Source: Sphingobacteriaceae bacterium (GTDB taxonomy: Bacteria > Bacteroidota > Bacteroidia > B-17B0 > Aurantibacillaceae). From it: a DNA stretch of 64,000 nucleotides. The notes under the pieces are model-generated. The model was not told the DNA's origin. It saw only the letters and a list, made by a program, of their open reading frames with translations, and made no database searches. A program made the translations under genes and the position numbers. Shown one piece after another: positions 1-64,000 of the stretch. The stretch covers positions 4,278,001 to 4,342,000 of the forward strand of contig NVQB01000001.1 in the NCBI GenBank assembly GCA_002319075.1. The letters are read 5' to 3'. Every line of letters starts with the position of its first letter. Position 1 is the first letter of the stretch.

Positions 1-371
1 AAATAAAGTGTTTTTTAACCGCGTTCTACCATGTGATCCTACAATGAGTAAATCGTAATCAGATTTTTTTAAAAGTTCGGTTATTTTTTCGTTGGGCAAG
101 CCATATTCTTCGAGGTAGGTAATTGTTTTTAGAAATGTATTTTCCGCCATTCTTTCTATTTCCCGGCTTCGCGCTCTTAAGGCCGATTTTAATTCAATGT
201 CGGCCTCATCAATGCTATTTGCAAGTGTTTCACCAATCATATGCAATACATAAATGTCTGCGTTATTAGAAGTTTTTGAAATCAGGTCGCGGGCAGCGTT
301 TAATACAACATGAGTGGAAGGCGATTTATCGAGGCAAATAAGAATTTCATTTTTATAATTTGGACACTCAT
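1..371 (-). CDS. Universal stress protein (UspA domain), partial, 5' frame problem
   Basis: The gene runs off the left edge; its 3' part is missing. The readable frame carries UspA features: a beta strand NEILICLDKS, then DYDLLIVGSHGRTRLKN, which is the ATP-binding GSHGR motif of the family. There is no in-frame ATG at the expected N-terminus: the only nearby ATG (369-371) is in another frame. Adding one T to the T5 run at 350-354 would join that ATG to the Usp frame, giving MSVQIIKNEILIC. Either a one-base assembly error, a real frameshift, or use of a non-standard start is possible. It lies directly downstream of the cytochrome gene on the same strand. Usp identity is secure; the start is not. 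Confidence 0.75.
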
Positions 372-373
372 TT

Positions 374-1369
374 TTATTTGTGAATCCTGAGTCCTTTGCT
401 TAAGTAATATTCTTCTATTTGATCCCACGGACCAAAAGTATGCTGTTCTTCTGAAAACGGGTCGGTGTAAGGTCCTTGAAAAAAGTCAATGGGTTTTGTT
501 TCCGTGTTCTGATAAGAACTGTAGGGTGTTTTTGGTCTTTTATGAATTCTTCCGTCATTTATAAATGCCGCTACATCCAGAGCTTCCTGATCGCTTAGCG
601 TGGGATTATCATGACTGGTTGTAAGATTTGGCATATTGTATTTAATAAAGCTTGCTGCTTTAATAACGCGGTGCATGCTTGAGGTTTCCTGATAACTGTG
701 TTCTCCCCACAAGGGAGGATAAATGTAGGTGGTGTTTTCAAGGTTCATTTTCCCTTCTCCGTTTTTTTGATGACAACTTTCGCAATGTGTGCTATAGACA
801 GCCGCTCCGCGTAACGGGTCGGCAGTTAAACCCTTATAGTCTATAGTTTTTAATCCATAGCCGACATGCCTTTGGGGATGGTACGATTCTCCAATCCATT
901 TGATGTACGACACTATAGCTACCATTTCCTTCGAATTTAAAGGCAAAGGTTTTCCACTATGAGGGCGTTCGATACAGTTATTAACGCGTTGTTCCATTGT
1001 CAAAATCTTATCTTCTCTTGCTCTGTATTGTGGATAGGTTCGGTGTGAGTCGAAAAAATTAAGGCCAAATGGCCTTGTTCCGTTTTCTAAATGGCAATTG
1101 GTACAATTCATCTTGTTCTTCAGATTTTTGCTTACAGTACCTTCGGGGCCGATATAGTGTGCTGTATTTTTTACAAGCAATAGTCCATACTTAACCGCCC
1201 TGGCCCAATCATCATTTGCTAAGCTTGCTGTATCTGGCACAGCATATTGTTCTGCGGAAACAGCAGGTGCACGTTTTTCGACAGAAGACAACCGGGATGA
1301 TCTATTTGAATTTTTTTGACTGCAGCCGAAAAAAATAAATACGGGTATGTAGATTAAAAGTTTGCGCAT
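374..1369 (-). CDS. tsdA: TsdA-like dihaem c-type cytochrome (thiosulfate dehydrogenase family), lipoprotein
   Basis: Numbering below is from a possible upstream ATG at 1381; the ATG at 1369 gives a more usual lipoprotein signal ending in FFGC (Cys20). Two CXXCH haem sites are visible: CTNCH at about 93-97 and CESCH at about 200-204. A conserved Cys (NNC, residue 136) lies 39 residues after the first haem His, in the RVNNCIERP context typical of TsdA, where a Cys is the unusual axial ligand of haem 1. The family oxidises thiosulfate to tetrathionate or runs the reverse reaction in the periplasm; the direction cannot be told from sequence. The usp gene follows on the same strand. The main alternative is another SoxA-like dihaem cytochrome. 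Confidence 0.7.
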   Translation of the reverse strand: MRKLLIYIPVFIFFGCSQKNSNRSSRLSSVEKRAPAVSAEQYAVPDTASLANDDWARAVKYGLLLVKNTAHYIGPEGTVSKNLKNKMNCTNCHLENGTRPFGLNFFDSHRTYPQYRAREDKILTMEQRVNNCIERPHSGKPLPLNSKEMVAIVSYIKWIGESYHPQRHVGYGLKTIDYKGLTADPLRGAAVYSTHCESCHQKNGEGKMNLENTTYIYPPLWGEHSYQETSSMHRVIKAASFIKYNMPNLTTSHDNPTLSDQEALDVAAFINDGRIHKRPKTPYSSYQNTETKPIDFFQGPYTDPFSEEQHTFGPWDQIEEYYLSKGLRIHK

Positions 1370-1401
1370 AGTTAGTTCCATAAAATTTTAAAATACCTTA
1401 T

Positions 1402-1818
1402 TTAAAAAGACTGCTCTGTAATCGCATCTGTTTTGAGGTTTAGCCCCCAGCCAGAATCTGCTACTAACTTCATGAGATTTTTAAGGCCTGGTGGAATCAG
1501 GTTTAATTCTTCCTGAGTGAATGTATGTTTGTAGCAAATCCATCTGTTACCATAGAAAATCATTTTTACCTTATACCTGGAACCTATCTGAATGAGTTCG
1601 CAACGTGTTATAGCATCAGGAAATTGCGAAGTGATCATTGAACCATTTCTAAAGTACTTACGAATATTTTCAATTCTAAATTCATTAGAATTTCTTATTG
1701 ATTTTAGAATTAGAGACAGTATTTCACCTGGAATCTTCTTTGAATCCTTAATAAGTTCTCCTCTGCTAAGGCGTTCAATATTTTTACAAACGTCCTTCAG
1801 ATCTCTGAAGCTGATCAT
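1402..1818 (-). CDS. Hypothetical protein, 138 aa
   Basis: I do not recognise the family. The protein is soluble-looking, with a charged, helix-rich N-terminal half (RDLKDVCKNIERLSRG) and a C-terminal half with KVKMIFYGNRWICYKHTFTQEE, which looks like a small alpha/beta fold. No signal peptide or membrane segment. It sits just upstream of the TsdA-like gene on the same strand (about 30 bases between stop and start), so co-transcription is possible. ATG start at 1818. Confidence 0.55.
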   Translation of the reverse strand: MISFRDLKDVCKNIERLSRGELIKDSKKIPGEILSLILKSIRNSNEFRIENIRKYFRNGSMITSQFPDAITRCELIQIGSRYKVKMIFYGNRWICYKHTFTQEELNLIPPGLKNLMKLVADSGWGLNLKTDAITEQSF

Positions 1819-1910
1819 ACAACTTAAATTAGATTAATTGCGTACTTGCTTTAAACTCATTTATAAGTCAAGAACTATTAGACCCTGCAGACTTGCAGGT
1901 TCACTGGTAT

Positions 1911-2255
1911 TTAGAAGATAAAAAGCGGGGGCCCTCTTCTGTAGAGACTGGTTTTTAATGAAACGAAAGAGTAGGAGGGGAATTCATTGAAACTGCTTCT
2001 TTTATAATGGTAATTCCTTTCAATTTTTAGGTCAGCTAGTACGATAGGAAATTCTTCAATTGCTCTGGGTTTGTATTTTCTTTTTGTGGGAGATATTTTT
2101 AAAACCAGTGTAAGGCTATTGAAATGCGATTCTTTTGCAAAAAGTTTTTTCTCAGTAAGAAGTGATTTATTTGACGGTTTAATTGAAAAAAAACTCGCTC
2201 TTGCGCCAGTAAAAAGGATTACTGTAAAACAATATAAAAGAAATTTGAAACGCAT
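1911..2255 (-). CDS. Hypothetical secreted protein, 114 aa
   Basis: The N-terminus (MRFKFLLYCFTVILFTGARAS) looks like a Sec signal peptide with cleavage near ARAS. The rest is basic and rich in Ser, Lys and Phe with no motif I recognise. It has no close operon partner. An overlapping frame on the other strand (2071-2271) is less convincing because it lacks a comparable signal. It may be a real small exported protein or a chance frame in AT-rich DNA. Confidence 0.4.
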   Translation of the reverse strand: MRFKFLLYCFTVILFTGARASFFSIKPSNKSLLTEKKLFAKESHFNSLTLVLKISPTKRKYKPRAIEEFPIVLADLKIERNYHYKRSSFNEFPSYSFVSLKTSLYRRGPPLFIF

Positions 2256-2580
2256 GCTTTATCAAATGTAACAATTTAAATAAATGCACTACATTAACCT
2301 TTGTGATTTTTTTTGAATGCAAGGGATGTCTTATTTTAATTACTATGGCTGGGTCACCATAAAATGAAATGGTTTCTGTTTCATTGGCATTCGCTGCAAT
2401 GAGCGGTATTTTTTCCGACCCTGAATTTGTGCTCCTGGCGACCTGACTTACGGTTTTTAATAGTCTGATTATCCTGAAACGTTAGCTTAGTCATGATCTT
2501 GATGCAAGTAGTGAGTGGTAGAGTAATTTTATAAAAAGAAGTAATTCGTAGCAACAGTTTTTCTGCTATTTTTGTAATCT
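2256..2580. other. Intergenic region without a convincing gene
   Basis: The stretch lies between a minus-strand hypothetical gene and the plus-strand antiporter. It holds only short open frames. I saw no Crp/Fnr-type palindrome of good quality and no clear hairpin terminator. The antiporter promoter is presumably in the last 100 bases. Confidence 0.4.
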
Positions 2581-3810
2581 ATGTTAGCCTTCTTTGCAAT
2601 CATTATTAGTATTTCGGCTTTATTTGGGTTCATCAATCACAAGTGGTTGAAGCTTCCTACTACCATTGGTGTTATGCTCATCAGCGTTGCAATAGGCATT
2701 TGTCTTAAAACAGTAGAAAGCCTTCAGCCTTCTTATATTGAGCCGTTCCGGGCTTTCCTCACAGGCTTCGACTTCAGTACCTTTGTGCTTGATTTTATTC
2801 TCTGTTTTTTGTTATTTGCCGGATCACTTCATGTAAACCTTAAACATTTAAAGGGCGTCAAAGCTACAGTATTTTCTTATGCCACACTTGGCGTAATCAT
2901 TTCCACCTTAATTATCGGGTCAGTAACCTGGCTTATTCTAAACGCGTTTGGCTATAACATCATTCCTATTCATTGTTATTTATTTGGCGCCCTGATCTCG
3001 CCAACAGATCCTATTGCCGTTATCGGCATCCTCTCCAAATATAAAATACCTCAAAAACTCAAAACGGAGATTGTTGGAGAATCGTTGTTTAATGACGGAG
3101 TAGGTGTGGTTGTGTTTGCTGTTATTCTTTCCCTCATAACTGGCGGGCAGGAAAATTTTACTGCTGTTAACATTCTCAAAATCTTCGGGATGGAGGTTTT
3201 AGGGGGCCTGGGAACAGGTTTTATAATTGGATATATTGGTTACTTCTTTATGAAAAACATCGACCATTATCAAACTGAGATCATGATTACCCTTGCAGTG
3301 GTAACAGGAGGTTATTCCATCGCTGCTGCTATTCATGCATCGGGACCTTTGGCAATGGTAGTAGCGGGATTATTAATTGGCAATAAAGGGAAGGAGAATG
3401 CCATGTCTGACACCACTGCTGAATATGTGGATAAATTCTGGGAGCTAATTGATGAAATCTGCAATACAATTTTATTTGTCCTGATGGGACTTGAAATTTT
3501 CTTGGTTTCTTACGACGCTAATTATTTAATAATTGGAGGTATCCTTGTAGTTGTGTCCCTTGCAGCGCGTTACATCTCGCTATTGCCAGCATTTTTTTTA
3601 TTTAGCAGAAACGAAACCAGAAAAAGTCTGAATCTTGCTGTGCTCACCTGGGGAGGATTAAGAGGAGGTATTTCTATTGCATTGGCACTCTCATTAACTC
3701 ACAGTATTCGGGAAGCAAACGTTTTTATTGTCTGCACTTACTGTATTGTGTTGTTCTCAATTGTTGTACAGGGACTTACTATTAAAAAATTATTGAGCAG
3801 GTACAACTAA
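2581..3810 (+). CDS. Na+/H+ antiporter, CPA1 (NhaP/NHE) family
   Basis: 409 residues, almost entirely hydrophobic helices (about 11-12 membrane segments), which fits the family. Diagnostic stretches are ISPTDPIAVIGIL (the TDP ion-binding region), GESLFNDGVGVVVF (the ND motif of electroneutral CPA1 exchangers) and WGGLRGGISIALALSL near the end. It exchanges cytoplasmic Na+ (or K+) for H+ across the inner membrane, for pH and salt homeostasis. The protein ends soon after the last helix, so it lacks the long regulatory tail of some relatives. ATG at 2581. No operon partner is intact downstream. Confidence 0.9.
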   Translation: MLAFFAIIISISALFGFINHKWLKLPTTIGVMLISVAIGICLKTVESLQPSYIEPFRAFLTGFDFSTFVLDFILCFLLFAGSLHVNLKHLKGVKATVFSYATLGVIISTLIIGSVTWLILNAFGYNIIPIHCYLFGALISPTDPIAVIGILSKYKIPQKLKTEIVGESLFNDGVGVVVFAVILSLITGGQENFTAVNILKIFGMEVLGGLGTGFIIGYIGYFFMKNIDHYQTEIMITLAVVTGGYSIAAAIHASGPLAMVVAGLLIGNKGKENAMSDTTAEYVDKFWELIDEICNTILFVLMGLEIFLVSYDANYLIIGGILVVVSLAARYISLLPAFFLFSRNETRKSLNLAVLTWGGLRGGISIALALSLTHSIREANVFIVCTYCIVLFSIVVQGLTIKKLLSRYN

Positions 3811-3898
3811 GATCAATGAGATTAATCTGGTTTAACACTAACAAATTCACAATTGCGTAAGGAGCTATCATTGTTATTATTCTTACTCTGATACACTG

Positions 3899-4102
3899 AA
3901 TTGCAGAAGTATTCCTGCTTAAATGCACTTACGGAAAATGCCTCCTTGTAGATCAGATCGATCTTTTTATTTCAGCAGCGTTGATTGCTGCTATTTCAGT
4001 ATTTTGCCTGCTTATTATTTCTTTGGTCAACATAAAGTTGTCATCCTTTTTGCTGCACTAACCATCATGTTGGTGATGCTGGTTAAAAACCTCTATTCCT
4101 GA
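3899..4102 (+). pseudogene. Decayed membrane-protein remnant in the 3811-4149 gap
   Basis: The gap after the antiporter has no intact gene, but two overlapping hydrophobic frames read as parts of one membrane protein. The first has LFISAALIAAISVF; the second, one base shifted, has LPAYYFFGQHKVVILFAALT and ends at a TGA at 4100-4102. The first frame is preceded by an in-frame TGA (about 3896). The pattern suggests a gene broken by a frameshift and a nonsense change. A PlsY-like acyltransferase end is one weak guess; I do not assign a function. Confidence 0.25.
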
Positions 4103-4149
4103 TCCTGCAAGCGATAAAAGCAAGCACGGAAATAGAACCTCCTTTTCAA

Positions 4150-4623
4150 TTAATTCAGGTATTTATTAATCTCATATTTCAGTCGCTCCACTTCACTCAG
4201 CTCTCTGAAACTTCCTGGCGCGTATACTTCTACCAGTTTCTTATCTTTATCCAAGAGGGTTAGCTTTAACACCGACGGCCGTGTGCCAATTCGTTTTGTG
4301 GTGATTTTTAAATTTTCTGAAGCAACCATAAATCTTTTATGTTTGTCCTTTTCTACAAATTCAATTTCCAGCCCACCTTCTATCTCCGACAGTTGAAGTA
4401 TTTTTCTTAAAGACCATTTATAGCAGCTTCAATAAAGTACTAGCATGATAATCAGGTCGAGTGAAAGCCAAAGAGAAATAATAAATTTATCTCCCTTCAA
4501 ATTAAACAAAATGGGTAGAGCCATAAAAATGCCACTACTAAAATAAGGGGCAAATAAAAGCCATAAGCGACGCGTGAAATTATCTACAAGTGACCTATAA
4601 ATTATATTATCTTCTGGTTTCAA
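4150..4623 (-). pseudogene. Two-helix membrane protein with soluble C-terminal domain, interrupted by an in-frame TGA
   Basis: The frame starts at ATG 4623 and encodes 64 residues with two hydrophobic helices, then meets a TGA at 4429-4431. The same frame continues without another stop for over 90 codons to a TAA at 4150-4152, with a clearly protein-like, charged domain (for example LSEIEGGLEIEFVEKDKHKR and ELSEVERLKYEINKYLN). The simplest reading is one gene of about 157 codons with a premature stop, possibly TGG or CGA changed to TGA. The family is unknown to me. An internal ATG (MVASENL) could restart a product of about 58 residues. Confidence 0.55.
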
Positions 4624-4814
4624 GTTTCTTTGATAGATTATGCCTGCACTAAAATGTAACCAATTGCAGACTTAAAACTGCATAAAATAATCCGGATAAA
4701 ATAAATCATTTAAAGAGTTTCTTATGCGATTCATAGTACGCTTCAATGTTTGAATTCATAAACGGCATGTATTTGTCGTCATACAAAACACCTTTTTGTG
4801 TTAAACCCTCGGCG

Positions 4815-5321
4815 TTAATATACAAGTTCAAGAGTAGGGTTTGCGTCTTTTTTCTTTATTTTTTTTGGTTTGCCCCCTTTTTCTCTTCCGGCAAAATCGT
4901 AATAACGTCTTGGTTTATCATTCTTGGTAATTCTAATAACGCCGTCTATGTCCCATTCACACGTTGTAAAATCCATTAAGACAGTCAGATTTTTTTCATC
5001 CGTTACCGAAGCTTCAATCACCAGTAACCGAACCTCGGTGTCTGTGGAGTCTGTGTAAATCGAATCTTTATTAATGCGGTATCTAATCCATTTAAATCCA
5101 AATTTTTTATACAGAAAGTCACTGCGCAATTTTCCATTTTTGAAGTAAAATTTGTCAGCAATTGGTTTTTTTCCTACCGTGCCGTTTTTTGTTTCAGACA
5201 TACTCACATTAAATTCTCTTTTATGAAGAGGATCCGGCTCATTTGGATTAGCCAGCAAAGTATAGCCAGCTATTACAAAGTATAAGCCGGTAATTAGTCG
5301 TATCCATTTTTTTAAGGCCAT
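4815..5321 (-). CDS. Hypothetical exported protein, C-terminus probably frameshifted
   Basis: 168 residues with an N-terminal hydrophobic segment (signal peptide or anchor) followed by a soluble domain containing YYDFAGREKGGKP. Family unknown. After the A-rich run coding KPKKIKKK (near 4850-4865), the alternative frame continues as a convincing tail (NAEGLTQKGVLYDDKYMPF, ending YYESHKKLFK) to a TGA at 4706-4708. The annotated stop at 4815 therefore probably results from a one-base indel in the poly-A tract, and the ancestral protein was about 36 residues longer. It sits between a broken gene and an FNR-type site that faces the other way. Confidence 0.6.
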   Translation of the reverse strand: MALKKWIRLITGLYFVIAGYTLLANPNEPDPLHKREFNVSMSETKNGTVGKKPIADKFYFKNGKLRSDFLYKKFGFKWIRYRINKDSIYTDSTDTEVRLLVIEASVTDEKNLTVLMDFTTCEWDIDGVIRITKNDKPRRYYDFAGREKGGKPKKIKKKDANPTLELVY

Positions 5322-5375
5322 GGCTTTTTATTTTAAGTTTCTTTTACAAAGTTACATGCTCTGGGAGTTTTTGAA

Positions 5376-5389
5376 TTGATATTTATCAA
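5376..5389. promoter_or_regulatory. FNR-type box TTGAT-ATTT-ATCAA
   Basis: A perfect match to the TTGAT-N4-ATCAA consensus of FNR/FixK/ANR-class regulators. Its centre is 67.5 bases before the ATG of the HPF-like gene at 5450. At the class II position (-41.5) the start of transcription would fall near 5424. Confidence 0.75.
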
Positions 5390-5449
5390 TGCACTTATTT
5401 ATTTCATTGTTCAACTTGCAGTCGTACTGTGTAAATAGATTTTATAGCC

Positions 5450-5800
5450 ATGCAAATAAGTATTGAAATAAAAGGATTTAAACCAGGAATAAAACTTACC
5501 GGGCTCTTACACGAGCAATTAGAGCCGCTTATGCAAATTGATAAAGACCTTGTATGGGCCAGGTTAAAGCTCACTTTTGAGGAAAATGTTTTTTATAGCG
5601 AGCTATGTCTTATTTTTTCAGATGGTAAAATAGCGCTTACACTTACTAGTAACAATTTTTATAATATACTTAATGATACGGTAGATCTTGCCTGTTATCT
5701 GCTGCAGGAAAAAAGAAAAGGGAGCGTGGTAAAACGAAATATGCAAGACCGGGGTTTCACGCTGCCGAATCGGATGTCATTTGATTTCAGTTCTAATTAA
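5450..5800 (+). CDS. HPF/RaiA-like (S30AE) ribosome hibernation protein, probable
   Basis: 116 residues beginning MQISIEIKGF, followed by LHEQLEPLMQIDKDLVWARL and a C-terminal helix NNFYNILNDTVDLACYLLQE. The order beta-alpha-beta-beta-beta-alpha, and the position of the last helix in a D-YxxID-VDxLxxQL-like arrangement, resemble the sigma-54 modulation / HPF family, which binds 30S subunits and silences ribosomes in resting cells. Identity is weak at key positions, so this is a fold-level guess. Being directly behind a perfect FNR-type box and ahead of trehalase supports a role in low-oxygen dormancy. Confidence 0.45.
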   Translation: MQISIEIKGFKPGIKLTGLLHEQLEPLMQIDKDLVWARLKLTFEENVFYSELCLIFSDGKIALTLTSNNFYNILNDTVDLACYLLQEKRKGSVVKRNMQDRGFTLPNRMSFDFSSN

Positions 5801-5823
5801 CCATCTTAACCAGTCAATTGTTT

Positions 5824-7005
5824 ATGAAAAAAGAAAACAAGTATAGCGATAGCCTCAGATATATTCATTACTACTGGAAGCAGATCACTTATTTCAACCC
5901 AAAGGACGAGCGTATTCACCTTGGTTTGCCTAATAAATATATTGCACCCAACAACGATATTTTTAAATATGATCAATTCTACTGGGATAGTTATTTTGTA
6001 ATACTTGGACTCGTAAAAGACAACAAAGTGAAATTGGCGAAGGGCATGGTTGATAATTTTGTTTACCTCTACAAACGTTTTAACATCATCCCTATGCGAA
6101 ACCGGTATTATAATCTTGGCACTTCTCAAATTCCTTTTCTTACCTCTATGGCTTCTGAAATTTATGCCATTGAGAAGGATGACGCCTGGCTGGGAAAAGT
6201 TCTGGCTGTAGCCGAGGGAGAGCTAAGTGGGTATTGGATGAACGAGAAATTAACTGAAACGCATATAGTTTATAAAAAACTATCGAGGTACTGTGATCAT
6301 TACATCACGCATTTAGGTGCCGAACACGAATCGGGTTGGGATATGACTTCTCGCTTTAATAATCTTTGCCTCGATTATCTGCCCGTGGATCTCAATTCGT
6401 GTTTGTACAAATATGAGATTGATTTAGCGGAAGGATATACTCGCTTAAAAAAATACGCAAAGGCCAAAAAGTACAAGCAGCAGGCAGCCGAAAGAAAAGA
6501 AACTATGCAGGAATTAATGTGGAATGAAAAAAAGAAATTCTTTTTCGATTATAACATTCCTGAAAAGCAAGCTGGTAGTTTTTATTCCGTGGCAGGTTTT
6601 TATCCGCTTTGGGCTATGCTGGCTACACAAGAGCAGGCAGATGTCATCCGGGAATACGTTTTACCGAGATTCGAATATGAAGGGGGTATAGTAAACTCAC
6701 AGGACACTCATCTTTCAAAAGTAACCAAACAGCACGATTATCCAAATGGCTGGCCACATCAGCAATGGATAGTGATAAAAGGGCTTTTAAATTATGGTTT
6801 TATAGCCGACGCAGAAAGGATCGCACGCAAATGGGTAGACATGAATCTTAAATTATTTCAGGAGACCGGAAAGTTTTGGGAAAAATATGATGTTGTCCGA
6901 TGTCAACCCGGCGTTTATAATCCGGCGCGCTATCCCACACAAAGTGGCTTTGGCTGGACCAATGCCATTTATCTTCTGTTAATTTATAAGTTCAATTTTA
7001 GCTAA
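5824..7005 (+). CDS. Trehalase-like glycoside hydrolase (GH37)
   Basis: About 393 residues, no signal peptide, so probably cytoplasmic (TreF-like). Signature 1 appears as DQFYWDSYF. The acid/base Asp region is ESGWDMTSRF (Asp near residue 173). Signature 2 appears as QHDYPNGWPHQQW, and the C-terminal EKYDV carries the likely catalytic base Glu. It would hydrolyse trehalose to glucose, opposing the OtsAB fusion at 11152. The ATG at 5824 was chosen over a TTG at 5818. It follows the HPF-like gene by 23 bases and probably shares its FNR-type promoter. The N-terminus is shorter than in typical GH37 enzymes. Confidence 0.8.
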   Translation: MKKENKYSDSLRYIHYYWKQITYFNPKDERIHLGLPNKYIAPNNDIFKYDQFYWDSYFVILGLVKDNKVKLAKGMVDNFVYLYKRFNIIPMRNRYYNLGTSQIPFLTSMASEIYAIEKDDAWLGKVLAVAEGELSGYWMNEKLTETHIVYKKLSRYCDHYITHLGAEHESGWDMTSRFNNLCLDYLPVDLNSCLYKYEIDLAEGYTRLKKYAKAKKYKQQAAERKETMQELMWNEKKKFFFDYNIPEKQAGSFYSVAGFYPLWAMLATQEQADVIREYVLPRFEYEGGIVNSQDTHLSKVTKQHDYPNGWPHQQWIVIKGLLNYGFIADAERIARKWVDMNLKLFQETGKFWEKYDVVRCQPGVYNPARYPTQSGFGWTNAIYLLLIYKFNFS

Positions 7006-7036
7006 AGTTAGAAAATATGTTAACCTCATTTCGTAA

Positions 7037-7050
7037 TTAACATTTATCAA
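7037..7050. promoter_or_regulatory. Degenerate FNR-type half site TTAAC-ATTT-ATCAA
   Basis: Only one half (ATCAA) matches the consensus. It lies 105 bases before the next gene (7149) in the same sequence context (CATTTATCAAT) as better boxes in this window. Confidence 0.3.
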
Positions 7051-7148
7051 TGTGTTTCTTTTTTAAAGGTTTTAATTTTGGAAGGGTTTAGTTTGAACAA
7101 CCTTATTCACTACTCCCGTTATTTTAATGGTAGCTAAAATTCAGAGTT

Positions 7149-7751
7149 ATGAAAAAAATTATTCTATTTTCATTTATTTTACAAGCGCTTACAATAGCAG
7201 CGCAATCAAGAAGACCTGCGAGAATGGCTCAGGTATTTGTTAACGGTTATTACGTTAACGTAAAAGGCGATACTGTAAAGGGGAAGGTGCAAATTAATCC
7301 GGATGATGAAATTGAGTTTTACAAGCAATTTGCTTTTTTGGCTCCAAAAAGTAAAAAATCAAAAAGCTTCACTACTTCAAGCAGAATAAAAGGCTATGGA
7401 TTTGAGAACCGTGATTTTGTAATGGTGGATTATCAGGGCGAAAAACTCTTCGTCGAGAGGCTTGCTATGGGTAGGCTACGGTTTTATGAGATGCGATTTC
7501 ATGGCAAAATCGATGGTAATCCCGCTATTGAGTCGGCATATTTTATAAAAGATACCGGGGCAGAGGGTGAGGAGAAATACCTGGGTGAAATTAGAAAGAT
7601 CTCTACTAAGTATTACAAAAAAGCCTTAAAGCCTTATTTAAAGGACCAGCTTATGATTTGGAGCGATCTGGATAAATATACCTTCAACGAACAAACCCTG
7701 CTTAATGCGATAAAAGAGTTTAATGCTTATTATGCGACCACTGCAAATTAG
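7149..7751 (+). CDS. Hypothetical exported protein, 200 aa
   Basis: Clear Sec signal peptide (MKKIILFSFILQALTIAAQ, cleavage after AAQ), then a soluble beta-rich domain (FVNGYYVNVKGDTVKGKVQI) of the sort common in Bacteroidota exported hypotheticals. The GDTVKGKV stretch resembles proteins annotated only as uncharacterised. No catalytic motif is seen. It stands alone between trehalase and the convergent receiver gene. Confidence 0.7.
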   Translation: MKKIILFSFILQALTIAAQSRRPARMAQVFVNGYYVNVKGDTVKGKVQINPDDEIEFYKQFAFLAPKSKKSKSFTTSSRIKGYGFENRDFVMVDYQGEKLFVERLAMGRLRFYEMRFHGKIDGNPAIESAYFIKDTGAEGEEKYLGEIRKISTKYYKKALKPYLKDQLMIWSDLDKYTFNEQTLLNAIKEFNAYYATTAN

Positions 7752-7796
7752 AATTAAGTACCGATTGCTTAAGAGATAGAACAATTCAGAATTAAA

Positions 7797-8225
7797 TTAC
7801 TTTTTAGAAGGGTCTTGATCGTTATTAAACTTCAATAATTCTTCTTTTAATACTACTACGCTTTCCGATTTCTGATCACTAAAGTTCAGTGGTTTTACAA
7901 TGTAACCGGTTACGCCGAGATTCTGGGCAACAATTTTTTCGTATTCTTCGCCAGAAGTTGTAATTACGAATATTTTGATATTCTTTAGACTGTAATAATT
8001 TTTAATAATAGTAAGGAACTCCAGGCCGTTCATTTTAGGCATGTTTATATCTAACAAAATAACATCGGGATTTACTCTTTCGTTTTCGCGTGTAATCATA
8101 TTTAGGGCATCTACCCCATTGTGAGCTACATGCAGGATATTATCTACCTGCCACTTTTTTAAAGTACGTTTAATGCTCTCCACATCCAGGTAATCATCTT
8201 CAACTAATAATATTACTTTACTCAT
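7797..8225 (-). CDS. Response regulator, single receiver domain (Rcp1-like)
   Basis: 142 residues forming one REC domain: acidic pair in LLVEDDYLD, phospho-acceptor Asp in ILLDINMPKMNGLEF, Thr in VITTSGEEYE and Lys in YIVKPLNF. There is no output domain, so it acts through a partner. It starts 18 bases after the stop of the CHASE3 kinase on the same strand and is its likely phospho-acceptor. Confidence 0.9.
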   Translation of the reverse strand: MSKVILLVEDDYLDVESIKRTLKKWQVDNILHVAHNGVDALNMITRENERVNPDVILLDINMPKMNGLEFLTIIKNYYSLKNIKIFVITTSGEEYEKIVAQNLGVTGYIVKPLNFSDQKSESVVVLKEELLKFNNDQDPSKK

Positions 8226-8243
8226 ATTGCTTGAATTTTAAAA

Positions 8244-9680
8244 TCAATTTTTGGGCCAGGTAAATGTGAAAACTGAACCCACACCTTCTTCAGATTCAAC
8301 TGACATAAGCCCTTTATGTTCTTCTACTGTTCTTTTTGCTATGGCGAGTCCTACGCCTGTGCTCTCAAATGCATCTCTTTCCTGCAGGGTTTGAAAAATA
8401 ATAAAGATCTTTTCAAAATATTCTTTTCCTATACCAGAGCCATTGTCTGTAACTGAAAAAGAATAAAAATATCCTAAATTCTTTGCGCTGATAATTATGG
8501 TTCTTTTTTCTTTAGTGTTGTACTTAACAGCATTGCTAATAAGGTTAGAAAATACTTGTTCGATCTGAAGTTTTTCTGTAACGAGTGTTGGCAACCTGTC
8601 CTGAATGATAACTTCAAAAGTTTCAGGCACTATTAAATCAACAATTTCAATTAAAAGTTTGTTAAGATCAACGCGTTCTTTTTGCCATTTGATTTTTCCA
8701 ATTTTTGCGTATTCCAGCAGTCCATTTATCATTTTTTCAAGTCTCAGCGCGCGGCCCTTAATTAATTCCAGGTTCTTTTTTAAATCAGAGGTCAGGTCGC
8801 TACTATGATCTTCTTCTATCCAGGAAATAATATTGGCAATACCTCTGAGAGGAGCTTTCAGGTCGTGCGAAACAACATAAGCGAATTGATCTAACTCAGT
8901 AAAATTCTTCTCCAGAGTTTTGGACATGCTGTTTAATGAAAGTGATAGTTTATTTAATTCATCCCTTTTTGTATCCTCAATCGTTTGAAAATTACCTACC
9001 GCAATTTTTTCAGCAAGGCTAACCATACTTGTAATGCGACTCGTTATATTCCGAATAAAATAAATACTCGACAGCAATCCTAAGAGTATAAAAAACAAAG
9101 TGAGAGAAACACTGATAAGGCGTGTGCGTTCTATAGAAGTGTTAAGTACTTCGCGCCGCTGAGAGCGCAAACCATATTCTTCATTATCAAACACCTGGAA
9201 AAGCTTTTGTATTCTATCGTTGATCTTTTTTCCCACCTCCATACGAAGTTTTGTTTCAAATAAAGTTTTATACATTTTGTTTGCTTCTGGAAAAGTATCC
9301 AATCGTGTTGTAATTAAAGCGTCGGCATAATCGACCCATTCGCGATGCAGATTGTCAATTGAATCCAGTTTTAGTTTTTGGCTTTCTGACGATACAAGAC
9401 TCCGCAGATCAATTAAAAGGGGAGGCAAAGATTTAATGCCCTCGTAATACGGTTCTAAAAAAACCTCTTGTCCGGTAAGCAAAAAGCCCCTGAAAGCGCT
9501 TTGCATTTCAATCATTTCTTTGTGGAGCATGTTTGAATTCCGGATCACCGCTTCCGAATTGTTGAGGTAGGCAGTATTTTTTACAATCTGATCAGATAAG
9601 CGCTGATTAATAAAAAAATTGACAATAAAAATTGTAATAAGAATAAAAAAGCCGGCTAACAGTTGAAAGCGAATTGACAT
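8244..9680 (-). CDS. Membrane histidine kinase with CHASE3 sensor and HAMP
   Basis: 478 residues. A first membrane helix at about 7-27 is followed by a periplasmic CHASE3 domain (HKEMIEMQSAFRGFLLTGQE is diagnostic) and a second helix at about 188-208. Then come HAMP, a HisKA box (VSHDLKAPLRGIANI) and an HATPase domain with N (NLISNAVKYN), G1 (DNGSGIG) and G2 (STGVGLAIAKR) boxes. The external signal is unknown. It forms a two-gene unit with the receiver at 7797. A near-consensus FNR-type box lies 80 bases upstream. Confidence 0.9.
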   Translation of the reverse strand: MSIRFQLLAGFFILITIFIVNFFINQRLSDQIVKNTAYLNNSEAVIRNSNMLHKEMIEMQSAFRGFLLTGQEVFLEPYYEGIKSLPPLLIDLRSLVSSESQKLKLDSIDNLHREWVDYADALITTRLDTFPEANKMYKTLFETKLRMEVGKKINDRIQKLFQVFDNEEYGLRSQRREVLNTSIERTRLISVSLTLFFILLGLLSSIYFIRNITSRITSMVSLAEKIAVGNFQTIEDTKRDELNKLSLSLNSMSKTLEKNFTELDQFAYVVSHDLKAPLRGIANIISWIEEDHSSDLTSDLKKNLELIKGRALRLEKMINGLLEYAKIGKIKWQKERVDLNKLLIEIVDLIVPETFEVIIQDRLPTLVTEKLQIEQVFSNLISNAVKYNTKEKRTIIISAKNLGYFYSFSVTDNGSGIGKEYFEKIFIIFQTLQERDAFESTGVGLAIAKRTVEEHKGLMSVESEEGVGSVFTFTWPKN

Positions 9681-9753
9681 ACCTTAACTAATTTACAAGA
9701 AAGATCACATTATTATTAAAGCTTAAGGTTACTATGTAAAACAAAATTTCAAG

Positions 9754-9767
9754 TTGACATTTATCAA
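9754..9767. promoter_or_regulatory. FNR-type box TTGAC-ATTT-ATCAA
   Basis: One mismatch from TTGAT-N4-ATCAA. The centre is 80.5 bases before the ATG of the CHASE3 kinase (minus strand). Confidence 0.55.
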
Positions 9768-9826
9768 TTTAAATTCAAACATTTAGAATTATTTTTGAAA
9801 CGATAATTACTTATAGCATAGGTGAA

Positions 9827-9857
9827 GGAACCCACAGTATACAGCAACCGTGGGTTC
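9827..9857. repeat. Inverted repeat in the 9681-10101 gap
   Basis: GAACCCAC (9828-9835) pairs with GTGGGTTC (9850-9857) around a 14-base loop. No T-run follows directly, so a simple terminator is doubtful; it may be an RNA structure or a protein site. The rest of this gap holds two FNR-type boxes and no convincing gene apart from the small one at 10102. Confidence 0.35.
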
Positions 9858-10034
9858 TTTCCTGTTTGCACCTCAAATATTCAGCGGTGATGCTCAAATT
9901 GACTTTAGGAATTTGAGTTTGTATTACCTGCTGTTATTTCTAAAAGACACTACAACACCAGTGCCGGCTACCATTATATCAGCATGCAGAGATTTTGTAT
10001 TAAGGGGAAGGTTTGCTTTTGAAATAAAACGCGA

Positions 10035-10048
10035 TTGATAAATATCAA
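10035..10048. promoter_or_regulatory. FNR-type box TTGAT-AAAT-ATCAA
   Basis: A perfect consensus site. Its centre is 60.5 bases before the ATG of the small membrane protein at 10102, similar to the spacing at 5376. Confidence 0.75.
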
Positions 10049-10101
10049 TGCCGTTATCTTTTATACTTATTTACTTGCAGTAATTATTATAAGACACTAA
10101 A

Positions 10102-10239
10102 ATGAACTTTCTAAATTTATTGATACCTGTAACACTCATTTCTTTAACTCTTATATTGGCGTGTTTGGGTGTGGTGTATGTTGTTCTTAAAAAACGTAAA
10201 AAAATAATTCAGGGCCGTGATCAAATATCTGCTTCTTAA
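10102..10239 (+). CDS. Small single-helix membrane protein, 45 aa
   Basis: The frame MNFLNLLIPVTLISLTLILA continues as one hydrophobic helix, then a basic tail (VLKKRKKIIQ) and ends QISAS. Positive-inside topology predicts an N-out single-pass inner-membrane protein. It lies behind a perfect FNR-type box at class II-compatible spacing and is convergent with the Crp/Fnr gene, whose stop is only 4 bases away. The family is not recognised; small helices of this size often associate with terminal oxidases or transporters, but that is inference. Confidence 0.55.
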   Translation: MNFLNLLIPVTLISLTLILACLGVVYVVLKKRKKIIQGRDQISAS

Positions 10240-10242
10240 AAA

Positions 10243-10938
10243 CTATATGCCATTCAATAATTCCATCAAGGCCTTTTGATTCAGCACGGTTAGGTTTGTG
10301 CGTTTGCTGGCAATGATCTTTTCATCTTTGAAAACTCTTAAAATGCGAACAAGGTTTTCTTTAGCAGTGCCAACAAAGGCAGCAAAATCATTTCGGTTGA
10401 TTGAAATTACCGTGTATTTATTTTTACTGTGATCAATATGATAGATCTCGTTGAAAATAAGCAGGCTTATTGCTATGCGTTCTTTTACCGAAGATGTGGA
10501 GAAGGTAGAAAGTTTATTGATCCAGACAGAAAATTCTTTTGAAAGGTTTACGAGCAGTCTTTTAGCAAGGGCAGTTGAATTCTCCAGGGTTTCTAAAAAA
10601 ACCTCTGCAGGAATGTAAGAAACCACCACGGTATCTACTGCGGCAGCGGAGGTGGGATGAGGATCGTCGCCCAGTAAAGGCCTGTATCCAAAAAAATCGT
10701 TTTTGCGGTATAGGTAAACTATACTTTCTTTGCCCTCACCGTTTGTTTGAAATATTTTAATCTTCCCTTTTTTTACTATGTAAATTCCGCGAGAATAAGT
10801 GCCTTCTTTAAATAAAATCTGCCCAGGCTTATATTCTTTTCTTACCATTTTATTTTTAATAAAGGCAGACTCTTTCTTTGACAGGTGATCAAAAAAAGAC
10901 GAAGATTTCAGATAATATTTTTCCGTTGTAAAATTCAT
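10243..10938 (-). CDS. Crp/Fnr-family transcription regulator without cysteines
   Basis: About 231 residues: cyclic-nucleotide-binding-type beta roll (GIYIVKKGKIKIFQ, NDFFGYRPLL), dimer helix (SKEFSVWINKLSTF) and C-terminal HTH_Crp, whose recognition helix (TAKENLVRILRVF) keeps the Glu and Arg that read TGA half sites. It contains no cysteine at all, so it cannot hold the Fe-S cluster of true FNR and is closer to FixK or Crp in type. The ATG at 10938 was preferred over 10986 because the upstream one would put a good FNR-type box inside the gene. That box is centred exactly 41.5 bases before this ATG, suggesting autoregulation and a very short or absent leader. Confidence 0.88.
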   Translation of the reverse strand: MNFTTEKYYLKSSSFFDHLSKKESAFIKNKMVRKEYKPGQILFKEGTYSRGIYIVKKGKIKIFQTNGEGKESIVYLYRKNDFFGYRPLLGDDPHPTSAAAVDTVVVSYIPAEVFLETLENSTALAKRLLVNLSKEFSVWINKLSTFSTSSVKERIAISLLIFNEIYHIDHSKNKYTVISINRNDFAAFVGTAKENLVRILRVFKDEKIIASKRTNLTVLNQKALMELLNGI

Positions 10939-10972
10939 TTTGTAAGTTAAAGTAATTAAATCCGGTTTCAAA

Positions 10973-10986
10973 TTGACAATTATCAA
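10973..10986. promoter_or_regulatory. FNR-type box TTGAC-AATT-ATCAA
   Basis: One mismatch from consensus. The centre lies 41.5 bases from the ATG of the Crp/Fnr gene at 10938, the classic activator distance if transcription starts at the start codon. Confidence 0.6.
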
Positions 10987-11099
10987 CTCATTTTATAATT
11001 GATCGCACTAAATTTACTCTGTTGTATTTCTTCCTGCTTTATGTTTCGCCTATGCCAGAATCTAAAGCCTTCCGCACACCATGGAATTGCCGCTAATGC

Positions 11100-11127
11100 C
11101 CTGTTTTCCTATGGTGCTGAAAACAGG
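11100..11127. repeat. Hairpin in the otsAB leader
   Basis: CCTGTTTTC (11100-11108) and GAAAACAGG (11119-11127) form a 9-bp stem with a 10-base loop, ending 24 bases before the otsAB ATG. No T-run follows. It could be a leader structure affecting translation or a protein-binding palindrome. Confidence 0.4.
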
Positions 11128-11151
11128 AACACTTGATTAAACAAACGAGTT

Positions 11152-13359
11152 ATGCAGAAAAAATTAATTATTGCTTCCAACCGCTTACCATTTAAAATCG
11201 AAAAGCGAAATCAGAAATACGAATTGATCACCTCCAGCGGAGGCCTTGTATCTGCGTTAAAAAGTTTAATTGAAAATTATAAAGACCAATACAAAATTAC
11301 CTGGGTTGGCACAGCGGATTTTACCCGCCAGATGTGGTATGATAACCAGGATCTTTTTGCAAATGTGGGTTTTGATGTGCAGCCGGTATTTATAACAGAT
11401 AAAAAAACCGAGAAAGCTTATTATGATGGCCTTTCCAATTCCACTATCTGGCCACTCTTCCATTACTTTCCGTCTTTCGCAGAATTTCACGAACAACATT
11501 TTGAAGCCTACAAAAAGGTGAACAGTCTTTTTGAGGCAGAAATAGTGAAGATATGTAAGCCAGGTGACGTTGTGTGGGTGCATGACTATCACCTTATGAC
11601 CTTACCCGGCCAGTTAAAAACAATTAACCCCGAATTACAGGTAGGATTCTTTCTGCATATTCCTTTTCCATCTTATGAAATATTTCGCCTGCTGCCTGAG
11701 AGATGGCGAGAGGAGTTGCTAAACAATCTTATTAAGGCAGATCTGGTTGGTTTTCAAACCAAGGAATACGCAAATCATTTTCTTGGCACCGTAGCCTACA
11801 TTCTTGGCATTGAAAATGACCAGGGAAAAATATACCGTAATGGCCATTTATGCCAGGTTGGTGATTATCCTATCAGTATCGACTATGCAAAATTTAATGA
11901 GGCATTCGATAGTCCTGTTGTAAAAAAAGCAAGAATCAGTCTGCTGGAAAAATACAAAGGCGTTCGGCTGATTTTTTCGGTAGACAGGCTGGATTATACA
12001 AAGGGTGTAATTAACAGGTTAAATGCTTTGGAGAAGCTTTTTGAAGATCATCCCGTTTACAAAGAGAAAGTTATTTTTATTCTCAATGTGATTCCTTCAC
12101 GCGATGGAATTACAAAATATACACAGCGGAAAACCATGATCGAGGAAAGTATAGGACGTATCAATGGCAAATACGGAAATGTACACTGGCAACCCATTAT
12201 TTATCAATACAGGCATTTGAATTTTAACCAGCTTCTTACTTTTTATACCACCTGCGATGTAGCTTTGGTAACGCCCCTGCGCGACGGTATGAATCTGGTG
12301 GCCAAAGAATTTATCGCCTCACGAAAAGACACTAAAGGCGTTTTGGTACTGAGTGAAATGGCCGGAGCAGTGAATGAACTCGACCTGTCGGTGATTGTGA
12401 ATCCTACCGATCTTGTTAAATTAAAGGATGCACTGATTGAATCCCTGGAAATGCCGGAAAGTGAACAAGTGCGCCGAATGGAAGTAATGCAGAGAATCGT
12501 GCTAAACAACACGATCAATCACTGGCTTAACGGTTTCCTCAAAGACTGTAACGAAATTTACCTTGCCAATAAATCACTCCATGCAAATGCACTTTCATTT
12601 GAAGCAAAAAATAAAATAATGCTGAACTATCAGCAATCTAAAAGCCGGTTAATCCTGCTGGACTATGATGGTACATTGACAGAGTTTACCCGTTTGCCAG
12701 AACATGCCAAGCCAAAAGAAAACCTGTTAAACCTTCTTCAAAGGCTGGGGGCGAACAGTAAGAACAATTTGTGTGTGATAAGCGGGAGAAGATCTTCTGA
12801 CCTTGAGGCCTGGTTTGGGAACCATAATTTGACTTTGGTGGCAGAGCACGGAGGTAGTTTTAAACTTACGAATAGCAGCGAATGGATACAGATTAAAAAT
12901 GTAGACATTAGCTGGAAACCTTCCGTTAAAGAAGTTCTGGAAAAACAGTTGCTTATCTATCCCGATTCCTTTGTAGAAGAAAAAGAATATTCTGTAGCCT
13001 GGCATTACCGCGCAGTAAACGCTGAACTGGATGAAAAACTATTTATTGACTTAAATAAGAAACTCACTGCTATCAATACAAACAACCTGTTTAAGATCCT
13101 GCAGGGCAATAAAGTTCTGGAAATTAAATGCGCAACAATTAATAAGGGACAGGCGGCACATAAATTGCTTTCTACAGGGAAGTATGACTTTGTAATGGCT
13201 ATTGGTGATGACCGTACAGACGAGGACATGTTTGAAGTTCTGAATGAAGCGGCGCATGTTACCATCAAAGTAGGGTTGGATAAAACAAAGGCCAAATACA
13301 ACTTTATAGGTACAAACAATGTCCTGTCTTTTCTGAGCCAAATGAGCGAACTAAACTAA
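11152..13359 (+). CDS. otsAB: Bifunctional trehalose-6-phosphate synthase/phosphatase
   Basis: 735 residues. The N-terminal GT20 domain (about 1-470) has SNRLPFK, GGLVSALKSL, WVHDYHLMTLPGQL, HIPFPSYEIFR, VDRLDYTKGV and LRDGMNLVAKEF, which bind UDP-glucose and glucose-6-phosphate. A HAD-type phosphatase domain follows from about 500 (LLDYDGTLTEF with the nucleophile Asp, then GDDRTDEDMF). Together they convert UDP-glucose plus glucose-6-phosphate to trehalose in the cytoplasm. The fusion is common in Bacteroidota. The upstream neighbour is the divergent Crp/Fnr gene; the trehalase at 5824 would recycle the product. Confidence 0.95.
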   Translation: MQKKLIIASNRLPFKIEKRNQKYELITSSGGLVSALKSLIENYKDQYKITWVGTADFTRQMWYDNQDLFANVGFDVQPVFITDKKTEKAYYDGLSNSTIWPLFHYFPSFAEFHEQHFEAYKKVNSLFEAEIVKICKPGDVVWVHDYHLMTLPGQLKTINPELQVGFFLHIPFPSYEIFRLLPERWREELLNNLIKADLVGFQTKEYANHFLGTVAYILGIENDQGKIYRNGHLCQVGDYPISIDYAKFNEAFDSPVVKKARISLLEKYKGVRLIFSVDRLDYTKGVINRLNALEKLFEDHPVYKEKVIFILNVIPSRDGITKYTQRKTMIEESIGRINGKYGNVHWQPIIYQYRHLNFNQLLTFYTTCDVALVTPLRDGMNLVAKEFIASRKDTKGVLVLSEMAGAVNELDLSVIVNPTDLVKLKDALIESLEMPESEQVRRMEVMQRIVLNNTINHWLNGFLKDCNEIYLANKSLHANALSFEAKNKIMLNYQQSKSRLILLDYDGTLTEFTRLPEHAKPKENLLNLLQRLGANSKNNLCVISGRRSSDLEAWFGNHNLTLVAEHGGSFKLTNSSEWIQIKNVDISWKPSVKEVLEKQLLIYPDSFVEEKEYSVAWHYRAVNAELDEKLFIDLNKKLTAINTNNLFKILQGNKVLEIKCATINKGQAAHKLLSTGKYDFVMAIGDDRTDEDMFEVLNEAAHVTIKVGLDKTKAKYNFIGTNNVLSFLSQMSELN

Positions 13360-13538
13360 CAATGAATTTTGAAAGATTAAACTATCTCGACCGGGCTATA
13401 CATTAAAGGAAATTATTAAAGTAGAAATAATTCATTTGATAACTTTTCGTCAATTCAACTAAAATTAGCTTTTTGCTATTGAACCAATTTAGCTCAGTTA
13501 GGGAGCACAAACATACAAATTAACTTAAGGCGAAAAAA

Positions 13539-13576
13539 CCACACCGATCCGGATAACTGTGGGGAGTAGCTTTTTT
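13539..13576 (+). terminator. Possible terminator after otsAB
   Basis: CCACA (13539-13543) and TGTGG (13558-13562) can pair, followed a few bases later by TTTTTT (13571-13576). On the other strand an A6 run provides a T-run too, so it may serve both converging transcripts. The rest of 13360-13586 holds no gene. Confidence 0.4.
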
Positions 13577-13586
13577 GTTTTATGCC

Positions 13587-14297
13587 TTATTGTTTCTTTG
13601 TTGGTTGGCAATTGAGAGCGTGACAATTGATAGCTTCGCCGCCACTTACTTTAGGACTTACATAGGGAATGCCAAGGTTAAGACCTCTTAGTATAAAAAA
13701 TACAGCCATGAGTGTAACTGCAAACGGAATAACTTTCCGCATTTTAGTTCTAAAAGGAACTGTTACTATGCCGCTTGCCAGAGGCAAAAGTAGCATCATT
13801 GGTAAAGTACCTGCACCGAAGGCGGCCATAAATAGAGTGGCGTTTAAAAGCTCTCCTGTACCCACGGCTCCTGCAAGGCCAACATACACTAAACCACAAG
13901 GCAGCAAACCATTTAGCAGGCCAATAAAAAATAAGGAAGACTGAGTTCCCTTTGAAAACAAACGTTCGAAGGCTGTCTTAATGCCTAAGAAAAAAGGATA
14001 AGCGCCTGAAGAATATTTAAAAGGAAGAAAAACGGAAACAAGAAGAAGAATTCCAAGTGTGATGGATAAACTTTGCTGAAGTCCGGCAAGTGCAAAACTT
14101 TTACCAATAATTCCTGCGAAGAGACCCAGGAGGGAGTAGGTGATAATTCTTCCGAGGTTGTAAAGGAGGATGAGTGCATACTTAATGAGCGGCGGCTTAT
14201 GATGAACGGGCAGGGCCATAGCTATTGGCCCACACATGGCAATACAGTGAAAACTTCCTAAAAAACCTAAGCTAATAGCCGCAAGCAAAAAGTTCAT
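13587..14297 (-). CDS. TauE/SafE-like (DsbD_2) membrane protein of the cbb3 locus
   Basis: 236 residues with about six helices. The N-terminal SFHCIAMCGPIA motif (two Cys in the first helix) and a second half with GLLNGLLPCGLVYVGLAG are typical of the group annotated as sulfite exporter TauE/SafE, often found at the end of cbb3 operons. The paired Cys suggest thiol or copper handling rather than sulfite export. It overlaps ccoH by one base at the operon end. The C-terminal CHALNC is a further possible metal site. Confidence 0.8.
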   Translation of the reverse strand: MNFLLAAISLGFLGSFHCIAMCGPIAMALPVHHKPPLIKYALILLYNLGRIITYSLLGLFAGIIGKSFALAGLQQSLSITLGILLLVSVFLPFKYSSGAYPFFLGIKTAFERLFSKGTQSSLFFIGLLNGLLPCGLVYVGLAGAVGTGELLNATLFMAAFGAGTLPMMLLLPLASGIVTVPFRTKMRKVIPFAVTLMAVFFILRGLNLGIPYVSPKVSGGEAINCHALNCQPTKKQ

Positions 14298-14731
14298 CAG
14301 TTAAAATTTACGATCGCTTCTTTAAAATAGGTGCTTCCTTTACTCACAAAGGAGATGTGCATTTTGTAAACGCCTTTTATAAATCCCGGATCAATCATTT
14401 GAATTCCGTTTTCGTCGGTAATAAGTGGAATTGTTTTGTCTTTTGAGGCATCTGAGGGTCTTAAAAATTCAATTGTCCCTTTCAGATCTTTTGATACGAC
14501 TTCTTGTGGTAAGATGATTTGTACAGATCTCTCGCGAATGATATAATCTATGGGAACCGATAGTTTGTCTGCGTTTGAGGTGGCATCTATCTGATCCTGG
14601 AATTTTAGTTCTTTTGAGTAGTAGTCTGCGTATTCCAGTTCTGTTTTATGCCGAAAGCATGTTATTACAAGTGTTAGTATGATGGCTACGAAGCTAAGAT
14701 ACACAATGGTTATTTTTATTCCCCAACTCAT
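14297..14731 (-). CDS. ccoH: CcoH/FixH-like cbb3 oxidase assembly protein
   Basis: 144 residues with one N-terminal helix (SWGIKITIVYLSFVAIILTL) and an extracytoplasmic Ig-like domain. The YYSKELKFQDQIDATSNAD stretch is the FixH signature region. FixH/CcoH is needed for stable assembly of the oxidase. It lies between ccoG and the TauE/SafE-like gene in the operon. Confidence 0.85.
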   Translation of the reverse strand: MSWGIKITIVYLSFVAIILTLVITCFRHKTELEYADYYSKELKFQDQIDATSNADKLSVPIDYIIRERSVQIILPQEVVSKDLKGTIEFLRPSDASKDKTIPLITDENGIQMIDPGFIKGVYKMHISFVSKGSTYFKEAIVNFN

Positions 14732-14812
14732 AGATGAAAGTTTTTAGTTAATAGTTTGTTGTAGATAGTCAATAGTTTATACGCTATGGTTATTTTGTTT
14801 TCGTTACTTTTT

Positions 14813-16213
14813 TTAATTGGTGGTAGGGCCAAGGAAATTTGTTTTTACTGTTTTTATTTTTTTGTTGTTTGAATAGATGCCGATGAGCAATTTTGTTTTC
14901 CTGCTTTTAAGATCAGATTTGTTGAGGTAAACAAAAAATTCTCCTTGCGACATGGCTTCTTTTTTTGTAGAGAGATCTTTGCCCATAATTTCAATCCGTC
15001 CTTTTAGATTTTCGAGGCGCAATTCTACCGGAAAACTATCGCGGGTTTTATTTACAAATTTGATGGTGTATAAATTACTAACCTGTTGATTCTCTCTCTC
15101 CTGATATAACATACCTTTAGCTCTTAAAATGGTGGCGTCGTAATCAGACCGTGTTGCAAGAAGTGTAGCTTCTATGCCAATGAGAATAAAAAGTACAATG
15201 GAGTAAGCTTTCATGCGGGTTGTGAATCTTAACTTTTTCTTTTCCGCAATTCCTTTTTCAGAATCAAAGCGTATCAAACCCACCGGCAGCTTCACACTTT
15301 CCATCATGTGATCGCAGGCATCAATACAGGCTGTGCAATTCACACATTCGAGTTGTGTTCCATTACGAATATCTATTCCGGTGGGACACACTTTTACGCA
15401 TAAATTACAATCAATGCAATCGCCTTTTACTACCGTTGGATCTTTGGTGAATTTGTGTCTTGGTTCGCCGCGCAGATAATCGTAAGCTACCAGGATAGAA
15501 TCTTTGTCGAGTAATACGCCCTGCATTCTTCCGTAGGGACACATGATAATGCAGACCTGTTCACGAAACCACGAATACACAAAAAAGAAAACAGAGGTAA
15601 AAATTAAAATACTTATGAGTCCTCCAAGATGCTGTTTTAAAGGATCTGTTACAATCTTCATCACCTGATCTACTCCAATAATATAAGAGAGAAAAGTGTT
15701 AGCAATAACGAAAGAAAGAGCAAAGAACAAACTGTATTTTGCCGATGTGCGTAAGATTTTCTCTTTATTCCACGGCATTTTTTTGAAGGCCTTTTGTTGA
15801 TTTGCATCACCCATCACCCAGTATTCTATCCGGCGGAAAAGCATCTCCATAAAAACGGTCTGCGGGCAGGCCCAACCACAAAAGATCCGTCCGAAAATAA
15901 CGGTAAACAAAGCGATGAACACAATAAAGATGAGTAAGCCCAATCCAAAAATGAAAAAGTCCTGCGGCCAGAAGATCATTCCGAACAAAATAAATTTACG
16001 TTCTAAAATGTTGAACAAAAAAAGAGGGGCGCCTTCAATTTTTATAAAGGGCAGGCCAAAGAAAATAATCAGGTAGACGTAACTGAAATATTTTCTAAGG
16101 TCATAAAGTCGGCCCTTTGGTTTGGTCGGATAAATCCATTTTCGTTTTCCCTGCTCGTCGATGGTAGCAATGGAATCGCGGAAACTATCTTGTATGTTAT
16201 CGGTTTGGGACAT
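14813..16213 (-). CDS. ccoG: CcoG/FixG/RdxA ferredoxin-type membrane protein
   Basis: 466 residues: five or so membrane helices, FCGWACPQTVF near 115, and a ferredoxin region with CIDCNLCVKVCPTG and CVNCTACIDACD, two [4Fe-4S] motifs. A C-terminal Ig-like domain follows the last helix. CcoG is implicated in reducing Cu(II) to Cu(I) for cbb3 maturation. Its start overlaps the ccoP stop by a base, so translation is coupled. All expected parts are present. Confidence 0.95.
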   Translation of the reverse strand: MSQTDNIQDSFRDSIATIDEQGKRKWIYPTKPKGRLYDLRKYFSYVYLIIFFGLPFIKIEGAPLFLFNILERKFILFGMIFWPQDFFIFGLGLLIFIVFIALFTVIFGRIFCGWACPQTVFMEMLFRRIEYWVMGDANQQKAFKKMPWNKEKILRTSAKYSLFFALSFVIANTFLSYIIGVDQVMKIVTDPLKQHLGGLISILIFTSVFFFVYSWFREQVCIIMCPYGRMQGVLLDKDSILVAYDYLRGEPRHKFTKDPTVVKGDCIDCNLCVKVCPTGIDIRNGTQLECVNCTACIDACDHMMESVKLPVGLIRFDSEKGIAEKKKLRFTTRMKAYSIVLFILIGIEATLLATRSDYDATILRAKGMLYQERENQQVSNLYTIKFVNKTRDSFPVELRLENLKGRIEIMGKDLSTKKEAMSQGEFFVYLNKSDLKSRKTKLLIGIYSNNKKIKTVKTNFLGPTTN

Positions 16214-17373
16214 TAGTTTTTAAGTTCAGAGGCAATTGTTTTTGTACTATCGGCCATTACAGATGAAGAATCAGACGGCATACTTTTTTCTATATAGAGT
16301 TCGCCTTGTTTGTCTTTTGGTTTAGCAGGATTCGTTCCTTTAAGCGTTCTGATATAGCTTGTTAACTGAGCAATTTGTATGGGTGAGAAATCTTCTTTCC
16401 ACGATTTCATCCCTTTGTCGGGCCAGCCATATTTGATGGTTTTAAAAATATCTTTTAAGCTGCCACCGTGAATCCAGTACTCATCGGTTAAATTGGGGCC
16501 TACTGTGCCTTCGCCTAACTTTCCATGACATGCCGAGCAGGTTGAGATGAAAATATCTTTCCCGGCGGTTAAATCAGAAAGATCGGTTAGTGTTTTCACA
16601 GTACTTTCATCCACATTATTGGCAGAGTTTTTCATGTACTCCGCAATTTCAGCCTCTGCTTTTTTAATACTGTTTTTATATTCATCAGCTTGAAGCGGTG
16701 AGGTTTTTATGACGTGAAAATTGATAAGGTAAATTACTGCAATCAGTATGGTGAGATAAAAACCGTATTTCCACCAGGGTGGTAAATTATTGTCGAGCTC
16801 TTTAATACCATCGTAATCGTGATCGAGCATGATGCTTTGTTCTTCTTCAATATCAACGGTATCATTAATTTTGTCGAGCAAGGTTTTAGTTTTTGGTTTT
16901 GCTTCTGCGGCATTAACAAGCTTAGGTTTTTTAGCGCCGAGTATGCTTCTAAAAGTGTTAAACATAACAGCCAGTACAACCAGTTCAAGTGCTATCACAA
17001 TTACCATAGTGTAAAAGGTAAACTGGTCTAGTCCTCCAATGCGATCGTCGATCACCTGCGCCGCTTTACTCTGCGAAAACGCAGCAAAATTCAGAGACAA
17101 AAAGAAGAACAGCCATCCCATTATTTTTAGACTGCCATTGTTTTTTTGTTCTTTATCCCTTTTAATTTTTTCCAGGAACATGTCTGAACCAATAATGTTC
17201 TTTAAGGCACTGCTTAAAGCCATTACCATTATGGCCAGTATAATGATCACCACCAAAAGGGTATTAAACAAAGCGTTGGAAAAATAGGTCGTCGTATTTT
17301 GAACTTCCTGTTCTTGTGCCAGTGACACTATTGGAAGTAAACAAATCCCCATTAAAAAATAGTTTTTTTTCAT
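16213..17373 (-). CDS. ccoP: cbb3 cytochrome c oxidase subunit III (CcoP), mono-haem
   Basis: The ATG at 17373 gives a normal signal peptide (MKKNYFLMGICLLPIVSLAQ); an ATG at 17397 would overlap ccoQ. Two further hydrophobic segments and a long cytoplasmic linker precede PPWWKYGFYLTI, the conserved CcoP helix. A cytochrome c domain follows with one CSACH haem site and the downstream GMKSW Met ligand region. Proteobacterial CcoP carries two haems, so this is the shorter-haem form seen in Bacteroidota, with an extended N-terminus. It passes electrons to CcoO and CcoN. Confidence 0.92.
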   Translation of the reverse strand: MKKNYFLMGICLLPIVSLAQEQEVQNTTTYFSNALFNTLLVVIIILAIMVMALSSALKNIIGSDMFLEKIKRDKEQKNNGSLKIMGWLFFFLSLNFAAFSQSKAAQVIDDRIGGLDQFTFYTMVIVIALELVVLAVMFNTFRSILGAKKPKLVNAAEAKPKTKTLLDKINDTVDIEEEQSIMLDHDYDGIKELDNNLPPWWKYGFYLTILIAVIYLINFHVIKTSPLQADEYKNSIKKAEAEIAEYMKNSANNVDESTVKTLTDLSDLTAGKDIFISTCSACHGKLGEGTVGPNLTDEYWIHGGSLKDIFKTIKYGWPDKGMKSWKEDFSPIQIAQLTSYIRTLKGTNPAKPKDKQGELYIEKSMPSDSSSVMADSTKTIASELKN

Positions 17374-17383
17374 ACTGTTTAAG

Positions 17384-17575
17384 CTAGTTGTTTTCATAAT
17401 CAGAATCTGTTGTTTTTGTATCTAGTGGAATTGCGGCCACAACATCGAAATAGGTTTTCCCGGTTCTAATAACATAAATGGTGACTGCCAAAAAAAACAG
17501 GAAGAATATAAGGAATGATGCCAGCGGATAAAACCCAATGCCCGTGATGCTTTCTAAATAATTTATGAATTTCAT
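17384..17575 (-). CDS. ccoQ: CcoQ-like small subunit
   Basis: 63 residues, one long helix (PLASFLIFFLFFLAVTIYVI) followed by RTGKTYFDVVAAIPLD, resembling CcoQ, a small stabilising subunit of cbb3 oxidase. It sits in the usual place between ccoNO and ccoP. It shares its opening pattern (MK-hydrophobic-INxL-xxxTGI) with the next upstream small gene, which looks like its tandem duplicate. Confidence 0.8.
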   Translation of the reverse strand: MKFINYLESITGIGFYPLASFLIFFLFFLAVTIYVIRTGKTYFDVVAAIPLDTKTTDSDYENN

Positions 17576-17615
17576 AATGCGTTTTTTTAAAGATTAAATA
17601 TGAAGAGCTAAAGTG

Positions 17616-17741
17616 CTAAACCCTGATCCACTTGTAAATGCGAATACCCGAATACAGAACAAACACGATTAATAGTGAAAAGGTAAGCAGGACGGAAAAT
17701 TCAATTCCGGTAGAATCTTGTATGAAGTTTATAATTTTCAT
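17616..17741 (-). CDS. Second CcoQ-like small membrane protein, 41 aa
   Basis: A short frame from ATG (17739-17741) to TAG (17616-17618): MKIINFIQDSTGIEFSVLL, one helix, then SGIRIYKWIRV. It parallels the start of the 63-residue CcoQ (MKFINYLESITGIGF) closely, so the two are probably tandem paralogues. It lies 14 bases after the ccoNO stop, in the same operon. Expression is likely because no terminator separates the genes. Confidence 0.7.
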   Translation of the reverse strand: MKIINFIQDSTGIEFSVLLTFSLLIVFVLYSGIRIYKWIRV

Positions 17742-17755
17742 TATTTCAACTGTTA

Positions 17756-19894
17756 TTAGTTAGACAATTTTGAAATTTCTTCTTTCGGTGCGGCTTTAAT
17801 ATCTCTGCCTAATTTTTGCAGATAAGCAATCAGGGCCACAATTTCCTTGTCTGGCAAAGTTTGAATACCATCTTTTTTTAGATTGGCTGCAATTTCTTCG
17901 GCCTGTTTTTTCATATCAGCAGGAGCTTGTTTTTCGTAACCCTTTGGATATGGCACTCCTAAACGTTGCATCGCTTTAATTTTACCAACGGTGCTTTCTA
18001 CATCTATTTTATCATCTAATAGCCAGGGGTAGGTTGGCATGATAGAGCCCGGTGACATAGAAGTAGGATCCATCATATGGTTGTAATGCCAGCTGTCAGG
18101 ATATTTCCCTCCCACGCGGGCCAGATCTGGACCAGTGCGCTTGGAACCCCATTGAAAAGGATGGTCATATACGAATTCGCCAGCCTTTGAATATTCTCCA
18201 TAACGCGCCGTTTCATCTCTAAAGGGTCTTACCATTTGAGAGTGACAAGTGTAACAGCCTTCGCGCACATAAATATCCCTTCCCTGCAATTCAAGCGGAG
18301 TATAAGGTTTTACGCTCGAGATGGTGGGAATATTTGACTTTACTAAGAACGTAGGTATAATTTCTATTACCCCGCCAATTAACACCACCACTAAACTTAC
18401 TATCATCAATTGGATTGGTCTGCGTTCGATCCAACGGTGCCAGTGATCGGTGTGATGTGCTTTGTAAGTAGTTGCTAAAGGCATTGCTTCAGCGTCTTCG
18501 TTAGCAAGGAAGTCTCCTTGTTTTACGGTTTTGATAAGGTTATAACACATTATCAAAGCACCGATTAAAAATAAAGTTCCACCAATTGCACGTCCAGCGT
18601 AGAAAGGAAGCATCTTCGTTACAGTATCCATGAACTGCCATTTCAACTGGCCTTCTGGTGTAAATTCTTTCCACATCAAACTTTGCATGATACCAGCGAA
18701 ATAAAGTGGCACTGTATAGATAATGATTCCCAGGGTGCCGATCCAGAAATGCATGTTGGCAAGCCTGGTAGAATAAAGTTTCGTGCGGAACATGCGGGGG
18801 AGCAACCAGTAAAGTATACCGAAAGTCAAAAATCCGTTCCAGCCTAATGCTCCTACGTGTACGTGAGCTACAGTCCAATCGGTAAAGTGACTGATGGCGT
18901 TGATGTTTTTAATAGAAAGCATCGGACCTTCGAAAGTAGCCATACCATAAGCCGTAACAGCTACTACCAGGAATTTCAGAACAACATCGTCACGCACTTT
19001 ATCCCATGCGCCTCGTAAGGTGAGTAAACCGTTGATCATACCACCCCACGATGGTGCGATCAACATGATGGAAAATACTACGCCTAATGATTGTGCCCAG
19101 TCTGGCACAGCGGTGTAAAGCAAGTGATGTGGACCAGCCCAGATATAAATAAAGATGAGTGCCCAAAAGTGAATGATGGAAAGTCTGTAAGAATACACAG
19201 GACGGTTTGCCGCCTTAGGTAAAAAATAATACATCAAACCCAGGTAAGGCGTTGTTAAGAAAAAGGCAACAGCGTTATGTCCATACCACCACTGCACCAG
19301 GGCATCCTGTACACCTGCATACCAGGAATACGATTTCCAGAAGGAAACAGGTATTTCGATGGAGTTTACAATATGTAACAGAGCAACTGTAACAAAGGTG
19401 GCAATGTAAAACCAGATAGCCACATACAGGTGACGTTCTCTTCTTTTTATGATTGTGCCAAACATGTTCCAGCCAAATACAACCCATACAATTGTAATTA
19501 AAATATCGATTGGCCATTCTAACTCTGCGTATTCCTTACCGGTTGTTTTTCCGGCAAGCAGTGTAACGGCAGCAAGTACAATGATCAATTGCCAGCCCCA
19601 AAAATGAATTTTGCTAAGAGTGTCGCTAAACATTCTGGCTTTTAATAAACGTTGCAAAGAGTAATAAACACCCATAAAAATGCCATTGCCCACAAAAGCA
19701 AAAATTACAGCATTCGTATGCACAGGACGCACACGACCGAAAGTAGTTTGCGCAGTTTCGAGATTAAAGATGGGCCATACTAACTGTAAAGCAGCAAGTA
19801 GTCCGGCCAACATGCCTACAATGCCCCAAAGCATGGTAGCATAGGCAAAGTATTTCACGATCTTGTTGTCATATTGAAATTTTTCGATTTCCAT
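17756..19894 (-). CDS. ccoNO: cbb3 cytochrome c oxidase, fused subunits I and II (CcoN-CcoO)
   Basis: 712 residues. The first part (about 1-490) is CcoN with twelve helices and the His ligands of haem b and the haem b3-CuB centre (VRPVHTNAVIFAF, WWYGHNAVAFFLT, AGPHHLLYTAVPDW, WTVAHVHVGALGWNG). The second part is CcoO, anchored by one helix and carrying a CXXCH haem site (GCYTCHSQMVRPF). Fusion of N and O is common in Bacteroidota. This is the oxygen-reducing, proton-pumping core of the high-affinity oxidase. It follows ccoS by 7 bases. Confidence 0.97.
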   Translation of the reverse strand: MEIEKFQYDNKIVKYFAYATMLWGIVGMLAGLLAALQLVWPIFNLETAQTTFGRVRPVHTNAVIFAFVGNGIFMGVYYSLQRLLKARMFSDTLSKIHFWGWQLIIVLAAVTLLAGKTTGKEYAELEWPIDILITIVWVVFGWNMFGTIIKRRERHLYVAIWFYIATFVTVALLHIVNSIEIPVSFWKSYSWYAGVQDALVQWWYGHNAVAFFLTTPYLGLMYYFLPKAANRPVYSYRLSIIHFWALIFIYIWAGPHHLLYTAVPDWAQSLGVVFSIMLIAPSWGGMINGLLTLRGAWDKVRDDVVLKFLVVAVTAYGMATFEGPMLSIKNINAISHFTDWTVAHVHVGALGWNGFLTFGILYWLLPRMFRTKLYSTRLANMHFWIGTLGIIIYTVPLYFAGIMQSLMWKEFTPEGQLKWQFMDTVTKMLPFYAGRAIGGTLFLIGALIMCYNLIKTVKQGDFLANEDAEAMPLATTYKAHHTDHWHRWIERRPIQLMIVSLVVVLIGGVIEIIPTFLVKSNIPTISSVKPYTPLELQGRDIYVREGCYTCHSQMVRPFRDETARYGEYSKAGEFVYDHPFQWGSKRTGPDLARVGGKYPDSWHYNHMMDPTSMSPGSIMPTYPWLLDDKIDVESTVGKIKAMQRLGVPYPKGYEKQAPADMKKQAEEIAANLKKDGIQTLPDKEIVALIAYLQKLGRDIKAAPKEEISKLSN

Positions 19895-19901
19895 AGGTTT
19901 T

Positions 19902-20096
19902 TTATTTTGTGTGTTTGGTTATTTCGTGTTCTTTAGTTTTTAATTCAGGTTTTACAGTCGCATCGTCAAAAAGCATTCTTACCGAGGGCGTATAATCGTC
20001 GTCGTATTGACCGTTCTTAACCGACCAGATAAAGGCAATTAAAAAACCGATGGCGATGCTGAGACTAGCTGTGAGAAGTATTAAGATGACGCTCAT
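19902..20096 (-). CDS. ccoS: CcoS cbb3 oxidase maturation protein
   Basis: 64 residues beginning MSVILILLTASLSIAIGFLI, one helix, then WSVKNGQYDDDYTPSVRML. The GQYDDxxTP motif is diagnostic of CcoS/FixS, which is required for cofactor insertion into CcoN. It is the first gene of the oxidase operon, 27 bases downstream of the predicted transcription start set by the FNR-type box at 20158. Confidence 0.95.
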   Translation of the reverse strand: MSVILILLTASLSIAIGFLIAFIWSVKNGQYDDDYTPSVRMLFDDATVKPELKTKEHEITKHTK

Positions 20097-20119
20097 TTAC
20101 GGGTGTAAAAATAGCGGGC

Positions 20120-20147
20120 AAAAAAAAAGCGCCTTATGATAAGGCGC
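20120..20147 (-). terminator. Strong hairpin terminator between ccoI and ccoS
   Basis: GCGCCTTAT (20129-20137) and ATAAGGCGC (20139-20147) form a stem followed, on the minus strand, by T9 (20120-20128). It would end ccoI transcripts arriving from the right. It also overlaps the promoter region predicted for ccoS, so the oxidase operon must start inside or just after the hairpin. Confidence 0.8.
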
Positions 20148-20157
20148 AGGATAAAAT

Positions 20158-20171
20158 ATGATTAATATCAG
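20158..20171. promoter_or_regulatory. FNR-type box ATGAT-TAAT-ATCAG upstream of the cbb3 operon
   Basis: The TGAT-N4-ATCA core is intact. Its centre is 68.5 bases before the ccoS ATG; at -41.5 the transcript would start near 20123. The rest of 20172-20378 shows no gene. Confidence 0.65.
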
Positions 20172-20378
20172 AATCAGATTTTCTTTGCGTGTGAAACCAA
20201 TCAGCTTAATTGTTTTTAGAATGCTTCTTCATTTAAGATAAAGCTCAGGCAACCTGGCTCTTTAACGCAAAGCACTGATAGCAAGGTCTCGCTGCTTGTT
20301 AATAGGGCATAAAAACGTATACTACAGCTATGAATACATACACGTTTAATCAGAATCCTGAAGTGGACTACTTAAAAT

Positions 20379-22775
20379 TTAAATCTTGCGGCCGAACCAC
20401 CTGCTCATTACCGTTGTAAAAATAACGATGGAAAGAGAACTTAAAGGCATGAGTATCGCAGCGATAACAGGTGAGAGAAGTCCTTGCACAGCAAAGGATA
20501 AACCCACTATGTTGTAAAGAATGGAAATTATAAAACTGCCAAAAATAATGGGTTTTTCTTTTTTGCAATAGGCAAACAGTTTATCAAGATTCGCAAATTG
20601 TTTCCCGTCAAGGATGGCATCGCAGGCGGGAGAAAAATTATTGATGTTGTCGCTTATGGCAATTCCTGCATCGCTTTGTTGCAAGGCCCCTGCGTCGTTA
20701 AGGCCATCACCTATCATTATTACTTTACTACCTGCTTGCTGCAATGCATTTATGTAGTCTAATTTTTGTTGAGGACTTTGCTCAAATAAAACTTCGGAAG
20801 TTTGCCCAAACATCTGCATCATTTTATTCTCCTCTGCGTTATTATCCCCTGAAATTACTGCCAGATTGTAGCCTCTGCGTAAACGGTCAATAAGTCCTGT
20901 TAATCCATCGCGGTAAGCCGATTTAATTGCAAAGTATCCTAACACTTCGCCGTTAACCGAAACATAAACCTTAGAAGTATCTGGCAGATGCACAGATCTA
21001 GAACCTGTTACAAATTCTTCAGAACCAAGTTTAAGTTGATGATCCTGGATCGTAGCACTGCAACCTTTGCCTTTTTCTTCTGCAAAATTTTTAGTCGCTA
21101 ACAGTTTTTGTACAGGAAGGTTAGAAACCACCGCTTTGCTGAGTGGATGAGCGGATTGAATCGCCAGCGATCGCAACAGCTGCTGTTCGAATGCGCTGAG
21201 TGCGCCACATTGAAAGTGTATTGAAGCTTCCGATTGCCGGCTAATGGTACCTGTTTTGTCGAATACAACAGTGTCAGCTTCAGCGATTCTTTCAAGTACT
21301 GAAGCGTCGCGGATAAAAAAGCCAGCTTCCTGCAAGCGTGCCAGTATGCTACCATTGGTGAAAGTGGCCGAAAGTAATAAGGCGCATGGACAAGCAACAA
21401 TAAGGATGGCTGTAACAGAAGGCCAGATTTTTGTAGTGTCATATATACTCCAATACACAGCCGTGATCGCAGCAATGGAAAATAATACATAGGTAAAATA
21501 GCGACTCACCCGATGCACGAAAGATTTTTTACGTTCTTGTTTTTTTTGTTTGAAAATAGCGTTGTTCCAAAGCTGTGTCAAATAACTTTGTGAAACTTCT
21601 TTAATAATTTCCAGTTCAATAGCACCTCCAACCTGCTTTCCTCCCGCGTAAAGTATTTCGCCAATGGTTTTTTCAGAAGGAAGCGATTCTCCCGTAACAA
21701 AACTATAATCGATGTTTGCCCTGCCCATAAACAGGATGCCATCGGCGGGAATAATTTCGTGACTGTGGATGCGAACACGATCTCCTTTTTTTAAATCCGA
21801 TACTGGGATCTGTATTTCTGTATTGTTTTTTAAAAGTGTTACACCTATTGGAAAATAAGAGGTGTAATCGCGGTTAAAAGTCAGCGACTGGTAGGTCTTA
21901 TCCTGGAAAAAACGGCCAATGAGCATGAAAAAAACGATTCCACTCATAGAGTCAAGATACCCTGCACCTGTTCCGGTAAAGATCTCGTAGAGGCTTCTGC
22001 TAAAGGTAATTAGCACGGCAAGCGCAATAGGCGCGTCGATGTTCAGGAATTTTTGTTTCAAACCTTTGTTGGCGGAAATAAAAAATTCAGAGGCACAATA
22101 AAAAAAAACTGGAAGGGATAAACCAACATTTAAAAACGTGAAGAGATTTTTTAGACTTGTTTCCTGAATATCGCCCGAAGCAAAATAGTCAGGGAAACTG
22201 AGCAGCATAATATTACCAAAACAAAAACCCGCAATACCTAATTTGTACAAACGTGTTTTATCGTAGGGTTTTAATTTAGACTGTGACAGGTCATTAAGGC
22301 TGATATGGGGTTCATAACCAATGCTTGTAAGCAATTCAGCAATTTCGCGCAGGTTAGTTTTTTGAAAATCAAAAATGATGGTAACTTCTTTTTTTAAGAA
22401 ATTAACCTGCGATTTTAAAATGCCTTTGTTGAGTTTTGATAACTGCTCCAGCAGCCAGATGCAACTGCTGCAGTGCATTTGTGGTAAATAAAAAATTATG
22501 TGCCGCTGTGTGCCTTCCAAAAAGTGAATGAGCTTGTCAGCAATTTCTTTCGTGTCGAGAAAAGCAAATTTTCCATCCCTGACTTTTATTTTTTGAGCAA
22601 GGCCCGGATTTTTTTCAAGATCATAATAGCTGCACAAGCCGTTTTGATCGAGAATGGCATAAACCATTTTACAGCCTTCACAACAAAATATTTTTTCATC
22701 TGTGTGAATATGCGTATCATCACAAACTTCGCCGCAGTGGTAGCAAGCGGTTTTAGGAGCAGCCAGGGTAGCCAT
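20379..22775 (-). CDS. ccoI: CcoI/FixI copper-transporting P-type ATPase
   Basis: 798 residues. An N-terminal Cys-rich motif (CYHCGEVCDD, FCCEGCKMVY) is followed by a heavy-metal-binding domain with CSSC (MHCSSCIWLLEQ). Then come membrane helices, the TGES actuator motif, the CPC ion path (VACPCALLLSATF), DKTGT with the phosphorylated Asp, HP (SAHPLSKAV) and GDGLNDAG. It exports Cu(I) towards the periplasmic side for the CuB site of the oxidase. It starts one base after the DUF2892 gene, so the two are one unit. Confidence 0.95.
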   Translation of the reverse strand: MATLAAPKTACYHCGEVCDDTHIHTDEKIFCCEGCKMVYAILDQNGLCSYYDLEKNPGLAQKIKVRDGKFAFLDTKEIADKLIHFLEGTQRHIIFYLPQMHCSSCIWLLEQLSKLNKGILKSQVNFLKKEVTIIFDFQKTNLREIAELLTSIGYEPHISLNDLSQSKLKPYDKTRLYKLGIAGFCFGNIMLLSFPDYFASGDIQETSLKNLFTFLNVGLSLPVFFYCASEFFISANKGLKQKFLNIDAPIALAVLITFSRSLYEIFTGTGAGYLDSMSGIVFFMLIGRFFQDKTYQSLTFNRDYTSYFPIGVTLLKNNTEIQIPVSDLKKGDRVRIHSHEIIPADGILFMGRANIDYSFVTGESLPSEKTIGEILYAGGKQVGGAIELEIIKEVSQSYLTQLWNNAIFKQKKQERKKSFVHRVSRYFTYVLFSIAAITAVYWSIYDTTKIWPSVTAILIVACPCALLLSATFTNGSILARLQEAGFFIRDASVLERIAEADTVVFDKTGTISRQSEASIHFQCGALSAFEQQLLRSLAIQSAHPLSKAVVSNLPVQKLLATKNFAEEKGKGCSATIQDHQLKLGSEEFVTGSRSVHLPDTSKVYVSVNGEVLGYFAIKSAYRDGLTGLIDRLRRGYNLAVISGDNNAEENKMMQMFGQTSEVLFEQSPQQKLDYINALQQAGSKVIMIGDGLNDAGALQQSDAGIAISDNINNFSPACDAILDGKQFANLDKLFAYCKKEKPIIFGSFIISILYNIVGLSFAVQGLLSPVIAAILMPLSSLSIVIFTTVMSRWFGRKI

Positions 22776-22776
22776 A

Positions 22777-22986
22777 CTAAGAATTCGTCTTTTTACGGGT
22801 ACTTATTTTGAGGGGGCTGTACAAAGGGCAATAACCTATAAAGGAAGTGAGAATGAAAATTCCTGAAACACTGAGCAGCACAATCGCAAGGGTTCCGCTA
22901 ATGATTTTAAATGCAAACAATGCCACAATAATCGCCGCTATAATAACCCGTATTAAACTGTCGGCAGTTCCCATGTTTTTTTTCAT
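22777..22986 (-). CDS. DUF2892 (YgaP-type) membrane protein
   Basis: 69 residues: MKKNMGTADSLIRVIIAAII, two helices, then FIGYCPLYSPLKI. The GxCPLY ending is characteristic of DUF2892, which also occurs fused to rhodanese domains. That fits the rhodanese fusion encoded divergently at 23113. It leads ccoI on the same strand and shares the palindrome at 23054. Confidence 0.88.
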   Translation of the reverse strand: MKKNMGTADSLIRVIIAAIIVALFAFKIISGTLAIVLLSVSGIFILTSFIGYCPLYSPLKISTRKKTNS

Positions 22987-23053
22987 TTCTTTTTTTATTA
23001 CAAAACTAAGCGTGCAGCAAAGGGTAGGGGCTGAGTAATCTCATGCCGGGTAT

Positions 23054-23067
23054 ATGACAAATGTCAG
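23054..23067. promoter_or_regulatory. FNR-type palindrome ATGAC-AAAT-GTCAG
   Basis: A symmetrical TGAC-N4-GTCA variant between divergent units. It is 74.5 bases from the DUF2892 ATG and 52.5 from the ATG of the MBL-rhodanese gene, so it may serve both. Confidence 0.55.
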
Positions 23068-23112
23068 GCAGTTTTACTTATTTGGATAATAGGTTTGTAT
23101 AAAAAAATACCT

Positions 23113-24582
23113 ATGTACATTGAGCAGATTTATACAAAATGTCTTTCAGAAGCCACCTATTATATTGAAAGTAACGGCTTTGCCGCGGTGATAGATCCTC
23201 TTAGAGAAGTACAGCCCTATCTTGATCTTGCCAGGAGCAGGGGGGCAGAAATTATTTATGTTTTTGAAACACATTTTCATGCAGACTTTGTAAGTGGCCA
23301 TATCGATCTTTCCAATAAAACCGATGCCATTATTGTGTTTGGACCCACCACACTTAAAACCGGATTTCCAGCTGTTATAGCCAAAGATGGTCAGGTATTT
23401 CAACTGGGCGATGTTACAATACAATTGATTCATACCCCGGGTCATACCATGGAAAGTTCGTGTTATCTTTTGAAATCTGACAACAAGCCAGTGGCTTTAT
23501 TTACCGGAGATACCTTGTTTATAGGCGATGTAGGCCGTCCGGATCTTGCCCAAAAAGTAATCGCAGAACTTACGCCTCAAAAATTAGCGGGTCATTTGTT
23601 TGATTCCTTAAGAAATAAAATTATGCCGCTGCCCGATGATCTTATAATTTGTCCGGGTCATGGCGCAGGCAGTGCATGTGGCAAAAACATGAGCAAAGAA
23701 ACGACAGATACTTTGGGTCACCAGAAAAAAGTAAATTACGCGCTAAACACTTCGTTAAACAAAGAAGAATTTATCCGCCAGGTTTTAACTGGATTAACGC
23801 AGCCACCAGCTTACTTTCCACAAGACGTTTTGCTGAATGTCAAAGGTTACGCTTCTATAGATCATGTTTTTCAGCGCTCACTAAAACCTTTGGTAACAGA
23901 TGAATTTAAAAAAATGATTGAAACGACTGAGCTCGTAATTCTGGATACACGAGATGCCCAAACATTTGCCCAGGGTTTTGTGCCGGGCTCGGTTAACATA
24001 GGAATTGATGGAAGTTTTGCTACCTGGGCCGGAACGCTTATAAAGGATACCACTACATCCATTGTATTTGTCGCTTATCCTGGCAGAGAAGAAGAAGTAG
24101 TCACACGTCTTGCGCGGATAGGGTTTGATACTATTCTCGGCTATCTTGACAAAGGTTTCGAAAGCTGGAAGAACTCCGGACTTCCTGTAGAAAAAATTAG
24201 CAGCATTGAACCTGCCCTTTTTTCAACCTTGCTTAAAAATTCTGACACTAACATTATTGACGCAAGGAATCAAAAAGAATTTGAAGAAGGTCATTTACCG
24301 GGCGCAAAAAATTTGCCTCTTGAGTATATGGAAGAACATGAGGAAGAGATAAATAAAGATAAGGTTACTTTTGTTTACTGTGCCGGCGGTTACAGGTCTA
24401 TGGCATTTATTTCTTTACTTAAACGCAAAGGTTATAATAACCTGGTGGATGTTAAGGGTGGTTTTGCCGCAATAAAACAAACAGCTGGTTTTGGTGATCA
24501 GATAAGTAATGAAACAGATGCTCGTACTTTTTGCGAAATCACTAAAGAAAACAAACAGTTAAACACAAATAGGGAAGTTTAG
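23113..24582 (+). CDS. MBL-fold persulfide dioxygenase fused to two rhodanese domains
   Basis: About 489 residues. The metallo-beta-lactamase part (1-250) has ETHFHADFVSGH, TPGHTMESSCY, FTGDTLFIGDVGRPDL and CPGHGAGSACG, which bind one Fe in ETHE1/Blh-type persulfide dioxygenases. Two rhodanese modules follow; only the second (about residues 370-470) has the active Cys (FVYCAGGYRSM), while the first has VAYPGREEE at that position and is probably inactive. It would oxidise glutathione or other persulfides to sulfite. The ATG at 23113 was chosen over a TTG at 23095. Confidence 0.9.
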   Translation: MYIEQIYTKCLSEATYYIESNGFAAVIDPLREVQPYLDLARSRGAEIIYVFETHFHADFVSGHIDLSNKTDAIIVFGPTTLKTGFPAVIAKDGQVFQLGDVTIQLIHTPGHTMESSCYLLKSDNKPVALFTGDTLFIGDVGRPDLAQKVIAELTPQKLAGHLFDSLRNKIMPLPDDLIICPGHGAGSACGKNMSKETTDTLGHQKKVNYALNTSLNKEEFIRQVLTGLTQPPAYFPQDVLLNVKGYASIDHVFQRSLKPLVTDEFKKMIETTELVILDTRDAQTFAQGFVPGSVNIGIDGSFATWAGTLIKDTTTSIVFVAYPGREEEVVTRLARIGFDTILGYLDKGFESWKNSGLPVEKISSIEPALFSTLLKNSDTNIIDARNQKEFEEGHLPGAKNLPLEYMEEHEEEINKDKVTFVYCAGGYRSMAFISLLKRKGYNNLVDVKGGFAAIKQTAGFGDQISNETDARTFCEITKENKQLNTNREV

Positions 24583-24611
24583 ATGAGCTGATCTTTTTAA
24601 GCTCTTTTCAA

Positions 24612-24625
24612 CTGACCTAAGTCAT
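24612..24625. promoter_or_regulatory. FNR-type palindrome CTGAC-CTAA-GTCAT
   Basis: A TGAC-N4-GTCA site centred exactly 41.5 bases before the ATG at 24660. Confidence 0.5.
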
Positions 24626-24659
24626 TTGAGATTCCTGCTGTTGCATCTATCTTGTAGTA

Positions 24660-25004
24660 ATGAAACAAGATGAGCAAAATCTTTATGAAGAATATTACCA
24701 GGTTGCTTTAACCTTATTACAAGAAGGTAAACACCACGAAGAAATTCAGGAGCATCTTGGTAAAAAGAGCGAAGACATTGTGCTGATCACTGTTGTAATT
24801 AAAGAGGCCAGAAACGCTCATTACGCCGGTTTAAGAAAACAAGGATTGCGACTGTTACTGATTGGATGCATTACCGGCTTATCGGGTTTTTTAATTACCT
24901 GTATTAATTTCAATACAAACAGATCTATTGATCTGGCCTTGTATGGTCTTACCACCCTTGGCATTAGTTTGGTATTCTGGGGGCTTTTTAAGATCATAGG
25001 ATAA
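24660..25004 (+). CDS. Hypothetical two-helix membrane protein, 114 aa
   Basis: A charged N-terminal half (EEYYQVALTLLQEGKHHEEI) that looks like a helical repeat is followed by two membrane helices (LLLIGCITGLSGFLITCI and LALYGLTTLGISLVFWGLF). Family unknown. The palindrome 41.5 bases before its ATG suggests direct control by a Crp/Fnr-type activator and little or no 5' leader. Confidence 0.65.
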   Translation: MKQDEQNLYEEYYQVALTLLQEGKHHEEIQEHLGKKSEDIVLITVVIKEARNAHYAGLRKQGLRLLLIGCITGLSGFLITCINFNTNRSIDLALYGLTTLGISLVFWGLFKIIG

Positions 25005-25180
25005 TTTATTTTTTGACTCAGCTCCCACTCGCATTTGAACACTACAAACGTGTTCAGAAATGCAGATGTAAGAATACCTGAGCAAACCACGAATCTCTAT
25101 GACAACTATCACCAGATCGAATGAGTTTGATCAGCCGGACAAATGCGGGACTTTTAGACATTTGATCAAAAATAACCATT

Positions 25181-25846
25181 ATGAAAGAAAAAGAATTTGC
25201 GGTTAATACAGCTATAGGTAAAGTGCGGAAAGACTACTTCAGAGATGTTTTACTTGAAGAGAATTGCGAACCAGATCCCTTTTCTCAAATGGAACTTTGG
25301 CTGGCGGAGGCCTTAGAAAAAGATAGTCTGCATGCCAATGCTATGACCCTTAGCACAGTTACAAAAACAGGAATGCCTGATGCCAGGATCGTGCTGCTGA
25401 GGAATATTTCTTACGGAGGTTTTACTTTTTATACAAATTACAATAGCGCCAAAGCACAGCAGATCGATGCCAACGCGCAGGTTTGCTTAAGTTTTTTTTG
25501 GAAAGAACTTGAACGGCAGGTTAAGATACAGGGAGAAATTAGGTTTCTTCCGGTAGCAGAATCGGACGCCTATTTTAAAGCAAGACCTTTTGAGAGCCAG
25601 GTGGGAGCATGGGCTTCACAACAAAGTAAAGTTATAAGCGGTAGGGCGACCCTGGACGCGCAATTCGATGCAGCTCTCGTAAAATATGAAGATACAGAAG
25701 TTCCACGCCCAGACCACTGGGGAGGTTATGTGGTACTGCCTTCTGTTTTCGAATTCTGGCAGGGGCGTAATAGCAGGCTGCACGACCGCATCCGTTATAC
25801 CCATCAGCACGACAAAAACTGGAAGATGGAGCGACTCATGCCCTAA
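25181..25846 (+). CDS. pdxH: Pyridoxamine 5'-phosphate oxidase
   Basis: 221 residues, normal length. Recognisable parts are DPFSQMELWLAEALE, NAMTLSTVTKTGMPDARIVLLR (FMN site), FYTNYNSAKAQQI, FWKELERQVKIQGEI and the C-terminal WQGRNSRLHDRIRY with the conserved Arg/His. It oxidises pyridoxine or pyridoxamine phosphate to pyridoxal phosphate using FMN and O2. An oxygen-using enzyme fits the theme of the region, but no good FNR-type box precedes it. Confidence 0.96.
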   Translation: MKEKEFAVNTAIGKVRKDYFRDVLLEENCEPDPFSQMELWLAEALEKDSLHANAMTLSTVTKTGMPDARIVLLRNISYGGFTFYTNYNSAKAQQIDANAQVCLSFFWKELERQVKIQGEIRFLPVAESDAYFKARPFESQVGAWASQQSKVISGRATLDAQFDAALVKYEDTEVPRPDHWGGYVVLPSVFEFWQGRNSRLHDRIRYTHQHDKNWKMERLMP

Positions 25847-25923
25847 TCAACACTAAGCATTAAATCCTCTAAGAAATAAAATAGGAATAGCTCTCTGATT
25901 TTTCCCGGCCCGCATTCGAATAT

Positions 25924-26355
25924 TTAATGCGGACTCTGAGTTGTGTTTTGAAGTATGTATGTGCCTACCTGGTTCAGGAGCTGGGTTCTGTCCTGCAAGC
26001 CCACGCGGTTCCATATCATCGAGCCATTTATGTAGAGGATAATAACGGGTAATCCATCCACTTCAAAGTAGTCGGCAATAGCAGGATTATTTTCCATATC
26101 AATGATGAGAAAATCAACTTTATTACCCGTATCCAACATCACCTGGTCGAGAATAGGTTTTTGTCGTTTACATACTACACACCAGTCGGCAGTAAAGTTT
26201 ACAAATAAAGGTTTAGTGCTTGTCTTCAATTTTAAATTAAACTGATCTACTGTCATACCCACTGGATACTGCGCTGAAGCAGATGTTGTACCGTTCTGCG
26301 CAATAGCAGTGTACTGTAATAATGCTGTAAAAAAAAGAAATACGAAAGTTTTCAT
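25924..26355 (-). CDS. Exported thioredoxin-like protein
   Basis: 143 residues: signal peptide (cleavage near AIAQ), then a thioredoxin fold with FTADWCVVCKRQKPIL, where CVVC is the redox site, and a cis-Pro loop VDGLPVIILY. The WCxxC context and lack of other domains resemble the C-terminal domain of DsbD. It probably reduces disulfides in the periplasm. It starts 11 bases after the stop of the coiled-coil gene. Confidence 0.85.
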   Translation of the reverse strand: MKTFVFLFFTALLQYTAIAQNGTTSASAQYPVGMTVDQFNLKLKTSTKPLFVNFTADWCVVCKRQKPILDQVMLDTGNKVDFLIIDMENNPAIADYFEVDGLPVIILYINGSMIWNRVGLQDRTQLLNQVGTYILQNTTQSPH

Positions 26356-26366
26356 GCTAAGTCGTT

Positions 26367-26978
26367 TTAGTGTTGTACAAAAGCTATTTTTAAATGATGA
26401 TAAGCCTCATCAATTTCTTTTTTGAAAAAATCCCATTTATGTTTCGCCTCAGCTTGTTTTAATAAAATCTTTGCTCTTAGTTTATCCAGATGAAGATGGA
26501 ATTCAATTTTCTTTTGTTCGATATTAAATTCCGTTTTTAGTTTTTTTAGTTGGAAGCCCAATGCTATAAGTTCGAGTTTTGCTTTGAATTTTTCAAACTC
26601 GAGTTGAATTTCGCCCGCATAGTTTTGCACAAGATCTTTTTCTTTCAGTGCAAACTCAAGGTTAGTTAATTCGTTACGGATTTTATGGATTTGCTCTTCA
26701 ACTACTTCTTTTGTTTCTGCGATACCCAGGCCCAGTTGTACACGGAGTTGTTCAAAAGCTCTAAGCACCGGCGAAGTAGTTTTATCACCCTCAGTTTCTA
26801 AATACCCTGATTTCAGATGCTGAAGGCGGTTTTCGAAATTTTTCTTAAGCTCCTCAAAAAGGTCTTTTGCTTCTGATTTGCCCAGTGCTACCTGCACTTG
26901 CAACTCTTCCAGTTCTGAAGCCGCATTTTTTAAACCTGCAATAAGTTTATCTATAAAAGTTTTTTCGGGTGCCTCCAT
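26367..26978 (-). CDS. Hypothetical coiled-coil protein, 203 aa
   Basis: Highly charged, rich in Lys, Glu and Leu, and predicted almost wholly helical (for example EELQVQVALGKSEAKDLFEE, and a similar segment about 60 residues later, LRVQLGLGIAETKEVVEE). The two similar segments indicate an internal repeat. No signal or membrane segment. Family not recognised. It heads an operon with the exported thioredoxin and lies 75.5 bases from an FNR-type box. Confidence 0.65.
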   Translation of the reverse strand: MEAPEKTFIDKLIAGLKNAASELEELQVQVALGKSEAKDLFEELKKNFENRLQHLKSGYLETEGDKTTSPVLRAFEQLRVQLGLGIAETKEVVEEQIHKIRNELTNLEFALKEKDLVQNYAGEIQLEFEKFKAKLELIALGFQLKKLKTEFNIEQKKIEFHLHLDKLRAKILLKQAEAKHKWDFFKKEIDEAYHHLKIAFVQH

Positions 26979-27046
26979 GAGATATAATTTTAATCAAATT
27001 TACACAGCACCCACGCCCACTGCGCTAACCTTGCTCATAGCAATAC

Positions 27047-27060
27047 ATGATCTTTATCAG
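27047..27060. promoter_or_regulatory. FNR-type box ATGAT-CTTT-ATCAG
   Basis: Intact TGAT-N4-ATCA core, centred 75.5 bases from the ATG of the coiled-coil gene (minus strand). Confidence 0.6.
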
Positions 27061-27062
27061 AA

Positions 27063-27076
27063 CTGATCTTGGTCAC
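27063..27076. promoter_or_regulatory. FNR-type box CTGAT-CTTG-GTCAC
   Basis: TGAT-N4-GTCA core, 16 bases from the previous box and centred 53.5 bases before the desaturase ATG. The pair sits between divergent genes. Confidence 0.5.
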
Positions 27077-27122
27077 TTCGCGGGGACTTTATATGAAGTA
27101 GCTTTGCGCTCTTAAATTTACT

Positions 27123-28199
27123 ATGAACTCTATACGATTTACTGCCAAAGATGCAAGAGACAATCAATTTGCTGCCGCTCTTAAAAAAAATGTTCACGAC
27201 TATTTTAAAACCAATCACTTGTCTACCAAAGCCAATACAGCCATGGTGATAAAGACATTTATGCTGCTGGCGCTCTACATTGTGCCCTTTGTTTTGATTC
27301 TTTCTATTCCAATGAATGCCTGGCTGGCGTTGTTATGTGTGATAGTTATGGGTATTGGCATTGCCGGAGTGGGCATGGGTGTTATGCATGATGCCTGTCA
27401 CGGAGCTTACTCCAAGAGAAAATGGGTAAACGATTTACTCGCCGGCTCACTTTATTTGCTTGGCAGTAATGTGTTGAACTGGAAAATTCAACACAATGTG
27501 TTGCATCATACCTATACCAACATTAATGGTTTGGATGAGGATATTGATTCTAAAGGTCCGATTCGTTTGTCAGAAAATACAGCGCTTAAAAAGTTTCACA
27601 GGTTTCAATATCTGTATGCTTTTTTCTTTTATGGACTTATGACCATTGTGATGCTCACCAATGATTTTACGCGTTTAAGAAGATATGCCAAAATGGGTTT
27701 ACTTACCAGCCAGGATAAAAGTTTAAAAAAAGAATTTGCTAAAATGTTTATCAGGAAAGTGATTTACCTCTCTCTCATTTTTGGATTGCCTTTGTGGTTA
27801 ACCCCTTTTACCTTCTGGCAAATTCTTCTTGGCTTTTTTATCATGCATTGGGTAGCCAGTATTATTCTGAGTTTTGTTTTTCAAATGGCGCATGTAGTAG
27901 AAGGTGCAAGTCAGGAAGATTCCACTAAGGATATAGAAGCTGGATGGCATGTTCACCAGTTGCAAACTACCAGTGATTTTGCAAGAGATAATTGGTTATT
28001 GAGCTGGTATGTAGGAGGCTTGAATTTCCAGATAGAGCATCATTTGTTTTCAGGTATTTGTCACATACATTACCGGAACCTTGCTTTTATAGTGGAGAAG
28101 ACCGCTAAAGATTTTAATATTCCCTACAACCTAAAACCTAGTTTCCGTGCCGCTTTGCACTCTCATATTGTGCGACTAAAGGCCTTAGGCAGAGCTTAG
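27123..28199 (+). CDS. Front-end type fatty acid desaturase
   Basis: 358 residues with four or so helices and the three di-iron His boxes: HDACH (89-93), HNVLHH (124-129) and QIEHHLF near 300, where Gln in place of the first His marks the front-end/linoleoyl-CoA desaturase group. A cytochrome b5 domain is absent, so it needs an external donor. It introduces a double bond into membrane acyl chains using O2. Two Crp/Fnr-type palindromes precede it, which suits regulation of an oxygen-dependent enzyme. Confidence 0.92.
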   Translation: MNSIRFTAKDARDNQFAAALKKNVHDYFKTNHLSTKANTAMVIKTFMLLALYIVPFVLILSIPMNAWLALLCVIVMGIGIAGVGMGVMHDACHGAYSKRKWVNDLLAGSLYLLGSNVLNWKIQHNVLHHTYTNINGLDEDIDSKGPIRLSENTALKKFHRFQYLYAFFFYGLMTIVMLTNDFTRLRRYAKMGLLTSQDKSLKKEFAKMFIRKVIYLSLIFGLPLWLTPFTFWQILLGFFIMHWVASIILSFVFQMAHVVEGASQEDSTKDIEAGWHVHQLQTTSDFARDNWLLSWYVGGLNFQIEHHLFSGICHIHYRNLAFIVEKTAKDFNIPYNLKPSFRAALHSHIVRLKALGRA

Positions 28200-28294
28200 T
28201 AAATTTTTTTTCTTATCATTCGTATAAACCCAGGTGGGAAAGTAAAAAACCGAACATCCATTCAAGAAGGGCTGTGGCTTTTGAATTATAGGTG

Positions 28295-28314
28295 TATAAG
28301 GGTTTACCCTTATA
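28295..28314. promoter_or_regulatory. Palindrome TATAAGGG-TTTA-CCCTTATA
   Basis: A perfect 8-4-8 palindrome 116 bases before the gene at 28430. Closely related copies occur at 28852-28912 and 37986-38003, also upstream of signalling genes, so it is probably an operator of a second regulator. Confidence 0.6.
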
Positions 28315-28429
28315 TAAATGATAAGTTATGAAGAAATGAAACTTTTTTCAAGCCTTGCTGTTTAAGCATTATCCTTGCAAATGACGCTATTCCCGATAAG
28401 CATCAAAAAACAATTTAAATGAACCACAC

Positions 28430-28849
28430 ATGCTTTTAGTAAAAGGGAGAAAAAAATTAAAAGAATTTAAAAACGCAGTCTTTACAGTTTATTTAAAAGA
28501 TACCGGCGTATTGGGTATAGAAGCAGAATCAGACATGACCTATGATGTGGACGATGTGAGGCAAATAATTGACAATACAAAATACATTGCCGGAAACCAA
28601 AAATATCTGATACTTGTAAAAACAGGTCCTATGGCGGTTACGACCTTTGCTGCTTTAAAATTATTGGCCGAGCCGGATGCTGCCGGCTATGCGCATGCTA
28701 AAGCCTATGTGATTTCAACAATTAGTCAAAGATTAATGGCTAATTTTTTCATGTATTATTTTAAACCTGCTATTCCCATCAAATTTTTTAAAGATCCCAG
28801 GTTAGCAGAGGTCTGGCTCCTTAAAACTTACCGTCATTTACTAAGATAG
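28430..28849 (+). CDS. STAS/SpoIIAA-like small protein, 139 aa
   Basis: A single alpha/beta domain: AVFTVYLKDTGVLGIEAESD at the start, YLILVKTGPMAVTTFAALKLL in the middle, and a C-terminal FFKDPRLAEVWLLKTY. The fold and the last motif resemble STAS-like proteins of Bacteroidota (SpoIIAA-like). No phosphorylatable Ser is obvious. It lies just before a receiver and a large kinase and is flanked on both sides by copies of the TATAAGGG motif, so a partner-switch role in that system is plausible. Confidence 0.6.
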   Translation: MLLVKGRKKLKEFKNAVFTVYLKDTGVLGIEAESDMTYDVDDVRQIIDNTKYIAGNQKYLILVKTGPMAVTTFAALKLLAEPDAAGYAHAKAYVISTISQRLMANFFMYYFKPAIPIKFFKDPRLAEVWLLKTYRHLLR

Positions 28850-28851
28850 AT

Positions 28852-28912
28852 TTATAAGGGTAAACCGCGAAATTATTAGTTCAGAGTGGTAAATTGTTCT
28901 ATACCCTTATAT
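28852..28912. promoter_or_regulatory. Two copies of the TATAAGGG motif before the receiver gene
   Basis: TATAAGGGTAAACC at 28853-28866 and ACCCTTATA at 28903-28911 face each other across about 40 bases. They could be two operator sites or the arms of a long hairpin ending 39 bases before the ATG at 28951. Confidence 0.5.
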
Positions 28913-28950
28913 AAAAAAAAGCTTTATTTTTAGCACACAACACTAAAAAT

Positions 28951-29331
28951 ATGAGCTATCATAATTTAATGCTAATTGACGACGACGAGGATGATCAGGA
29001 TATTTTTCTGGCGGCATTAAGTGAAATATCCTCCACTGTAAAATGCAGCACCTTCAGCGCTGCCAGAATAGCTCTAAACAAACTTATTTCAAAAGAAAGT
29101 CATCCCCAGGTGATATTTCTCGATCTGAATATGCCGATTATGAATGGCCAGCAATTTCTTGTAGAAATTAAAAAGATAGAAGGTCTGAAAGAGATTCCGA
29201 TTATTATTTTTTCAACTTCTTCTCATCCAGGTACTATACAACTTACAAAAGAATTAGGTGCGAGCGATTTTATTACTAAACCCACAAGTTTTGATGATCT
29301 GATAAATGTTCTTAGGCCAATTATAAATTAA
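28951..29331 (+). CDS. Response regulator, single receiver domain
   Basis: 126 residues, REC only: LIDDDEDDQDIF acidic cluster, phospho-acceptor Asp in VIFLDLNMPIMNG, Thr/Ser in IFSTSSHPG and Lys in FITKPTSF. It lies 8 bases before the five-PAS kinase and is its probable partner. Confidence 0.9.
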   Translation: MSYHNLMLIDDDEDDQDIFLAALSEISSTVKCSTFSAARIALNKLISKESHPQVIFLDLNMPIMNGQQFLVEIKKIEGLKEIPIIIFSTSSHPGTIQLTKELGASDFITKPTSFDDLINVLRPIIN

Positions 29332-29339
29332 AAAAGCTC

Positions 29340-32180
29340 ATGACAGACTCGCAATCTTCAAAAAACAAGTACTTATTCCTTGATAATGGAGGAGAGATGG
29401 GAGAACTGATCAAGGCATACGACTGGTCGCAGTCAGTTCTTGGTAATCCTGATCAATGGCCGCAAAGCCTTTGCACAACACTTGGAATCATATTGCACTC
29501 CGCTTTTCCGATGTTTTTATTTTGGGGGAAAGACAAAATCTGCTTTTACAATGATGCATATCGTTTGAGCCTGGGAAGAGACGGGAAGCATCCGGCCATT
29601 GGTAAAAAAGGGGAGGAAGTATGGGACGATATCTGGGATTTCATAGGACCTCTGATCAATGGAGTGATTGAAAATGGCAAACCGGTTTATTTTGAAGATC
29701 AATTGGTAGGCTTCTACCGAAATGGAAAAAAGGAAGATATTTACTGGACCTTTAGTTACAGTCCGGCATACGGCGACGACAACCAAATAAACGGCGTGTT
29801 TGTTACCTGTGTTGAAACAACTGAGAAAGTAAAAATCATCAAAGCTTTAGGGGAAGGCGAGCAGGAAATTCGCGCATTGGTAGAGAGTGCACCATTTCCC
29901 ATTGGCGTGTACAAAGGCAAAGAAATGCGTGTGGCGCTGGCAAACAAATCCATCATGGATATCTGGGGCAAAGGCTCTGACGTGGTGGGCAAACTGTTTA
30001 GTGAGGTGTTACCTGAACTCGACAACCAGGAAGTTTTTAAACAACTGGAGGAAGTATACATCACAGGAATTCCTTTTCATATTAAAAACCAACCCTTGGA
30101 TCTTTTGGTGGATGGAGTTCTTCAAAAATATTATTTTAATTATAGTCTTACACCTCTGTTTAATAAAGAAGGTGAGGTTTATGGAGTGATGAACACAGGC
30201 GTTGACCTGACAGAATTAAATGTAGCCAAACGAAAAATTGAACAAAGTGAGCATAATTTCCGCAACATTGTTTTACACGCTCCTGTTGCCATGTGTATTT
30301 TACTTGGACCGACGTTTATTGTAGAAGTCGCCAATGAGCTCATGATCGAACTCTGGGGCAAACCAGTGGAAGATGTGTTGAACAAGCCAATATTTGAGGG
30401 ACTGCCGGATGCCCGTGAGCAAGGTCTGGAAGATCTTCTCACACATGTATATACCAGCGGCGAAACATTTAAAGCGAATGAACGACCGGTTAATTTAATT
30501 CGTTTTGGAAAAGAAGAAGTTGTTTATCAGAATTTCGTTTACGAGCCCTACAAAGATGCAGGGGATAAAGTAGTGGGAGTTTTAGCCATCTCTATTGATG
30601 TAACGGATCAGGTACTTGCCCGAAAAAAAATTGAAGAAGCCGAAGGAAAAGCCCGCCTGGCCATTAATTCTGCCGAGCTGGGCGTTTATGAAATTAATTA
30701 TTCCAGCAATGAAGTAAATCAAGACGATCGGTTTAACGAAATATGGGGAATAGAGGGCACTCACTCCCGAAGTGAATACGTTGCCCGGATTCACCCTGAC
30801 GACCTTGCTGCCCGTGAGGAGGCTCACCGTCTCTCTTTAAAAACAGGCCACTTAAATTATCAAACGCGGGTAATATGGAAAGATAAAAGTGTTCATTGGG
30901 TAAAAATCAGTGGTAAGGTGATTTGCGATGATCAGCAAATTCCTGTTAAGTTAATCGGTATCATCCAGGATATTACGGACATGGTTATCGCGAAAAATAA
31001 AATTGAAGAAAGCGAAAAAAACATCCGGAATATGATTTTGCAGGCTCCCGTTGCGATGTGTATTTTCAGAGGACCTGATTACACCGTTGAAATAGCCAAT
31101 AACATGATGATTGGCTTATGGGGAAAACAAGCGCATGAAGTTCTTAACAAGCCCATCTTTGAAGGACTGCCCGAAGCAAAAGAACAAGGACTCGAACAAT
31201 TATTGTTTCAGGTATTTACAACCGGTGAAAAATTTGAAGCGAATGAAATGGCGGTAGGATTGCCGCGTCATGGCAAAATTGAAACGACCTACATTAATTT
31301 TGTTTACGAGGCATTGAGAAACGGCGATGGCTCTATTTCGGGCATTCTTGCAGTTGCTATCGACGTGAGTGAACAAGTAATTGCGCGACAAAAAATTGAA
31401 GAAGTGGTGGCTGAACGAACCAAGGAACTGGCCACCGTTAATAGTGATCTGCAAAAATCTAACAGCGAGTTGGCCCAATTTGCCTATATCGCTTCTCACG
31501 ACTTACAAGAACCACTTCGCAAAATCGGAACCTTCTCGCAGATGCTTGAGAAAAGTGTTGAAGCAGAGATGAGTGAACAATCAAAAACCTACTTTAATAA
31601 AATTAATACTTCTGTGCAGCGCATGAACAGCTTGATTCGTGATGTGCTTGCCTATTCAGAAGTCACAAAAACCGGAGACCTGATTGAGACCGTTGACTTA
31701 AATAAAATTTTCGAAAGCATTAAAACAGATTATGATTTATTGATTGAACAAACGGGCGCAAACGTGTCATGTAACACTCTGCCTGTTTTACAGGCCATAC
31801 CTTTGCAGATGTCGCAGTTGTTTGGTAATCTTATTGGAAATGCTTTGAAGTTTATCAGAAAAGACACAGAGCCGCGTATCCGTATTTTTTCTTCTGAACT
31901 TACACGGCTTGAAAAGACAGCACTTGGTTTGCCGAAAGATCTTTTATTTTATAAGATCGAGTTTAAGGACAATGGTGTTGGATTTAAACCAGAATATGCC
32001 GCGCAGATCTTTCATATTTTTCAAAGACTTCACCGCAAATCAGAATTTGAAGGAACCGGTATAGGTTTGGCGCTCTGTAAAAAAATTGTCTTAAATCATC
32101 ATGGGATTATAAATGCAGATGGTAGTTCAGAAAATGGTGCCGTGTTTAATGTGATCTTGCCTGCTACACAACTAAGATAA
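29340..32180 (+). CDS. Soluble multi-PAS histidine kinase (five PAS domains)
   Basis: 946 residues without membrane helices. PAS-like units lie at roughly 30-160, 180-300, 305-430, 435-560 (PAS_3 type, with RIHPDDLAAREE) and 565-690. The third and fifth are near-duplicates (HAPVAMCILLGP versus QAPVAMCIFRGP, both with LNKPIFEGLP). HisKA follows (ASHDLQEPLRKIGTF) and then HATPase (NLIGNALKF, DNGVGF, GTGIGLALCKKI). It senses a cytoplasmic signal, possibly small ligands or redox, and should phosphorylate the preceding receiver. Confidence 0.9.
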   Translation: MTDSQSSKNKYLFLDNGGEMGELIKAYDWSQSVLGNPDQWPQSLCTTLGIILHSAFPMFLFWGKDKICFYNDAYRLSLGRDGKHPAIGKKGEEVWDDIWDFIGPLINGVIENGKPVYFEDQLVGFYRNGKKEDIYWTFSYSPAYGDDNQINGVFVTCVETTEKVKIIKALGEGEQEIRALVESAPFPIGVYKGKEMRVALANKSIMDIWGKGSDVVGKLFSEVLPELDNQEVFKQLEEVYITGIPFHIKNQPLDLLVDGVLQKYYFNYSLTPLFNKEGEVYGVMNTGVDLTELNVAKRKIEQSEHNFRNIVLHAPVAMCILLGPTFIVEVANELMIELWGKPVEDVLNKPIFEGLPDAREQGLEDLLTHVYTSGETFKANERPVNLIRFGKEEVVYQNFVYEPYKDAGDKVVGVLAISIDVTDQVLARKKIEEAEGKARLAINSAELGVYEINYSSNEVNQDDRFNEIWGIEGTHSRSEYVARIHPDDLAAREEAHRLSLKTGHLNYQTRVIWKDKSVHWVKISGKVICDDQQIPVKLIGIIQDITDMVIAKNKIEESEKNIRNMILQAPVAMCIFRGPDYTVEIANNMMIGLWGKQAHEVLNKPIFEGLPEAKEQGLEQLLFQVFTTGEKFEANEMAVGLPRHGKIETTYINFVYEALRNGDGSISGILAVAIDVSEQVIARQKIEEVVAERTKELATVNSDLQKSNSELAQFAYIASHDLQEPLRKIGTFSQMLEKSVEAEMSEQSKTYFNKINTSVQRMNSLIRDVLAYSEVTKTGDLIETVDLNKIFESIKTDYDLLIEQTGANVSCNTLPVLQAIPLQMSQLFGNLIGNALKFIRKDTEPRIRIFSSELTRLEKTALGLPKDLLFYKIEFKDNGVGFKPEYAAQIFHIFQRLHRKSEFEGTGIGLALCKKIVLNHHGIINADGSSENGAVFNVILPATQLR

Positions 32181-32269
32181 TTTTAAAAAGTAGTGGATAA
32201 AAAAGTAGAGCAAAGGCATGCGAAAAAAAATCCTACAAATCGTATTTCTCTCTGCTAACAAAAACCTTC

Positions 32270-32905
32270 TCAGTTTTCGTGGTAACCAGCGTCTATCCAT
32301 TTTTGAATGGCGCTTATGTCGCAGCTTGAAAGTTGTCCACCGGTTTGAGGCATGGCCAGATATCCGCTAGTATGCCGGATGCTTCCCATGAGTCTTTTGG
32401 CTTTGATAGCAGCCACTACTCCGCTGTAATCGGATAAATTGTATCCGCCCCCGGCGTTGCTGCTGTTGTGACAGCCCACACACCAGGCATTCATAATGGG
32501 TTGAATGCGGCTTGCATAATCAAAGTTCGTTGAATCGCAACTGATACAATTGGATGTATTACGCGCTCCCTTATTTATCCATAATTTTATCATGTTCACA
32601 TCACGCAAGCTTAGCTTGGCATAAGGACGTGCAGGCATAGAAGGGTTTTTACCCCTGATAACTGTATACACCTCACTCGTTAAAGGGTGTTTTGCCTTTA
32701 CTCCTTGCATGATCCCTTCGTAAGTAGTAAGGTCGTATCCCGCTCTTTTGTCGGTAGCATTGTGACAGCCGGACATGGTGCAGTTAGATATAAAAACAGG
32801 CAGTACCTGTTCCTGAAAACAAGCATCGGGTCCTGCCTGATCTTTAGTACAGGTTTGCAGTAAAAAAATGCTGCTTACAAAAAGGAGTAGAGTATATTTT
32901 TTCAT
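32270..32905 (-). CDS. Lipoprotein with two c-type cytochrome-like motifs
   Basis: 211 residues with a lipoprotein signal (LLQTC). The sequence has two similar halves: CTMSGCHNATDKRAGYDLTTY (an unusual CX4CH) and CVGCHNSSNAGGGYNLSDY (CXXCH). Each is followed by a motif like P-RPYAKLSLRDVNMIKLWIN or SSCDISAIQKWID, as in cytochrome domains of the planctomycete type. It may bind one or two haems. It starts 4 bases after the VIT transporter stop and shares its promoter. Confidence 0.75.
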   Translation of the reverse strand: MKKYTLLLFVSSIFLLQTCTKDQAGPDACFQEQVLPVFISNCTMSGCHNATDKRAGYDLTTYEGIMQGVKAKHPLTSEVYTVIRGKNPSMPARPYAKLSLRDVNMIKLWINKGARNTSNCISCDSTNFDYASRIQPIMNAWCVGCHNSSNAGGGYNLSDYSGVVAAIKAKRLMGSIRHTSGYLAMPQTGGQLSSCDISAIQKWIDAGYHEN

Positions 32906-32909
32906 AATA

Positions 32910-33596
32910 TTATGCTATCAGGCGGGCAATGGCAAAGGCTGATGCGGCTGCAATAATTCCAATAACAGTTACCTTCAGAGCCCCCATAAAGGCTGGTTGC
33001 CCGGTTACGCGGCTTTTTAAAAAACCAAAAATAAAAAGACAGAGTACGGTAATAATGGAAGAAGCAATCAAACCCTGGTACGGATGATCTGTAAAGAAAT
33101 AAGCAGTTAAAGGAATTAAACCCCCTATGGCATAAGAAATACCTATGGTTAACGCGCTGTGGGTTGCTCTTCCCGCTTTAGGTTTTTCGAGGCCGAGCTC
33201 AAACTTCATCATAAAGTCTACCCATTTATGTTTGTCTTTGGCAAGCTCCTTAGCGATGGTTTCCTGCGATTCTTTGCTTAAACCGTATGTGCCAAAGATC
33301 TCTTTTATTTCCTGTAATTCGCGTTCAGGAACCCTGTCTACTTCCTCATATTCCCTTTGAAGTTCGCTTTGGTAATGCTCCTCTTCTGTTTTTCCAGCCA
33401 GGTAGCCGCCAAGTCCCATGGCAATGCTGCCTGCTACAATTTCGGCAATTCCTGCGGTAATAATAATGGCATTACTGGCAACCGCGCCACTCAATCCTGC
33501 AGCCAGTGCAAACGGAACGGTAAGACCATCGCTCATACCAATAACAACATCGGTGATAAACTCAGAACTTTTGAGGTGTTTTTCTTTATGCTCCAT
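32910..33596 (-). CDS. VIT1/CCC1-family iron/manganese transporter
   Basis: 228 residues with five helices. The N-terminal DVVIGMSDGLTVPFALAAGL and IAEIVAGSIAMGLGGYLAGK are family hallmarks; the cytoplasmic metal-binding Glu-rich segment (EEHYQSELQREYEEVD) follows the second helix. It would export Fe2+ or Mn2+ from the cytoplasm in exchange for H+. The divergent Usp gene and this one share the FNR-type box at 33666. Confidence 0.92.
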   Translation of the reverse strand: MEHKEKHLKSSEFITDVVIGMSDGLTVPFALAAGLSGAVASNAIIITAGIAEIVAGSIAMGLGGYLAGKTEEEHYQSELQREYEEVDRVPERELQEIKEIFGTYGLSKESQETIAKELAKDKHKWVDFMMKFELGLEKPKAGRATHSALTIGISYAIGGLIPLTAYFFTDHPYQGLIASSIITVLCLFIFGFLKSRVTGQPAFMGALKVTVIGIIAAASAFAIARLIA

Positions 33597-33665
33597 GCCC
33601 TAAACAGTTTAACAACAAGCGTTGGTAAATGCGGTATAAAAGTACAAAACACAGAAATTCACCGT

Positions 33666-33679
33666 ATGATAAAGATCAT
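33666..33679. promoter_or_regulatory. FNR-type box ATGAT-AAAG-ATCAT
   Basis: Symmetrical site between divergent genes: centre 76.5 bases from the VIT transporter ATG and 70.5 from the Usp ATG at 33743, both in the usual range here. Confidence 0.65.
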
Positions 33680-33742
33680 TATTTATAAAGATTCTTCTCA
33701 GCCTACCCGGTAGTAGAACAAAATATCTTTGAAAAAAAGATA

Positions 33743-34567
33743 ATGAAAACAATCCTGGTAGGTACCGATTTTTCTTCTCCCGCAAAAAACGCTGTGTATT
33801 ATGCGGCAGAGCTAGCCAAATTTTTTAGTGCTAAGCTTGTTCTGGTAAACGCTGTACCCATGCCGCTTGGCGGTTACGATACAGGCGCACCATTAGAAGT
33901 GATGGCTGACCTCATGGAGAATTCGAAAACACTGCTAAAATCTTTAAAGCAGGAACTTATTCGCAAAGATTATTCTGCTGATATTGCAGTTGTTTCTGAA
34001 ATTGGAAATGCTTTTACTGTTATGAAAGATGTTGCTGCCAGCCATTCTGCCGACATGCTTGTAATGGGCATGGTAGGTGAAGGAGGTTTTTTAAAACAGC
34101 ACCTCATTGGCAGCTTTGCCCTGCGCGCGGCGCGTGAACTAACACTTCCGTTATTTATTGTACCTGAAACGGCCGAATACCGCCGCATACATCATATCTG
34201 TTTTGCCTGCGATATGGACAAGATCAAAGAAAGCACAGTTCTTTACACAGCAAAATATTTTGCCACGGCATTTGATGCAGAGATTGAACTGGTAACTGTA
34301 GAAAAGAAAGATATGGCCTTGGTTTCAAGTAAAGATGAACCTTATACTTTTTTAGAACAACGACTGGAAAATACAAAGCACAAAACAGTTTATATAAAAG
34401 ACAATAACGTTGCAAGAGCGCTCGATTATTATCTTAAATTTCACACAACCGACCTGGTTATGGTTAATCCTAAAAAACATACGTTTTTTGAAACACTTTT
34501 TGAAGAAAGTGTTACGAGAAAACTGGCCTTTTCGGTTCAGGTTCCGTTACTTATCGTTCATGGCTGA
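33743..34567 (+). CDS. Universal stress protein, tandem-domain
   Basis: 274 residues. Domain 1 opens MKTILVGTDFSSPAKNAVYY and holds DMLVMGMVGEGGFLKQHLIGS, close to the ATP-binding GxxGxxx..S motif. Domain 2 (about 145-274) is divergent and lacks that motif. Tandem Usp proteins of this size are common in Bacteroidota, bind ATP, and rise in stasis or anoxia. It sits behind the FNR-type box at 33666. Confidence 0.92.
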   Translation: MKTILVGTDFSSPAKNAVYYAAELAKFFSAKLVLVNAVPMPLGGYDTGAPLEVMADLMENSKTLLKSLKQELIRKDYSADIAVVSEIGNAFTVMKDVAASHSADMLVMGMVGEGGFLKQHLIGSFALRAARELTLPLFIVPETAEYRRIHHICFACDMDKIKESTVLYTAKYFATAFDAEIELVTVEKKDMALVSSKDEPYTFLEQRLENTKHKTVYIKDNNVARALDYYLKFHTTDLVMVNPKKHTFFETLFEESVTRKLAFSVQVPLLIVHG

Positions 34568-34600
34568 TAATTTATTTACAGATAAGGCTGGCAAGGCCGA

Positions 34601-34705
34601 ATGAACTCCAAATGTTTCAAAACGCAAGCAGGCAGACTTGATGGGGATGCGGTTACCCCGATAGCTTTGGGAGTGGCGCGGGAGTCGATTATTTCTAGTT
34701 TTTAA
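34601..34705 (+). CDS. Possible 34-aa ORF in the 34568-34853 gap
   Basis: Starts ATG 34601 and ends TAA 34703-34705, ending DAVTPIALGVARESIISSF. The sequence is more GC-rich than its surroundings and contains GGGG/CCCC complementarity. It has no signal or known domain and may be a piece of a dispersed repeat rather than a gene. The rest of the gap shows nothing. Confidence 0.2.
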   Translation: MNSKCFKTQAGRLDGDAVTPIALGVARESIISSF

Positions 34706-34853
34706 TATTTGGAAATGGCTAATCGATCCATGAAATAAATAATGGAAATGTTTCCTATTCACCGCTCACGTTTCGCGACTTCCACTGTACTTTCCATAAG
34801 TAATGTCGTGTGATTTACGACGAACGAAAATAAAATCTTGTATGAGTGCTTGA

Positions 34854-35579
34854 TTAGATCTCGTGCGCTAAACTTACTACGCCAATAATAAGGATTAGGG
34901 AAAGAGTAAAATACCTGAATTGAGATTCGCTGAAGTAGCGAAGGATTTTTTTGCCAAGATAAGTGCCTGCAAAACTCACAAAAAACAAAATGCCAATCAG
35001 GTAAAGATCCTTCGCCTGAATATATCCGTTTGAAAAGTAAACCACACTTCTACTTAAATCTACACCCAGGTCAATTACAGCAGAGGTAGCAATAAAAGCG
35101 CTTTTTTCAATACTGAATGCTGCCAGAGTAAGCCCGCGAATAGCTCCTCCTGAACCTAATAAACCAGCTGTTAAACCAGACAGGGCGCCGCCTGTAATAG
35201 AATTAAAAGTTGTAGGCTTTACTTTTAAATTTTTTATGAATAAAAAGAGAGAACTTATAGCAATTAAAAAACCTGACAAAACAAGTTGTAAAATACTGCT
35301 GTTAAAAAAGCGGGTGAGATATGCGCCAAGAATGACAAAAAGAACGGCTGGAATGCCCACAGTAATGATCAGTTGTTTATTAAAGCCCTGTCTGAATAAA
35401 CTGATTTTAGAAATATTACTGAAAACATGAAATACTGCGGTAACGCCCAGCACAGTGTGAAAATCAAGAAAATATCCTGCAAGCGGCACAAAAAATAAAG
35501 AAGATCCAAAACCACCTACCGTTCCCAGAACTTCTGCCAGTAGAGCGAGTATAATAAAAACTGCAAGATGATCGATCAT
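34854..35579 (-). CDS. TauE/SafE (TSUP) family membrane permease
   Basis: 241 residues, seven to eight helices in two halves, each with a Gly-rich family motif (EVLGTVGGFGSSLFFVPLAG and LSGLTAGLLGSGGAIRGLTL). Family members export sulfite, sulfoacetate or related anions. The window also encodes persulfide and thiosulfate enzymes, so sulfite is a plausible substrate, but that is inference. It stands 66 bases after the stop of the receiver-DHp gene on the same strand. Confidence 0.88.
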   Translation of the reverse strand: MIDHLAVFIILALLAEVLGTVGGFGSSLFFVPLAGYFLDFHTVLGVTAVFHVFSNISKISLFRQGFNKQLIITVGIPAVLFVILGAYLTRFFNSSILQLVLSGFLIAISSLFLFIKNLKVKPTTFNSITGGALSGLTAGLLGSGGAIRGLTLAAFSIEKSAFIATSAVIDLGVDLSRSVVYFSNGYIQAKDLYLIGILFFVSFAGTYLGKKILRYFSESQFRYFTLSLILIIGVVSLAHEI

Positions 35580-35645
35580 GGTTGTGTTTAAAAGTAATGT
35601 GAGTAGTTTACCCTCTGTATTGTGACTTACTGTGTAGGTGTACGC

Positions 35646-36290
35646 TTAAATCTGCTGCTGAATCTTCGCTAACAACTCCTGAAGTTGAACCGTTAATGCC
35701 TTGGTGTAATCATCTAATTTAAGTGTATTGGTTTTGATGCCGTTCAAAATAATGTCCGTAGTTTTTTTGTCAATCTCCTTTTGCTCATTTGCTTCCCACA
35801 AGTTCAATAAGCCAAGACTAGAACACAAAGGGCTTCTTACGCTGTGCGAAATGCTGTACAGCAGGATTTCCAACTCTTTTACGTACTTTAGTTTATCCTC
35901 CGCTCTTCTTTCAGCGATCAGTTTGCCTTTATCAATTCTGCAACGCACAGCACTGAGAAATTCTTCTTCTGTACTGGTTTTAGAGATAAAATCATCTGCG
36001 CCGATCTCCAGGCTCCTGCAATGGGTTTCGCTATCGGCGGCAGCAGTAAAAAAAACAAAGGGAATAGCAGAAGTCAGGGCCTGATTTCTGATTCCCTGTA
36101 ACACATCAAACCCATCCATCACCGGCATATGAATATCACAAAGAATGATCTGTGGTAATTCCTGGCGTGCTATTAGCAATCCACTTAAACCTTCTGCAGC
36201 CTGGTGCACTTCATAATTGTTTAGTTCCAGTAATTCAACAAAATTATCTCTCAAATGCTGGTTGTCATCTATAATTAAAATCTTATCCAT
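35646..36290 (-). CDS. Receiver domain fused to an orphan dimerisation/phosphotransfer (DHp) domain
   Basis: 214 residues. REC occupies 1-120 (LIIDDNQHLRDN, Asp in IILCDIHMPVMDGFD, Thr in FFTAAADSE, Lys in FISKTST). A HisKA-like segment follows (YVKELEILLYSISHSVRSPL), with a His in the H-box position, and the protein ends about 60 residues later in a coiled coil without any HATPase domain. It cannot autophosphorylate, so it may relay phosphate or act as a dimerising scaffold for another kinase. No membrane segment. Confidence 0.75.
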   Translation of the reverse strand: MDKILIIDDNQHLRDNFVELLELNNYEVHQAAEGLSGLLIARQELPQIILCDIHMPVMDGFDVLQGIRNQALTSAIPFVFFTAAADSETHCRSLEIGADDFISKTSTEEEFLSAVRCRIDKGKLIAERRAEDKLKYVKELEILLYSISHSVRSPLCSSLGLLNLWEANEQKEIDKKTTDIILNGIKTNTLKLDDYTKALTVQLQELLAKIQQQI

Positions 36291-36551
36291 GGGTAATTTT
36301 TAGTATTTAATTAATTTCAAACAACTGGCTTTTTCTAAGTTCTGGCGCCATTATTTATTACAAAAAGGTGTGTCTTGTACTTAAGCTGATCGGCAATTAA
36401 GATATGGTTGTACGTTATATTTTTTACGATAAGTCAATCTCTTTTTGTCGTATGCAATTCTCTCATTTGCGGATAAGAGAAGTCTTTAGGCGCTGCCAGT
36501 AGTGGAGTGGGTTATTTGCTTAGCCGATTCAGATCAATTTGCCTGCATGGT

Positions 36552-37358
36552 TTATTCGTGAATAGCCATTACCGGTATAGTAGAAACAAAGGCAACACGT
36601 TTGGTAACTGTTTCACTAAAAAAATTATATAAGGCAGAGTGTTTCCTGCTTATGATGGCAACCAGGTCTACCGTGTTTGCAGTAGAATATTTTTTCACTC
36701 CTTTTTCTATGGTCTCCCCTTTGGCGATCTCAATTTCAACCGGAGTGCTGCCTAATTTTATGGTAGTTGATTTTAAAGGAAGGATAAGTTCTTCGGGAGT
36801 GCGTATATGAACGGCTTTTACATGGGATTGGCTTGCCTTTACAAATGCATTCAGAGTCTTTAAACTTGGTGCATTCACTTTCATCTGGTTATCCACGGCA
36901 AGTAGCAAAGTGCCCAGTTTGTGTTGGGTATAGCGGCTCGGAACAATAATAACCGGTGCGGCTAATTTCCCTCCAAGTTTAACGCCTTCACTTCCGTAAA
37001 TAAATTTTGAGATCTTGTCTTTGGCTTCCAGTCCTAATACCACAGCCATAACCTGGTGTTTGTGAATATAAGTCTCCAGCTCGTCTTTTAAGGTATTTGG
37101 ACTCTGCAAAGCGCTTATTTTAAGACCTGGGAAATCTTTTATAAGAGCCGAAATAATTCCTTCAAGTCCTTTTTGACTTTCTCTTTTTAAGGATTGAAAA
37201 GAAAAACCCACTAAGCCGGCATTTGAATGGAAAACCGGTGTTTGAAAGAGGTTAAAAATAACAAGTTTACAATTTAATTTTTTTGCCAGCAAAGCGGCAT
37301 AGCGGCAGGCATTTACAGAAGCGGGTGTAAAATCTGTTCCGGCAATAAGTGTTTTCAT
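36552..37358 (-). CDS. Universal stress protein, tandem-domain
   Basis: 268 residues: MKTLIAGTDFTPASVNACRY opens domain 1; VVLGLEAKDKISKFIYGSEG replaces the usual GSHG motif, so ATP binding by this domain is uncertain. Domain 2 (LLLAVDNQMKVNAPSLKTL) is divergent. It lies 81.5 bases from the FNR-type box at 37433. The gap 36291-36551 to its left has no gene. Confidence 0.88.
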   Translation of the reverse strand: MKTLIAGTDFTPASVNACRYAALLAKKLNCKLVIFNLFQTPVFHSNAGLVGFSFQSLKRESQKGLEGIISALIKDFPGLKISALQSPNTLKDELETYIHKHQVMAVVLGLEAKDKISKFIYGSEGVKLGGKLAAPVIIVPSRYTQHKLGTLLLAVDNQMKVNAPSLKTLNAFVKASQSHVKAVHIRTPEELILPLKSTTIKLGSTPVEIEIAKGETIEKGVKKYSTANTVDLVAIISRKHSALYNFFSETVTKRVAFVSTIPVMAIHE

Positions 37359-37432
37359 AGTCTTTTAGTTTATTTGAGAATAAAACTACTGTACAATCTA
37401 AACTAAATGAGTGAGTGATATCAGATCTACTC

Positions 37433-37446
37433 CTGATATTTATCAT
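37433..37446. promoter_or_regulatory. FNR-type box CTGAT-ATTT-ATCAT
   Basis: TGAT-N4-ATCA core, centred 81.5 bases from the Usp ATG at 37358 (minus strand). Confidence 0.6.
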
Positions 37447-37491
37447 GATTTCTTTTATAAATACTACACTTAAAGGCGGTAAAAAGGACTT

Positions 37492-37911
37492 TTAGTTGGA
37501 CTTTGAAATTTCGAATGTACTGTGTATTTCCCTGAGCACATCCTCTGTTAAGGGCTTAATTACAAAGCCTTTTACAGATTTAAAACGCATGGCTTTGTCC
37601 CTCTCAGATGCAAGAATAGATGCAGTTAGAATAAAAATGGCAATTTCGTACTGATTCATTTTATCATATTTTTCAAGGAAATCGAAACCATCTTCAGAGG
37701 GTAGCGTTAAATCAAGAAAAATGAGATCAGGCAAAGAAAGTTTGCCTTGAGTACCATCTATGGCTTTTAAATAGTCGAAAGCAGACTGGGTCGTTTTAAA
37801 AGTGCTAATGCTGTCGCAAAGGCCAACCTTCTTAATGAGAATTTCAGCCAACCAATTATCCATTTCGTTGTCGTCAATAATCATTATACTTTGAAAAGCA
37901 AATTTTTGCAT
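37492..37911 (-). CDS. Response regulator, single receiver domain
   Basis: 139 residues: MIIDDNEMDNW, phospho-acceptor Asp in LIFLDLTLPSEDGFDFL, Thr in IFILTASILASE and Lys in FVIKPLTEDV. No output domain and no adjacent kinase. An FNR-type box (37951) and a copy of the TATAAGGG-type palindrome (37986) lie upstream, so two regulators may meet here. Confidence 0.88.
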   Translation of the reverse strand: MQKFAFQSIMIIDDNEMDNWLAEILIKKVGLCDSISTFKTTQSAFDYLKAIDGTQGKLSLPDLIFLDLTLPSEDGFDFLEKYDKMNQYEIAIFILTASILASERDKAMRFKSVKGFVIKPLTEDVLREIHSTFEISKSN

Positions 37912-37950
37912 AGGGCACTAAAAATAGGAGAATGTGTTGATCTGAAAAAT

Positions 37951-37964
37951 ATGATTTTTATCAG
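37951..37964. promoter_or_regulatory. FNR-type box ATGAT-TTTT-ATCAG
   Basis: TGAT-N4-ATCA core centred 46.5 bases before the receiver ATG at 37911, implying a leader of only about 5 bases if at -41.5. Confidence 0.6.
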
Positions 37965-37985
37965 TTTTTTTCTCGATTTTTTTGA

Positions 37986-38003
37986 TTATGGGTAAACTCT
38001 TAT
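37986..38003. promoter_or_regulatory. Copy of the ATAAGGGTAAACCCTTAT motif
   Basis: TTATGGGTAAACTCTTAT matches the motif at 15 of 18 positions. It lies 83 bases from the receiver ATG at 37911. Confidence 0.45.
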
Positions 38004-38014
38004 GCGTATAAAAT

Positions 38015-38037
38015 AAAAAAAGCCGGAATAAACCGGC
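38015..38037 (-). terminator. Terminator after hsp20
   Basis: GCCGG (38022-38026) and CCGGC (38033-38037) form a stem; on the minus strand a run of seven T follows. It ends the hsp20 transcript just before the receiver promoter region. Confidence 0.75.
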
Positions 38038-38060
38038 TTTCTATGCAAATCATTGGTATA

Positions 38061-38504
38061 TTACTTTACAATGATTTGTTTTTTTTGGCCTGATTTTGAT
38101 TCCTCTTTTTTGGGTATGTTTAAGGTCAAGATGCCATGGTTGTAGCTGGCATCAATTTTATCTCCACTAACGGTTTGCGGCAAGGTAAAGGAGCGGGAGA
38201 AAGTCGTATACATAAATTCTTTTCTCGTAAAACGCTTGTGATCGTCTTGTTTTTCTTCTTTTTTCTCAGCGCTAATGGTTAGCACATTGCCATCTAAATC
38301 GATCTTAAAATCGTTTTTGCCGAAACCGGGTGCAGCAAATTCGATATCGAATTGTTTTCCGTCTTCTTTAATATTAACCGGTGGCAGCGACTGGTTAAAT
38401 TCTTTTTCAAACCAACGGTTGCTTAAAAAATTATCGTTGCCAAAAAAGTCTGACAACAGCGAAGGAAAGGCTTCCTCATTTTTGTGTGATTTTACCAGGC
38501 TCAT
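38061..38504 (-). CDS. Small heat-shock protein Hsp20
   Basis: 147 residues with an alpha-crystallin domain: FDIEFAAPGFGKNDFKIDLD, then SRSFTLPQTVSGDKIDASYN and GILTLNIPKKEE, the last matching the conserved GVLxLxIPK. A C-terminal IIV motif (KKQIIVK) fits the IxI oligomerisation element. It is an ATP-independent holdase in the cytoplasm. A weak, asymmetric TGAT-N4-CTCA lies about 100 bases upstream. Confidence 0.95.
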   Translation of the reverse strand: MSLVKSHKNEEAFPSLLSDFFGNDNFLSNRWFEKEFNQSLPPVNIKEDGKQFDIEFAAPGFGKNDFKIDLDGNVLTISAEKKEEKQDDHKRFTRKEFMYTTFSRSFTLPQTVSGDKIDASYNHGILTLNIPKKEESKSGQKKQIIVK

Positions 38505-38607
38505 GATTTTGTTTTTTAGGTTTTACTTTTGTGAATTCTTTGGTACAAAGGTAGCTTGTGTGTATGCAGGTGTAATTGATGGTGCTCACATTTAGAAGTG
38601 ATCTTTC

Positions 38608-38997
38608 TCACTTCGATGCCTTTTGATTTACCAAATACTTATTAAAACTTTCTCCCTCGGCGTTCTGCTGATCTAAAGTCCAACCATCGGTAACCGTGGT
38701 TTCCAGCCACATATTACCTGAACGGCGAAATACCTGCACACTTAAGCCGTAAACATCGGCAAACCGTTGTTCCAGTTCTGCAACAGTCATTGTTCCTGTA
38801 ATAGTTATAGTTCCACCCTCATGAATGGTTCTGCATTCTCCAAGTGTTTTAGAAGGATGGTTCATCAGGTTTTTTGGGGAAGGACCACCAACTTTATGAG
38901 GCTTTGCAAAAAATTCGAGCTTTAGGTAAGGAAAGGTTTCTGTAAAACTTTCTTGTATTGCAAAGATTTTGCGTTTATCGTTAATAGCAATTTTCAT
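38608..38997 (-). CDS. Hypothetical protein, 129 aa, paralogue of 43039-43437
   Basis: Family unknown. It shares with the gene at 43039 the arrangement FPYLKLEFF, then GLSVQVFRRSGNMWLETT and DGWTLDQQNAEGE near the end (FPFLKIEFF, GLSAQVLRKSGISWLETS and EDWTLKKQNEEGL there). Both are soluble, have no Cys, and sit beside stress or low-oxygen genes (Hsp20 here, DoxX there). The conserved WLETxxTxxWTLxxQN block is the likely functional core. Confidence 0.65.
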   Translation of the reverse strand: MKIAINDKRKIFAIQESFTETFPYLKLEFFAKPHKVGGPSPKNLMNHPSKTLGECRTIHEGGTITITGTMTVAELEQRFADVYGLSVQVFRRSGNMWLETTVTDGWTLDQQNAEGESFNKYLVNQKASK

Positions 38998-39065
38998 ATG
39001 TAGTTTTTCGTTTTTTCTTATTTGTCATATGTAACAGCCATAACTGTGCCGATGACCACCGGAGT

Positions 39066-39079
39066 GTTTTAGCTAAAAC
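39066..39079. repeat. Perfect palindrome GTTTTAGCTAAAAC
   Basis: A 14-base perfect palindrome in the gap 38998-39237, between two minus-strand genes. It could be a protein site; there is no loop for a hairpin. Confidence 0.3.
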
Positions 39080-39176
39080 AACATGGCTATTTTATATGTA
39101 GTATTTAGTAATTTTTTGTTAGGTGCTGCCTGCACTCAGAGTATACCCGTTTAAATCTTTCACATTTGCTGACTCA

Positions 39177-39254
39177 ATGAATTTAAAAATAGTTGTTCTT
39201 TTTGTTTTGCTTATCTTTTTAGCTACACCACTAGGTATTAGTTATGTATGGTAA
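39177..39254 (+). CDS. Possible 25-aa membrane peptide
   Basis: ATG at 39177, reading MNLKIVVLFVLLIFLATPLG and ending ISYVW at a TAA. It is one hydrophobic helix and could be a small oxidase- or transporter-associated peptide. It overlaps the end of the opposite Usp gene by 17 bases and has no recognised promoter, so chance is possible. Confidence 0.25.
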   Translation: MNLKIVVLFVLLIFLATPLGISYVW

Positions 39255-40074
39255 GCAGCGGCGTTTCTGTATGAAATGCCATGGCTTTGCTGTTTCGCTT
39301 TTTAAAAAATTCCTGCATAAAACTACGGTGATGCGGAAACATAACGATCATGTCAACGCGATGTGTTTCTGCAAAGTTAGTTATGCCTTTCACCACATCC
39401 TTATTTACGGCTGAATGAAAACTATGGTCCTGACCGGCCAGGAGACGCTCTAATTTTAAGCCCTGTACAGCCTGACCGACACTGGTAGTACTGTTTTCTT
39501 CTTTTGTAATGTTTAAAATATAGATATGCGATTTAAAAAGTTCTGCAAGGTGTTTTAAAGTAAAAAGTATCTCATCACTTTCTAAAGGTTCATAATCAGT
39601 GGCCAAAACGAATTTTTTTAAACTTTTAAACTTTGTTTCGGCCGCTATAGATAGTACTGGAACTGACGCGTTTTTAATAAGTTCGGAAGTCACACTTCCA
39701 AGGAGCTTCTCTTCGAGATAATTAGCACCGTGTGTGCCAACCACGATGAGGTCTGCTTTTTTTTCTTTCGCATATTCCAGTACAACATCGGCCGCCAAAC
39801 CAAGGACACATACCGTTTCAATAGAAAGCTTAGGACCATAGTTTTTATGGAGTGCGAGCCTGACACGGTTTAAACGCTTCTTAGAATCTTTTTCTAAATC
39901 CTCCGTCATCGGAAAAACAGTGGCTTCCGCAATTCCACTGGTTATGGGAATTGCCGGATGACAGGCATGAAACAAAACCAGCTTTGATTTCGTACGTTTT
40001 GCAAGTTCAGCGGCATAATTCAGAGCATTGCGCGCAGTTTTCGAAAAATCGGTAGGAGCGAGAATAAGTTTCAT
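39238..40074 (-). CDS. Universal stress protein, tandem-domain
   Basis: 278 residues. Domain 1: MKLILAPTDFSKTARNALNY and DLIVVGTHGANYLEEKLLGS with a complete GTHG...GS nucleotide motif, so ATP binding is likely. Domain 2 starts near FVLATDYEPLESDEILF and ends without the motif. The nearest FNR-type box (40171) is 103 bases away and is better placed for the divergent kinase. Confidence 0.93.
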   Translation of the reverse strand: MKLILAPTDFSKTARNALNYAAELAKRTKSKLVLFHACHPAIPITSGIAEATVFPMTEDLEKDSKKRLNRVRLALHKNYGPKLSIETVCVLGLAADVVLEYAKEKKADLIVVGTHGANYLEEKLLGSVTSELIKNASVPVLSIAAETKFKSLKKFVLATDYEPLESDEILFTLKHLAELFKSHIYILNITKEENSTTSVGQAVQGLKLERLLAGQDHSFHSAVNKDVVKGITNFAETHRVDMIVMFPHHRSFMQEFFKKRNSKAMAFHTETPLLTIHN

Positions 40075-40170
40075 AATCGTTTACTTTGAAAAGTAAAATT
40101 AAAACATCCAGTAGCAATGATTTATGACTGGCATCACCGGGAAACATGATTGATCTCAGTAATTGCAGAT

Positions 40171-40184
40171 ATGATCAAAATCAG
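40171..40184. promoter_or_regulatory. FNR-type box ATGAT-CAAA-ATCAG
   Basis: TGAT-N4-ATCA core, the first of two sites 22 bases (about two helical turns) apart, between the Usp gene and the PAS kinase. Confidence 0.55.
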
Positions 40185-40192
40185 TTTTTAAA

Positions 40193-40206
40193 CTGATCAA
40201 TATCAG
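40193..40206. promoter_or_regulatory. FNR-type box CTGAT-CAAT-ATCAG
   Basis: TGAT-N4-ATCA with symmetric flanks, centred 72.5 bases before the PAS-kinase ATG at 40272. Confidence 0.65.
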
Positions 40207-40271
40207 AACTTCTTAGGCGGTAGACCATTAGTTTTGCTTAATAACAATCATTTCGCTTTATCCTTATTAAA

Positions 40272-41495
40272 ATGAGTACTTTAGTTTCAAATAATCTATT
40301 CGAAATGGAAAGTTTGAATGCACTTTTTGAGTACGCCACCGAAGGTATAATAATCTCGGAAAGATCTGGTAAAATAATAAAGGCTAACCCAAGCGCAGAA
40401 CGTTTGTTTCGTTACGAAAGAAATGAACTGCTTGGTAAGGTGATTGAAGATCTGGTACCCAGAAAATACAAAGAGCAACATGTACACGACCGGAGTGGTT
40501 ATAATGCAAATCCTCATGCGCGCTCCATGGGTAAGAACACAGATTTGTTTGCCCGTCGCAAAGATGATACAGAATTTCCTGTAGAGATCAGTCTCACCTT
40601 TTATAAAAAAGGAGAAGAAACTTTTGCCATTGCCTTTATAATTGATATTACCGAACGCAAAAAACACGAAGAAAATATTTTAAGACTTAACCAGGACCTT
40701 GAGAAGAAAGTAGAAGAGCGTACCAAGGTATTGCACGAAGCACTCATTGAGCTTGAAAACTCGAAAGAGCAGCTCAGCGAGGCCCTGGCTTCTGAAAAGC
40801 AATTGAATGATATGAAGTCGCGCTTTGTAACCATGGCTTCACATGAATTCCGCACACCTTTAAGTACTATTTTATCTTCCATCTCGCTTGTAAATAAATA
40901 CGATCACGGAGACAATACCGAGAAAGTAGAAAAGCATGTACACCGCATTAAGTCGGCTGTTACGAATATGACTTTAATATTGAATGACTTTTTATCTGCC
41001 GAAAAACTCGAAGAAGGAAAAGTGTTTGTGCGGATGGAAGAAAATAATTTACAGGATCTTACCAGCTCCATTATTAGCGAAGTTACAGGCTTATTAAAGC
41101 CAGGACAGAAAATAGAGTACCAGCACAGCGGCTCTGCAACAGCTTATTTCGATAAACAAATCATGCGGAATATTCTGCTCAACCTGATTTCAAACGCCAT
41201 CAAGTTTTCGCTGGAATATAAAAGTATTAAACTAGTTTCGAATGTTACAGAAAAGGAACTGAAACTGGAAGTCTCTGATGAAGGGATTGGAATTCCAGGC
41301 GATGAGCAGGAACACATGTTTGAACGCTTCTTCCGTTCTAAAAACGCCACCAATATTCAAGGTACAGGATTAGGTTTAAACATTGTTGCCAAATACCTTG
41401 AAGTAATGAATGGTACTATTCATTTTAAAAGCGAACTGAATAAAGGAACTACCTTTTATATCACCATACCAAACGAAAAAACAGTAACAGACTAA
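40272..41495 (+). CDS. PAS-domain histidine kinase (FixL-like layout)
   Basis: 407 residues, soluble. PAS at about 12-130, with IIKANPSAERLFRYERNELL and VPRKYKEQHVHDRSGY; a coiled coil at 130-185; HisKA (ASHEFRTPLSTILSS); HATPase with NLISNAIKFS, DEGIGIPG and GTGLGLNIVAKY. The His in KEQH falls at the place of the haem-ligand His of FixL when the two are aligned without gaps to the RRKDDTEFP block. That His is, however, common in ordinary PAS domains, so haem binding is only possible. The next gene, 2 bases on, is the receiver-Crp fusion. Confidence 0.9.
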   Translation: MSTLVSNNLFEMESLNALFEYATEGIIISERSGKIIKANPSAERLFRYERNELLGKVIEDLVPRKYKEQHVHDRSGYNANPHARSMGKNTDLFARRKDDTEFPVEISLTFYKKGEETFAIAFIIDITERKKHEENILRLNQDLEKKVEERTKVLHEALIELENSKEQLSEALASEKQLNDMKSRFVTMASHEFRTPLSTILSSISLVNKYDHGDNTEKVEKHVHRIKSAVTNMTLILNDFLSAEKLEEGKVFVRMEENNLQDLTSSIISEVTGLLKPGQKIEYQHSGSATAYFDKQIMRNILLNLISNAIKFSLEYKSIKLVSNVTEKELKLEVSDEGIGIPGDEQEHMFERFFRSKNATNIQGTGLGLNIVAKYLEVMNGTIHFKSELNKGTTFYITIPNEKTVTD

Positions 41496-41497
41496 TT

Positions 41498-42556
41498 ATG
41501 AAAACTATTTTAGTAATAGAAGACAATGTAGATGTTCGCGAAAATACCACAGAGATCCTCGAGATGGCCAGTTATAAGGTAATTCAGGCAGAGAATGGAA
41601 AAATAGGTGTAGACATTGCCCAAAATATAAAGTTAGATTTGATCATTTGTGATATTATGATGCCTGTGCTCGATGGGTATGGAGTGATTCATATGTTGAA
41701 TAAAAACCCGGAGACGGCAAGTATTCCCTTTATTTTTTTAACGGCCAAAAGCGAACGTACCGATATGCGCAAAGGCATGGAAATGGGAGCTGACGATTAT
41801 ATCAGTAAACCCTTTGACGACATTGAATTGCTCAATGCAGTGGAAAGCCGCCTGAGAAAAAACGATGTTCTCAAAGCTGAATACTCTCAGAACGTGCAAG
41901 GCCTGAATAAATTTTTTAATGAAGTTCAAAAATTTGACGACCTTAAAAAACTTTCTACCGACCGCCGCACTAAAACTTACAAGAAAAAAGAAACTATTTT
42001 CAGCGAAGAAAGCATTCCTGTATTTCTTTATTTTTTGGTGAAAGGTAAGGTGAAAACTTACCGCTCACATGAATATGGAAAAGAGCTGATAACAACACTT
42101 TATAAAGAAGGTGATTTTTTCGGCTACAATTCCTTATTAGAAGAAAAACCTTACACTGAAACAGCAGAAGCACTCGAAGATTCGGAAGTTTGCCTCATAC
42201 CGAAAGAAGATTTCTATGCGCTCGTTCATAATAACATGAATGTGATGCGCACCTTTATAAAAATGCTTTCTGGCAATGTGGCTGAGAAAGAAAAGCAACT
42301 CATCAACCTGGCCTATAGCTCCGTTCGAAAACGCGTAGCCGAAGCGCTGCTGCACCTCCAGGAACGCTACAGCAAACCCGCCGATCAAAACTTCAGTATG
42401 GCTATTTCCCGCGAAGACCTGGCCAACATGGTAGGCACAGCTACAGAATCGCTCATCCGCACCTTAAGCGAATTTAAAGAAGATAAACTGGTTGAAATAA
42501 AAGGCAGTAGCATTACCATTATAGATCCTGTAAAACTAAAAAATCTCAAAGCCTAA
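41498..42556 (+). CDS. Response regulator fused to a Crp/Fnr-type DNA-binding protein
   Basis: 352 residues. REC at 1-120 (VIEDNVDVRENT, Asp in LIICDIMMPVLDGYG, Lys in YISKPFDD), a linker, a cNMP-type beta roll at about 150-265 (FLYFLVKGKVKTYRS, GDFFGYNSLLEEKPY) and HTH_Crp at 280-352 (ISREDLANMVGTATESLIRT) with Glu and Arg in the recognition helix. Kinase and regulator are co-transcribed. Phosphorylation could directly control a Crp-type output at TGAT-N4-ATCA sites, merging the FixJ and FixK steps of rhizobia. Confidence 0.92.
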   Translation: MKTILVIEDNVDVRENTTEILEMASYKVIQAENGKIGVDIAQNIKLDLIICDIMMPVLDGYGVIHMLNKNPETASIPFIFLTAKSERTDMRKGMEMGADDYISKPFDDIELLNAVESRLRKNDVLKAEYSQNVQGLNKFFNEVQKFDDLKKLSTDRRTKTYKKKETIFSEESIPVFLYFLVKGKVKTYRSHEYGKELITTLYKEGDFFGYNSLLEEKPYTETAEALEDSEVCLIPKEDFYALVHNNMNVMRTFIKMLSGNVAEKEKQLINLAYSSVRKRVAEALLHLQERYSKPADQNFSMAISREDLANMVGTATESLIRTLSEFKEDKLVEIKGSSITIIDPVKLKNLKA

Positions 42557-42670
42557 ACCCCCTCCTGTTTTTTAAAGAGCCTCGTTCTGCGATGATTTCA
42601 ATACTCCGTTAAAGCAATGAAACAAAAGAGTTATTAGAACGAAAAAATAGTCTTTGAACACTCATAGTCT

Positions 42671-43078
42671 TGTCACATAGAGCGTAGTCGAGATGATAAC
42701 AGGCTGTCACATAGAGCGCAGTCGAGATGATAACAGAGCTGTCAAATCGAGAGTATTCGAGATGATAACAAATCTGTCAGATCGAGCGTAGTCGAGATTA
42801 TATTGGGCTGTCAGATCGAGCGTAGTCGAGATCACATAGGGTTGTCAAATCGAGCGTAGTCGAGATGATAACAAATCTGTCAGATCGAGCGTAGTCGAGA
42901 TTATATTGGGTTGTCACATCGAGCGTAGTCGAGATGATAGCAGGCTGTTAAATCGAGCGCAGTCGAGATGATAACAAATCTGTCAGATCGAGCGCAGTCG
43001 AGATGATAACAAATCTGTCAGATCGAGCGTAGTCGAGATCACATAGGTTTGTCACATCGAGCGTAGTCGAGATGCTTA
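42671..43078. repeat. Twelve-copy tandem repeat, unit 34-35 bp
   Basis: Units begin TGTCA and contain ATCGAGCGTAGTCGAGAT, where two TCGA elements allow a small hairpin. Between cores a 12-base variable part alternates among a few types (GATAACAAATC, TATATTGGG, CACATAGGG). Starts are near 42671, 42705, 42740, 42775, 42809, 42843, 42878, 42912, 42946, 42981, 43016 and 43050. The core resembles the TCGAGCGCAGTCGAG repeats widespread in Bacteroidota genomes. It fills the gap after the receiver-Crp gene and runs into the 3' end of the next gene. Confidence 0.9.
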
Positions 43079-43437
43079 TACCCACTTAATTCCAAACCTT
43101 CTTCGTTTTGTTTTTTCAAAGTCCAGTCTTCCGTCATGGAAGTCTCCAGCCAGCTGATGCCCGATTTTCTCAGCACCTGGGCCGACAAGCCGAAATAATC
43201 AATAAAGAGTTGCTCTACAGCGCCTACCGACATGTTTTCGTTTAGCGCCACCCCTTGCTGTTCAACAGTTTGTTGATCGGTCCAAAGTATAAAGTCGTTT
43301 TTCAGAGCATCTTTTTTTGCGTGCGCATGAGCTAAGCCTTTTTTATTTTTAAAAAACTCAATCTTGAGGAAAGGAAATGCGGTATTAAATAATTTTTGAA
43401 CGGTGGAAATTTTCATTCCTTTTTGAATGGTAACCAT
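43039..43437 (-). CDS. Hypothetical protein, 132 aa; C-terminus encoded by the repeat
   Basis: Paralogue of 38608-38997, with the same FPFLKIEFF, WLETS and WTLKKQN motifs; function unknown. After GLELSGYK, where the paralogue ends differently, the last eleven residues (HLDYARCDKPM) are encoded by the last tandem-repeat unit, and the stop codon lies in the unit before. The repeat has therefore replaced the original 3' end. The ATG at 43437 aligns with the paralogue start. The DoxX gene ends 15 bases upstream on the same strand. Confidence 0.65.
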   Translation of the reverse strand: MVTIQKGMKISTVQKLFNTAFPFLKIEFFKNKKGLAHAHAKKDALKNDFILWTDQQTVEQQGVALNENMSVGAVEQLFIDYFGLSAQVLRKSGISWLETSMTEDWTLKKQNEEGLELSGYKHLDYARCDKPM

Positions 43438-43452
43438 AGTACTGACAGCGGT

Positions 43453-43869
43453 TTATTGAATAGATAAAAGATGATCTAAGCTGAAAGATCTGTAGGACTC
43501 GGGCAGCAACAATAAAACTGTTACTAACACAAGTCTTGGAAAAACGTGCTTCATATTCCACATCGGTTCGAGGTAACTAAAACCAACCGTTACCAGGAGG
43601 AGGTCGAGGCCAAGCGCGTAGAGTGTATAATTAGTCAGGAAACCGCAGAGTAAAAATAACCCACCGAAAAATTCTGCAAAGCTGGTGTAATAGGCCATAG
43701 CGCCGAGCAGGGAAGAGGGAATACGTTTGCTTTGGGCCTCTGCACTAAATGCCTGGATTACTCCCGAAATTTTTATGCGGAACAATTTATCATAACCCTG
43801 GAACAAAAACAAGATCCCTATAAATAAGCGAATCAGCAGTTCGGCAATGTGTTGATTGGTAGTTGTCAT
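43453..43869 (-). CDS. DoxX-family membrane protein
   Basis: About 138 residues, four helices: LLIRLFIGILFLFQGYDKLF opens the domain (R-x-x-x-G-xxFxxxGxxKL), with FAEFFGGLFLLCGFLTNYT as the family's second motif. The ATG at 43869 was chosen over a TTG at 43884. DoxX-type proteins act in thiol and redox stress or quinone-linked thiosulfate oxidation; the exact role is unclear. The FNR-type box at 43911 is 49.5 bases upstream. Confidence 0.85.
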   Translation of the reverse strand: MTTTNQHIAELLIRLFIGILFLFQGYDKLFRIKISGVIQAFSAEAQSKRIPSSLLGAMAYYTSFAEFFGGLFLLCGFLTNYTLYALGLDLLLVTVGFSYLEPMWNMKHVFPRLVLVTVLLLLPESYRSFSLDHLLSIQ

Positions 43870-43910
43870 TTCTTTTTTATTCAAAGTTCGGAAAGGCTGC
43901 AGTCAAAAAA

Positions 43911-43926
43911 ACTGATTTAGATCAGT
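43911..43926. promoter_or_regulatory. FNR-type box ACTGAT-TTAG-ATCAGT
   Basis: A 16-base palindrome between divergent units: 49.5 bases from the DoxX ATG and 91.5 from the ATG at 44010. Confidence 0.65.
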
Positions 43927-44009
43927 TCTGCTGCTGATTGATCTCATTGGTATGCGAGGTCTGTGTTACGACCTTTACGGCAGTATTAACCCCTAATAAG
44001 AAAATAAAT

Positions 44010-44387
44010 ATGAAAACCTCTCTTTATAACCAACACAGCGAACACACAGAATGGCAAAACAAATTGGACTTTTACAAAGACGAAATTAAAGTCATGGAAA
44101 ACCGTCTTGCAGAAGTGAGCCAAAAAAACACCGCCACAGAGATCCGCATGGAGATCGAACATTTCCAGAACCAGTTTTTGATCCAACGCGATACTATCAG
44201 CAAGATCAGTCATCATATTTCTGCAGAAGAAAAACAAATTCAGGCAGAAATTAAACATAACCCCGTTGCTTCTGATCACCGTAAAGCCGAAGACCACGTG
44301 ACAGAGCGCGAAATGGTAAGCGATTTCGAAAACAACTTTACCAATTTGCGCAAAGAGTACAACACCTTTTTAAGTAAACGTTTTTAA
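44010..44387 (+). CDS. Hypothetical coiled-coil protein, 125 aa
   Basis: Begins MKTSLYNQHSEHTEWQNKLD at ATG 44010; an upstream TTG/ATG extension to 43938 is unlikely because it would cover the promoter. Charged and helical throughout (MENRLAEVSQKNTATEIRME, SHHISAEEKQIQAEI). Family unknown; similar small proteins occur beside stress genes in Bacteroidota. Ten bases separate it from the BON gene, so both form a unit under the box at 43911. Confidence 0.7.
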   Translation: MKTSLYNQHSEHTEWQNKLDFYKDEIKVMENRLAEVSQKNTATEIRMEIEHFQNQFLIQRDTISKISHHISAEEKQIQAEIKHNPVASDHRKAEDHVTEREMVSDFENNFTNLRKEYNTFLSKRF

Positions 44388-44397
44388 AATTATTATC

Positions 44398-45066
44398 ATG
44401 AAAACAGATTTCGAAATTCAACAGGATGTTATGGCGGAGCTTCTTTGGGAGCCCGCCTTAGATGGAACACAGATAGGAGTGGCCGTAAACCAGGGCGTAG
44501 TAATGCTTTCGGGAGTAGTGGATACTTATTATAAAAAAGTGGTAGCCGAGAAGGCCACAAAAAAACTCAGTGGAGTAAAAGCCGTAGCGGAAGAAATCAA
44601 AGTGGTTGTTCCCGGCAGTAAAACACGCAGCGATGTAGACATTGCCAAAGCGGTTTTAAACGCCTTGAAATGGAACAGCACGGTAGATGAAAGCAAAATT
44701 AAAGTACAGGTGGAGAATGCAGAAGTAACTTTGGAAGGCGAAGCAGAATGGAATTTTCAGAAAAGCTCCGCGCAAAAAGCCGTTGAAAACCTTGAAAGCG
44801 TCAGCCGCATCACCAACAACATCCGCGTTACCAACAAAGTAATAGCAGAGGATGTAAAACATAAAATTGCCAGTGCTTTTCAACGTCACGCGAGTTTAGA
44901 CGCCAATAAAATTACAGTAGAAGTACTCGGCGATAAAGTGATCTTAACGGGTACCGTGCGTTCGTACGCCGAGAAGAGAGATGCCGAACTAACGGTTTGG
45001 TCCTCACCGGGCGTAATGAGCATCGAAAACCGCCTCGAGCTTTCTTCAGAAATTCCGGTTTATTAA
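44398..45066 (+). CDS. Protein with three BON domains (OsmY-like)
   Basis: 222 residues made of three repeats of about 70 (GTQIGVAVNQGVVMLSGVVD; ESKIKVQVENAEVTLEGEAE; ANKITVEVLGDKVILTGTVR), each with the central Gly of BON. No signal peptide, unlike OsmY, so it is probably cytoplasmic. BON domains bind membranes or protein partners and are induced in stationary or anoxic cells. It follows the coiled-coil gene. Confidence 0.9.
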   Translation: MKTDFEIQQDVMAELLWEPALDGTQIGVAVNQGVVMLSGVVDTYYKKVVAEKATKKLSGVKAVAEEIKVVVPGSKTRSDVDIAKAVLNALKWNSTVDESKIKVQVENAEVTLEGEAEWNFQKSSAQKAVENLESVSRITNNIRVTNKVIAEDVKHKIASAFQRHASLDANKITVEVLGDKVILTGTVRSYAEKRDAELTVWSSPGVMSIENRLELSSEIPVY

Positions 45067-45257
45067 AGAAAGGCCTTTTTCAACAGGGAACAATAGCGCG
45101 GAGTTTTTTATCTTTTTTTGCCACGAGTCAGAACATTTATGCTCCGCATCAAAGAAATAAAATTCAAAACAGTTTTGTGAAACGGATGGGCTATTTCTTT
45201 TTTATAGTTTTTGCCCGGTTAATTGTAAATTCGTTCAGACATCGGAGGCTTTGAAAA

Positions 45258-45328
45258 CCGGCAAATATTTTATTTTCGCCGGCGCTTAGTCGCAATCCTT
45301 TATGCGCAAGTGGCGGACAAAACCCGCC
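45258..45328. repeat. Inverted-repeat block at the left edge of the accessory region
   Basis: CCGGC/GCCGG (45258-45262, 45278-45282) and GGCGG/CCGCC (45312-45316, 45324-45328) make two GC-rich hairpins in otherwise AT-rich DNA. They resemble the longer elements at 45931, 48078 and 49905. The remaining part of 45067-45257 has no gene. Confidence 0.35.
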
Positions 45329-45345
45329 GGACAATGTAGACAGAC

Positions 45346-45930
45346 ATGAAAAGAATTTACATATCGACTATATTACTTCTTATAGCCTCACAAATTATTT
45401 ACGGACAGACGTCGACATTTACAGTAGTTCCTGGTAAAGGCTTTAATGACTTTATAATCGGAAAGACAACTTTCGAGGAAATAATAGCCAAAATGGGTAC
45501 AAACAATCATGTCGACACTTTCTATGTTAAACCTTTAGGCGACGTTTTTTCAGACGATACTGTAAATATCAGGATATCAAAAACGGACATCTATTCCTAC
45601 GGACTTTATTACGACTCACTAGGCATTTCTTTTTTCAGGCACAAAAACATAAAATCAATATTCTTAATCCATTTTCAAACTCCCGCTTCCGTGACCACTG
45701 ACAAGAACATAAAAATAAATTATGACAACTTCAAAGAAGTGGTAACTAAATACGGACAAACACAATGGACTTATACTGCTTACAAAATATTTAAAGAATA
45801 CAATGGAATCCGTTTTGAGCAATCTTCTAAAGCTAAATTACCCCTTGTGATGGACAAAGACTCGACTTTTTATTTATCAAAGAATGTTACAGGTATTAGC
45901 ATTATTAAGAAAACAAAAAAGTATAAATAA
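45346..45930 (+). CDS. Hypothetical exported protein, 194 aa
   Basis: Signal peptide (MKRIYISTILLLIASQIIYG, cleavage near YGQ), then a soluble domain with GKGFNDFIIGKTTFEEIIAK and FRHKNIKSIFLIHFQTP. Family unknown. It is bracketed by GC-rich inverted repeats and its stop is directly followed by TAACGGCAGAC, as in a gene cassette. Confidence 0.65.
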   Translation: MKRIYISTILLLIASQIIYGQTSTFTVVPGKGFNDFIIGKTTFEEIIAKMGTNNHVDTFYVKPLGDVFSDDTVNIRISKTDIYSYGLYYDSLGISFFRHKNIKSIFLIHFQTPASVTTDKNIKINYDNFKEVVTKYGQTQWTYTAYKIFKEYNGIRFEQSSKAKLPLVMDKDSTFYLSKNVTGISIIKKTKKYK

Positions 45931-46050
45931 TAACGGCAGACACGTCAACGTGACTTATCTGTGCCGCCACCTCGCACATAACAGCGGTCTGCTCCATTTT
46001 TTGCGTGTTTACGCTCAAATGCATAATTTGGACTTAGCAAAAAAACGGCG
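45931..46050. repeat. attC-like inverted-repeat element (B)
   Basis: Begins TAACGGCAGAC directly after the gene and contains CGCACATAACAGCGGTCTG; its ATAACAGCGGT is shared with the element at 49905. GGCAGAC can pair with GTCTGC, and TTTTTTGC (45997) with GCAAAAAA (46037). The layout resembles cassette recombination sites. No integrase gene is in the window. Confidence 0.4.
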
Positions 46051-46105
46051 CAAGGCCGCCAAACGTCACCAGCCATTTCAACAAACCACCATATAGACAG
46101 ACAAT

Positions 46106-46837
46106 ATGTTTCACTTTGACAAAAACTTTGGGCTATTTATTGGGCAATTGACTGATAATAAATTTCACAAACATTACGCTTTGCAAATAAGTGTTGCGTC
46201 AAAATCAAATTTTACACTTTCTGTAAAAGATCACCCGGATAATATTGGTAAAGCCTTTTTTCTAAATTCAAAAGTTGAACATAAGTTAATCTGCAACACT
46301 AAGCAATTAACCATTCTCATAAATCCATTAAGTGCAATAGGACACCAGTTGTATTTAAAATATGGAACATCAAGCCATTTAACTCTGAACGGCTATTTAT
46401 CTGATGAACTGATTGAAGTTCTTAATAAGTTTGAGAGCCGGGAAATAACATTTGAAAACCTATGTGTTCTAACTTTACAAATTCTGACAAAATATAAATG
46501 CAATTGTGAATTGGATAATCATTTGCAAGACGACAGAATTATCAAAGCTTTTGAGTTTATAGACAAAAATTTTGGAAAAGTATTGAGTTTAGAAGAAGTT
46601 GCCGAACATTGCTACTTATCGCCAACTCGTTTTTTGCATTTGTTTAAAGAAAAAACAAATCTAAGTTTTAGAAGGTATCAACTTTGGAATAAGGTAGTAA
46701 AATCGCTCCCTTATTTATTGAAAAATTCAATTACTGAAACAGCTTACACATTTGGCTTCTCTGACAGTTCTCACTATACCCGAACCTTCATAGAAACATT
46801 TGGAGTAACACCGAAATTTTTTCTACATCGGGAATAG
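46106..46837 (+). CDS. AraC-family transcription regulator
   Basis: 243 residues: a divergent N-terminal half (about 1-140), then two HTH motifs of AraC type (LSLEEVAEHCYLSPTRFLHL and ITETAYTFGFSDSSHYTRTF), ending VTPKFF, which corresponds to the usual P-x-x-(Y/F)R. The ligand is unknown. Inside the accessory block. Confidence 0.88.
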   Translation: MFHFDKNFGLFIGQLTDNKFHKHYALQISVASKSNFTLSVKDHPDNIGKAFFLNSKVEHKLICNTKQLTILINPLSAIGHQLYLKYGTSSHLTLNGYLSDELIEVLNKFESREITFENLCVLTLQILTKYKCNCELDNHLQDDRIIKAFEFIDKNFGKVLSLEEVAEHCYLSPTRFLHLFKEKTNLSFRRYQLWNKVVKSLPYLLKNSITETAYTFGFSDSSHYTRTFIETFGVTPKFFLHRE

Positions 46838-46861
46838 CCGTTTCATGCAATTCTGAGTCTG

Positions 46862-46886
46862 AAATACTTCGCATTTTTGTAGTGTA
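46862..46886 (+). promoter_or_regulatory. Promoter-like block AAATACTTCGCATTTTTG...
   Basis: Shares 20 of 25 bases with the block at 47263 (both AAAT-CTTCGCA-TTTG-A-TGTA). The TTTG element recalls the Bacteroidota -7 box. It lies 19 bases before the ATG at 46905. Confidence 0.4.
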
Positions 46887-46904
46887 TAAAACCACTATGA
46901 AAGT

Positions 46905-47234
46905 ATGAATAGATTGCAGAATGGAAGTTTTACCCCAAATTTTAATTATCAAACTCATTTTGATAATGAATCCAAAGAATATTTCACAGAAAGCCAAAAT
47001 AAAAAAAGTAGTATCTTCTTCTTACGCTATGTTGGTTGTTTAGCTTGTAAGCTTGATAGTAAGCGTATTGATGACAACTTATCTTCATTTAGAAATAAAA
47101 ACACAGAGGTTTTTGTTGTCTTACAAAGCACGAATGAAAGTATTGAATCTTACAAGGAAGTACAGCAAATTAATTTCTATGGGAAAAGTATTAGCGATTT
47201 ACCTTCAATCGATGAATTATTACAAAAAATATAA
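46905..47234 (+). CDS. Short peroxiredoxin-like (AhpC/TSA-type) protein
   Basis: 109 residues with SSIFFLRYVGCLACKLDSKR, which matches the FxRYxGCxxC active-site region of the PRXL2/AhpC-TSA_2 group. The part after it (EVFVVLQSTNESIESYKEV) follows the thioredoxin fold but the C-terminal third of the family is missing, so it is a short or truncated form. Possibly a peroxidase or thiol oxidoreductase. Confidence 0.6.
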   Translation: MNRLQNGSFTPNFNYQTHFDNESKEYFTESQNKKSSIFFLRYVGCLACKLDSKRIDDNLSSFRNKNTEVFVVLQSTNESIESYKEVQQINFYGKSISDLPSIDELLQKI

Positions 47235-47262
47235 TTAGCCAGTTTATACAATTATAAGTTTT

Positions 47263-47287
47263 AAATGCTTCGCACCTTTGCAATGTA
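47263..47287 (+). promoter_or_regulatory. Promoter-like block AAATGCTTCGCACCTTTG...
   Basis: Second copy of the block at 46862, here 16 bases before the ATG at 47304. Confidence 0.4.
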
Positions 47288-47303
47288 ATTAAATCAATAA
47301 AAA

Positions 47304-48077
47304 ATGCGAAGTATATTATTCATTTTGCTTTTGGCCTTACAAGTAAAAGCATTTTCACAATCAAACTTAAAAAGTATGAACAATTATTTAAAGGAAACCC
47401 CAATTTTAAACTTTTCAGACAGTTCCATTCAGTCGTTAGTGAAAAACAAAAATTGGTTAACAATGGACACTATTGAACGTATAAAGTCAATCTACAACTA
47501 TGTTAGAGATGACATTAAATTTGGCTACAATGTGTCTGATGACATAACTGCAAAGCAAGTACTGCAAGACGGTTACGGACAGTGTAACACAAAAGCAACT
47601 TTGCTAATGGCACTTCTACGTGCCACAAAAATTCCAAATAGAATTCACGGTTTCACTATTGACAAAGCATTACAAAAAGGTGCAGTTACAGGAATTTGGT
47701 ATAAACTTTCGCCAAAAAGCATCGTTCACAGTTGGGTTGAAATTTATGTTAACGACAGTTGGTATTTTCTTGAAGGTGTTATTCTTGACAAAGAATATTT
47801 AACCAAATTGCAAGAGGAAAATAAAGATTGTAAAACAACTTTTTGCGGATACGGTGCTTATACGGACAATTTTGCAAATCCGCCAATTGAATGGAACTTA
47901 AACAACACTTACATTCAAGACAAAGGGATAAATCAAGACTTTGGATTATTCGACACACCAGACGAATTTTACGCTAAACACCAGCAAAAACTTGGAGCAT
48001 TTAAGAAATTTATTTTTCGTAAAATTGTAAGACACAAAATGAATAAAAACGTGGAAAGAATAAGAAATGGCAGGTAA
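47304..48077 (+). CDS. Exported transglutaminase-like protein
   Basis: 257 residues. Signal peptide (cleavage near AFSQ); transglutaminase-like core with YNYVRDDIKFGYN, the Cys in GYGQCNTKATLL, the His in IVHSWVEIYVNDSWYFLEG and a later acidic residue completing a Cys-His-Asp triad. Such proteins act as proteases or cross-linkers of the envelope. Its stop codon overlaps the start of the attC-like element at 48078. Confidence 0.8.
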   Translation: MRSILFILLLALQVKAFSQSNLKSMNNYLKETPILNFSDSSIQSLVKNKNWLTMDTIERIKSIYNYVRDDIKFGYNVSDDITAKQVLQDGYGQCNTKATLLMALLRATKIPNRIHGFTIDKALQKGAVTGIWYKLSPKSIVHSWVEIYVNDSWYFLEGVILDKEYLTKLQEENKDCKTTFCGYGAYTDNFANPPIEWNLNNTYIQDKGINQDFGLFDTPDEFYAKHQQKLGAFKKFIFRKIVRHKMNKNVERIRNGR

Positions 48078-48204
48078 CGGCGGTTTGGCAAAAGTGCCGG
48101 TTAAGTGATCCGCAGACACATTTATGGTTAATCAAAGTTTGGTTCTCTGCATCAACGTTTGTGATAAAAGTCGCCACCTTCGCCAAGCCGCCGGCTCGTT
48201 ATGC
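48078..48204. repeat. attC-like inverted-repeat element (C)
   Basis: CGGCGGTTTGGC (48078-48089) pairs with GCCAAGCCGCCG (48182-48193) at 11 of 12 positions across a long loop, followed by GTTATGC (48198-48204). It begins at a gene stop codon and shares a 16-base block, CGGTTTGGCAAAAGTG, with the element at 49905. This is the arrangement expected of a cassette attC site. Confidence 0.5.
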
Positions 48205-48228
48205 GGCAGCTTAAAAGACAAATCCAGA

Positions 48229-48807
48229 ATGGAAAATAAAATTGTTAAATACTTTTCTCAAATTACCACCCTTAACCAAGACGAAGTAAAAGCTTTGGAA
48301 GAAGGAATGGTAGTAACCAGTGTAAAGAAAAACACCTTTTTAATTAGGGAAGGGCAAACTTCAATGGACACTTATTTTGTTTTAGAGGGATGCTTGCGTC
48401 AATATTGCACGGCTGACGGAGAAGAAAAAACAACCAATTTCTTCACCGAAGGACAATGGGTTATTTCATTGAATGGTCTAACACAAAATACACCATCATT
48501 TCATAATTTGGTTTGTATGGAAGACACTTCATTAGTTATAGGCAACGAACAAAAGGCTCAGGAACTATTTAAAAAGTTTCCTCGATTTGAAACCTTAGCC
48601 AGAGTTGTGGTTGAAAAATCTTTTGCTGATCAACAACAACTAATGACCTCTTACCATACCGACACCCCTGAACAGAGGTATTTAAAATTATTAAAATCTC
48701 GACCCGACTTGTTTCAAAGAGTTTCGCAATATCATATGGCAAGTTATATTGGTGTTAAGCCTGAATCTTTAAGTAGGATAAGAAAAAGAATAATTGGCAA
48801 ACAGTAA
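48229..48807 (+). CDS. Crp/Fnr-family transcription regulator
   Basis: 192 residues from ATG 48229 (MENKIVKYFSQI); the longer frame to 48124 would cover the repeat. cNMP-type beta roll (DTYFVLEGCLRQYCT), then the Bacteroidota-style linker TPEQRYLKLLKSRPDLF and HTH MASYIGVKPESLSRIRKRI. It is convergent with the oxidoreductase gene (11 bases apart), and the pair looks like one cassette. Confidence 0.88.
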   Translation: MENKIVKYFSQITTLNQDEVKALEEGMVVTSVKKNTFLIREGQTSMDTYFVLEGCLRQYCTADGEEKTTNFFTEGQWVISLNGLTQNTPSFHNLVCMEDTSLVIGNEQKAQELFKKFPRFETLARVVVEKSFADQQQLMTSYHTDTPEQRYLKLLKSRPDLFQRVSQYHMASYIGVKPESLSRIRKRIIGKQ

Positions 48808-48818
48808 CCTGTTTTCGG

Positions 48819-49787
48819 TTATATAGTAATAATAACATTTCCTTTTTTGTGTCCTTTTTCTACATATCTATGTGCATCACCCATTTGCGACAAAGGATAG
48901 GAAGTATCAATTATAGTTTTAATCTTTTCAGCTTTCAGCATTTCTTTTATCTCTAATAAATAATCTAAACGCACTTTAGCCGGCAACATACCAGTTGATG
49001 AGGACTTTACCTTCCTTTTGCCAAATAAAGATGTTTTAATCATTTGAAACAAAAGTGGCATACTTATAACAGAGGAAATATAAATACCATTTTCGCCAAG
49101 CGATTTTTTACAAGATGAAAACGTGAGTTTCCCTACTGTGTCAAAAATAATATCATACTGTTTGCCATTCGTTGTAAAATTTTCACTTGTATAGTCAATG
49201 ACAAAATCTGCTCCCAACTCCTTAACCATTTTTATATTTGTTGTGCTGCAAATTCCCGTTACTTCGGCGCCAAAATACTTCGCAATTTGAACGGCATAAG
49301 TTCCAAGACTTCCTGAAGCACCGTTAATCAATAACTTGTCTCCTGCCTTTATTTTAGCTAGACCTTTTAAAAAATTCATCACAGTAATGGCACTTCCACT
49401 CACAGGTGCAGCAGACTGATAATTGATATTTTCGGGTATGGTCGTTATTACATCATCAACATTGACGCAAGTGTACTCAGCATAACACCCCAGAGCTGTT
49501 GTTCCACCAAAGACTTTATCACCAACATTAAATGAAGTAACATCTTTTCCTGTTTCGACTATTTTACCAGCAAAGTCAAATCCGAGTAGTGTTGTTTTAG
49601 GTTTACTCAATCCTAAATATAACCGACCCACATAAGGTTTGCCTATTCTCATCATAATATCTGACCCTGTAACAGTGGCGGCATAAACTCTAACCAACAC
49701 TTCATTAGGTTTCGGGACAGGTTTGGTGACATCTTCAATTTTGAACACCTCTGAACTTCCATAAATTTTACTTATGCTTGCTTTCAT
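48819..49787 (-). CDS. Zinc-type alcohol dehydrogenase-like NAD(P)-dependent oxidoreductase
   Basis: About 322 residues from ATG 49787 (MKASISKIYGSSEVFKIEDV). Medium-chain reductase fold with LGFDFAGKIVETGKDV, GDKVFGGTTALGCYAEY and a Rossmann motif GASGSLGTYAVQIAKYFGAEV. No structural or catalytic zinc ligands are evident, so it is nearer to quinone oxidoreductases. An N-terminal extension to 49925 is unlikely. Confidence 0.88.
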   Translation of the reverse strand: MKASISKIYGSSEVFKIEDVTKPVPKPNEVLVRVYAATVTGSDIMMRIGKPYVGRLYLGLSKPKTTLLGFDFAGKIVETGKDVTSFNVGDKVFGGTTALGCYAEYTCVNVDDVITTIPENINYQSAAPVSGSAITVMNFLKGLAKIKAGDKLLINGASGSLGTYAVQIAKYFGAEVTGICSTTNIKMVKELGADFVIDYTSENFTTNGKQYDIIFDTVGKLTFSSCKKSLGENGIYISSVISMPLLFQMIKTSLFGKRKVKSSSTGMLPAKVRLDYLLEIKEMLKAEKIKTIIDTSYPLSQMGDAHRYVEKGHKKGNVIITI

Positions 49788-49904
49788 TATTTTCCTTTTT
49801 GTTAAATGAATTATTTCAAAGGACAAAATTACCTGCTCAACTTTTGCTATTCGTTGACTTTGGTTAAGAAATGAAATGAGTGACAAAAGACGAAGAAAGC
49901 CGAC

Positions 49905-49934
49905 CGCATAACAGCGGTTTGGCAAAAGTGGCGG
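49905..49934. repeat. attC-like element (D)
   Basis: CGCATAACAGCGGTTTGGCA continues into AAAGTGGCGG. It shares 16 bases with element C and ATAACAGCGGT with element B. A pairing partner further right was not found, so this copy may be an end or a remnant. The rest of the gap to 50154 has no gene. Confidence 0.4.
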
Positions 49935-50056
49935 CCTGGATTATATACTTTAGTTTCAGAACCCGATGGACACAAGCTAAGGGTCGTAGTAGGCAACCCA
50001 TAATAGCCACTAACAGAAAACATGGCGTCACTGCTTAATAGAGAAGGCTTCGTTAG

Positions 50057-50119
50057 ATGCAAAACAATTTTATTTGCTACGCTAAGCATGGGAGGCCTCG
50101 ACAAGCTATAGTTTTGCAT
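50057..50119. repeat. Inverted repeat ATGCAAAAC / GTTTTGCAT
   Basis: A 9-base stem (50057-50065 with 50111-50119) encloses 45 bases, ending 36 bases before the ATG at 50155. It may be another recombination-type element or a leader structure. Confidence 0.35.
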
Positions 50120-50154
50120 TTGCTCAAAATAGTTTAACTTCACTGTTAGCACAA

Positions 50155-50601
50155 ATGAAAAACATGAAACCACTATTCACTTTATTTTTCTTAGCAACAA
50201 CAGCGCTAGCTTTCGCGCAAAACAGCCTTGACTACGGGCACCTTATTACGACGTGGACCCAGGGAAAAATCGATCCAAACGGTACGGTGATTCAGGCCGA
50301 CGCCAGCAGGGGCGGTTCGTACCAGTTAACTCTAAACCAGGATGCAAGTGCAAGTTTTGCTAATCCCTTTACCTGTGGCTCCGGATACGAACGTCAGGGA
50401 AGTTGGAATCTTAACGAAAAAGACGGAACGCTAACACTGACATTTTCAAAAAGAGTGGGCTATATGAATGCTCCGGGAACAGCTGCGATCAACAAAATAG
50501 AAAATTACAAAATCATGAAGCTGACATCCAGTGAATTAATTTTAGTATTAACCCATAACGGAACAGACAAGATCCTTCCTTTCATCCAGGGATTACACTA
50601 G
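50155..50601 (+). CDS. Hypothetical exported protein, 148 aa
   Basis: Signal peptide ending AFAQ, then a small beta-rich domain (DGTLTLTFSKRVGYMN, LTSSELILVLTHNG) like lipocalin-type exported proteins of Bacteroidota. Family not identified. ATG 50155 is used; ATG 50164 is equally possible. Confidence 0.65.
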   Translation: MKNMKPLFTLFFLATTALAFAQNSLDYGHLITTWTQGKIDPNGTVIQADASRGGSYQLTLNQDASASFANPFTCGSGYERQGSWNLNEKDGTLTLTFSKRVGYMNAPGTAAINKIENYKIMKLTSSELILVLTHNGTDKILPFIQGLH

Positions 50602-50659
50602 CTACAGTTTTCATTGCTTGTTAAGCCTTAATAACCTGTTGTAGAGAAAAAAACAGCCC

Positions 50660-51238
50660 ATGTCAACAACAAATCTCCTCCCAACCCTGGAATTTAAAAC
50701 GACCAAAACCTTTGAGAGCTGGCTGGAGAAAAATCACGAAAACTCCGCCGGACTTTGGCTCAAAGTGTATAAGAAAGATTCCGGGCAAAAGACCATCAGT
50801 TATGCAGAAGCATTGGAGGTAGCCCTTTGTTATGGCTGGATCGATGCTCAAAAAAAATCTTATGACGAAGTGGCCTGGCTGCAAAAATTTTGTCCCAGGA
50901 AAACAAAAAGCATCTGGTCTAAAATAAACACAGAACATGTGGAAAGATTGACACGGGAAGGCAGAATGAAAGCCGCAGGAATAAAAGCGGTGGAGCAGGC
51001 CAAAGCAGGGGGCAGCTGGGCAAAGGCTTATGATTCTCCAGGCAAATCCACCATCCCAGAAGATTTTTTAAAAGAGCTTCACAAAAATAAAAAAGCAGAA
51101 ACGTTTTTTAAGACGCTCAACAAAACCAATCTTTTCTCTATCAGCTTTCGGCTTCAGACCGCCAAAAAAGAAGAGACCAGGAATAAGCGTATGAAAGAAA
51201 TTATCCTGATGCTTGCCAAAGGGGAGAAGTTTCATTAA
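50660..51238 (+). CDS. YdeI/OmpD-associated family protein
   Basis: 192 residues with the family's N-terminal block (FESWLEKNHENSAGLWLKVY), the core EALEVALCYGWIDAQKK, FCPRKTKSIWSKINTEHVER and a C-terminal helical part (TAKKEETRNKRMKEII). Despite the name its biochemical role is unknown. Cytoplasmic, no signal. Stands alone before the ArsR operon. Confidence 0.9.
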   Translation: MSTTNLLPTLEFKTTKTFESWLEKNHENSAGLWLKVYKKDSGQKTISYAEALEVALCYGWIDAQKKSYDEVAWLQKFCPRKTKSIWSKINTEHVERLTREGRMKAAGIKAVEQAKAGGSWAKAYDSPGKSTIPEDFLKELHKNKKAETFFKTLNKTNLFSISFRLQTAKKEETRNKRMKEIILMLAKGEKFH

Positions 51239-51320
51239 AGAGCCCGGCTTCTTCACTAAAAGCGTTTTCTTGAAAGCGCTTATTTAGTAGTTCCACAAAA
51301 AAATGAAAATAAATTTGTTT

Positions 51321-51359
51321 CGTCAAATGACGACATGTATATTTGTCGTCAAATAACGA
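51321..51359. promoter_or_regulatory. Operator-like repeats before the ArsR gene
   Basis: CGTCAAATGACGA (51321-51333) and CGTCAAATAACGA (51347-51359) are direct repeats with a 26-base period. Between them GACGACA (51329-51335) and TGTCGTC (51344-51350) form an inverted repeat. They end 4 bases before the ArsR ATG, a fitting place for autorepression. Confidence 0.6.
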
Positions 51360-51362
51360 AAT

Positions 51363-51686
51363 ATGGAATTAAGAAGAGATGTGTTCCAGGCCATTGCCGA
51401 TCCTACAAGAAGAACAATTTTGGTGCTGCTGGCTGCAAATACGATGACGGCGGGGGCCATAGCAGACTCTTTCGATTCTGCCCGCTCCACAGTTTCTAAA
51501 CATTTACAAATTCTTACCGAATGTGAGCTTTTAAAACAAGACTCTAAAGGCAGGGAAATCTACTACCAATTAAACCCCTTAAAGATGAAAGAAGTCACTG
51601 ACTGGGCAGAACAGTTCCGCGAGTTGTGGGAAGGAAGATTTAAACACATGGATGCAGTTTTAAAAAAAATAAAAACTAAAAAATAG
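51363..51686 (+). CDS. ArsR-family HTH regulator
   Basis: 107 residues: [20 protein letters not shown], winged HTH with [19 protein letters not shown] and [15 protein letters not shown]. This subfamily, without metal-binding Cys, is usually paired with AHSA1/SRPBCC genes, as here. It heads a four-gene operon and probably represses it through the repeats at 51321. Confidence 0.93.
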
Positions 51687-51691
51687 AAACG

Positions 51692-52099
51692 ATGAAGTAT
51701 TCACTTTTAAAAAGCGCGGGCGCTATCGTGGCAGGTATGGCGGCAGGAGCTGTGTTGTCTGTGATGACAGATAAAATTTTAGAAAGTACAGGCCTTATGA
51801 AAACCGATCCCTTCGATGCAAATCCTCCGGGTCTCATAGCAGTGGTTGTGTTCTACCGAACATTATTCAATCTTTTGGGTGCTTTTGTAGCCGCTAAACT
51901 GGCTCCGTCAAAACCCATGAAACATGCTCTGATTCTTGGAGTTATTGGAACGGCGATTGGAATACTTGGTACTGTAACCATGTGGCACATACCGCCGCAT
52001 TGGTATCCTATCTCCCTGGTAATACTTACCATGCCTGCTGCCTGGCTGGGAGGACAATTAGCTATTAAAACCTCTAAACTTAAAAACATAGAAAAATGA
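51692..52099 (+). CDS. Hypothetical membrane protein, 135 aa
   Basis: Four hydrophobic segments (SAGAIVAGMAAGAVLSVMTD; VVFYRTLFNLLGAFVAAKLA; LILGVIGTAIGILGTVTMW; LVILTMPAAWLGGQLA). Family not recognised, though such proteins often sit in ArsR-AHSA1 operons. It starts 5 bases after arsR and overlaps the next gene by 4. Confidence 0.75.
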   Translation: MKYSLLKSAGAIVAGMAAGAVLSVMTDKILESTGLMKTDPFDANPPGLIAVVVFYRTLFNLLGAFVAAKLAPSKPMKHALILGVIGTAIGILGTVTMWHIPPHWYPISLVILTMPAAWLGGQLAIKTSKLKNIEK

Positions 52100-52530
52100 T
52101 TCATCCGCTTTATCCCTGTTTGTGGTTTGAAAATCAAGCCCAACAAGCTGCAAAGTTCTATTGCAGCGTATTTCCAAATTCAAAAATTTTAAACGAATCA
52201 CAGATGGTGGTAAATATAGAATTAAACGGCAAACGGTTTATGCTGCTTAACGACAGGCGGCCGCCACATAAATTTAACGAAGCCGTGTCTTTTGTCATTA
52301 CATGTGAGAACCAGGAAGAGATAGACTATTATTGGAATAAGCTAACAGCAGATGGAGGCGAAGAAAATATGTGCGGCTGGTGTAGTGATAAATACGGTTT
52401 ATCCTGGCAGGTGATTCCTGCTGTGTTGGGAGAGCTGATGGCTGATCCTGAAATAGCTCAAAAGGTAGTTCAGGCCTTTATGAAAATGAAAAAGTTTGAT
52501 ATTGAAACATTAAAACAAGCAGCTTTATGA
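52096..52530 (+). CDS. VOC-family (PhnB/3-demethylubiquinone-like) protein
   Basis: 144 residues: IHPLYPCLWFENQAQQAAKF, YCSVFPNSKI, GKRFMLLNDRRPPHKFNEAV, WCSDKYGLSWQVIPAVLGEL, typical of the PhnB subfamily of glyoxalase-fold proteins. Substrate unknown. It overlaps both neighbours by 4 bases (ATGA type), so translation is coupled. Confidence 0.9.
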   Translation: MIHPLYPCLWFENQAQQAAKFYCSVFPNSKILNESQMVVNIELNGKRFMLLNDRRPPHKFNEAVSFVITCENQEEIDYYWNKLTADGGEENMCGWCSDKYGLSWQVIPAVLGELMADPEIAQKVVQAFMKMKKFDIETLKQAAL

Positions 52531-53018
52531 CAAAACATCTTTCAGTTAGTAAAATTTTTGATGCCCCTGTAGAAGACGTCTGGCAAATTTGGACCGATGC
52601 CGGGTTATTAAAATTGTGGTGGGGTCCCGATAAATTTATTTGTGATATAGCGCAGGTAGACTTTCGGGTAGGCGGCACCACCCTTATCAATATGAAAGCT
52701 CCGCAAGCCTTTGGAGGAGCTGAGCATTTCAGTACTTGGACTTACACAAAAATAGATTTGTATGAGTCGATAGAATACATTCAAAATCTTGCAGACAAGC
52801 AAGGCGTGAAACAGAAACCCACAGCAGTAGGAATGCCCGCTGATTTTCCCGAAGACATAAGAACCCTGGTGACTTTCAAACGCATTTCTGAAAATACCAC
52901 CGAGATGACTGTAAATGAATATGCCGATTTCGGACAAACGTCACACTTTGCGAAAATTGGGCTGGAACAATGTTTTGAGAAAATTGCGAAAATCTTCGCC
53001 GATCGCAAAACACAATAA
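52527..53018 (+). CDS. SRPBCC/AHSA1-domain protein
   Basis: 163 residues with SKIFDAPVEDVWQIWTDAGL, LKLWWGPDKF and the closing helix (FAKIGLEQCFEKIAKIF), a hydrophobic ligand-binding Bet v1-like fold. Last gene of the ArsR operon. The ligand and role are unknown. Confidence 0.92.
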   Translation: MTKHLSVSKIFDAPVEDVWQIWTDAGLLKLWWGPDKFICDIAQVDFRVGGTTLINMKAPQAFGGAEHFSTWTYTKIDLYESIEYIQNLADKQGVKQKPTAVGMPADFPEDIRTLVTFKRISENTTEMTVNEYADFGQTSHFAKIGLEQCFEKIAKIFADRKTQ

Positions 53019-53052
53019 AACGAAAGATCGCGAATGCTAGCCGTGAATTGCT

Positions 53053-53913
53053 TTAGAAGATCTTGAGGACGGGTTTGGCCTGGTAATGAAAAGCAACCAC
53101 GGGAATAGTGGCATGGCGGCTTACCGTCCTGGTGATACTTTTTCCGAACACGTGATCGAAAAAGCTCCGGTAATGTGTGGCCATCATCAACATGTCTGTC
53201 GATTGATCTTCCAGGTACTCTTCGAGGCGTTGTGCGATGTTAAAACCATGAATGATCTGGAAAGATAAGTTAAAATATGTAGTGACATTTTCTACCTTCT
53301 CCATAAAGTTTTTCATCAATGTTTTTTCTTCGTCAGCACCAATAATAGAATCGCAGATATGTAATATGGTAAGTTGAGCCCCACTTACCTGGGCCAGGTC
53401 AACGGCTTTTTGAATGGCTTCCAAATCACTTTTATGATAATCGGTAGCGTAAGTGATTTTTTTAATGGTTTTGCCAGGGTTAAACTCCGCAGGGATTGCC
53501 ACTACAGGGCAATCCGCCTTTTCTATCACTTTAAGACTCACGCTTCCAAAAGCCATGCTGGCGGCGCCGGTTTTTCCCTTGTTGCCCATCACTATCATTT
53601 CTGGTTTTTCAGCGCGGGCATAGTTTAAAATTGTATCCGGGGCAATTCCTTCTTCCATAAGGCATTCATAAGCGGTAAGTCCTGAAGCTTTTAGTTTTTG
53701 TTCCATGAGTTTTAAATTCAAGTCAGCTTCTTCTTTCAACATGCGTCGTTCTTCGTTAAGTACCGCAAACGATATTTCTGCTATAGGGGCAACCACCTGG
53801 TAAACATGCAGTATGCTCAATTTATAATTTAAATTTTTGGCCAGAGAGAGTGCGTAGTTAAAAGCGGTATCTGCAGGTCCTGAAAAGTCAGTGGGAATAA
53901 GAATAGTTTTCAT
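53053..53913 (-). CDS. Universal stress protein, tandem-domain
   Basis: 286 residues. Domain 1: MKTILIPTDFSGPADTAFNY with EMIVMGNKGKTGAASMAFGS, the complete nucleotide-binding motif. Domain 2 (about 150-286): ITYATDYHKSDLEAIQKAVD, then MATHYRSFFDHVFGKSITR. The FNR-type box at 53983 is centred 76.5 bases upstream, as for other Usp genes here. Confidence 0.94.
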   Translation of the reverse strand: MKTILIPTDFSGPADTAFNYALSLAKNLNYKLSILHVYQVVAPIAEISFAVLNEERRMLKEEADLNLKLMEQKLKASGLTAYECLMEEGIAPDTILNYARAEKPEMIVMGNKGKTGAASMAFGSVSLKVIEKADCPVVAIPAEFNPGKTIKKITYATDYHKSDLEAIQKAVDLAQVSGAQLTILHICDSIIGADEEKTLMKNFMEKVENVTTYFNLSFQIIHGFNIAQRLEEYLEDQSTDMLMMATHYRSFFDHVFGKSITRTVSRHATIPVVAFHYQAKPVLKIF

Positions 53914-53982
53914 GGTTATAATTTATACCGCAAAGTTATTTGTGGAATAAGAAAGCAGCAAGGACGAATGTCATAGATGAAA

Positions 53983-53996
53983 CTGATCTATATCAA
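53983..53996. promoter_or_regulatory. FNR-type box CTGAT-CTAT-ATCAA
   Basis: TGAT-N4-ATCA core centred 76.5 bases before the Usp ATG at 53913 (minus strand). Confidence 0.65.
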
Positions 53997-54067
53997 TCCT
54001 GCAAGCTAGCTGGTTAAGAGCTGTTTCGTGCAAATGAAAAAGGATCGTGTTTAATAAAAGTTTAAAA

Positions 54068-54081
54068 ATGATTAAGATCAT
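54068..54081. promoter_or_regulatory. FNR-type box ATGAT-TAAG-ATCAT
   Basis: Symmetrical site centred 80.5 bases before the ATG at 54155. Confidence 0.6.
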
Positions 54082-54090
54082 CTTTTGTAC

Positions 54091-54104
54091 CTGATCTGTG
54101 TCAC
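54091..54104. promoter_or_regulatory. FNR-type box CTGAT-CTGT-GTCAC
   Basis: TGAT-N4-GTCA core, 23 bases after the previous box and centred 57.5 bases before the ATG at 54155. Confidence 0.5.
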
Positions 54105-54154
54105 CTTTCAGCAGAAGAAGGGGACGTAATTTTGAGCTATAAAAACCAATCATC

Positions 54155-54487
54155 ATGACTACTCTCACTAAAACCTACAATCCTTCGCACAGCAATGCTC
54201 AAACAGATCACTCCGCTACTTTTTACGCACGCCTGATAAAAAAATTAGAGTTCAGTTACTTCGGTCTGATCGCTTTAAGTATTCTTATCAGTAGTTGTTT
54301 AGGAGGAATTACGACTATGCAAATTTTTGAACACGATGCTCCTTTAATTGAATTTATTTTAAGTGTAAGCTTTACAATGGCTGTGCTTGTAGCTTGCCTT
54401 TCGCAGGCTCCGGCAAAATGGATCGTAAATCTCTTCACATTAAGTATCCTCGTAAATACTGTTTTGTTGATTATTAACCTGATCTAA
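54155..54487 (+). CDS. Hypothetical membrane protein, 110 aa
   Basis: A polar N-terminal 35 residues, then three hydrophobic segments (FGLIALSILISSCLGGITTM; FILSVSFTMAVLVACLSQAP; IVNLFTLSILVNTVLLIIN). Family unknown. It has two FNR-type boxes upstream and a strong terminator downstream, so it is a well-bounded single-gene unit of the low-oxygen regulon. Confidence 0.75.
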   Translation: MTTLTKTYNPSHSNAQTDHSATFYARLIKKLEFSYFGLIALSILISSCLGGITTMQIFEHDAPLIEFILSVSFTMAVLVACLSQAPAKWIVNLFTLSILVNTVLLIINLI

Positions 54488-54497
54488 ACAAAGCTGC

Positions 54498-54534
54498 ATC
54501 CGGCCTTGACTTGTGGGTTGAGGCCGGATTTTTT
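54498..54534 (+). terminator. Strong hairpin terminator
   Basis: ATCCGGCCT (54498-54506) pairs with AGGCCGGAT (54521-54529), followed by TTTTTT. It ends the gene at 54155-54487. Confidence 0.9.
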
Positions 54535-54717
54535 ATGCTTGTAATTTTGTGAGATGCTAACTGGCAGATCATAGAAAATTGGGAGCATGATGGTAAAAGG
54601 ATGTTAGGAGTTTTTTAAAAAGCGGGAGAAGGTGCCCAAAAAGGCCCGGAATCAATCAGCAGCTTCACCATTTAGTTGATTTCCGTCAATATTTCGCATA
54701 TTGCTGAATAAAAGAAG

Positions 54718-54909
54718 TTGGCAAAAGGGAGTGTTATTCTAGTTAACAAAAATTATAAATTTATAACTAAAACTAAAAAGCAGGATTTGGTTTTTTGCGA
54801 ACTCAAATCCTATACTTACATCCTATTTAACGACTATGCAGTGTTCGAAACAGCATTTAAAAATAATCAGGTTAGTTGTTCAGCTCAAACCAGCTGCGCG
54901 TGGAAGTGA
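54718..54909 (+). pseudogene. LytTR-like DNA-binding domain fragment
   Basis: The frame has no ATG (TTG at 54718) and encodes KQDLVFCELKSYTYILFNDY, which resembles the first strands of a LytTR domain (DIxYCExxxxYTxI). It stops about 30 residues later without the rest of the domain. Probably a relic of a LytTR regulator, or chance similarity. The remaining parts of 54535-55067 hold only an inverted repeat at 54983. Confidence 0.3.
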
Positions 54910-54982
54910 CGTGGAGTGTGAAGTACACCAGAATAAATGAATTTAAATAAACATGTTGATTCATGAGTATAAATTTTTCAAC

Positions 54983-54998
54983 CACTTCAAATGAAGTG
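54983..54998. promoter_or_regulatory. Palindrome CACTTCA-AA-TGAAGTG
   Basis: A perfect 7-2-7 inverted repeat, 70 bases before the ATG of the Crp/Fnr gene at 55068; a candidate operator unlike the FNR-type boxes. Confidence 0.4.
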
Positions 54999-55067
54999 TT
55001 GACGCCCGGTTTATAAAGTTCTTAGCGCATTCGCACAAACAGGCAGTGAAGTAAGTTCGTAAAAAGT

Positions 55068-55631
55068 ATGGAAAATTTATTTAGATTTTTTGATCAGTTT
55101 AACCCCCTTTCTGCAGAGGCTAAAAAAGCTATCACAAGCATTTCAAAAGTGGTTTCCGAAAAAAAGAATGGTGAACTGCAATCTATTGGGCATACCTGCA
55201 AAACCATCTACTTTATTAATAAGGGCAGTGCCAGAATATATTACTTCAAAGATGGCAAGGACATTACAGAAAGTTTTTCTTTTGAAAACAACATGATTGT
55301 CCGGGTAGAAAGTCTTCTTTCCGGAGAACCGTCGCGGAAGGCTATCCACGTGCTGGAAGACACAGAATTTATAGCAGTTGATTCCCACAAACTCTTTCAG
55401 CTCTACGATACCCATCACGACATAGAACGTTTATTCAGGAAATTATTCGAAGCCGGGTATCTTGAAACGGTACATCGTCTCGAAAGTATTCAATTTCATA
55501 CAGCCGAACAGCGCTATGCTAAACTCATAAAGGAGATGCCGGATATACTTAAACGTGTTCCGTTAAAGCATGTTGCTTCTTATCTGGGTATTACACAGGT
55601 AAGTTTGAGTCGTATCAGGGCAACGAAATAA
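55068..55631 (+). CDS. Crp/Fnr-family transcription regulator
   Basis: 187 residues. cNMP-type beta roll (TIYFINKGSARIYYFKDGKD), linker TAEQRYAKLIKEMPDIL and HTH VASYLGITQVSLSRIRATK. Same Bacteroidota subgroup as the one at 48229. There is a single Cys (HTCKT), so no Fe-S cluster. Target unknown. Confidence 0.9.
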   Translation: MENLFRFFDQFNPLSAEAKKAITSISKVVSEKKNGELQSIGHTCKTIYFINKGSARIYYFKDGKDITESFSFENNMIVRVESLLSGEPSRKAIHVLEDTEFIAVDSHKLFQLYDTHHDIERLFRKLFEAGYLETVHRLESIQFHTAEQRYAKLIKEMPDILKRVPLKHVASYLGITQVSLSRIRATK

Positions 55632-55750
55632 TTATTTATCATATGTTAAACAGTTCTACAGGATTGTAAAATATCTTTACTTTTTGTTGGTTAGCTACAT
55701 GGAACACTTGCATTTTAAGAATTGCCGGAAAAACATATGTCCAAACCAAA

Positions 55751-55795
55751 GGCTTCAAGCAAACACCTAGGGGCAATCGAAGCCGCTTGTTTTTT
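55751..55795 (+). terminator. Hairpin with T-run in the 55632-55945 gap
   Basis: GGCTTC (55751-55756) pairs with GAAGCC (55779-55784). AAGC in the loop could also pair with GCTT just after the stem (55785-55788), giving a possible pseudoknot, and TTTTTT follows at 55790-55795. Most simply it is a terminator for the Crp/Fnr gene. No gene is seen in the rest of the gap. Confidence 0.5.
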
Positions 55796-55945
55796 AAAGT
55801 TTGATGGAGAAGCTTACTGATCTAAGTATAATGTTGAAGGTGTAGAAATCTTTGCACGAAAAAAAAAATTGGGGAACAAAATAAAATTACAAGAAAAATA
55901 ATAAACTTTGTCTGTCTAAATTTGTTACACTTCCAAGCTTTTAGT

Positions 55946-57088
55946 ATGAACCAAATAGAGGAGTTTTTAAGCAGTATCTTTGAAAGCAGTTTATGGCCAG
56001 CAAGGTGGCATTGTGGTTACTGGTCTGACTTTCACGGCTGGCTCTATATTGTGAGTGATCTTCTTATATGGGCGGCGTATTTTACCATACCACTTCTTAT
56101 TCTCAATTACCTTTCAAAACGAAACAGTATTCGGTTTCATAAGGCGTATTTATACTTTGCTGCGTTTATACTGGCGTGTGGTTTAACGCATCTGGTAGAT
56201 GCGGTGATGTTTTGGATTCCCGTTTACCGATTTAATGCTTTGCTTAGATTTGCTACGGCAATAATCAGCTGGTTAACCGTCTACCATTTATTTAAACTGC
56301 TCCCTACAGCTTTTTCTTTAAAGACTTCAGAAGAACTTGAAAAGGAGGTTGAGAGAAATGCCCGGTTGTTTAAAGAACTTGAGCAGTATAATTTGGAGCT
56401 AACAAAAGCAAATTCTGAACTCGAACATTTTACCTATATCTTGAGTCACGATTTAAGGGAACCCCTTCGTAAGATCCTCATATTTTCTGACGCACTTTCG
56501 AATTCAATAACGTTGCCGGCAGAAAAAAATACAGTCTTAAAAATCCAACGCAGTGCTGAACGGATGAAAAGTCTGATTCAAAATGTTTTGGAGTATGCGA
56601 GTACCGGTAAAGTAGACTCTATTACAGAAACGGTAGATCTCAACAGGATTATAAATGATATTCTGGTAGATCTTGAATTAACTATTGCTGAGAAAAAAGC
56701 GGTAGTAAAATTCGCTTCTTTACCGGATGTTCAGGGTGTAAAGTACCAAATAGGTCAGGTAGTACTCAACCTTATCACCAATGGTTTAAAATACTGTACG
56801 GAAATTCCCTGTATAGAAATTTCACACACTACTGTTGTGAAAAATAGTGATGGAAAAGACGTTCGCTTTTTGGAGATAAGTTTTAAAGATAACGGTATAG
56901 GGTTTGACGAGAAATATAAAAGCGATATATTTTTTCCTTTCAAACGTCTGGCAAACAAATCAGAATTTGAAGGTACCGGTATTGGCCTAGCCCTGGTAAA
57001 AAGAATAATTGAAGATCATAAAGGTTATGTGGATGTTGAGAGCAAACCAGGGGTGGGATCTGTTTTTAAGATTGCCTTGCCTTTATAA
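55946..57088 (+). CDS. Histidine kinase with ethylene-receptor-type membrane domain
   Basis: About 380 residues from ATG 55946; a TTG at 55922 is less likely. The N-terminal 130 residues hold three to four helices beginning WHCGYWSDFHGWLYIVSDLL. The residues that matter in plant ETR1 are all present: Asp38, Tyr45, Ile48, Pro49, and Cys78 and His82 in ACGLTH, each exactly 13 positions after ETR1 Asp25, Tyr32, Ile35, Pro36, Cys65 and His69. Cys65 and His69 bind the copper that holds ethylene. There is no GAF domain: a coiled coil leads straight to HisKA (LSHDLREPLRKIL) and HATPase (NLITNGLKYC, DNGIGF, GTGIGLALVKRI). No cognate receiver is adjacent. Confidence 0.9.
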   Translation: MNQIEEFLSSIFESSLWPARWHCGYWSDFHGWLYIVSDLLIWAAYFTIPLLILNYLSKRNSIRFHKAYLYFAAFILACGLTHLVDAVMFWIPVYRFNALLRFATAIISWLTVYHLFKLLPTAFSLKTSEELEKEVERNARLFKELEQYNLELTKANSELEHFTYILSHDLREPLRKILIFSDALSNSITLPAEKNTVLKIQRSAERMKSLIQNVLEYASTGKVDSITETVDLNRIINDILVDLELTIAEKKAVVKFASLPDVQGVKYQIGQVVLNLITNGLKYCTEIPCIEISHTTVVKNSDGKDVRFLEISFKDNGIGFDEKYKSDIFFPFKRLANKSEFEGTGIGLALVKRIIEDHKGYVDVESKPGVGSVFKIALPL

Positions 57089-57139
57089 AGAAACGTGCCG
57101 GAGGAAACGAAGAAGCATGGCTTTAAATTCTGATGTGAT

Positions 57140-58492
57140 TTAAGCTACCTTACTAAAAACGCCTTCTTTTGGAATGGTTTGCCAATAGCGCTTGTCAAAG
57201 CACAAACAAATATTTCTCAGGAAAGATTTTCCTGCTTCCGTCACATACAAATGTCCGGGTATCAGGTTAAGAAGTCCATCTTCTTCAAGAGGTATACAGC
57301 GTAATACGCCTTCCTGCAAAACGGAAAAATTATAGGAATCTTTTTCCCAGGTGGTTTGGTACTGACACATGAGGTTTAGAATGTGTTTGCGTACGATTTT
57401 ATCTTCGTTGCTAAGACAATGTCCTTTAAAGATGGGAAAAGTATTTTTATTTACTGCTGCTGTATAAGCTTCCACTTCCTTTATATTTTGAGCAAAGGCA
57501 TCCCAGGTATCGCTGATAGAAGAAGCGCCCAGGCCGATCATTAATTCGGTGTAGTTGCTGGTGTAGCCCATAAAATTGCGGTGTAGCGTTTTATTCTGAA
57601 AAGCTTTATATAAACTGTCGGAGGCCAGGGCAAAATGATCCATGCCTACATCGTGATAACCGGCGGCTTTAAATAAATTCAAACCGCTTTCATAAAGCAT
57701 TCTTTTTTGTACTCCATCGGGCAGATCGCGTTCTGTAAATTTCCGCTGTCCGGGCTTAAGCCAGGGCACATGGGCATAACTGTAAAAGGCAATGCGTTCT
57801 GGTTTTAACTCTATAACGGATTGAATCGTTTTGAGGAGTTTGGCTTGTTCCTGAAAGGGAAGACCATAAACAAGATCGAAGTTAATACTGGTGTAACCTA
57901 TTTCGCGCGCCATGGCTACCACCTTTTGCACATTCTCAAGTGGTTGAATGCGGTTGATGGCCAGCTGAACTTTTTCGTCAAGATCCTGCACACCAAAACT
58001 TACACGTCTGAATCCCAGGTCGTACAGCGTTTTCAGATGTTCTTTACTTGTATTGTTAGGATGGCCCTCAAAGCTAAATTCGGCATCGTCGCAAACTGCA
58101 GCGTTTGTGAGCAGTCCGGAGATTAATTTTTTGAGATTGGAGGCTGAGAAAAAAGTGGGAGTTCCGCCGCCCAGGTGCAGTTCGCGGATTCTTGGCACCT
58201 CTTTAAACAAATCAAGATACAAACTCCATTCTTTGAGCAAAGCATTTATATAGGGCTCTTCTACACCATGATTCACGGTAATGCGCGTATTGCAGGCGCA
58301 ATAGGTGCACAGGCTGTCGCAAAAAGGAAGATGAATGTAAATGCTGATGCCATCTGCATCATTGGTTTTTAAAAAGGTTTCTTTTACGCTTTGTTTCCAT
58401 TGCTCTTGGCTAACACGGTTTTCCCAATAGGGCAGCGTGGGGTAGCTGGTATAACGGGGCACTGCAACATTGTATTTGTCTATGAGCTTCAT
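57140..58492 (-). CDS. hemN: Oxygen-independent coproporphyrinogen III oxidase
   Basis: 450 residues, the normal length. The radical-SAM motif is CDSLCTYCAC (Cys58, Cys62, Cys65 plus Cys67), preceded by YTSYPTLPYW and followed by HLGGGTPTFFS and FEGHPNN. It decarboxylates coproporphyrinogen III without oxygen, for haem synthesis under anoxia. It overlaps the stop of the PLP decarboxylase gene by 4 bases, the third gene of an operon that starts with usp at 60655 and an FNR-type box. Confidence 0.97.
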   Translation of the reverse strand: MKLIDKYNVAVPRYTSYPTLPYWENRVSQEQWKQSVKETFLKTNDADGISIYIHLPFCDSLCTYCACNTRITVNHGVEEPYINALLKEWSLYLDLFKEVPRIRELHLGGGTPTFFSASNLKKLISGLLTNAAVCDDAEFSFEGHPNNTSKEHLKTLYDLGFRRVSFGVQDLDEKVQLAINRIQPLENVQKVVAMAREIGYTSINFDLVYGLPFQEQAKLLKTIQSVIELKPERIAFYSYAHVPWLKPGQRKFTERDLPDGVQKRMLYESGLNLFKAAGYHDVGMDHFALASDSLYKAFQNKTLHRNFMGYTSNYTELMIGLGASSISDTWDAFAQNIKEVEAYTAAVNKNTFPIFKGHCLSNEDKIVRKHILNLMCQYQTTWEKDSYNFSVLQEGVLRCIPLEEDGLLNLIPGHLYVTEAGKSFLRNICLCFDKRYWQTIPKEGVFSKVA

Positions 58493-59739
58493 GCTAATAA
58501 GCGTTTAATTAGTAACTCGTCAGAAAGCTGGGAGATAAATTGATCCAATACCCCTGGTTTTACATGGGGCATCATCACGATCTTATACCAGGCAGGTTCT
58601 TCATGGTTGTCGGGTACCAACATGTATTTTCGCGCAATGTCTACGGAAATAAACTCACTTTTAATACTGATCATATTTAAGTAAGGATTGTGGTAATAGT
58701 CAACGAGCAATGCATCCAGCGCTGAACAAAGTGACCTGGTTTTATCCAACAGGTTATGCATTTTCACTGTCCAACCCACCGATCCATACATGTGAAGGAT
58801 CATCCACATGCAAGCTGCATTAGCGCCAGATCTGCTTCCGCATAAGGTATAATCTTTTCCCATTACATAAGAGGCTTCGTTGGTACAAACGTATTGAAGC
58901 ATGTTTTTTCTCACTAAAAAAATACCTGTACCATATGGCGCCTGAAGCATTTTATGTCCATCAACTGTTATAGAGCTTACGTGTGGGTTATTAAAATTAT
59001 GTTTGCTTTTAGAATTCGTAAAGGGATAGATAAATCCTCCAAAGGCAGCATCTATATGTAATTTGTAGTTAATGCCCAGCAGATGTAAAAGATTCGTGAT
59101 CTTATCAATATCGTCGACACTGCCAAACATGGTGGTAGACAAATTTATGTTAACTATAAAATAGTTTACTCCACGGTGTAATTCTTTCACCAGCTTTTGT
59201 TCGAGGTCTTGAATGTTTACTTCGCGCGTGGCTTCGTCTACGGTAAATACCAGGGAGCGGAGACCCAGTAAATTTGCAGCTTTAGGAAAAGAGTAATGCG
59301 AGTCCTGCGAATAGACGGCTACAATTTCTTCCGGTTTTGCAGCATATTCCTGCATGTAGTAATTACGGTAAATCCAAAGCGCTTCTATGTTTGCTTCAGT
59401 TCCGCCAGAAGACACATAGCCATCGCAGCTACCTTGTTCTGCACCAAAAATTTCTTCAGAGCAAATGCGTATAAGATCGCGCTCAATTTCCTGCGTGCCT
59501 TTAAACACCGGTTCTCCTTCATGGTCAAGAGTATGACACCCAATGTGATTGGGATTAGCGATCAACATGGAAAGAAAAGGGGCTTCTTTTAAAAAAGGTG
59601 CGTCTTCATAAAATACTTCACTGTCAAGAAAAGTTGCCGGAACACCGAGAATATACTCACTGCGGTAATTCAGGTTTTTTCCGAGTGCTTCAAAAATTTT
59701 TAATTTAATTTCCTGAGTACTAAGTTTTGGCCAGTTCAT
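58489..59739 (-). CDS. PLP-dependent group II amino-acid decarboxylase
   Basis: 416 residues with a type I PLP fold: SSGGTEANIEALWIYRNYY, DSHYSFPKAANLLGL, LHIDAAFGGFIYPF (the Asp contacting the pyridine N) and SSITVDGHKMLQAPYG with the Schiff-base Lys. It resembles histidine, tyrosine or glutamate decarboxylases of the short bacterial type; substrate unclear. Being between usp and hemN suggests use in anoxic acid or amine metabolism. It starts 22 bases after the usp stop. Confidence 0.88.
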   Translation of the reverse strand: MNWPKLSTQEIKLKIFEALGKNLNYRSEYILGVPATFLDSEVFYEDAPFLKEAPFLSMLIANPNHIGCHTLDHEGEPVFKGTQEIERDLIRICSEEIFGAEQGSCDGYVSSGGTEANIEALWIYRNYYMQEYAAKPEEIVAVYSQDSHYSFPKAANLLGLRSLVFTVDEATREVNIQDLEQKLVKELHRGVNYFIVNINLSTTMFGSVDDIDKITNLLHLLGINYKLHIDAAFGGFIYPFTNSKSKHNFNNPHVSSITVDGHKMLQAPYGTGIFLVRKNMLQYVCTNEASYVMGKDYTLCGSRSGANAACMWMILHMYGSVGWTVKMHNLLDKTRSLCSALDALLVDYYHNPYLNMISIKSEFISVDIARKYMLVPDNHEEPAWYKIVMMPHVKPGVLDQFISQLSDELLIKRLLA

Positions 59740-59761
59740 AAGCGTGTTTTAGAGAAATAAA

Positions 59762-60655
59762 TTACCAGAGTCCGCCAATGCTGGCAGGTTCAATGTTTTC
59801 ATCGTGCGTTTCAGGGGGAATAGATAATACCGGAATCTCAGAATCATCTACCAACTCGCGTACATAAGAACGTGAAATCAGGGAGGAAGATCCTGAATCC
59901 TGATCGGTCATTGTAACAATAAGGTCGGCATTTTTACGTTTCGCCGCGGCAAGGGTTCTGAGTGCGGGACTGTCGGTCTTTATCAGTTCGGTGCTATAAG
60001 GGAGTTCTTCTTCTTGTAAACGTTTTTCAATCTGATGCATAATTTGTCTCAGTCTGAATTCATCTTCTGCATCTCCTTTTACTAAAAGTCCAAGCAGGTC
60101 GATGTTCGCACCAAAGAGTTTTGCGACCTGAATGGCAATGATCATTTTTTGACGGGTATGTTCTGATAAATCTATCGGCACCAGAATGTTTGAGTAACCG
60201 GCACTGTGTGACTCTGAGCGAATGGTTATAACGGGTAGCGTAGATTTTGAAACGACTTTATGAGAGTTACTTCCACTTAAAAGATTGCTGACAGATTCAA
60301 AACCTTCTGTGCCCATAACAATGAGTCCAACGTTATTTTTCTCGCAAAATTTGGAGATCCCTGAAACATGTCTTCCGGTTTTAACGAGTACTTTAACTGG
60401 AATGGCATACTCTTCCCGCACTTCTGCGGCGGTTTCTTCCATTTGTATCTCGTAGTTTTTTTTCTCCTCAGCCATTTGACGGAGCTCAGCCTGAGAAAGC
60501 CCCATGTTTATAAAGGAGCGGGGTTTGCTTAAATAAAGAAGTACTAGTTCCCCTTTGTTTGCCTTTGCCAGCAATGCCGCATGGCGGATAGCTTTTTTTG
60601 CAGTGAATGAAAAATCAAAAGGAACCAGGATCCGGGAAATGTTCAGCTTTATCAT
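59762..60655 (-). CDS. Universal stress protein, tandem-domain
   Basis: 297 residues. Domain 1: ISRILVPFDFSFTAKKAIRH and GLIVMGTEGFESVSNLLSGS, with the nucleotide motif. Domain 2: YSNILVPIDLSEHTRQKMII, then DLIVTMTDQDSGSSSLISRS, which keeps part of the motif. It heads the usp-decarboxylase-hemN unit, with an FNR-type box 78.5 bases upstream. Confidence 0.94.
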   Translation of the reverse strand: MIKLNISRILVPFDFSFTAKKAIRHAALLAKANKGELVLLYLSKPRSFINMGLSQAELRQMAEEKKNYEIQMEETAAEVREEYAIPVKVLVKTGRHVSGISKFCEKNNVGLIVMGTEGFESVSNLLSGSNSHKVVSKSTLPVITIRSESHSAGYSNILVPIDLSEHTRQKMIIAIQVAKLFGANIDLLGLLVKGDAEDEFRLRQIMHQIEKRLQEEELPYSTELIKTDSPALRTLAAAKRKNADLIVTMTDQDSGSSSLISRSYVRELVDDSEIPVLSIPPETHDENIEPASIGGLW

Positions 60656-60726
60656 GATGTCTGTATTAGTGGAACAAATGTCATTTACAAATGCTCTTGC
60701 GCGGATGATGCGGGTCAGTGAGAAAT

Positions 60727-60740
60727 ATGATTTAAGTCAG
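60727..60740. promoter_or_regulatory. FNR-type box ATGAT-TTAA-GTCAG
   Basis: TGAT-N4-GTCA core centred 78.5 bases before the usp ATG at 60655 (minus strand). It would control the hemN operon. Confidence 0.6.
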
Positions 60741-60841
60741 TCAATAGTGGCATAACAAAATTTACCGTTTCAGGTGTATCTTTTTCGTAGAGATTACAGT
60801 TTTCAGGGAAAAGACTCAATGAGTCGCTAACTCTTAACTTT

Positions 60842-61327
60842 ATGGAAACACCTGCAATTCAACCAGCGATACTAGTTTCTCCTTTTAAATTTCACGAGAG
60901 GGATATAAAAATTAAAAACATTTTATGGTCTTGTTCAAGGCTCACTTTGCTTTTGATGCTGCTGAGTGCAAATTTAGCGAGCCAGATTTGCGACAAAAAA
61001 ACTTCTGTTTTTTTTGATGCTGATAAATACAACATCTCAGGCAACGAAGGTCAAAAGCTGGAGAAGCTTTGTAAAGTCTTTGCGCAACAAACGGACACAT
61101 TTATGCTCGAAGTTTATTCTTTCAGCGATAGCATTGCGTCTGTTGAATACAATTACAAACTGGCGGGCAAAAGATTGAAAACGATCGTGAGCTATTTAAA
61201 AAAGAATTCCTCTGCTTATTTTGAAATTAAAGAAACTATTCGGGCGAGGAAATGCCTTCGGGTAGCAATGCTACGGAGGAAGGTAGGGCAAGGAATAGAC
61301 GCGTTGATATTTTTTACTGGAAAATGA
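60842..61327 (+). CDS. OmpA-domain protein, N-terminal part before a frameshift
   Basis: 161 codons. After a long N-terminal region and a signal-like helix (LTLLLMLLSANLAS) comes an OmpA-type domain (KTSVFFDADKYNISGNEGQK, YNYKLAGKRLKTIVSYLKKN). The frame breaks near 61241-61245 (CGGGC). One extra G there would continue as R-G-E-E-MPSGSNATEEGRARNRRVDI, the standard OmpA ending, encoded in the frame of the next entry. So this and the next entry are almost certainly one gene. Confidence 0.7.
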   Translation: METPAIQPAILVSPFKFHERDIKIKNILWSCSRLTLLLMLLSANLASQICDKKTSVFFDADKYNISGNEGQKLEKLCKVFAQQTDTFMLEVYSFSDSIASVEYNYKLAGKRLKTIVSYLKKNSSAYFEIKETIRARKCLRVAMLRRKVGQGIDALIFFTGK

Positions 61328-62448
61328 AGGGTGATAAAATTACTTTAAAAGCTAAAGGTGGTACGGAGATAGACCTGGATAAAAATTATTTTGGATCGTG
61401 TGGTGTTTGTGGAAGCAAACCCGTAATGACCGAGGTGTTTACTAACGAACAGGCTGCGCAACAAGGCGTTTCACTGCAAACAACAGATGGGGATAATCTT
61501 ATAACCGGCGGGATGATGAATTTAGAATTGAATTGCCCGGATAGAATTGACCGTAATAGAAAAAAAACCTGGCCGTGTTCGGATGTAGTGATCAGAATAC
61601 CCGCTGCAAACTTTGACCCGGAGATGGGAGTGTGGAAGGTGAGTAGAGAAAGTACCACAGGTGCTATCAAGTGGGAGCAAGACGAGAAGGGCGAACTAGA
61701 ATACGATGCCAAAAATAAATGCTACATCATGCGCGCTAATTATTGTCCCGGATTAGGCAATATGCTTTCAGGAATAAATTGCGATAAGCGGGGCGGAATG
61801 GGTACGAGTACCGGACGGTTGAAAGATTCCATAGGCCTTATTGCTGTTCCCGAACTTGCACGAAGCAGGAGAACAACGAATGTAAGAGCTGTTAATTCGG
61901 GACTTATATATGGCAATGGTGTAGAGTCTGTGAATATATGGAGGTTTAGCTACAGAGGAAAAGGAAGTGTGTTTTTTGAGGACCAGGGGCTTGCGAAAAA
62001 TAACATAGGTTACATGTTTTCTGGCAACATCGATCGTTACGAGGCAGAATGTGACAGTGGGCGCATCAAAGAAAAAAAGTGCTGGTGTTTTGAAATACCT
62101 ATTGAGGCTTACGACAAAATAATTTATTTTAAAAAGAAGAAAGAAATCCGCTTAAAAGTCCCCTATAAGTACAGGAACTATGCCGTGAAATTGTTTATTC
62201 CTGCGGCTGACACGCTGCTTCCGCTTAAAAAAACCGGAAACTCAGAAAGAAAATATGCCTTTAAAGAACCGTTGCCTGAGACCTATATAGTACTGTATAA
62301 TGAAACTGCAAACGCTTCGGATAAGAGAGCTTATGACGGACATGTATATCTTGGAGAGGTAAAAACAAAGTACAATAAGCGTCACCACTACTACAAAGCC
62401 AAACTAAAGAGGAGACAAGTAAGGAAGGCTATCTCCAATAATTCCTGA
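61252..62448 (+). CDS. OmpA-domain protein, C-terminal part with unknown Cys-containing region
   Basis: The first 24 codons finish the OmpA domain (SNATEEGRARNRRVDIFYWK). The following 370 residues form a large unrecognised region with several Cys (FGSCGVCGSKPV, CPDRIDRNRK, YCPGLGNML, KKCWCFEIPI), perhaps disulfide-bonded outside the cell. The apparent start at 61252 is an internal Met. No family recognised for the long region. Confidence 0.65.
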   Translation: MPSGSNATEEGRARNRRVDIFYWKMKGDKITLKAKGGTEIDLDKNYFGSCGVCGSKPVMTEVFTNEQAAQQGVSLQTTDGDNLITGGMMNLELNCPDRIDRNRKKTWPCSDVVIRIPAANFDPEMGVWKVSRESTTGAIKWEQDEKGELEYDAKNKCYIMRANYCPGLGNMLSGINCDKRGGMGTSTGRLKDSIGLIAVPELARSRRTTNVRAVNSGLIYGNGVESVNIWRFSYRGKGSVFFEDQGLAKNNIGYMFSGNIDRYEAECDSGRIKEKKCWCFEIPIEAYDKIIYFKKKKEIRLKVPYKYRNYAVKLFIPAADTLLPLKKTGNSERKYAFKEPLPETYIVLYNETANASDKRAYDGHVYLGEVKTKYNKRHHYYKAKLKRRQVRKAISNNS

Positions 62449-62565
62449 AGCGCAGTGTAGAAAAAATTAGCACAAATGTTTTAAATTTTACTCACTTTAT
62501 GCGAATACCGCGGCTTTAGCGCTGGCACGGGTTTGTAACAGTAGAGTAGAACTAAATTACCACTA

Positions 62566-62889
62566 ATGAAAAATACTTTTCTTTCCACTATAAAAGTTGC
62601 AGCGATAACTTTTTTGCTTAGCGCTGCAGCTTGCAACGAAAACACTCCTTCGGAGGTTCCGGGCGAAACATCTACCACTTTGAGCGACACTTTAGATAGT
62701 CAATTAACGCCTGCTACAAGCACCGTTATGAATGCAGAAGGGACAGGGACAGTAGAGTCGAGACAGATTCAGGGAACAGATGGAGCAGGTGGTGCGCCCG
62801 GATCAGATGCAGTAATGTCCGCTTCGGCCCCTGCGTCAGCCAGTGCAAACGGATCGACACCAACACCTGCTGGAGCAGCTAAAAAATAA
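62566..62889 (+). CDS. Small hypothetical lipoprotein, 107 aa
   Basis: Lipoprotein signal with lipobox SAAAC (Cys at about 23), then a low-complexity Thr/Ser/Ala/Gly/Pro-rich tail (SASAPASASANGSTPTPAGA). No domain. Probably an outer-membrane lipoprotein of unknown function. The gap upstream (62449-62565) has no clear signal. Confidence 0.65.
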   Translation: MKNTFLSTIKVAAITFLLSAAACNENTPSEVPGETSTTLSDTLDSQLTPATSTVMNAEGTGTVESRQIQGTDGAGGAPGSDAVMSASAPASASANGSTPTPAGAAKK

Positions 62890-63061
62890 GTTTGATTTTG
62901 AAAATGACTGGTAAATCTGAAGATCCGATAGTTGTCAGGTTGGCGCAATAGCAACGAGAACAGGGCAATTTCCCAACCTTCCTGCCCTGACCAACGAAAC
63001 GGTAGACGAGCTTGTACCCTATTGATGTCAGACATTCCGATTTTTCCAATCCATTTTCCGG

Positions 63062-63092
63062 AAAAGGAGCAGAGATTTTTGCTCCTTTTTTT
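63062..63092. terminator. Bidirectional terminator between convergent genes
   Basis: AAAAGGAGC (63062-63070) pairs with GCTCCTTTT (63081-63089) and a run of T follows on the plus strand; the minus strand also ends in T after the stem. Confidence 0.8.
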
Positions 63093-63097
63093 ATTCA

Positions 63098-64000
63098 TTA
63101 ATCTTTTCTTGGAACTTCCCTGATAACATCATCAGAACTTATTTTGGTTTCTGTGCCGCCTGAAATGAATGCGCTGAAGGTGAAGTAACCGTCTTTTGAA
63201 AGGCCAATGTTTTTTTCACCGGGATACCCGGAAATTTCTGTGGAACGAAGAGGCTCGTAGTTGGGCTCTTTTAAAAGGCTGGTAGTTTTTGTTCCAACGT
63301 AAAAACTACCAAAAACCTGGATGTCTTTTTCAGTTTTGAAGTTTAGGGTCATGCTTGTATCAGCGGTATTTTTTGAAAAATTAAAAATTACGGTGTTATG
63401 TTTCATGCCGTATCTGCTGGCTGTGAGTTGATAGGTTTTTTCTTTCTCCAGCAAAACCGTCATGTAACCTGATGTAATTTCTAAGTTAAGGGCAAGCGAA
63501 TCTGTTTGGTTAGAGAGTTTGTAGCTGGTATTGTCAAAAATAGTGAGATCTCTTAAAATCAGTGAATCGTTCCTGATTGTAAATGTGAGAGGTAATTCTT
63601 CAGAAAAGCTATAGATATCTTCCGCTCCTTTACCGTTGAAACGATCGGAACTAAAAAAACCGCGGGGCTGATCTCCGTCGAAAACAATTCCAAAGTCGTT
63701 GGCGATAGAGTTAATGGGTGGTTTCAAATTGTGTACATTGTTCCATTCCCCATTTATTTTAGTGGCTCTGAAGACGTCCAATTGCCCCATTCCGGGATGT
63801 GCGTTTGAAGAGAAGTATAATTCTCCTGTAGCAGAAATGTTAGGAAATAATTCGTGACCGAAAGTATTTACTTTGTTCCCTGCATTCACAGGAGCTCCCC
63901 AGCTACCTTTAGCGTTTTTCTGAGAATAATAAATATCTGTTTTTCCAAAACCACCGGGCTTATCCGACATAAAATAAATGGTTTGTCCGTCTTGCGAAAT
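63098..64000 (-). CDS. PD40/WD40-like beta-propeller envelope protein, partial
   Basis: The gene continues past the right edge: the frame stays open to 64000 and the apparent start at 63970 is an internal Met in ISQDGQTIYFMSDKPGGFG. PD40-type repeats follow (GKTDIYYSQKNAKGSWG; FPNISATGELYFSSNAHPG; FFSSDRFNGKGAEDIYSF), as in the propeller part of Bacteroidota OmpA-family and gliding/secretion proteins. The C-terminal 120 residues look like Ig-type domains. It ends without an OmpA domain. Confidence 0.8.
   Translation of the reverse strand: MSQDGQTIYFMSDKPGGFGKTDIYYSQKNAKGSWGAPVNAGNKVNTFGHELFPNISATGELYFSSNAHPGMGQLDVFRATKINGEWNNVHNLKPPINSIANDFGIVFDGDQPRGFFSSDRFNGKGAEDIYSFSEELPLTFTIRNDSLILRDLTIFDNTSYKLSNQTDSLALNLEITSGYMTVLLEKEKTYQLTASRYGMKHNTVIFNFSKNTADTSMTLNFKTEKDIQVFGSFYVGTKTTSLLKEPNYEPLRSTEISGYPGEKNIGLSKDGYFTFSAFISGGTETKISSDDVIREVPRKD

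Follow-up and report, generated by a model that had tools for sequence, protein, structure and literature searches.

Among the literature matches listed, bacterial ethylene binding has so far been tested in cyanobacteria and in Azospirillum. In Azospirillum, a fragment of the sensor kinase AzoEtr1 comprising residues 1–130 shows saturable binding of 14C-ethylene, and gene disruptions leave little or no ethylene binding (PMC11819568). The same source gives seven as the number of ETR1 residues required for ethylene binding, and it goes on to report the same seven residues in AzoEtr1, to describe a receiver-only gene of 135 aa that overlaps the stop of the AzoEtr1 kinase gene, and to mention putative ethylene receptors in "other bacterial phyla" (PMC11819568). 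In ETR1, the Cu(I) site is formed by Asp25, Cys65, and His69 (PMC12643061), and an Asp → Asn change lowers the affinity ∼100-fold (PMC13012798). Lys91 of ETR1 is said to pair with Asp25 in a salt bridge. Copper is delivered to ETR1 in plants by the copper pump RAN1, a separate protein (PMC13012798). Cyanobacterial receptors have a single N-terminal Cys, which has been suggested to form a disulphide in the dimer (PMC6682694).

Among the matches listed from the open-licence literature, none deals with an ethylene receptor from Bacteroidota, although surveys may list Bacteroidota sequences. The locus considered here lies in a stretch of 64,000 nucleotides from a Bacteroidota genome (GCA_002319075.1, contig NVQB01000001.1, positions 4,278,001–4,342,000), called the window below. 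The original prediction, that a Bacteroidota bacterium may sense ethylene through a kinase encoded in this stretch, stands in part, in that the kinase is of the receptor type, intact, and to judge from its sequence likely capable of binding Cu(I) and ethylene. It is, however, less unusual than was implied, because SynEtr1 and AzoEtr1 have been published and the domain occurs in 21 of 395 sampled genomes of the phylum (a count that takes in the source genome of the window and a weak match, L021, of 51.5 bits).

An ETR1_N sensor kinase encoded in the window

The coordinates, reading frame, and residues of the kinase gene all check out (Table 1), and its product is almost certainly a membrane sensor kinase of the ETR1_N family. 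The profile search with the ethylene-binding domain that had been proposed earlier gave a score of 104.7 bits against a curated Pfam cut-off of 27 (E value in Table 1), so far above the cut-off that a chance occurrence of the residue pattern was ruled out, and a scan of the source genome (5.65 Mb, two contigs) gave a single ETR1_N match (108 bits). The kinase boxes SHDLREP (with His168), NLITN, DNGIG, and GTGIGL are present and intact, and from these H, N, G1, and G2 boxes the histidine kinase is predicted to be functional. Pfam found neither a GAF nor a PAS match over all 380 aa, in agreement with the earlier statement that no GAF domain lies between the sensor and HisKA. The ATG at 55946 is the likely start codon; the TTG at 55922, which a mechanical list of open reading frames gives as the start, falls within the stretch TAAATTTG (55917–55924), a possible −7 promoter element. 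This stretch fits TAnnTTTG, the consensus of the Bacteroidota −7 element; no −33 element was identified alongside it. The kinase gene looks like a single-gene unit. A viral origin was rejected, the sole IMG/VR match (L024) spanning residues 111–380 without the first two sensor helices.

Table 1. Coordinates, within the window, of the kinase gene, its domains and predicted ligand residues, and adjoining features
Feature	Position	Strand	Basis or remark
Crp-type gene (cNMP_binding), 314 bases upstream of the kinase gene, context	55068..55631	+	Pfam
TAAATTTG, possible −7 promoter element 5′ of ATG 55946	55917..55924	+	Fits consensus TAnnTTTG
Complete CDS, sensor kinase (ETR1_N, HisKA, HATPase_c) without a neighbouring regulator gene	55946..57088	+	380 aa
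Cys23, N-terminal, predicted outside	56012..56014	+	Cys in 75/81 aligned domains
ETR1_N ethylene-binding domain, residues 30–124, three predicted membrane helices	56033..56317	+	Pfam E 3.2e-30; AlphaFold2; hydrophobicity
Asp38 = ETR1 Asp25, helix 1	56057..56059	+	Alignment
Cys78 in helix 2, aligned with ETR1 Cys65, predicted to bind Cu(I)	56177..56179	+	Alignment; AlphaFold2
His82 in helix 2, aligned with ETR1 His69, predicted to bind Cu(I)	56189..56191	+	Alignment; AlphaFold2
HisKA dimerisation/phosphoacceptor domain, residues 160–219, His168 in SHDLREP	56423..56602	+	Pfam; motif check
HATPase_c catalytic domain, residues 268–380, N, G1, and G2 boxes	56747..57085	+	Pfam; motif check
Radical-SAM gene, HemN-like by eye, convergent	57140..58492	−	Pfam; follows cbb3 block in 5/7 genus-mate stretches
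PLP-dependent decarboxylase-type gene	58489..59739	−	Pfam; adjoins hemN in 5/7 genus-mate stretches

All seven ethylene-binding residues of ETR1 (Asp25, Tyr32, Ile35, Pro36, Ile62, Cys65, and His69) have their counterparts in the window sensor (Asp38, Tyr45, Ile48, Pro49, Ile75, Cys78, and His82), each at the ETR1 number plus 13 and with no gap between them. The constant offset had been predicted for six of these residues and is borne out, with Ile75 as a seventh that the earlier list lacked. The seven are reportedly those that Wang et al. in 2006 found to be needed for ethylene binding. At the column of ETR1 Lys91, the window sensor has Arg101, a conservative change, and the loop between helices 2 and 3 is three residues shorter than in ETR1.

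An AlphaFold2 model built with 43 sequences (mean pLDDT 86.4, pTM 0.60) places helices at residues 28–58, 65–88, and 94–124, followed by a long helix at 128–187, and hydrophobic peaks lie at residues 35–53, 71–89, and 98–116. Cys78 and His82 both fall inside the predicted membrane helix 65–88. The peaks, together with four positive residues in the loop 57–67, fit a topology in which the N terminus would be outside and Cys78 and His82 within the membrane. A sequence search found no solved structure of the sensor domain; the one match, at E 0.14, was unrelated. The window sensor kinase is real and complete, and its binding site is probably functional.

Distribution and conservation of the sensor in Bacteroidota

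None of 14 control genomes has an ETR1_N match, and in the weak match L021 the Cys/His pair is out of place by eye. Among 60 relatives' genomes searched, only the window's own and that of L022 scored above the cut-off, while L023, below the cut-off, resembles an oxidase subunit by eye and was dropped. A search of 36 genus mates, not all of them complete genomes, found the domain in none. When named genomes were scanned with an alignment of six sensor rows, 204 of the 223 pattern matches proved to be relatives, and the best 80 of these (L028–L107) were compared; they were found by patterns inside the sensor, which favours close relatives. The best 80 of the 204 include members of Niastella, Dyadobacter, Mucilaginibacter, Flavisolibacter, Ferruginibacter, Segetibacter, Puia, and other genera.

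In the 81 aligned domains (the best 80 of 204 and the window), the residues at the positions of Tyr32, Ile62, Cys65, and Ser98 are invariant, Asp25 and Pro36 are each kept in 80, and Ile35 is Ile in 68, Met in 10, and Leu in three. The position of His69 is occupied by His in 75 and by Tyr in six, and that of Lys91 by Arg in 78, as in the window sensor (Arg101), and by Lys in three. Pfam matched ETR1_N in 80/80 of the same relatives, HATPase_c in 68/80, HisKA in 51/80, and PAS_3 in 52/80, with a GAF-family match in 0/80 at E 0.001; the missing GAF is therefore ordinary for the Bacteroidota clade. In 16 or more of the 79 complete frames the H box comes, as in the window protein, within the first 200 aa, which leaves no room for a PAS domain; this number is a lower bound, as the H-box pattern missed 14 of the 79. 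L065, which runs off its contig, is excluded from counts of 79, and the short frames L032, L035, L091, and L093 (190–301 aa), probably broken or cut, are kept in them.

In a tree of 105 sensors over 135 columns, the window protein groups with sequences from Bacteroidota alone, in a clade of 86 rows (100/98), and its sister is L028 (100/98); the columns are few, many forks are unresolved, and the meeting of long branches, ETR1 among them, was flagged. Left out of the tree were L006 (in-frame stop), L021 and L027 (weak matches), the near-duplicates L011, L013, and L017, and further L025, L026, L108, L110, L115, and L116. The in-frame stop of L006 (genome G371) lies inside the sensor of an ethylene-binding-domain kinase and reflects either a decayed gene or a sequence error. 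The clade is marked by the outer segment PRWxCGxW...HGWLY and is separate from the receptors of cyanobacteria and Azospirillum whose binding has been tested; the PHGxC type of AzoEtr1 and the cyanobacterial receptors is also found in other Bacteroidota. A plasmid search with the sensor alone (E up to 1e-4) returned 18 records, seven of them from Azospirillum. The haloarchaeal match H2, obtained with the whole protein and starting at residue 26, is not among these 18 sensor-only records and was not counted as a domain carrier.

Receiver genes and the output of the kinase

Of 79 relatives, 39 have a receiver-type gene downstream, on the same strand and no more than 600 bases away, in many cases with an overlap of a few bases at the kinase stop. 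This count is partly circular, as 38 downstream genes picked out by pattern went into the receiver HMM. Thirty-eight of these genes encode 127–171 aa and one encodes 209 aa, and Response_reg was confirmed by Pfam in the downstream gene of L054, the one of the 39 tested. This kinase-then-receiver layout, as in AzoEtr1, counts in favour of reading the family as receptors. The window kinase has no adjacent receiver gene, and no receiver-HMM match was found at 48–64 kb of the window; the next gene, at 57140, is convergent and HemN-like. Its receiver partner would be encoded elsewhere in the genome, which has at least 150 receiver-domain matches, many on short frames, and the attempt to pick the partner from among them was abandoned since there was no way to choose.

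The lack of an adjacent regulator, together with Arg101 in place of Lys91 and the absence of the domain from the genus mates, was counted against the receptor reading. The kinase could also be a recently acquired orphan with no working output, in which ligand binding may persist but the kinase, lacking its receiver partner, would be a relic. The single match in the genome, the domain-free genus mates, and the missing neighbour would suit such a relic; the frame is, however, full length with intact kinase boxes and binding residues, the sister L028 has the same short layout, and the many receiver domains of the genome would make unlinked partners plentiful. This reading is considered very unlikely.

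Genomic surroundings

The original prediction also placed the kinase within a gas/redox-regulated island. A Pfam search of 40 window frames turned up cbb3 oxidase subunits at 14.8–19.9 kb, a heavy-metal ATPase at 20.4–22.8 kb, and several Usp proteins, Crp-type regulators, Hsp20, TauE, and VIT1, and these genes, with the HemN-like gene, lend the island weak support; against it stand the single-gene unit and the flanks of the 80 relatives. These flanks (up to 8 kb, cut at contig ends) hold relatives of the cbb3, hemN, decarboxylase, copper-ATPase, or Usp genes in 0/80 cases (blastp, E 1e-12, half or more of the query covered), and a conserved gas/redox island was rejected for flanks of that length. 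The island is taken as a location and not as evidence of function. A relative of the upstream Crp-type gene (29–40% identity) lies upstream on the opposite strand in 9/80 relatives, all Dyadobacter. Against the rejection of a conserved island stand, besides the short flanks, a VIT1 relative that adjoins the kinase in L064 (1/80) and a receiver-Crp relative (26%) 5 kb from the kinase in L074 (1/80). No plant or ethylene link was seen in the neighbourhood of the window kinase.

Counting the source genome itself, 24 of the 40 genomes in the genus have a relative of the radical-SAM gene, and seven genus-mate stretches around it were compared (L138–L144). In L139–L143, hemN comes after the gene that ends the cbb3 block of the window (13587–14297), with the decarboxylase gene between them in four, and L142 has the entire cbb3 block. 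In L138, which has the closest hemN, hemN and the decarboxylase gene stand beside relatives of the window genes at 24.7–25.8 kb, with a heavy-metal ATPase relative farther away, and in L144 hemN stands alone. Four of the five genomes with hemN after the cbb3 block were searched for ETR1_N and none has the domain. In the window, ∼30 kb (about 26–57 kb) with Usp, Hsp20, BON, Crp-type, and two-component genes separates the cbb3 and hemN genes. The kinase looks to be within a lineage-specific stretch adjoining microaerobic genes. Elsewhere in the window, a REC + cNMP_binding + HTH_Crp fusion (41498–42556) lies directly behind a PAS histidine kinase (40272–41495), and an OmpA-type domain seems to span two overlapping frames (60842–61327 and 61252–62448), a frame break in either the gene or the sequence.

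Possible signals of the predicted Cu(I) site

What the site senses might instead be copper supply, O2, CO, redox state, or some further Cu(I) ligand, with ethylene bound only incidentally. Such a signal would suit microaerobic respiration, and the window has the cbb3 block, the heavy-metal P-type ATPase, and Crp-type regulators, although relatives of the cbb3, hemN, copper-ATPase, and Usp genes were found in the flanks (up to 8 kb) of none of the 80 related sensors. In another Bacteroidota genus the domain is fused to an HMA-bearing P-type ATPase just downstream of cydAB (by eye), and in L051 and L062 a gene with a c-type-cytochrome-like CxxCH start lies next door (by eye). The fused domain, however, has Asn at the Asp25 position and so is no plain copy of the window domain, and the window sensor retains all seven of the residues on which ethylene binding by ETR1 depends. 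This alternative is judged unlikely, though with more weight than the relic.

The fusion is found in a genus (g120) of another Bacteroidota family, at L145:4440–9035 (+), as a protein of 1532 aa that joins a copper-pump-type ATPase to an ethylene-type sensor kinase, and also in L005 and L007. In L145 its order by Pfam is HMA, E1-E2 ATPase, hydrolase, ETR1_N (105 bits), PAS, HisKA, and HATPase_c; a receiver-only gene (Response_reg by Pfam) follows directly, and the two genes upstream are those read by eye as cydAB. A full open frame of 1567 aa is present in two genomes (G184 and G373) and a frame of 1028 aa at a contig edge in a third genome of the genus; among the nine sensor-bearing genomes (164 genomes of that order), only these three have a frame of more than 1000 aa. 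Pump and sensor are one chain in L145, whereas RAN1 and ETR1 are separate in plants. No study of a pump-sensor fusion was found among the matches listed in the open-licence literature.

Six relatives (L080, L082, L083, L085, L086, and L102) have Tyr in place of His69 and Asn or Ser in place of Cys23 and form one clade (100/100). Four of the six, aligned to the kinase, end without a catalytic region, and the other two are of the same length. Each of the six follows a FeoB-like gene (of these genes, the one in L083 was checked with Pfam) and faces genes read by eye as IscA and IscS (6/6) and IscU (5/6). The sensor of this branch has possibly been re-tuned to iron, and since all six relatives form one clade, the Tyr69 type and its FeoB/Isc linkage probably represent one evolutionary event.

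Proposed mechanism and significance

For the window protein, Cu(I)-dependent ethylene binding in vitro is likely, and the overall reading, in which an ETR1_N-type Cu(I) site binds ethylene or a like gas and controls the kinase, is preferred with moderate confidence. That ethylene is the natural signal falls a little short of an even chance. In the mechanism that we infer, three N-terminal helices, with the N terminus outside, would form a site where Cys78 and His82 hold Cu(I) with Asp38 near, and a small unsaturated gas, most likely ethylene, would bind the copper. The change would then travel through helix 3 and directly along the long helix into HisKA, where autophosphorylation of His168 would be altered, and with it phosphotransfer to a receiver protein encoded elsewhere. 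Cu(I) loading, the ethylene ligand, the direction of signalling, the partner, and the control of autophosphorylation by way of these helices are all parts of the proposal.

Should ethylene be bound by the Bacteroidota clade, the bacteria that could respond to ethylene from plants or microbes would grow by a large group, many of whose members seem, judged by names alone, to come from soil, sediment, and freshwater. A broader and tentative view, rather improbable as a whole, is that the PRWxCGxW...HGWLY clade consists of widespread copper-based gas receptors to which dedicated pumps hand over copper (the pump-sensor fusion being the extreme case), with a ligand that is mostly ethylene and that has drifted to copper, iron, or respiration in side branches (the Asn25 fusion and the Tyr69 FeoB/Isc branch). 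The layout of 380 aa, with nothing between sensor and kinase, would be handy for studying the control of a kinase by copper and ethylene.

Comparison with known receptors

Within the clade, L028, L044 (Flavisolibacter ginsengisoli), and L078 (Segetibacter koreensis) share the short layout of the window kinase (368–375 aa), but have different gene neighbours. L028, which is 68–69% identical to the window protein in the sensor domain, has a receiver-type gene 211 bases downstream, where the window kinase has none.

Arabidopsis ETR1 and ERS1 likewise combine a three-helix sensor with a kinase module, and the window sensor is 32% identical to that of ETR1 over 97 aa, with the seven residues at one offset. 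The plant receptors have a GAF domain, two N-terminal Cys, an endomembrane location, and CTR1 as output; the window kinase has no match to the ETR/ERS-type GAF between sensor and kinase. SynEtr1 (slr1212) of Synechocystis, likened here by description, is also a bacterial sensor kinase with an ethylene-binding domain and shown to bind ethylene, but carries a cyanobacteriochrome light-sensing domain (PMC6682694). Cys23 of the window sensor matches the single N-terminal Cys of the cyanobacterial receptors.

AzoEtr1 is locus L120 of A. brasilense Sp7, a frame of 525 aa starting MFGGVEAF, whose length and start match the length and the cloning primer given for it (PMC11819568). A two-sequence comparison gave 33% identity between AzoEtr1 and the window sensor over 124 aa (E 2e-24). 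AzoEtr1 differs in having a PAS domain between sensor and kinase and an adjacent regulator, both of which the window kinase lacks (no receiver-only gene lies directly downstream), in having Lys where the window sensor has Arg101, and in the motif PHGxC in place of that of the Bacteroidota clade (PARW in the window protein). The two proteins are alike in an N-terminal domain with all seven residues, one N-terminal Cys, HisKA and HATPase_c domains, and no GAF match, and the downstream receiver-type gene of AzoEtr1 recurs in many of the Bacteroidota relatives. Bacterial ethylene receptors are already known, and the window kinase joins a known family.
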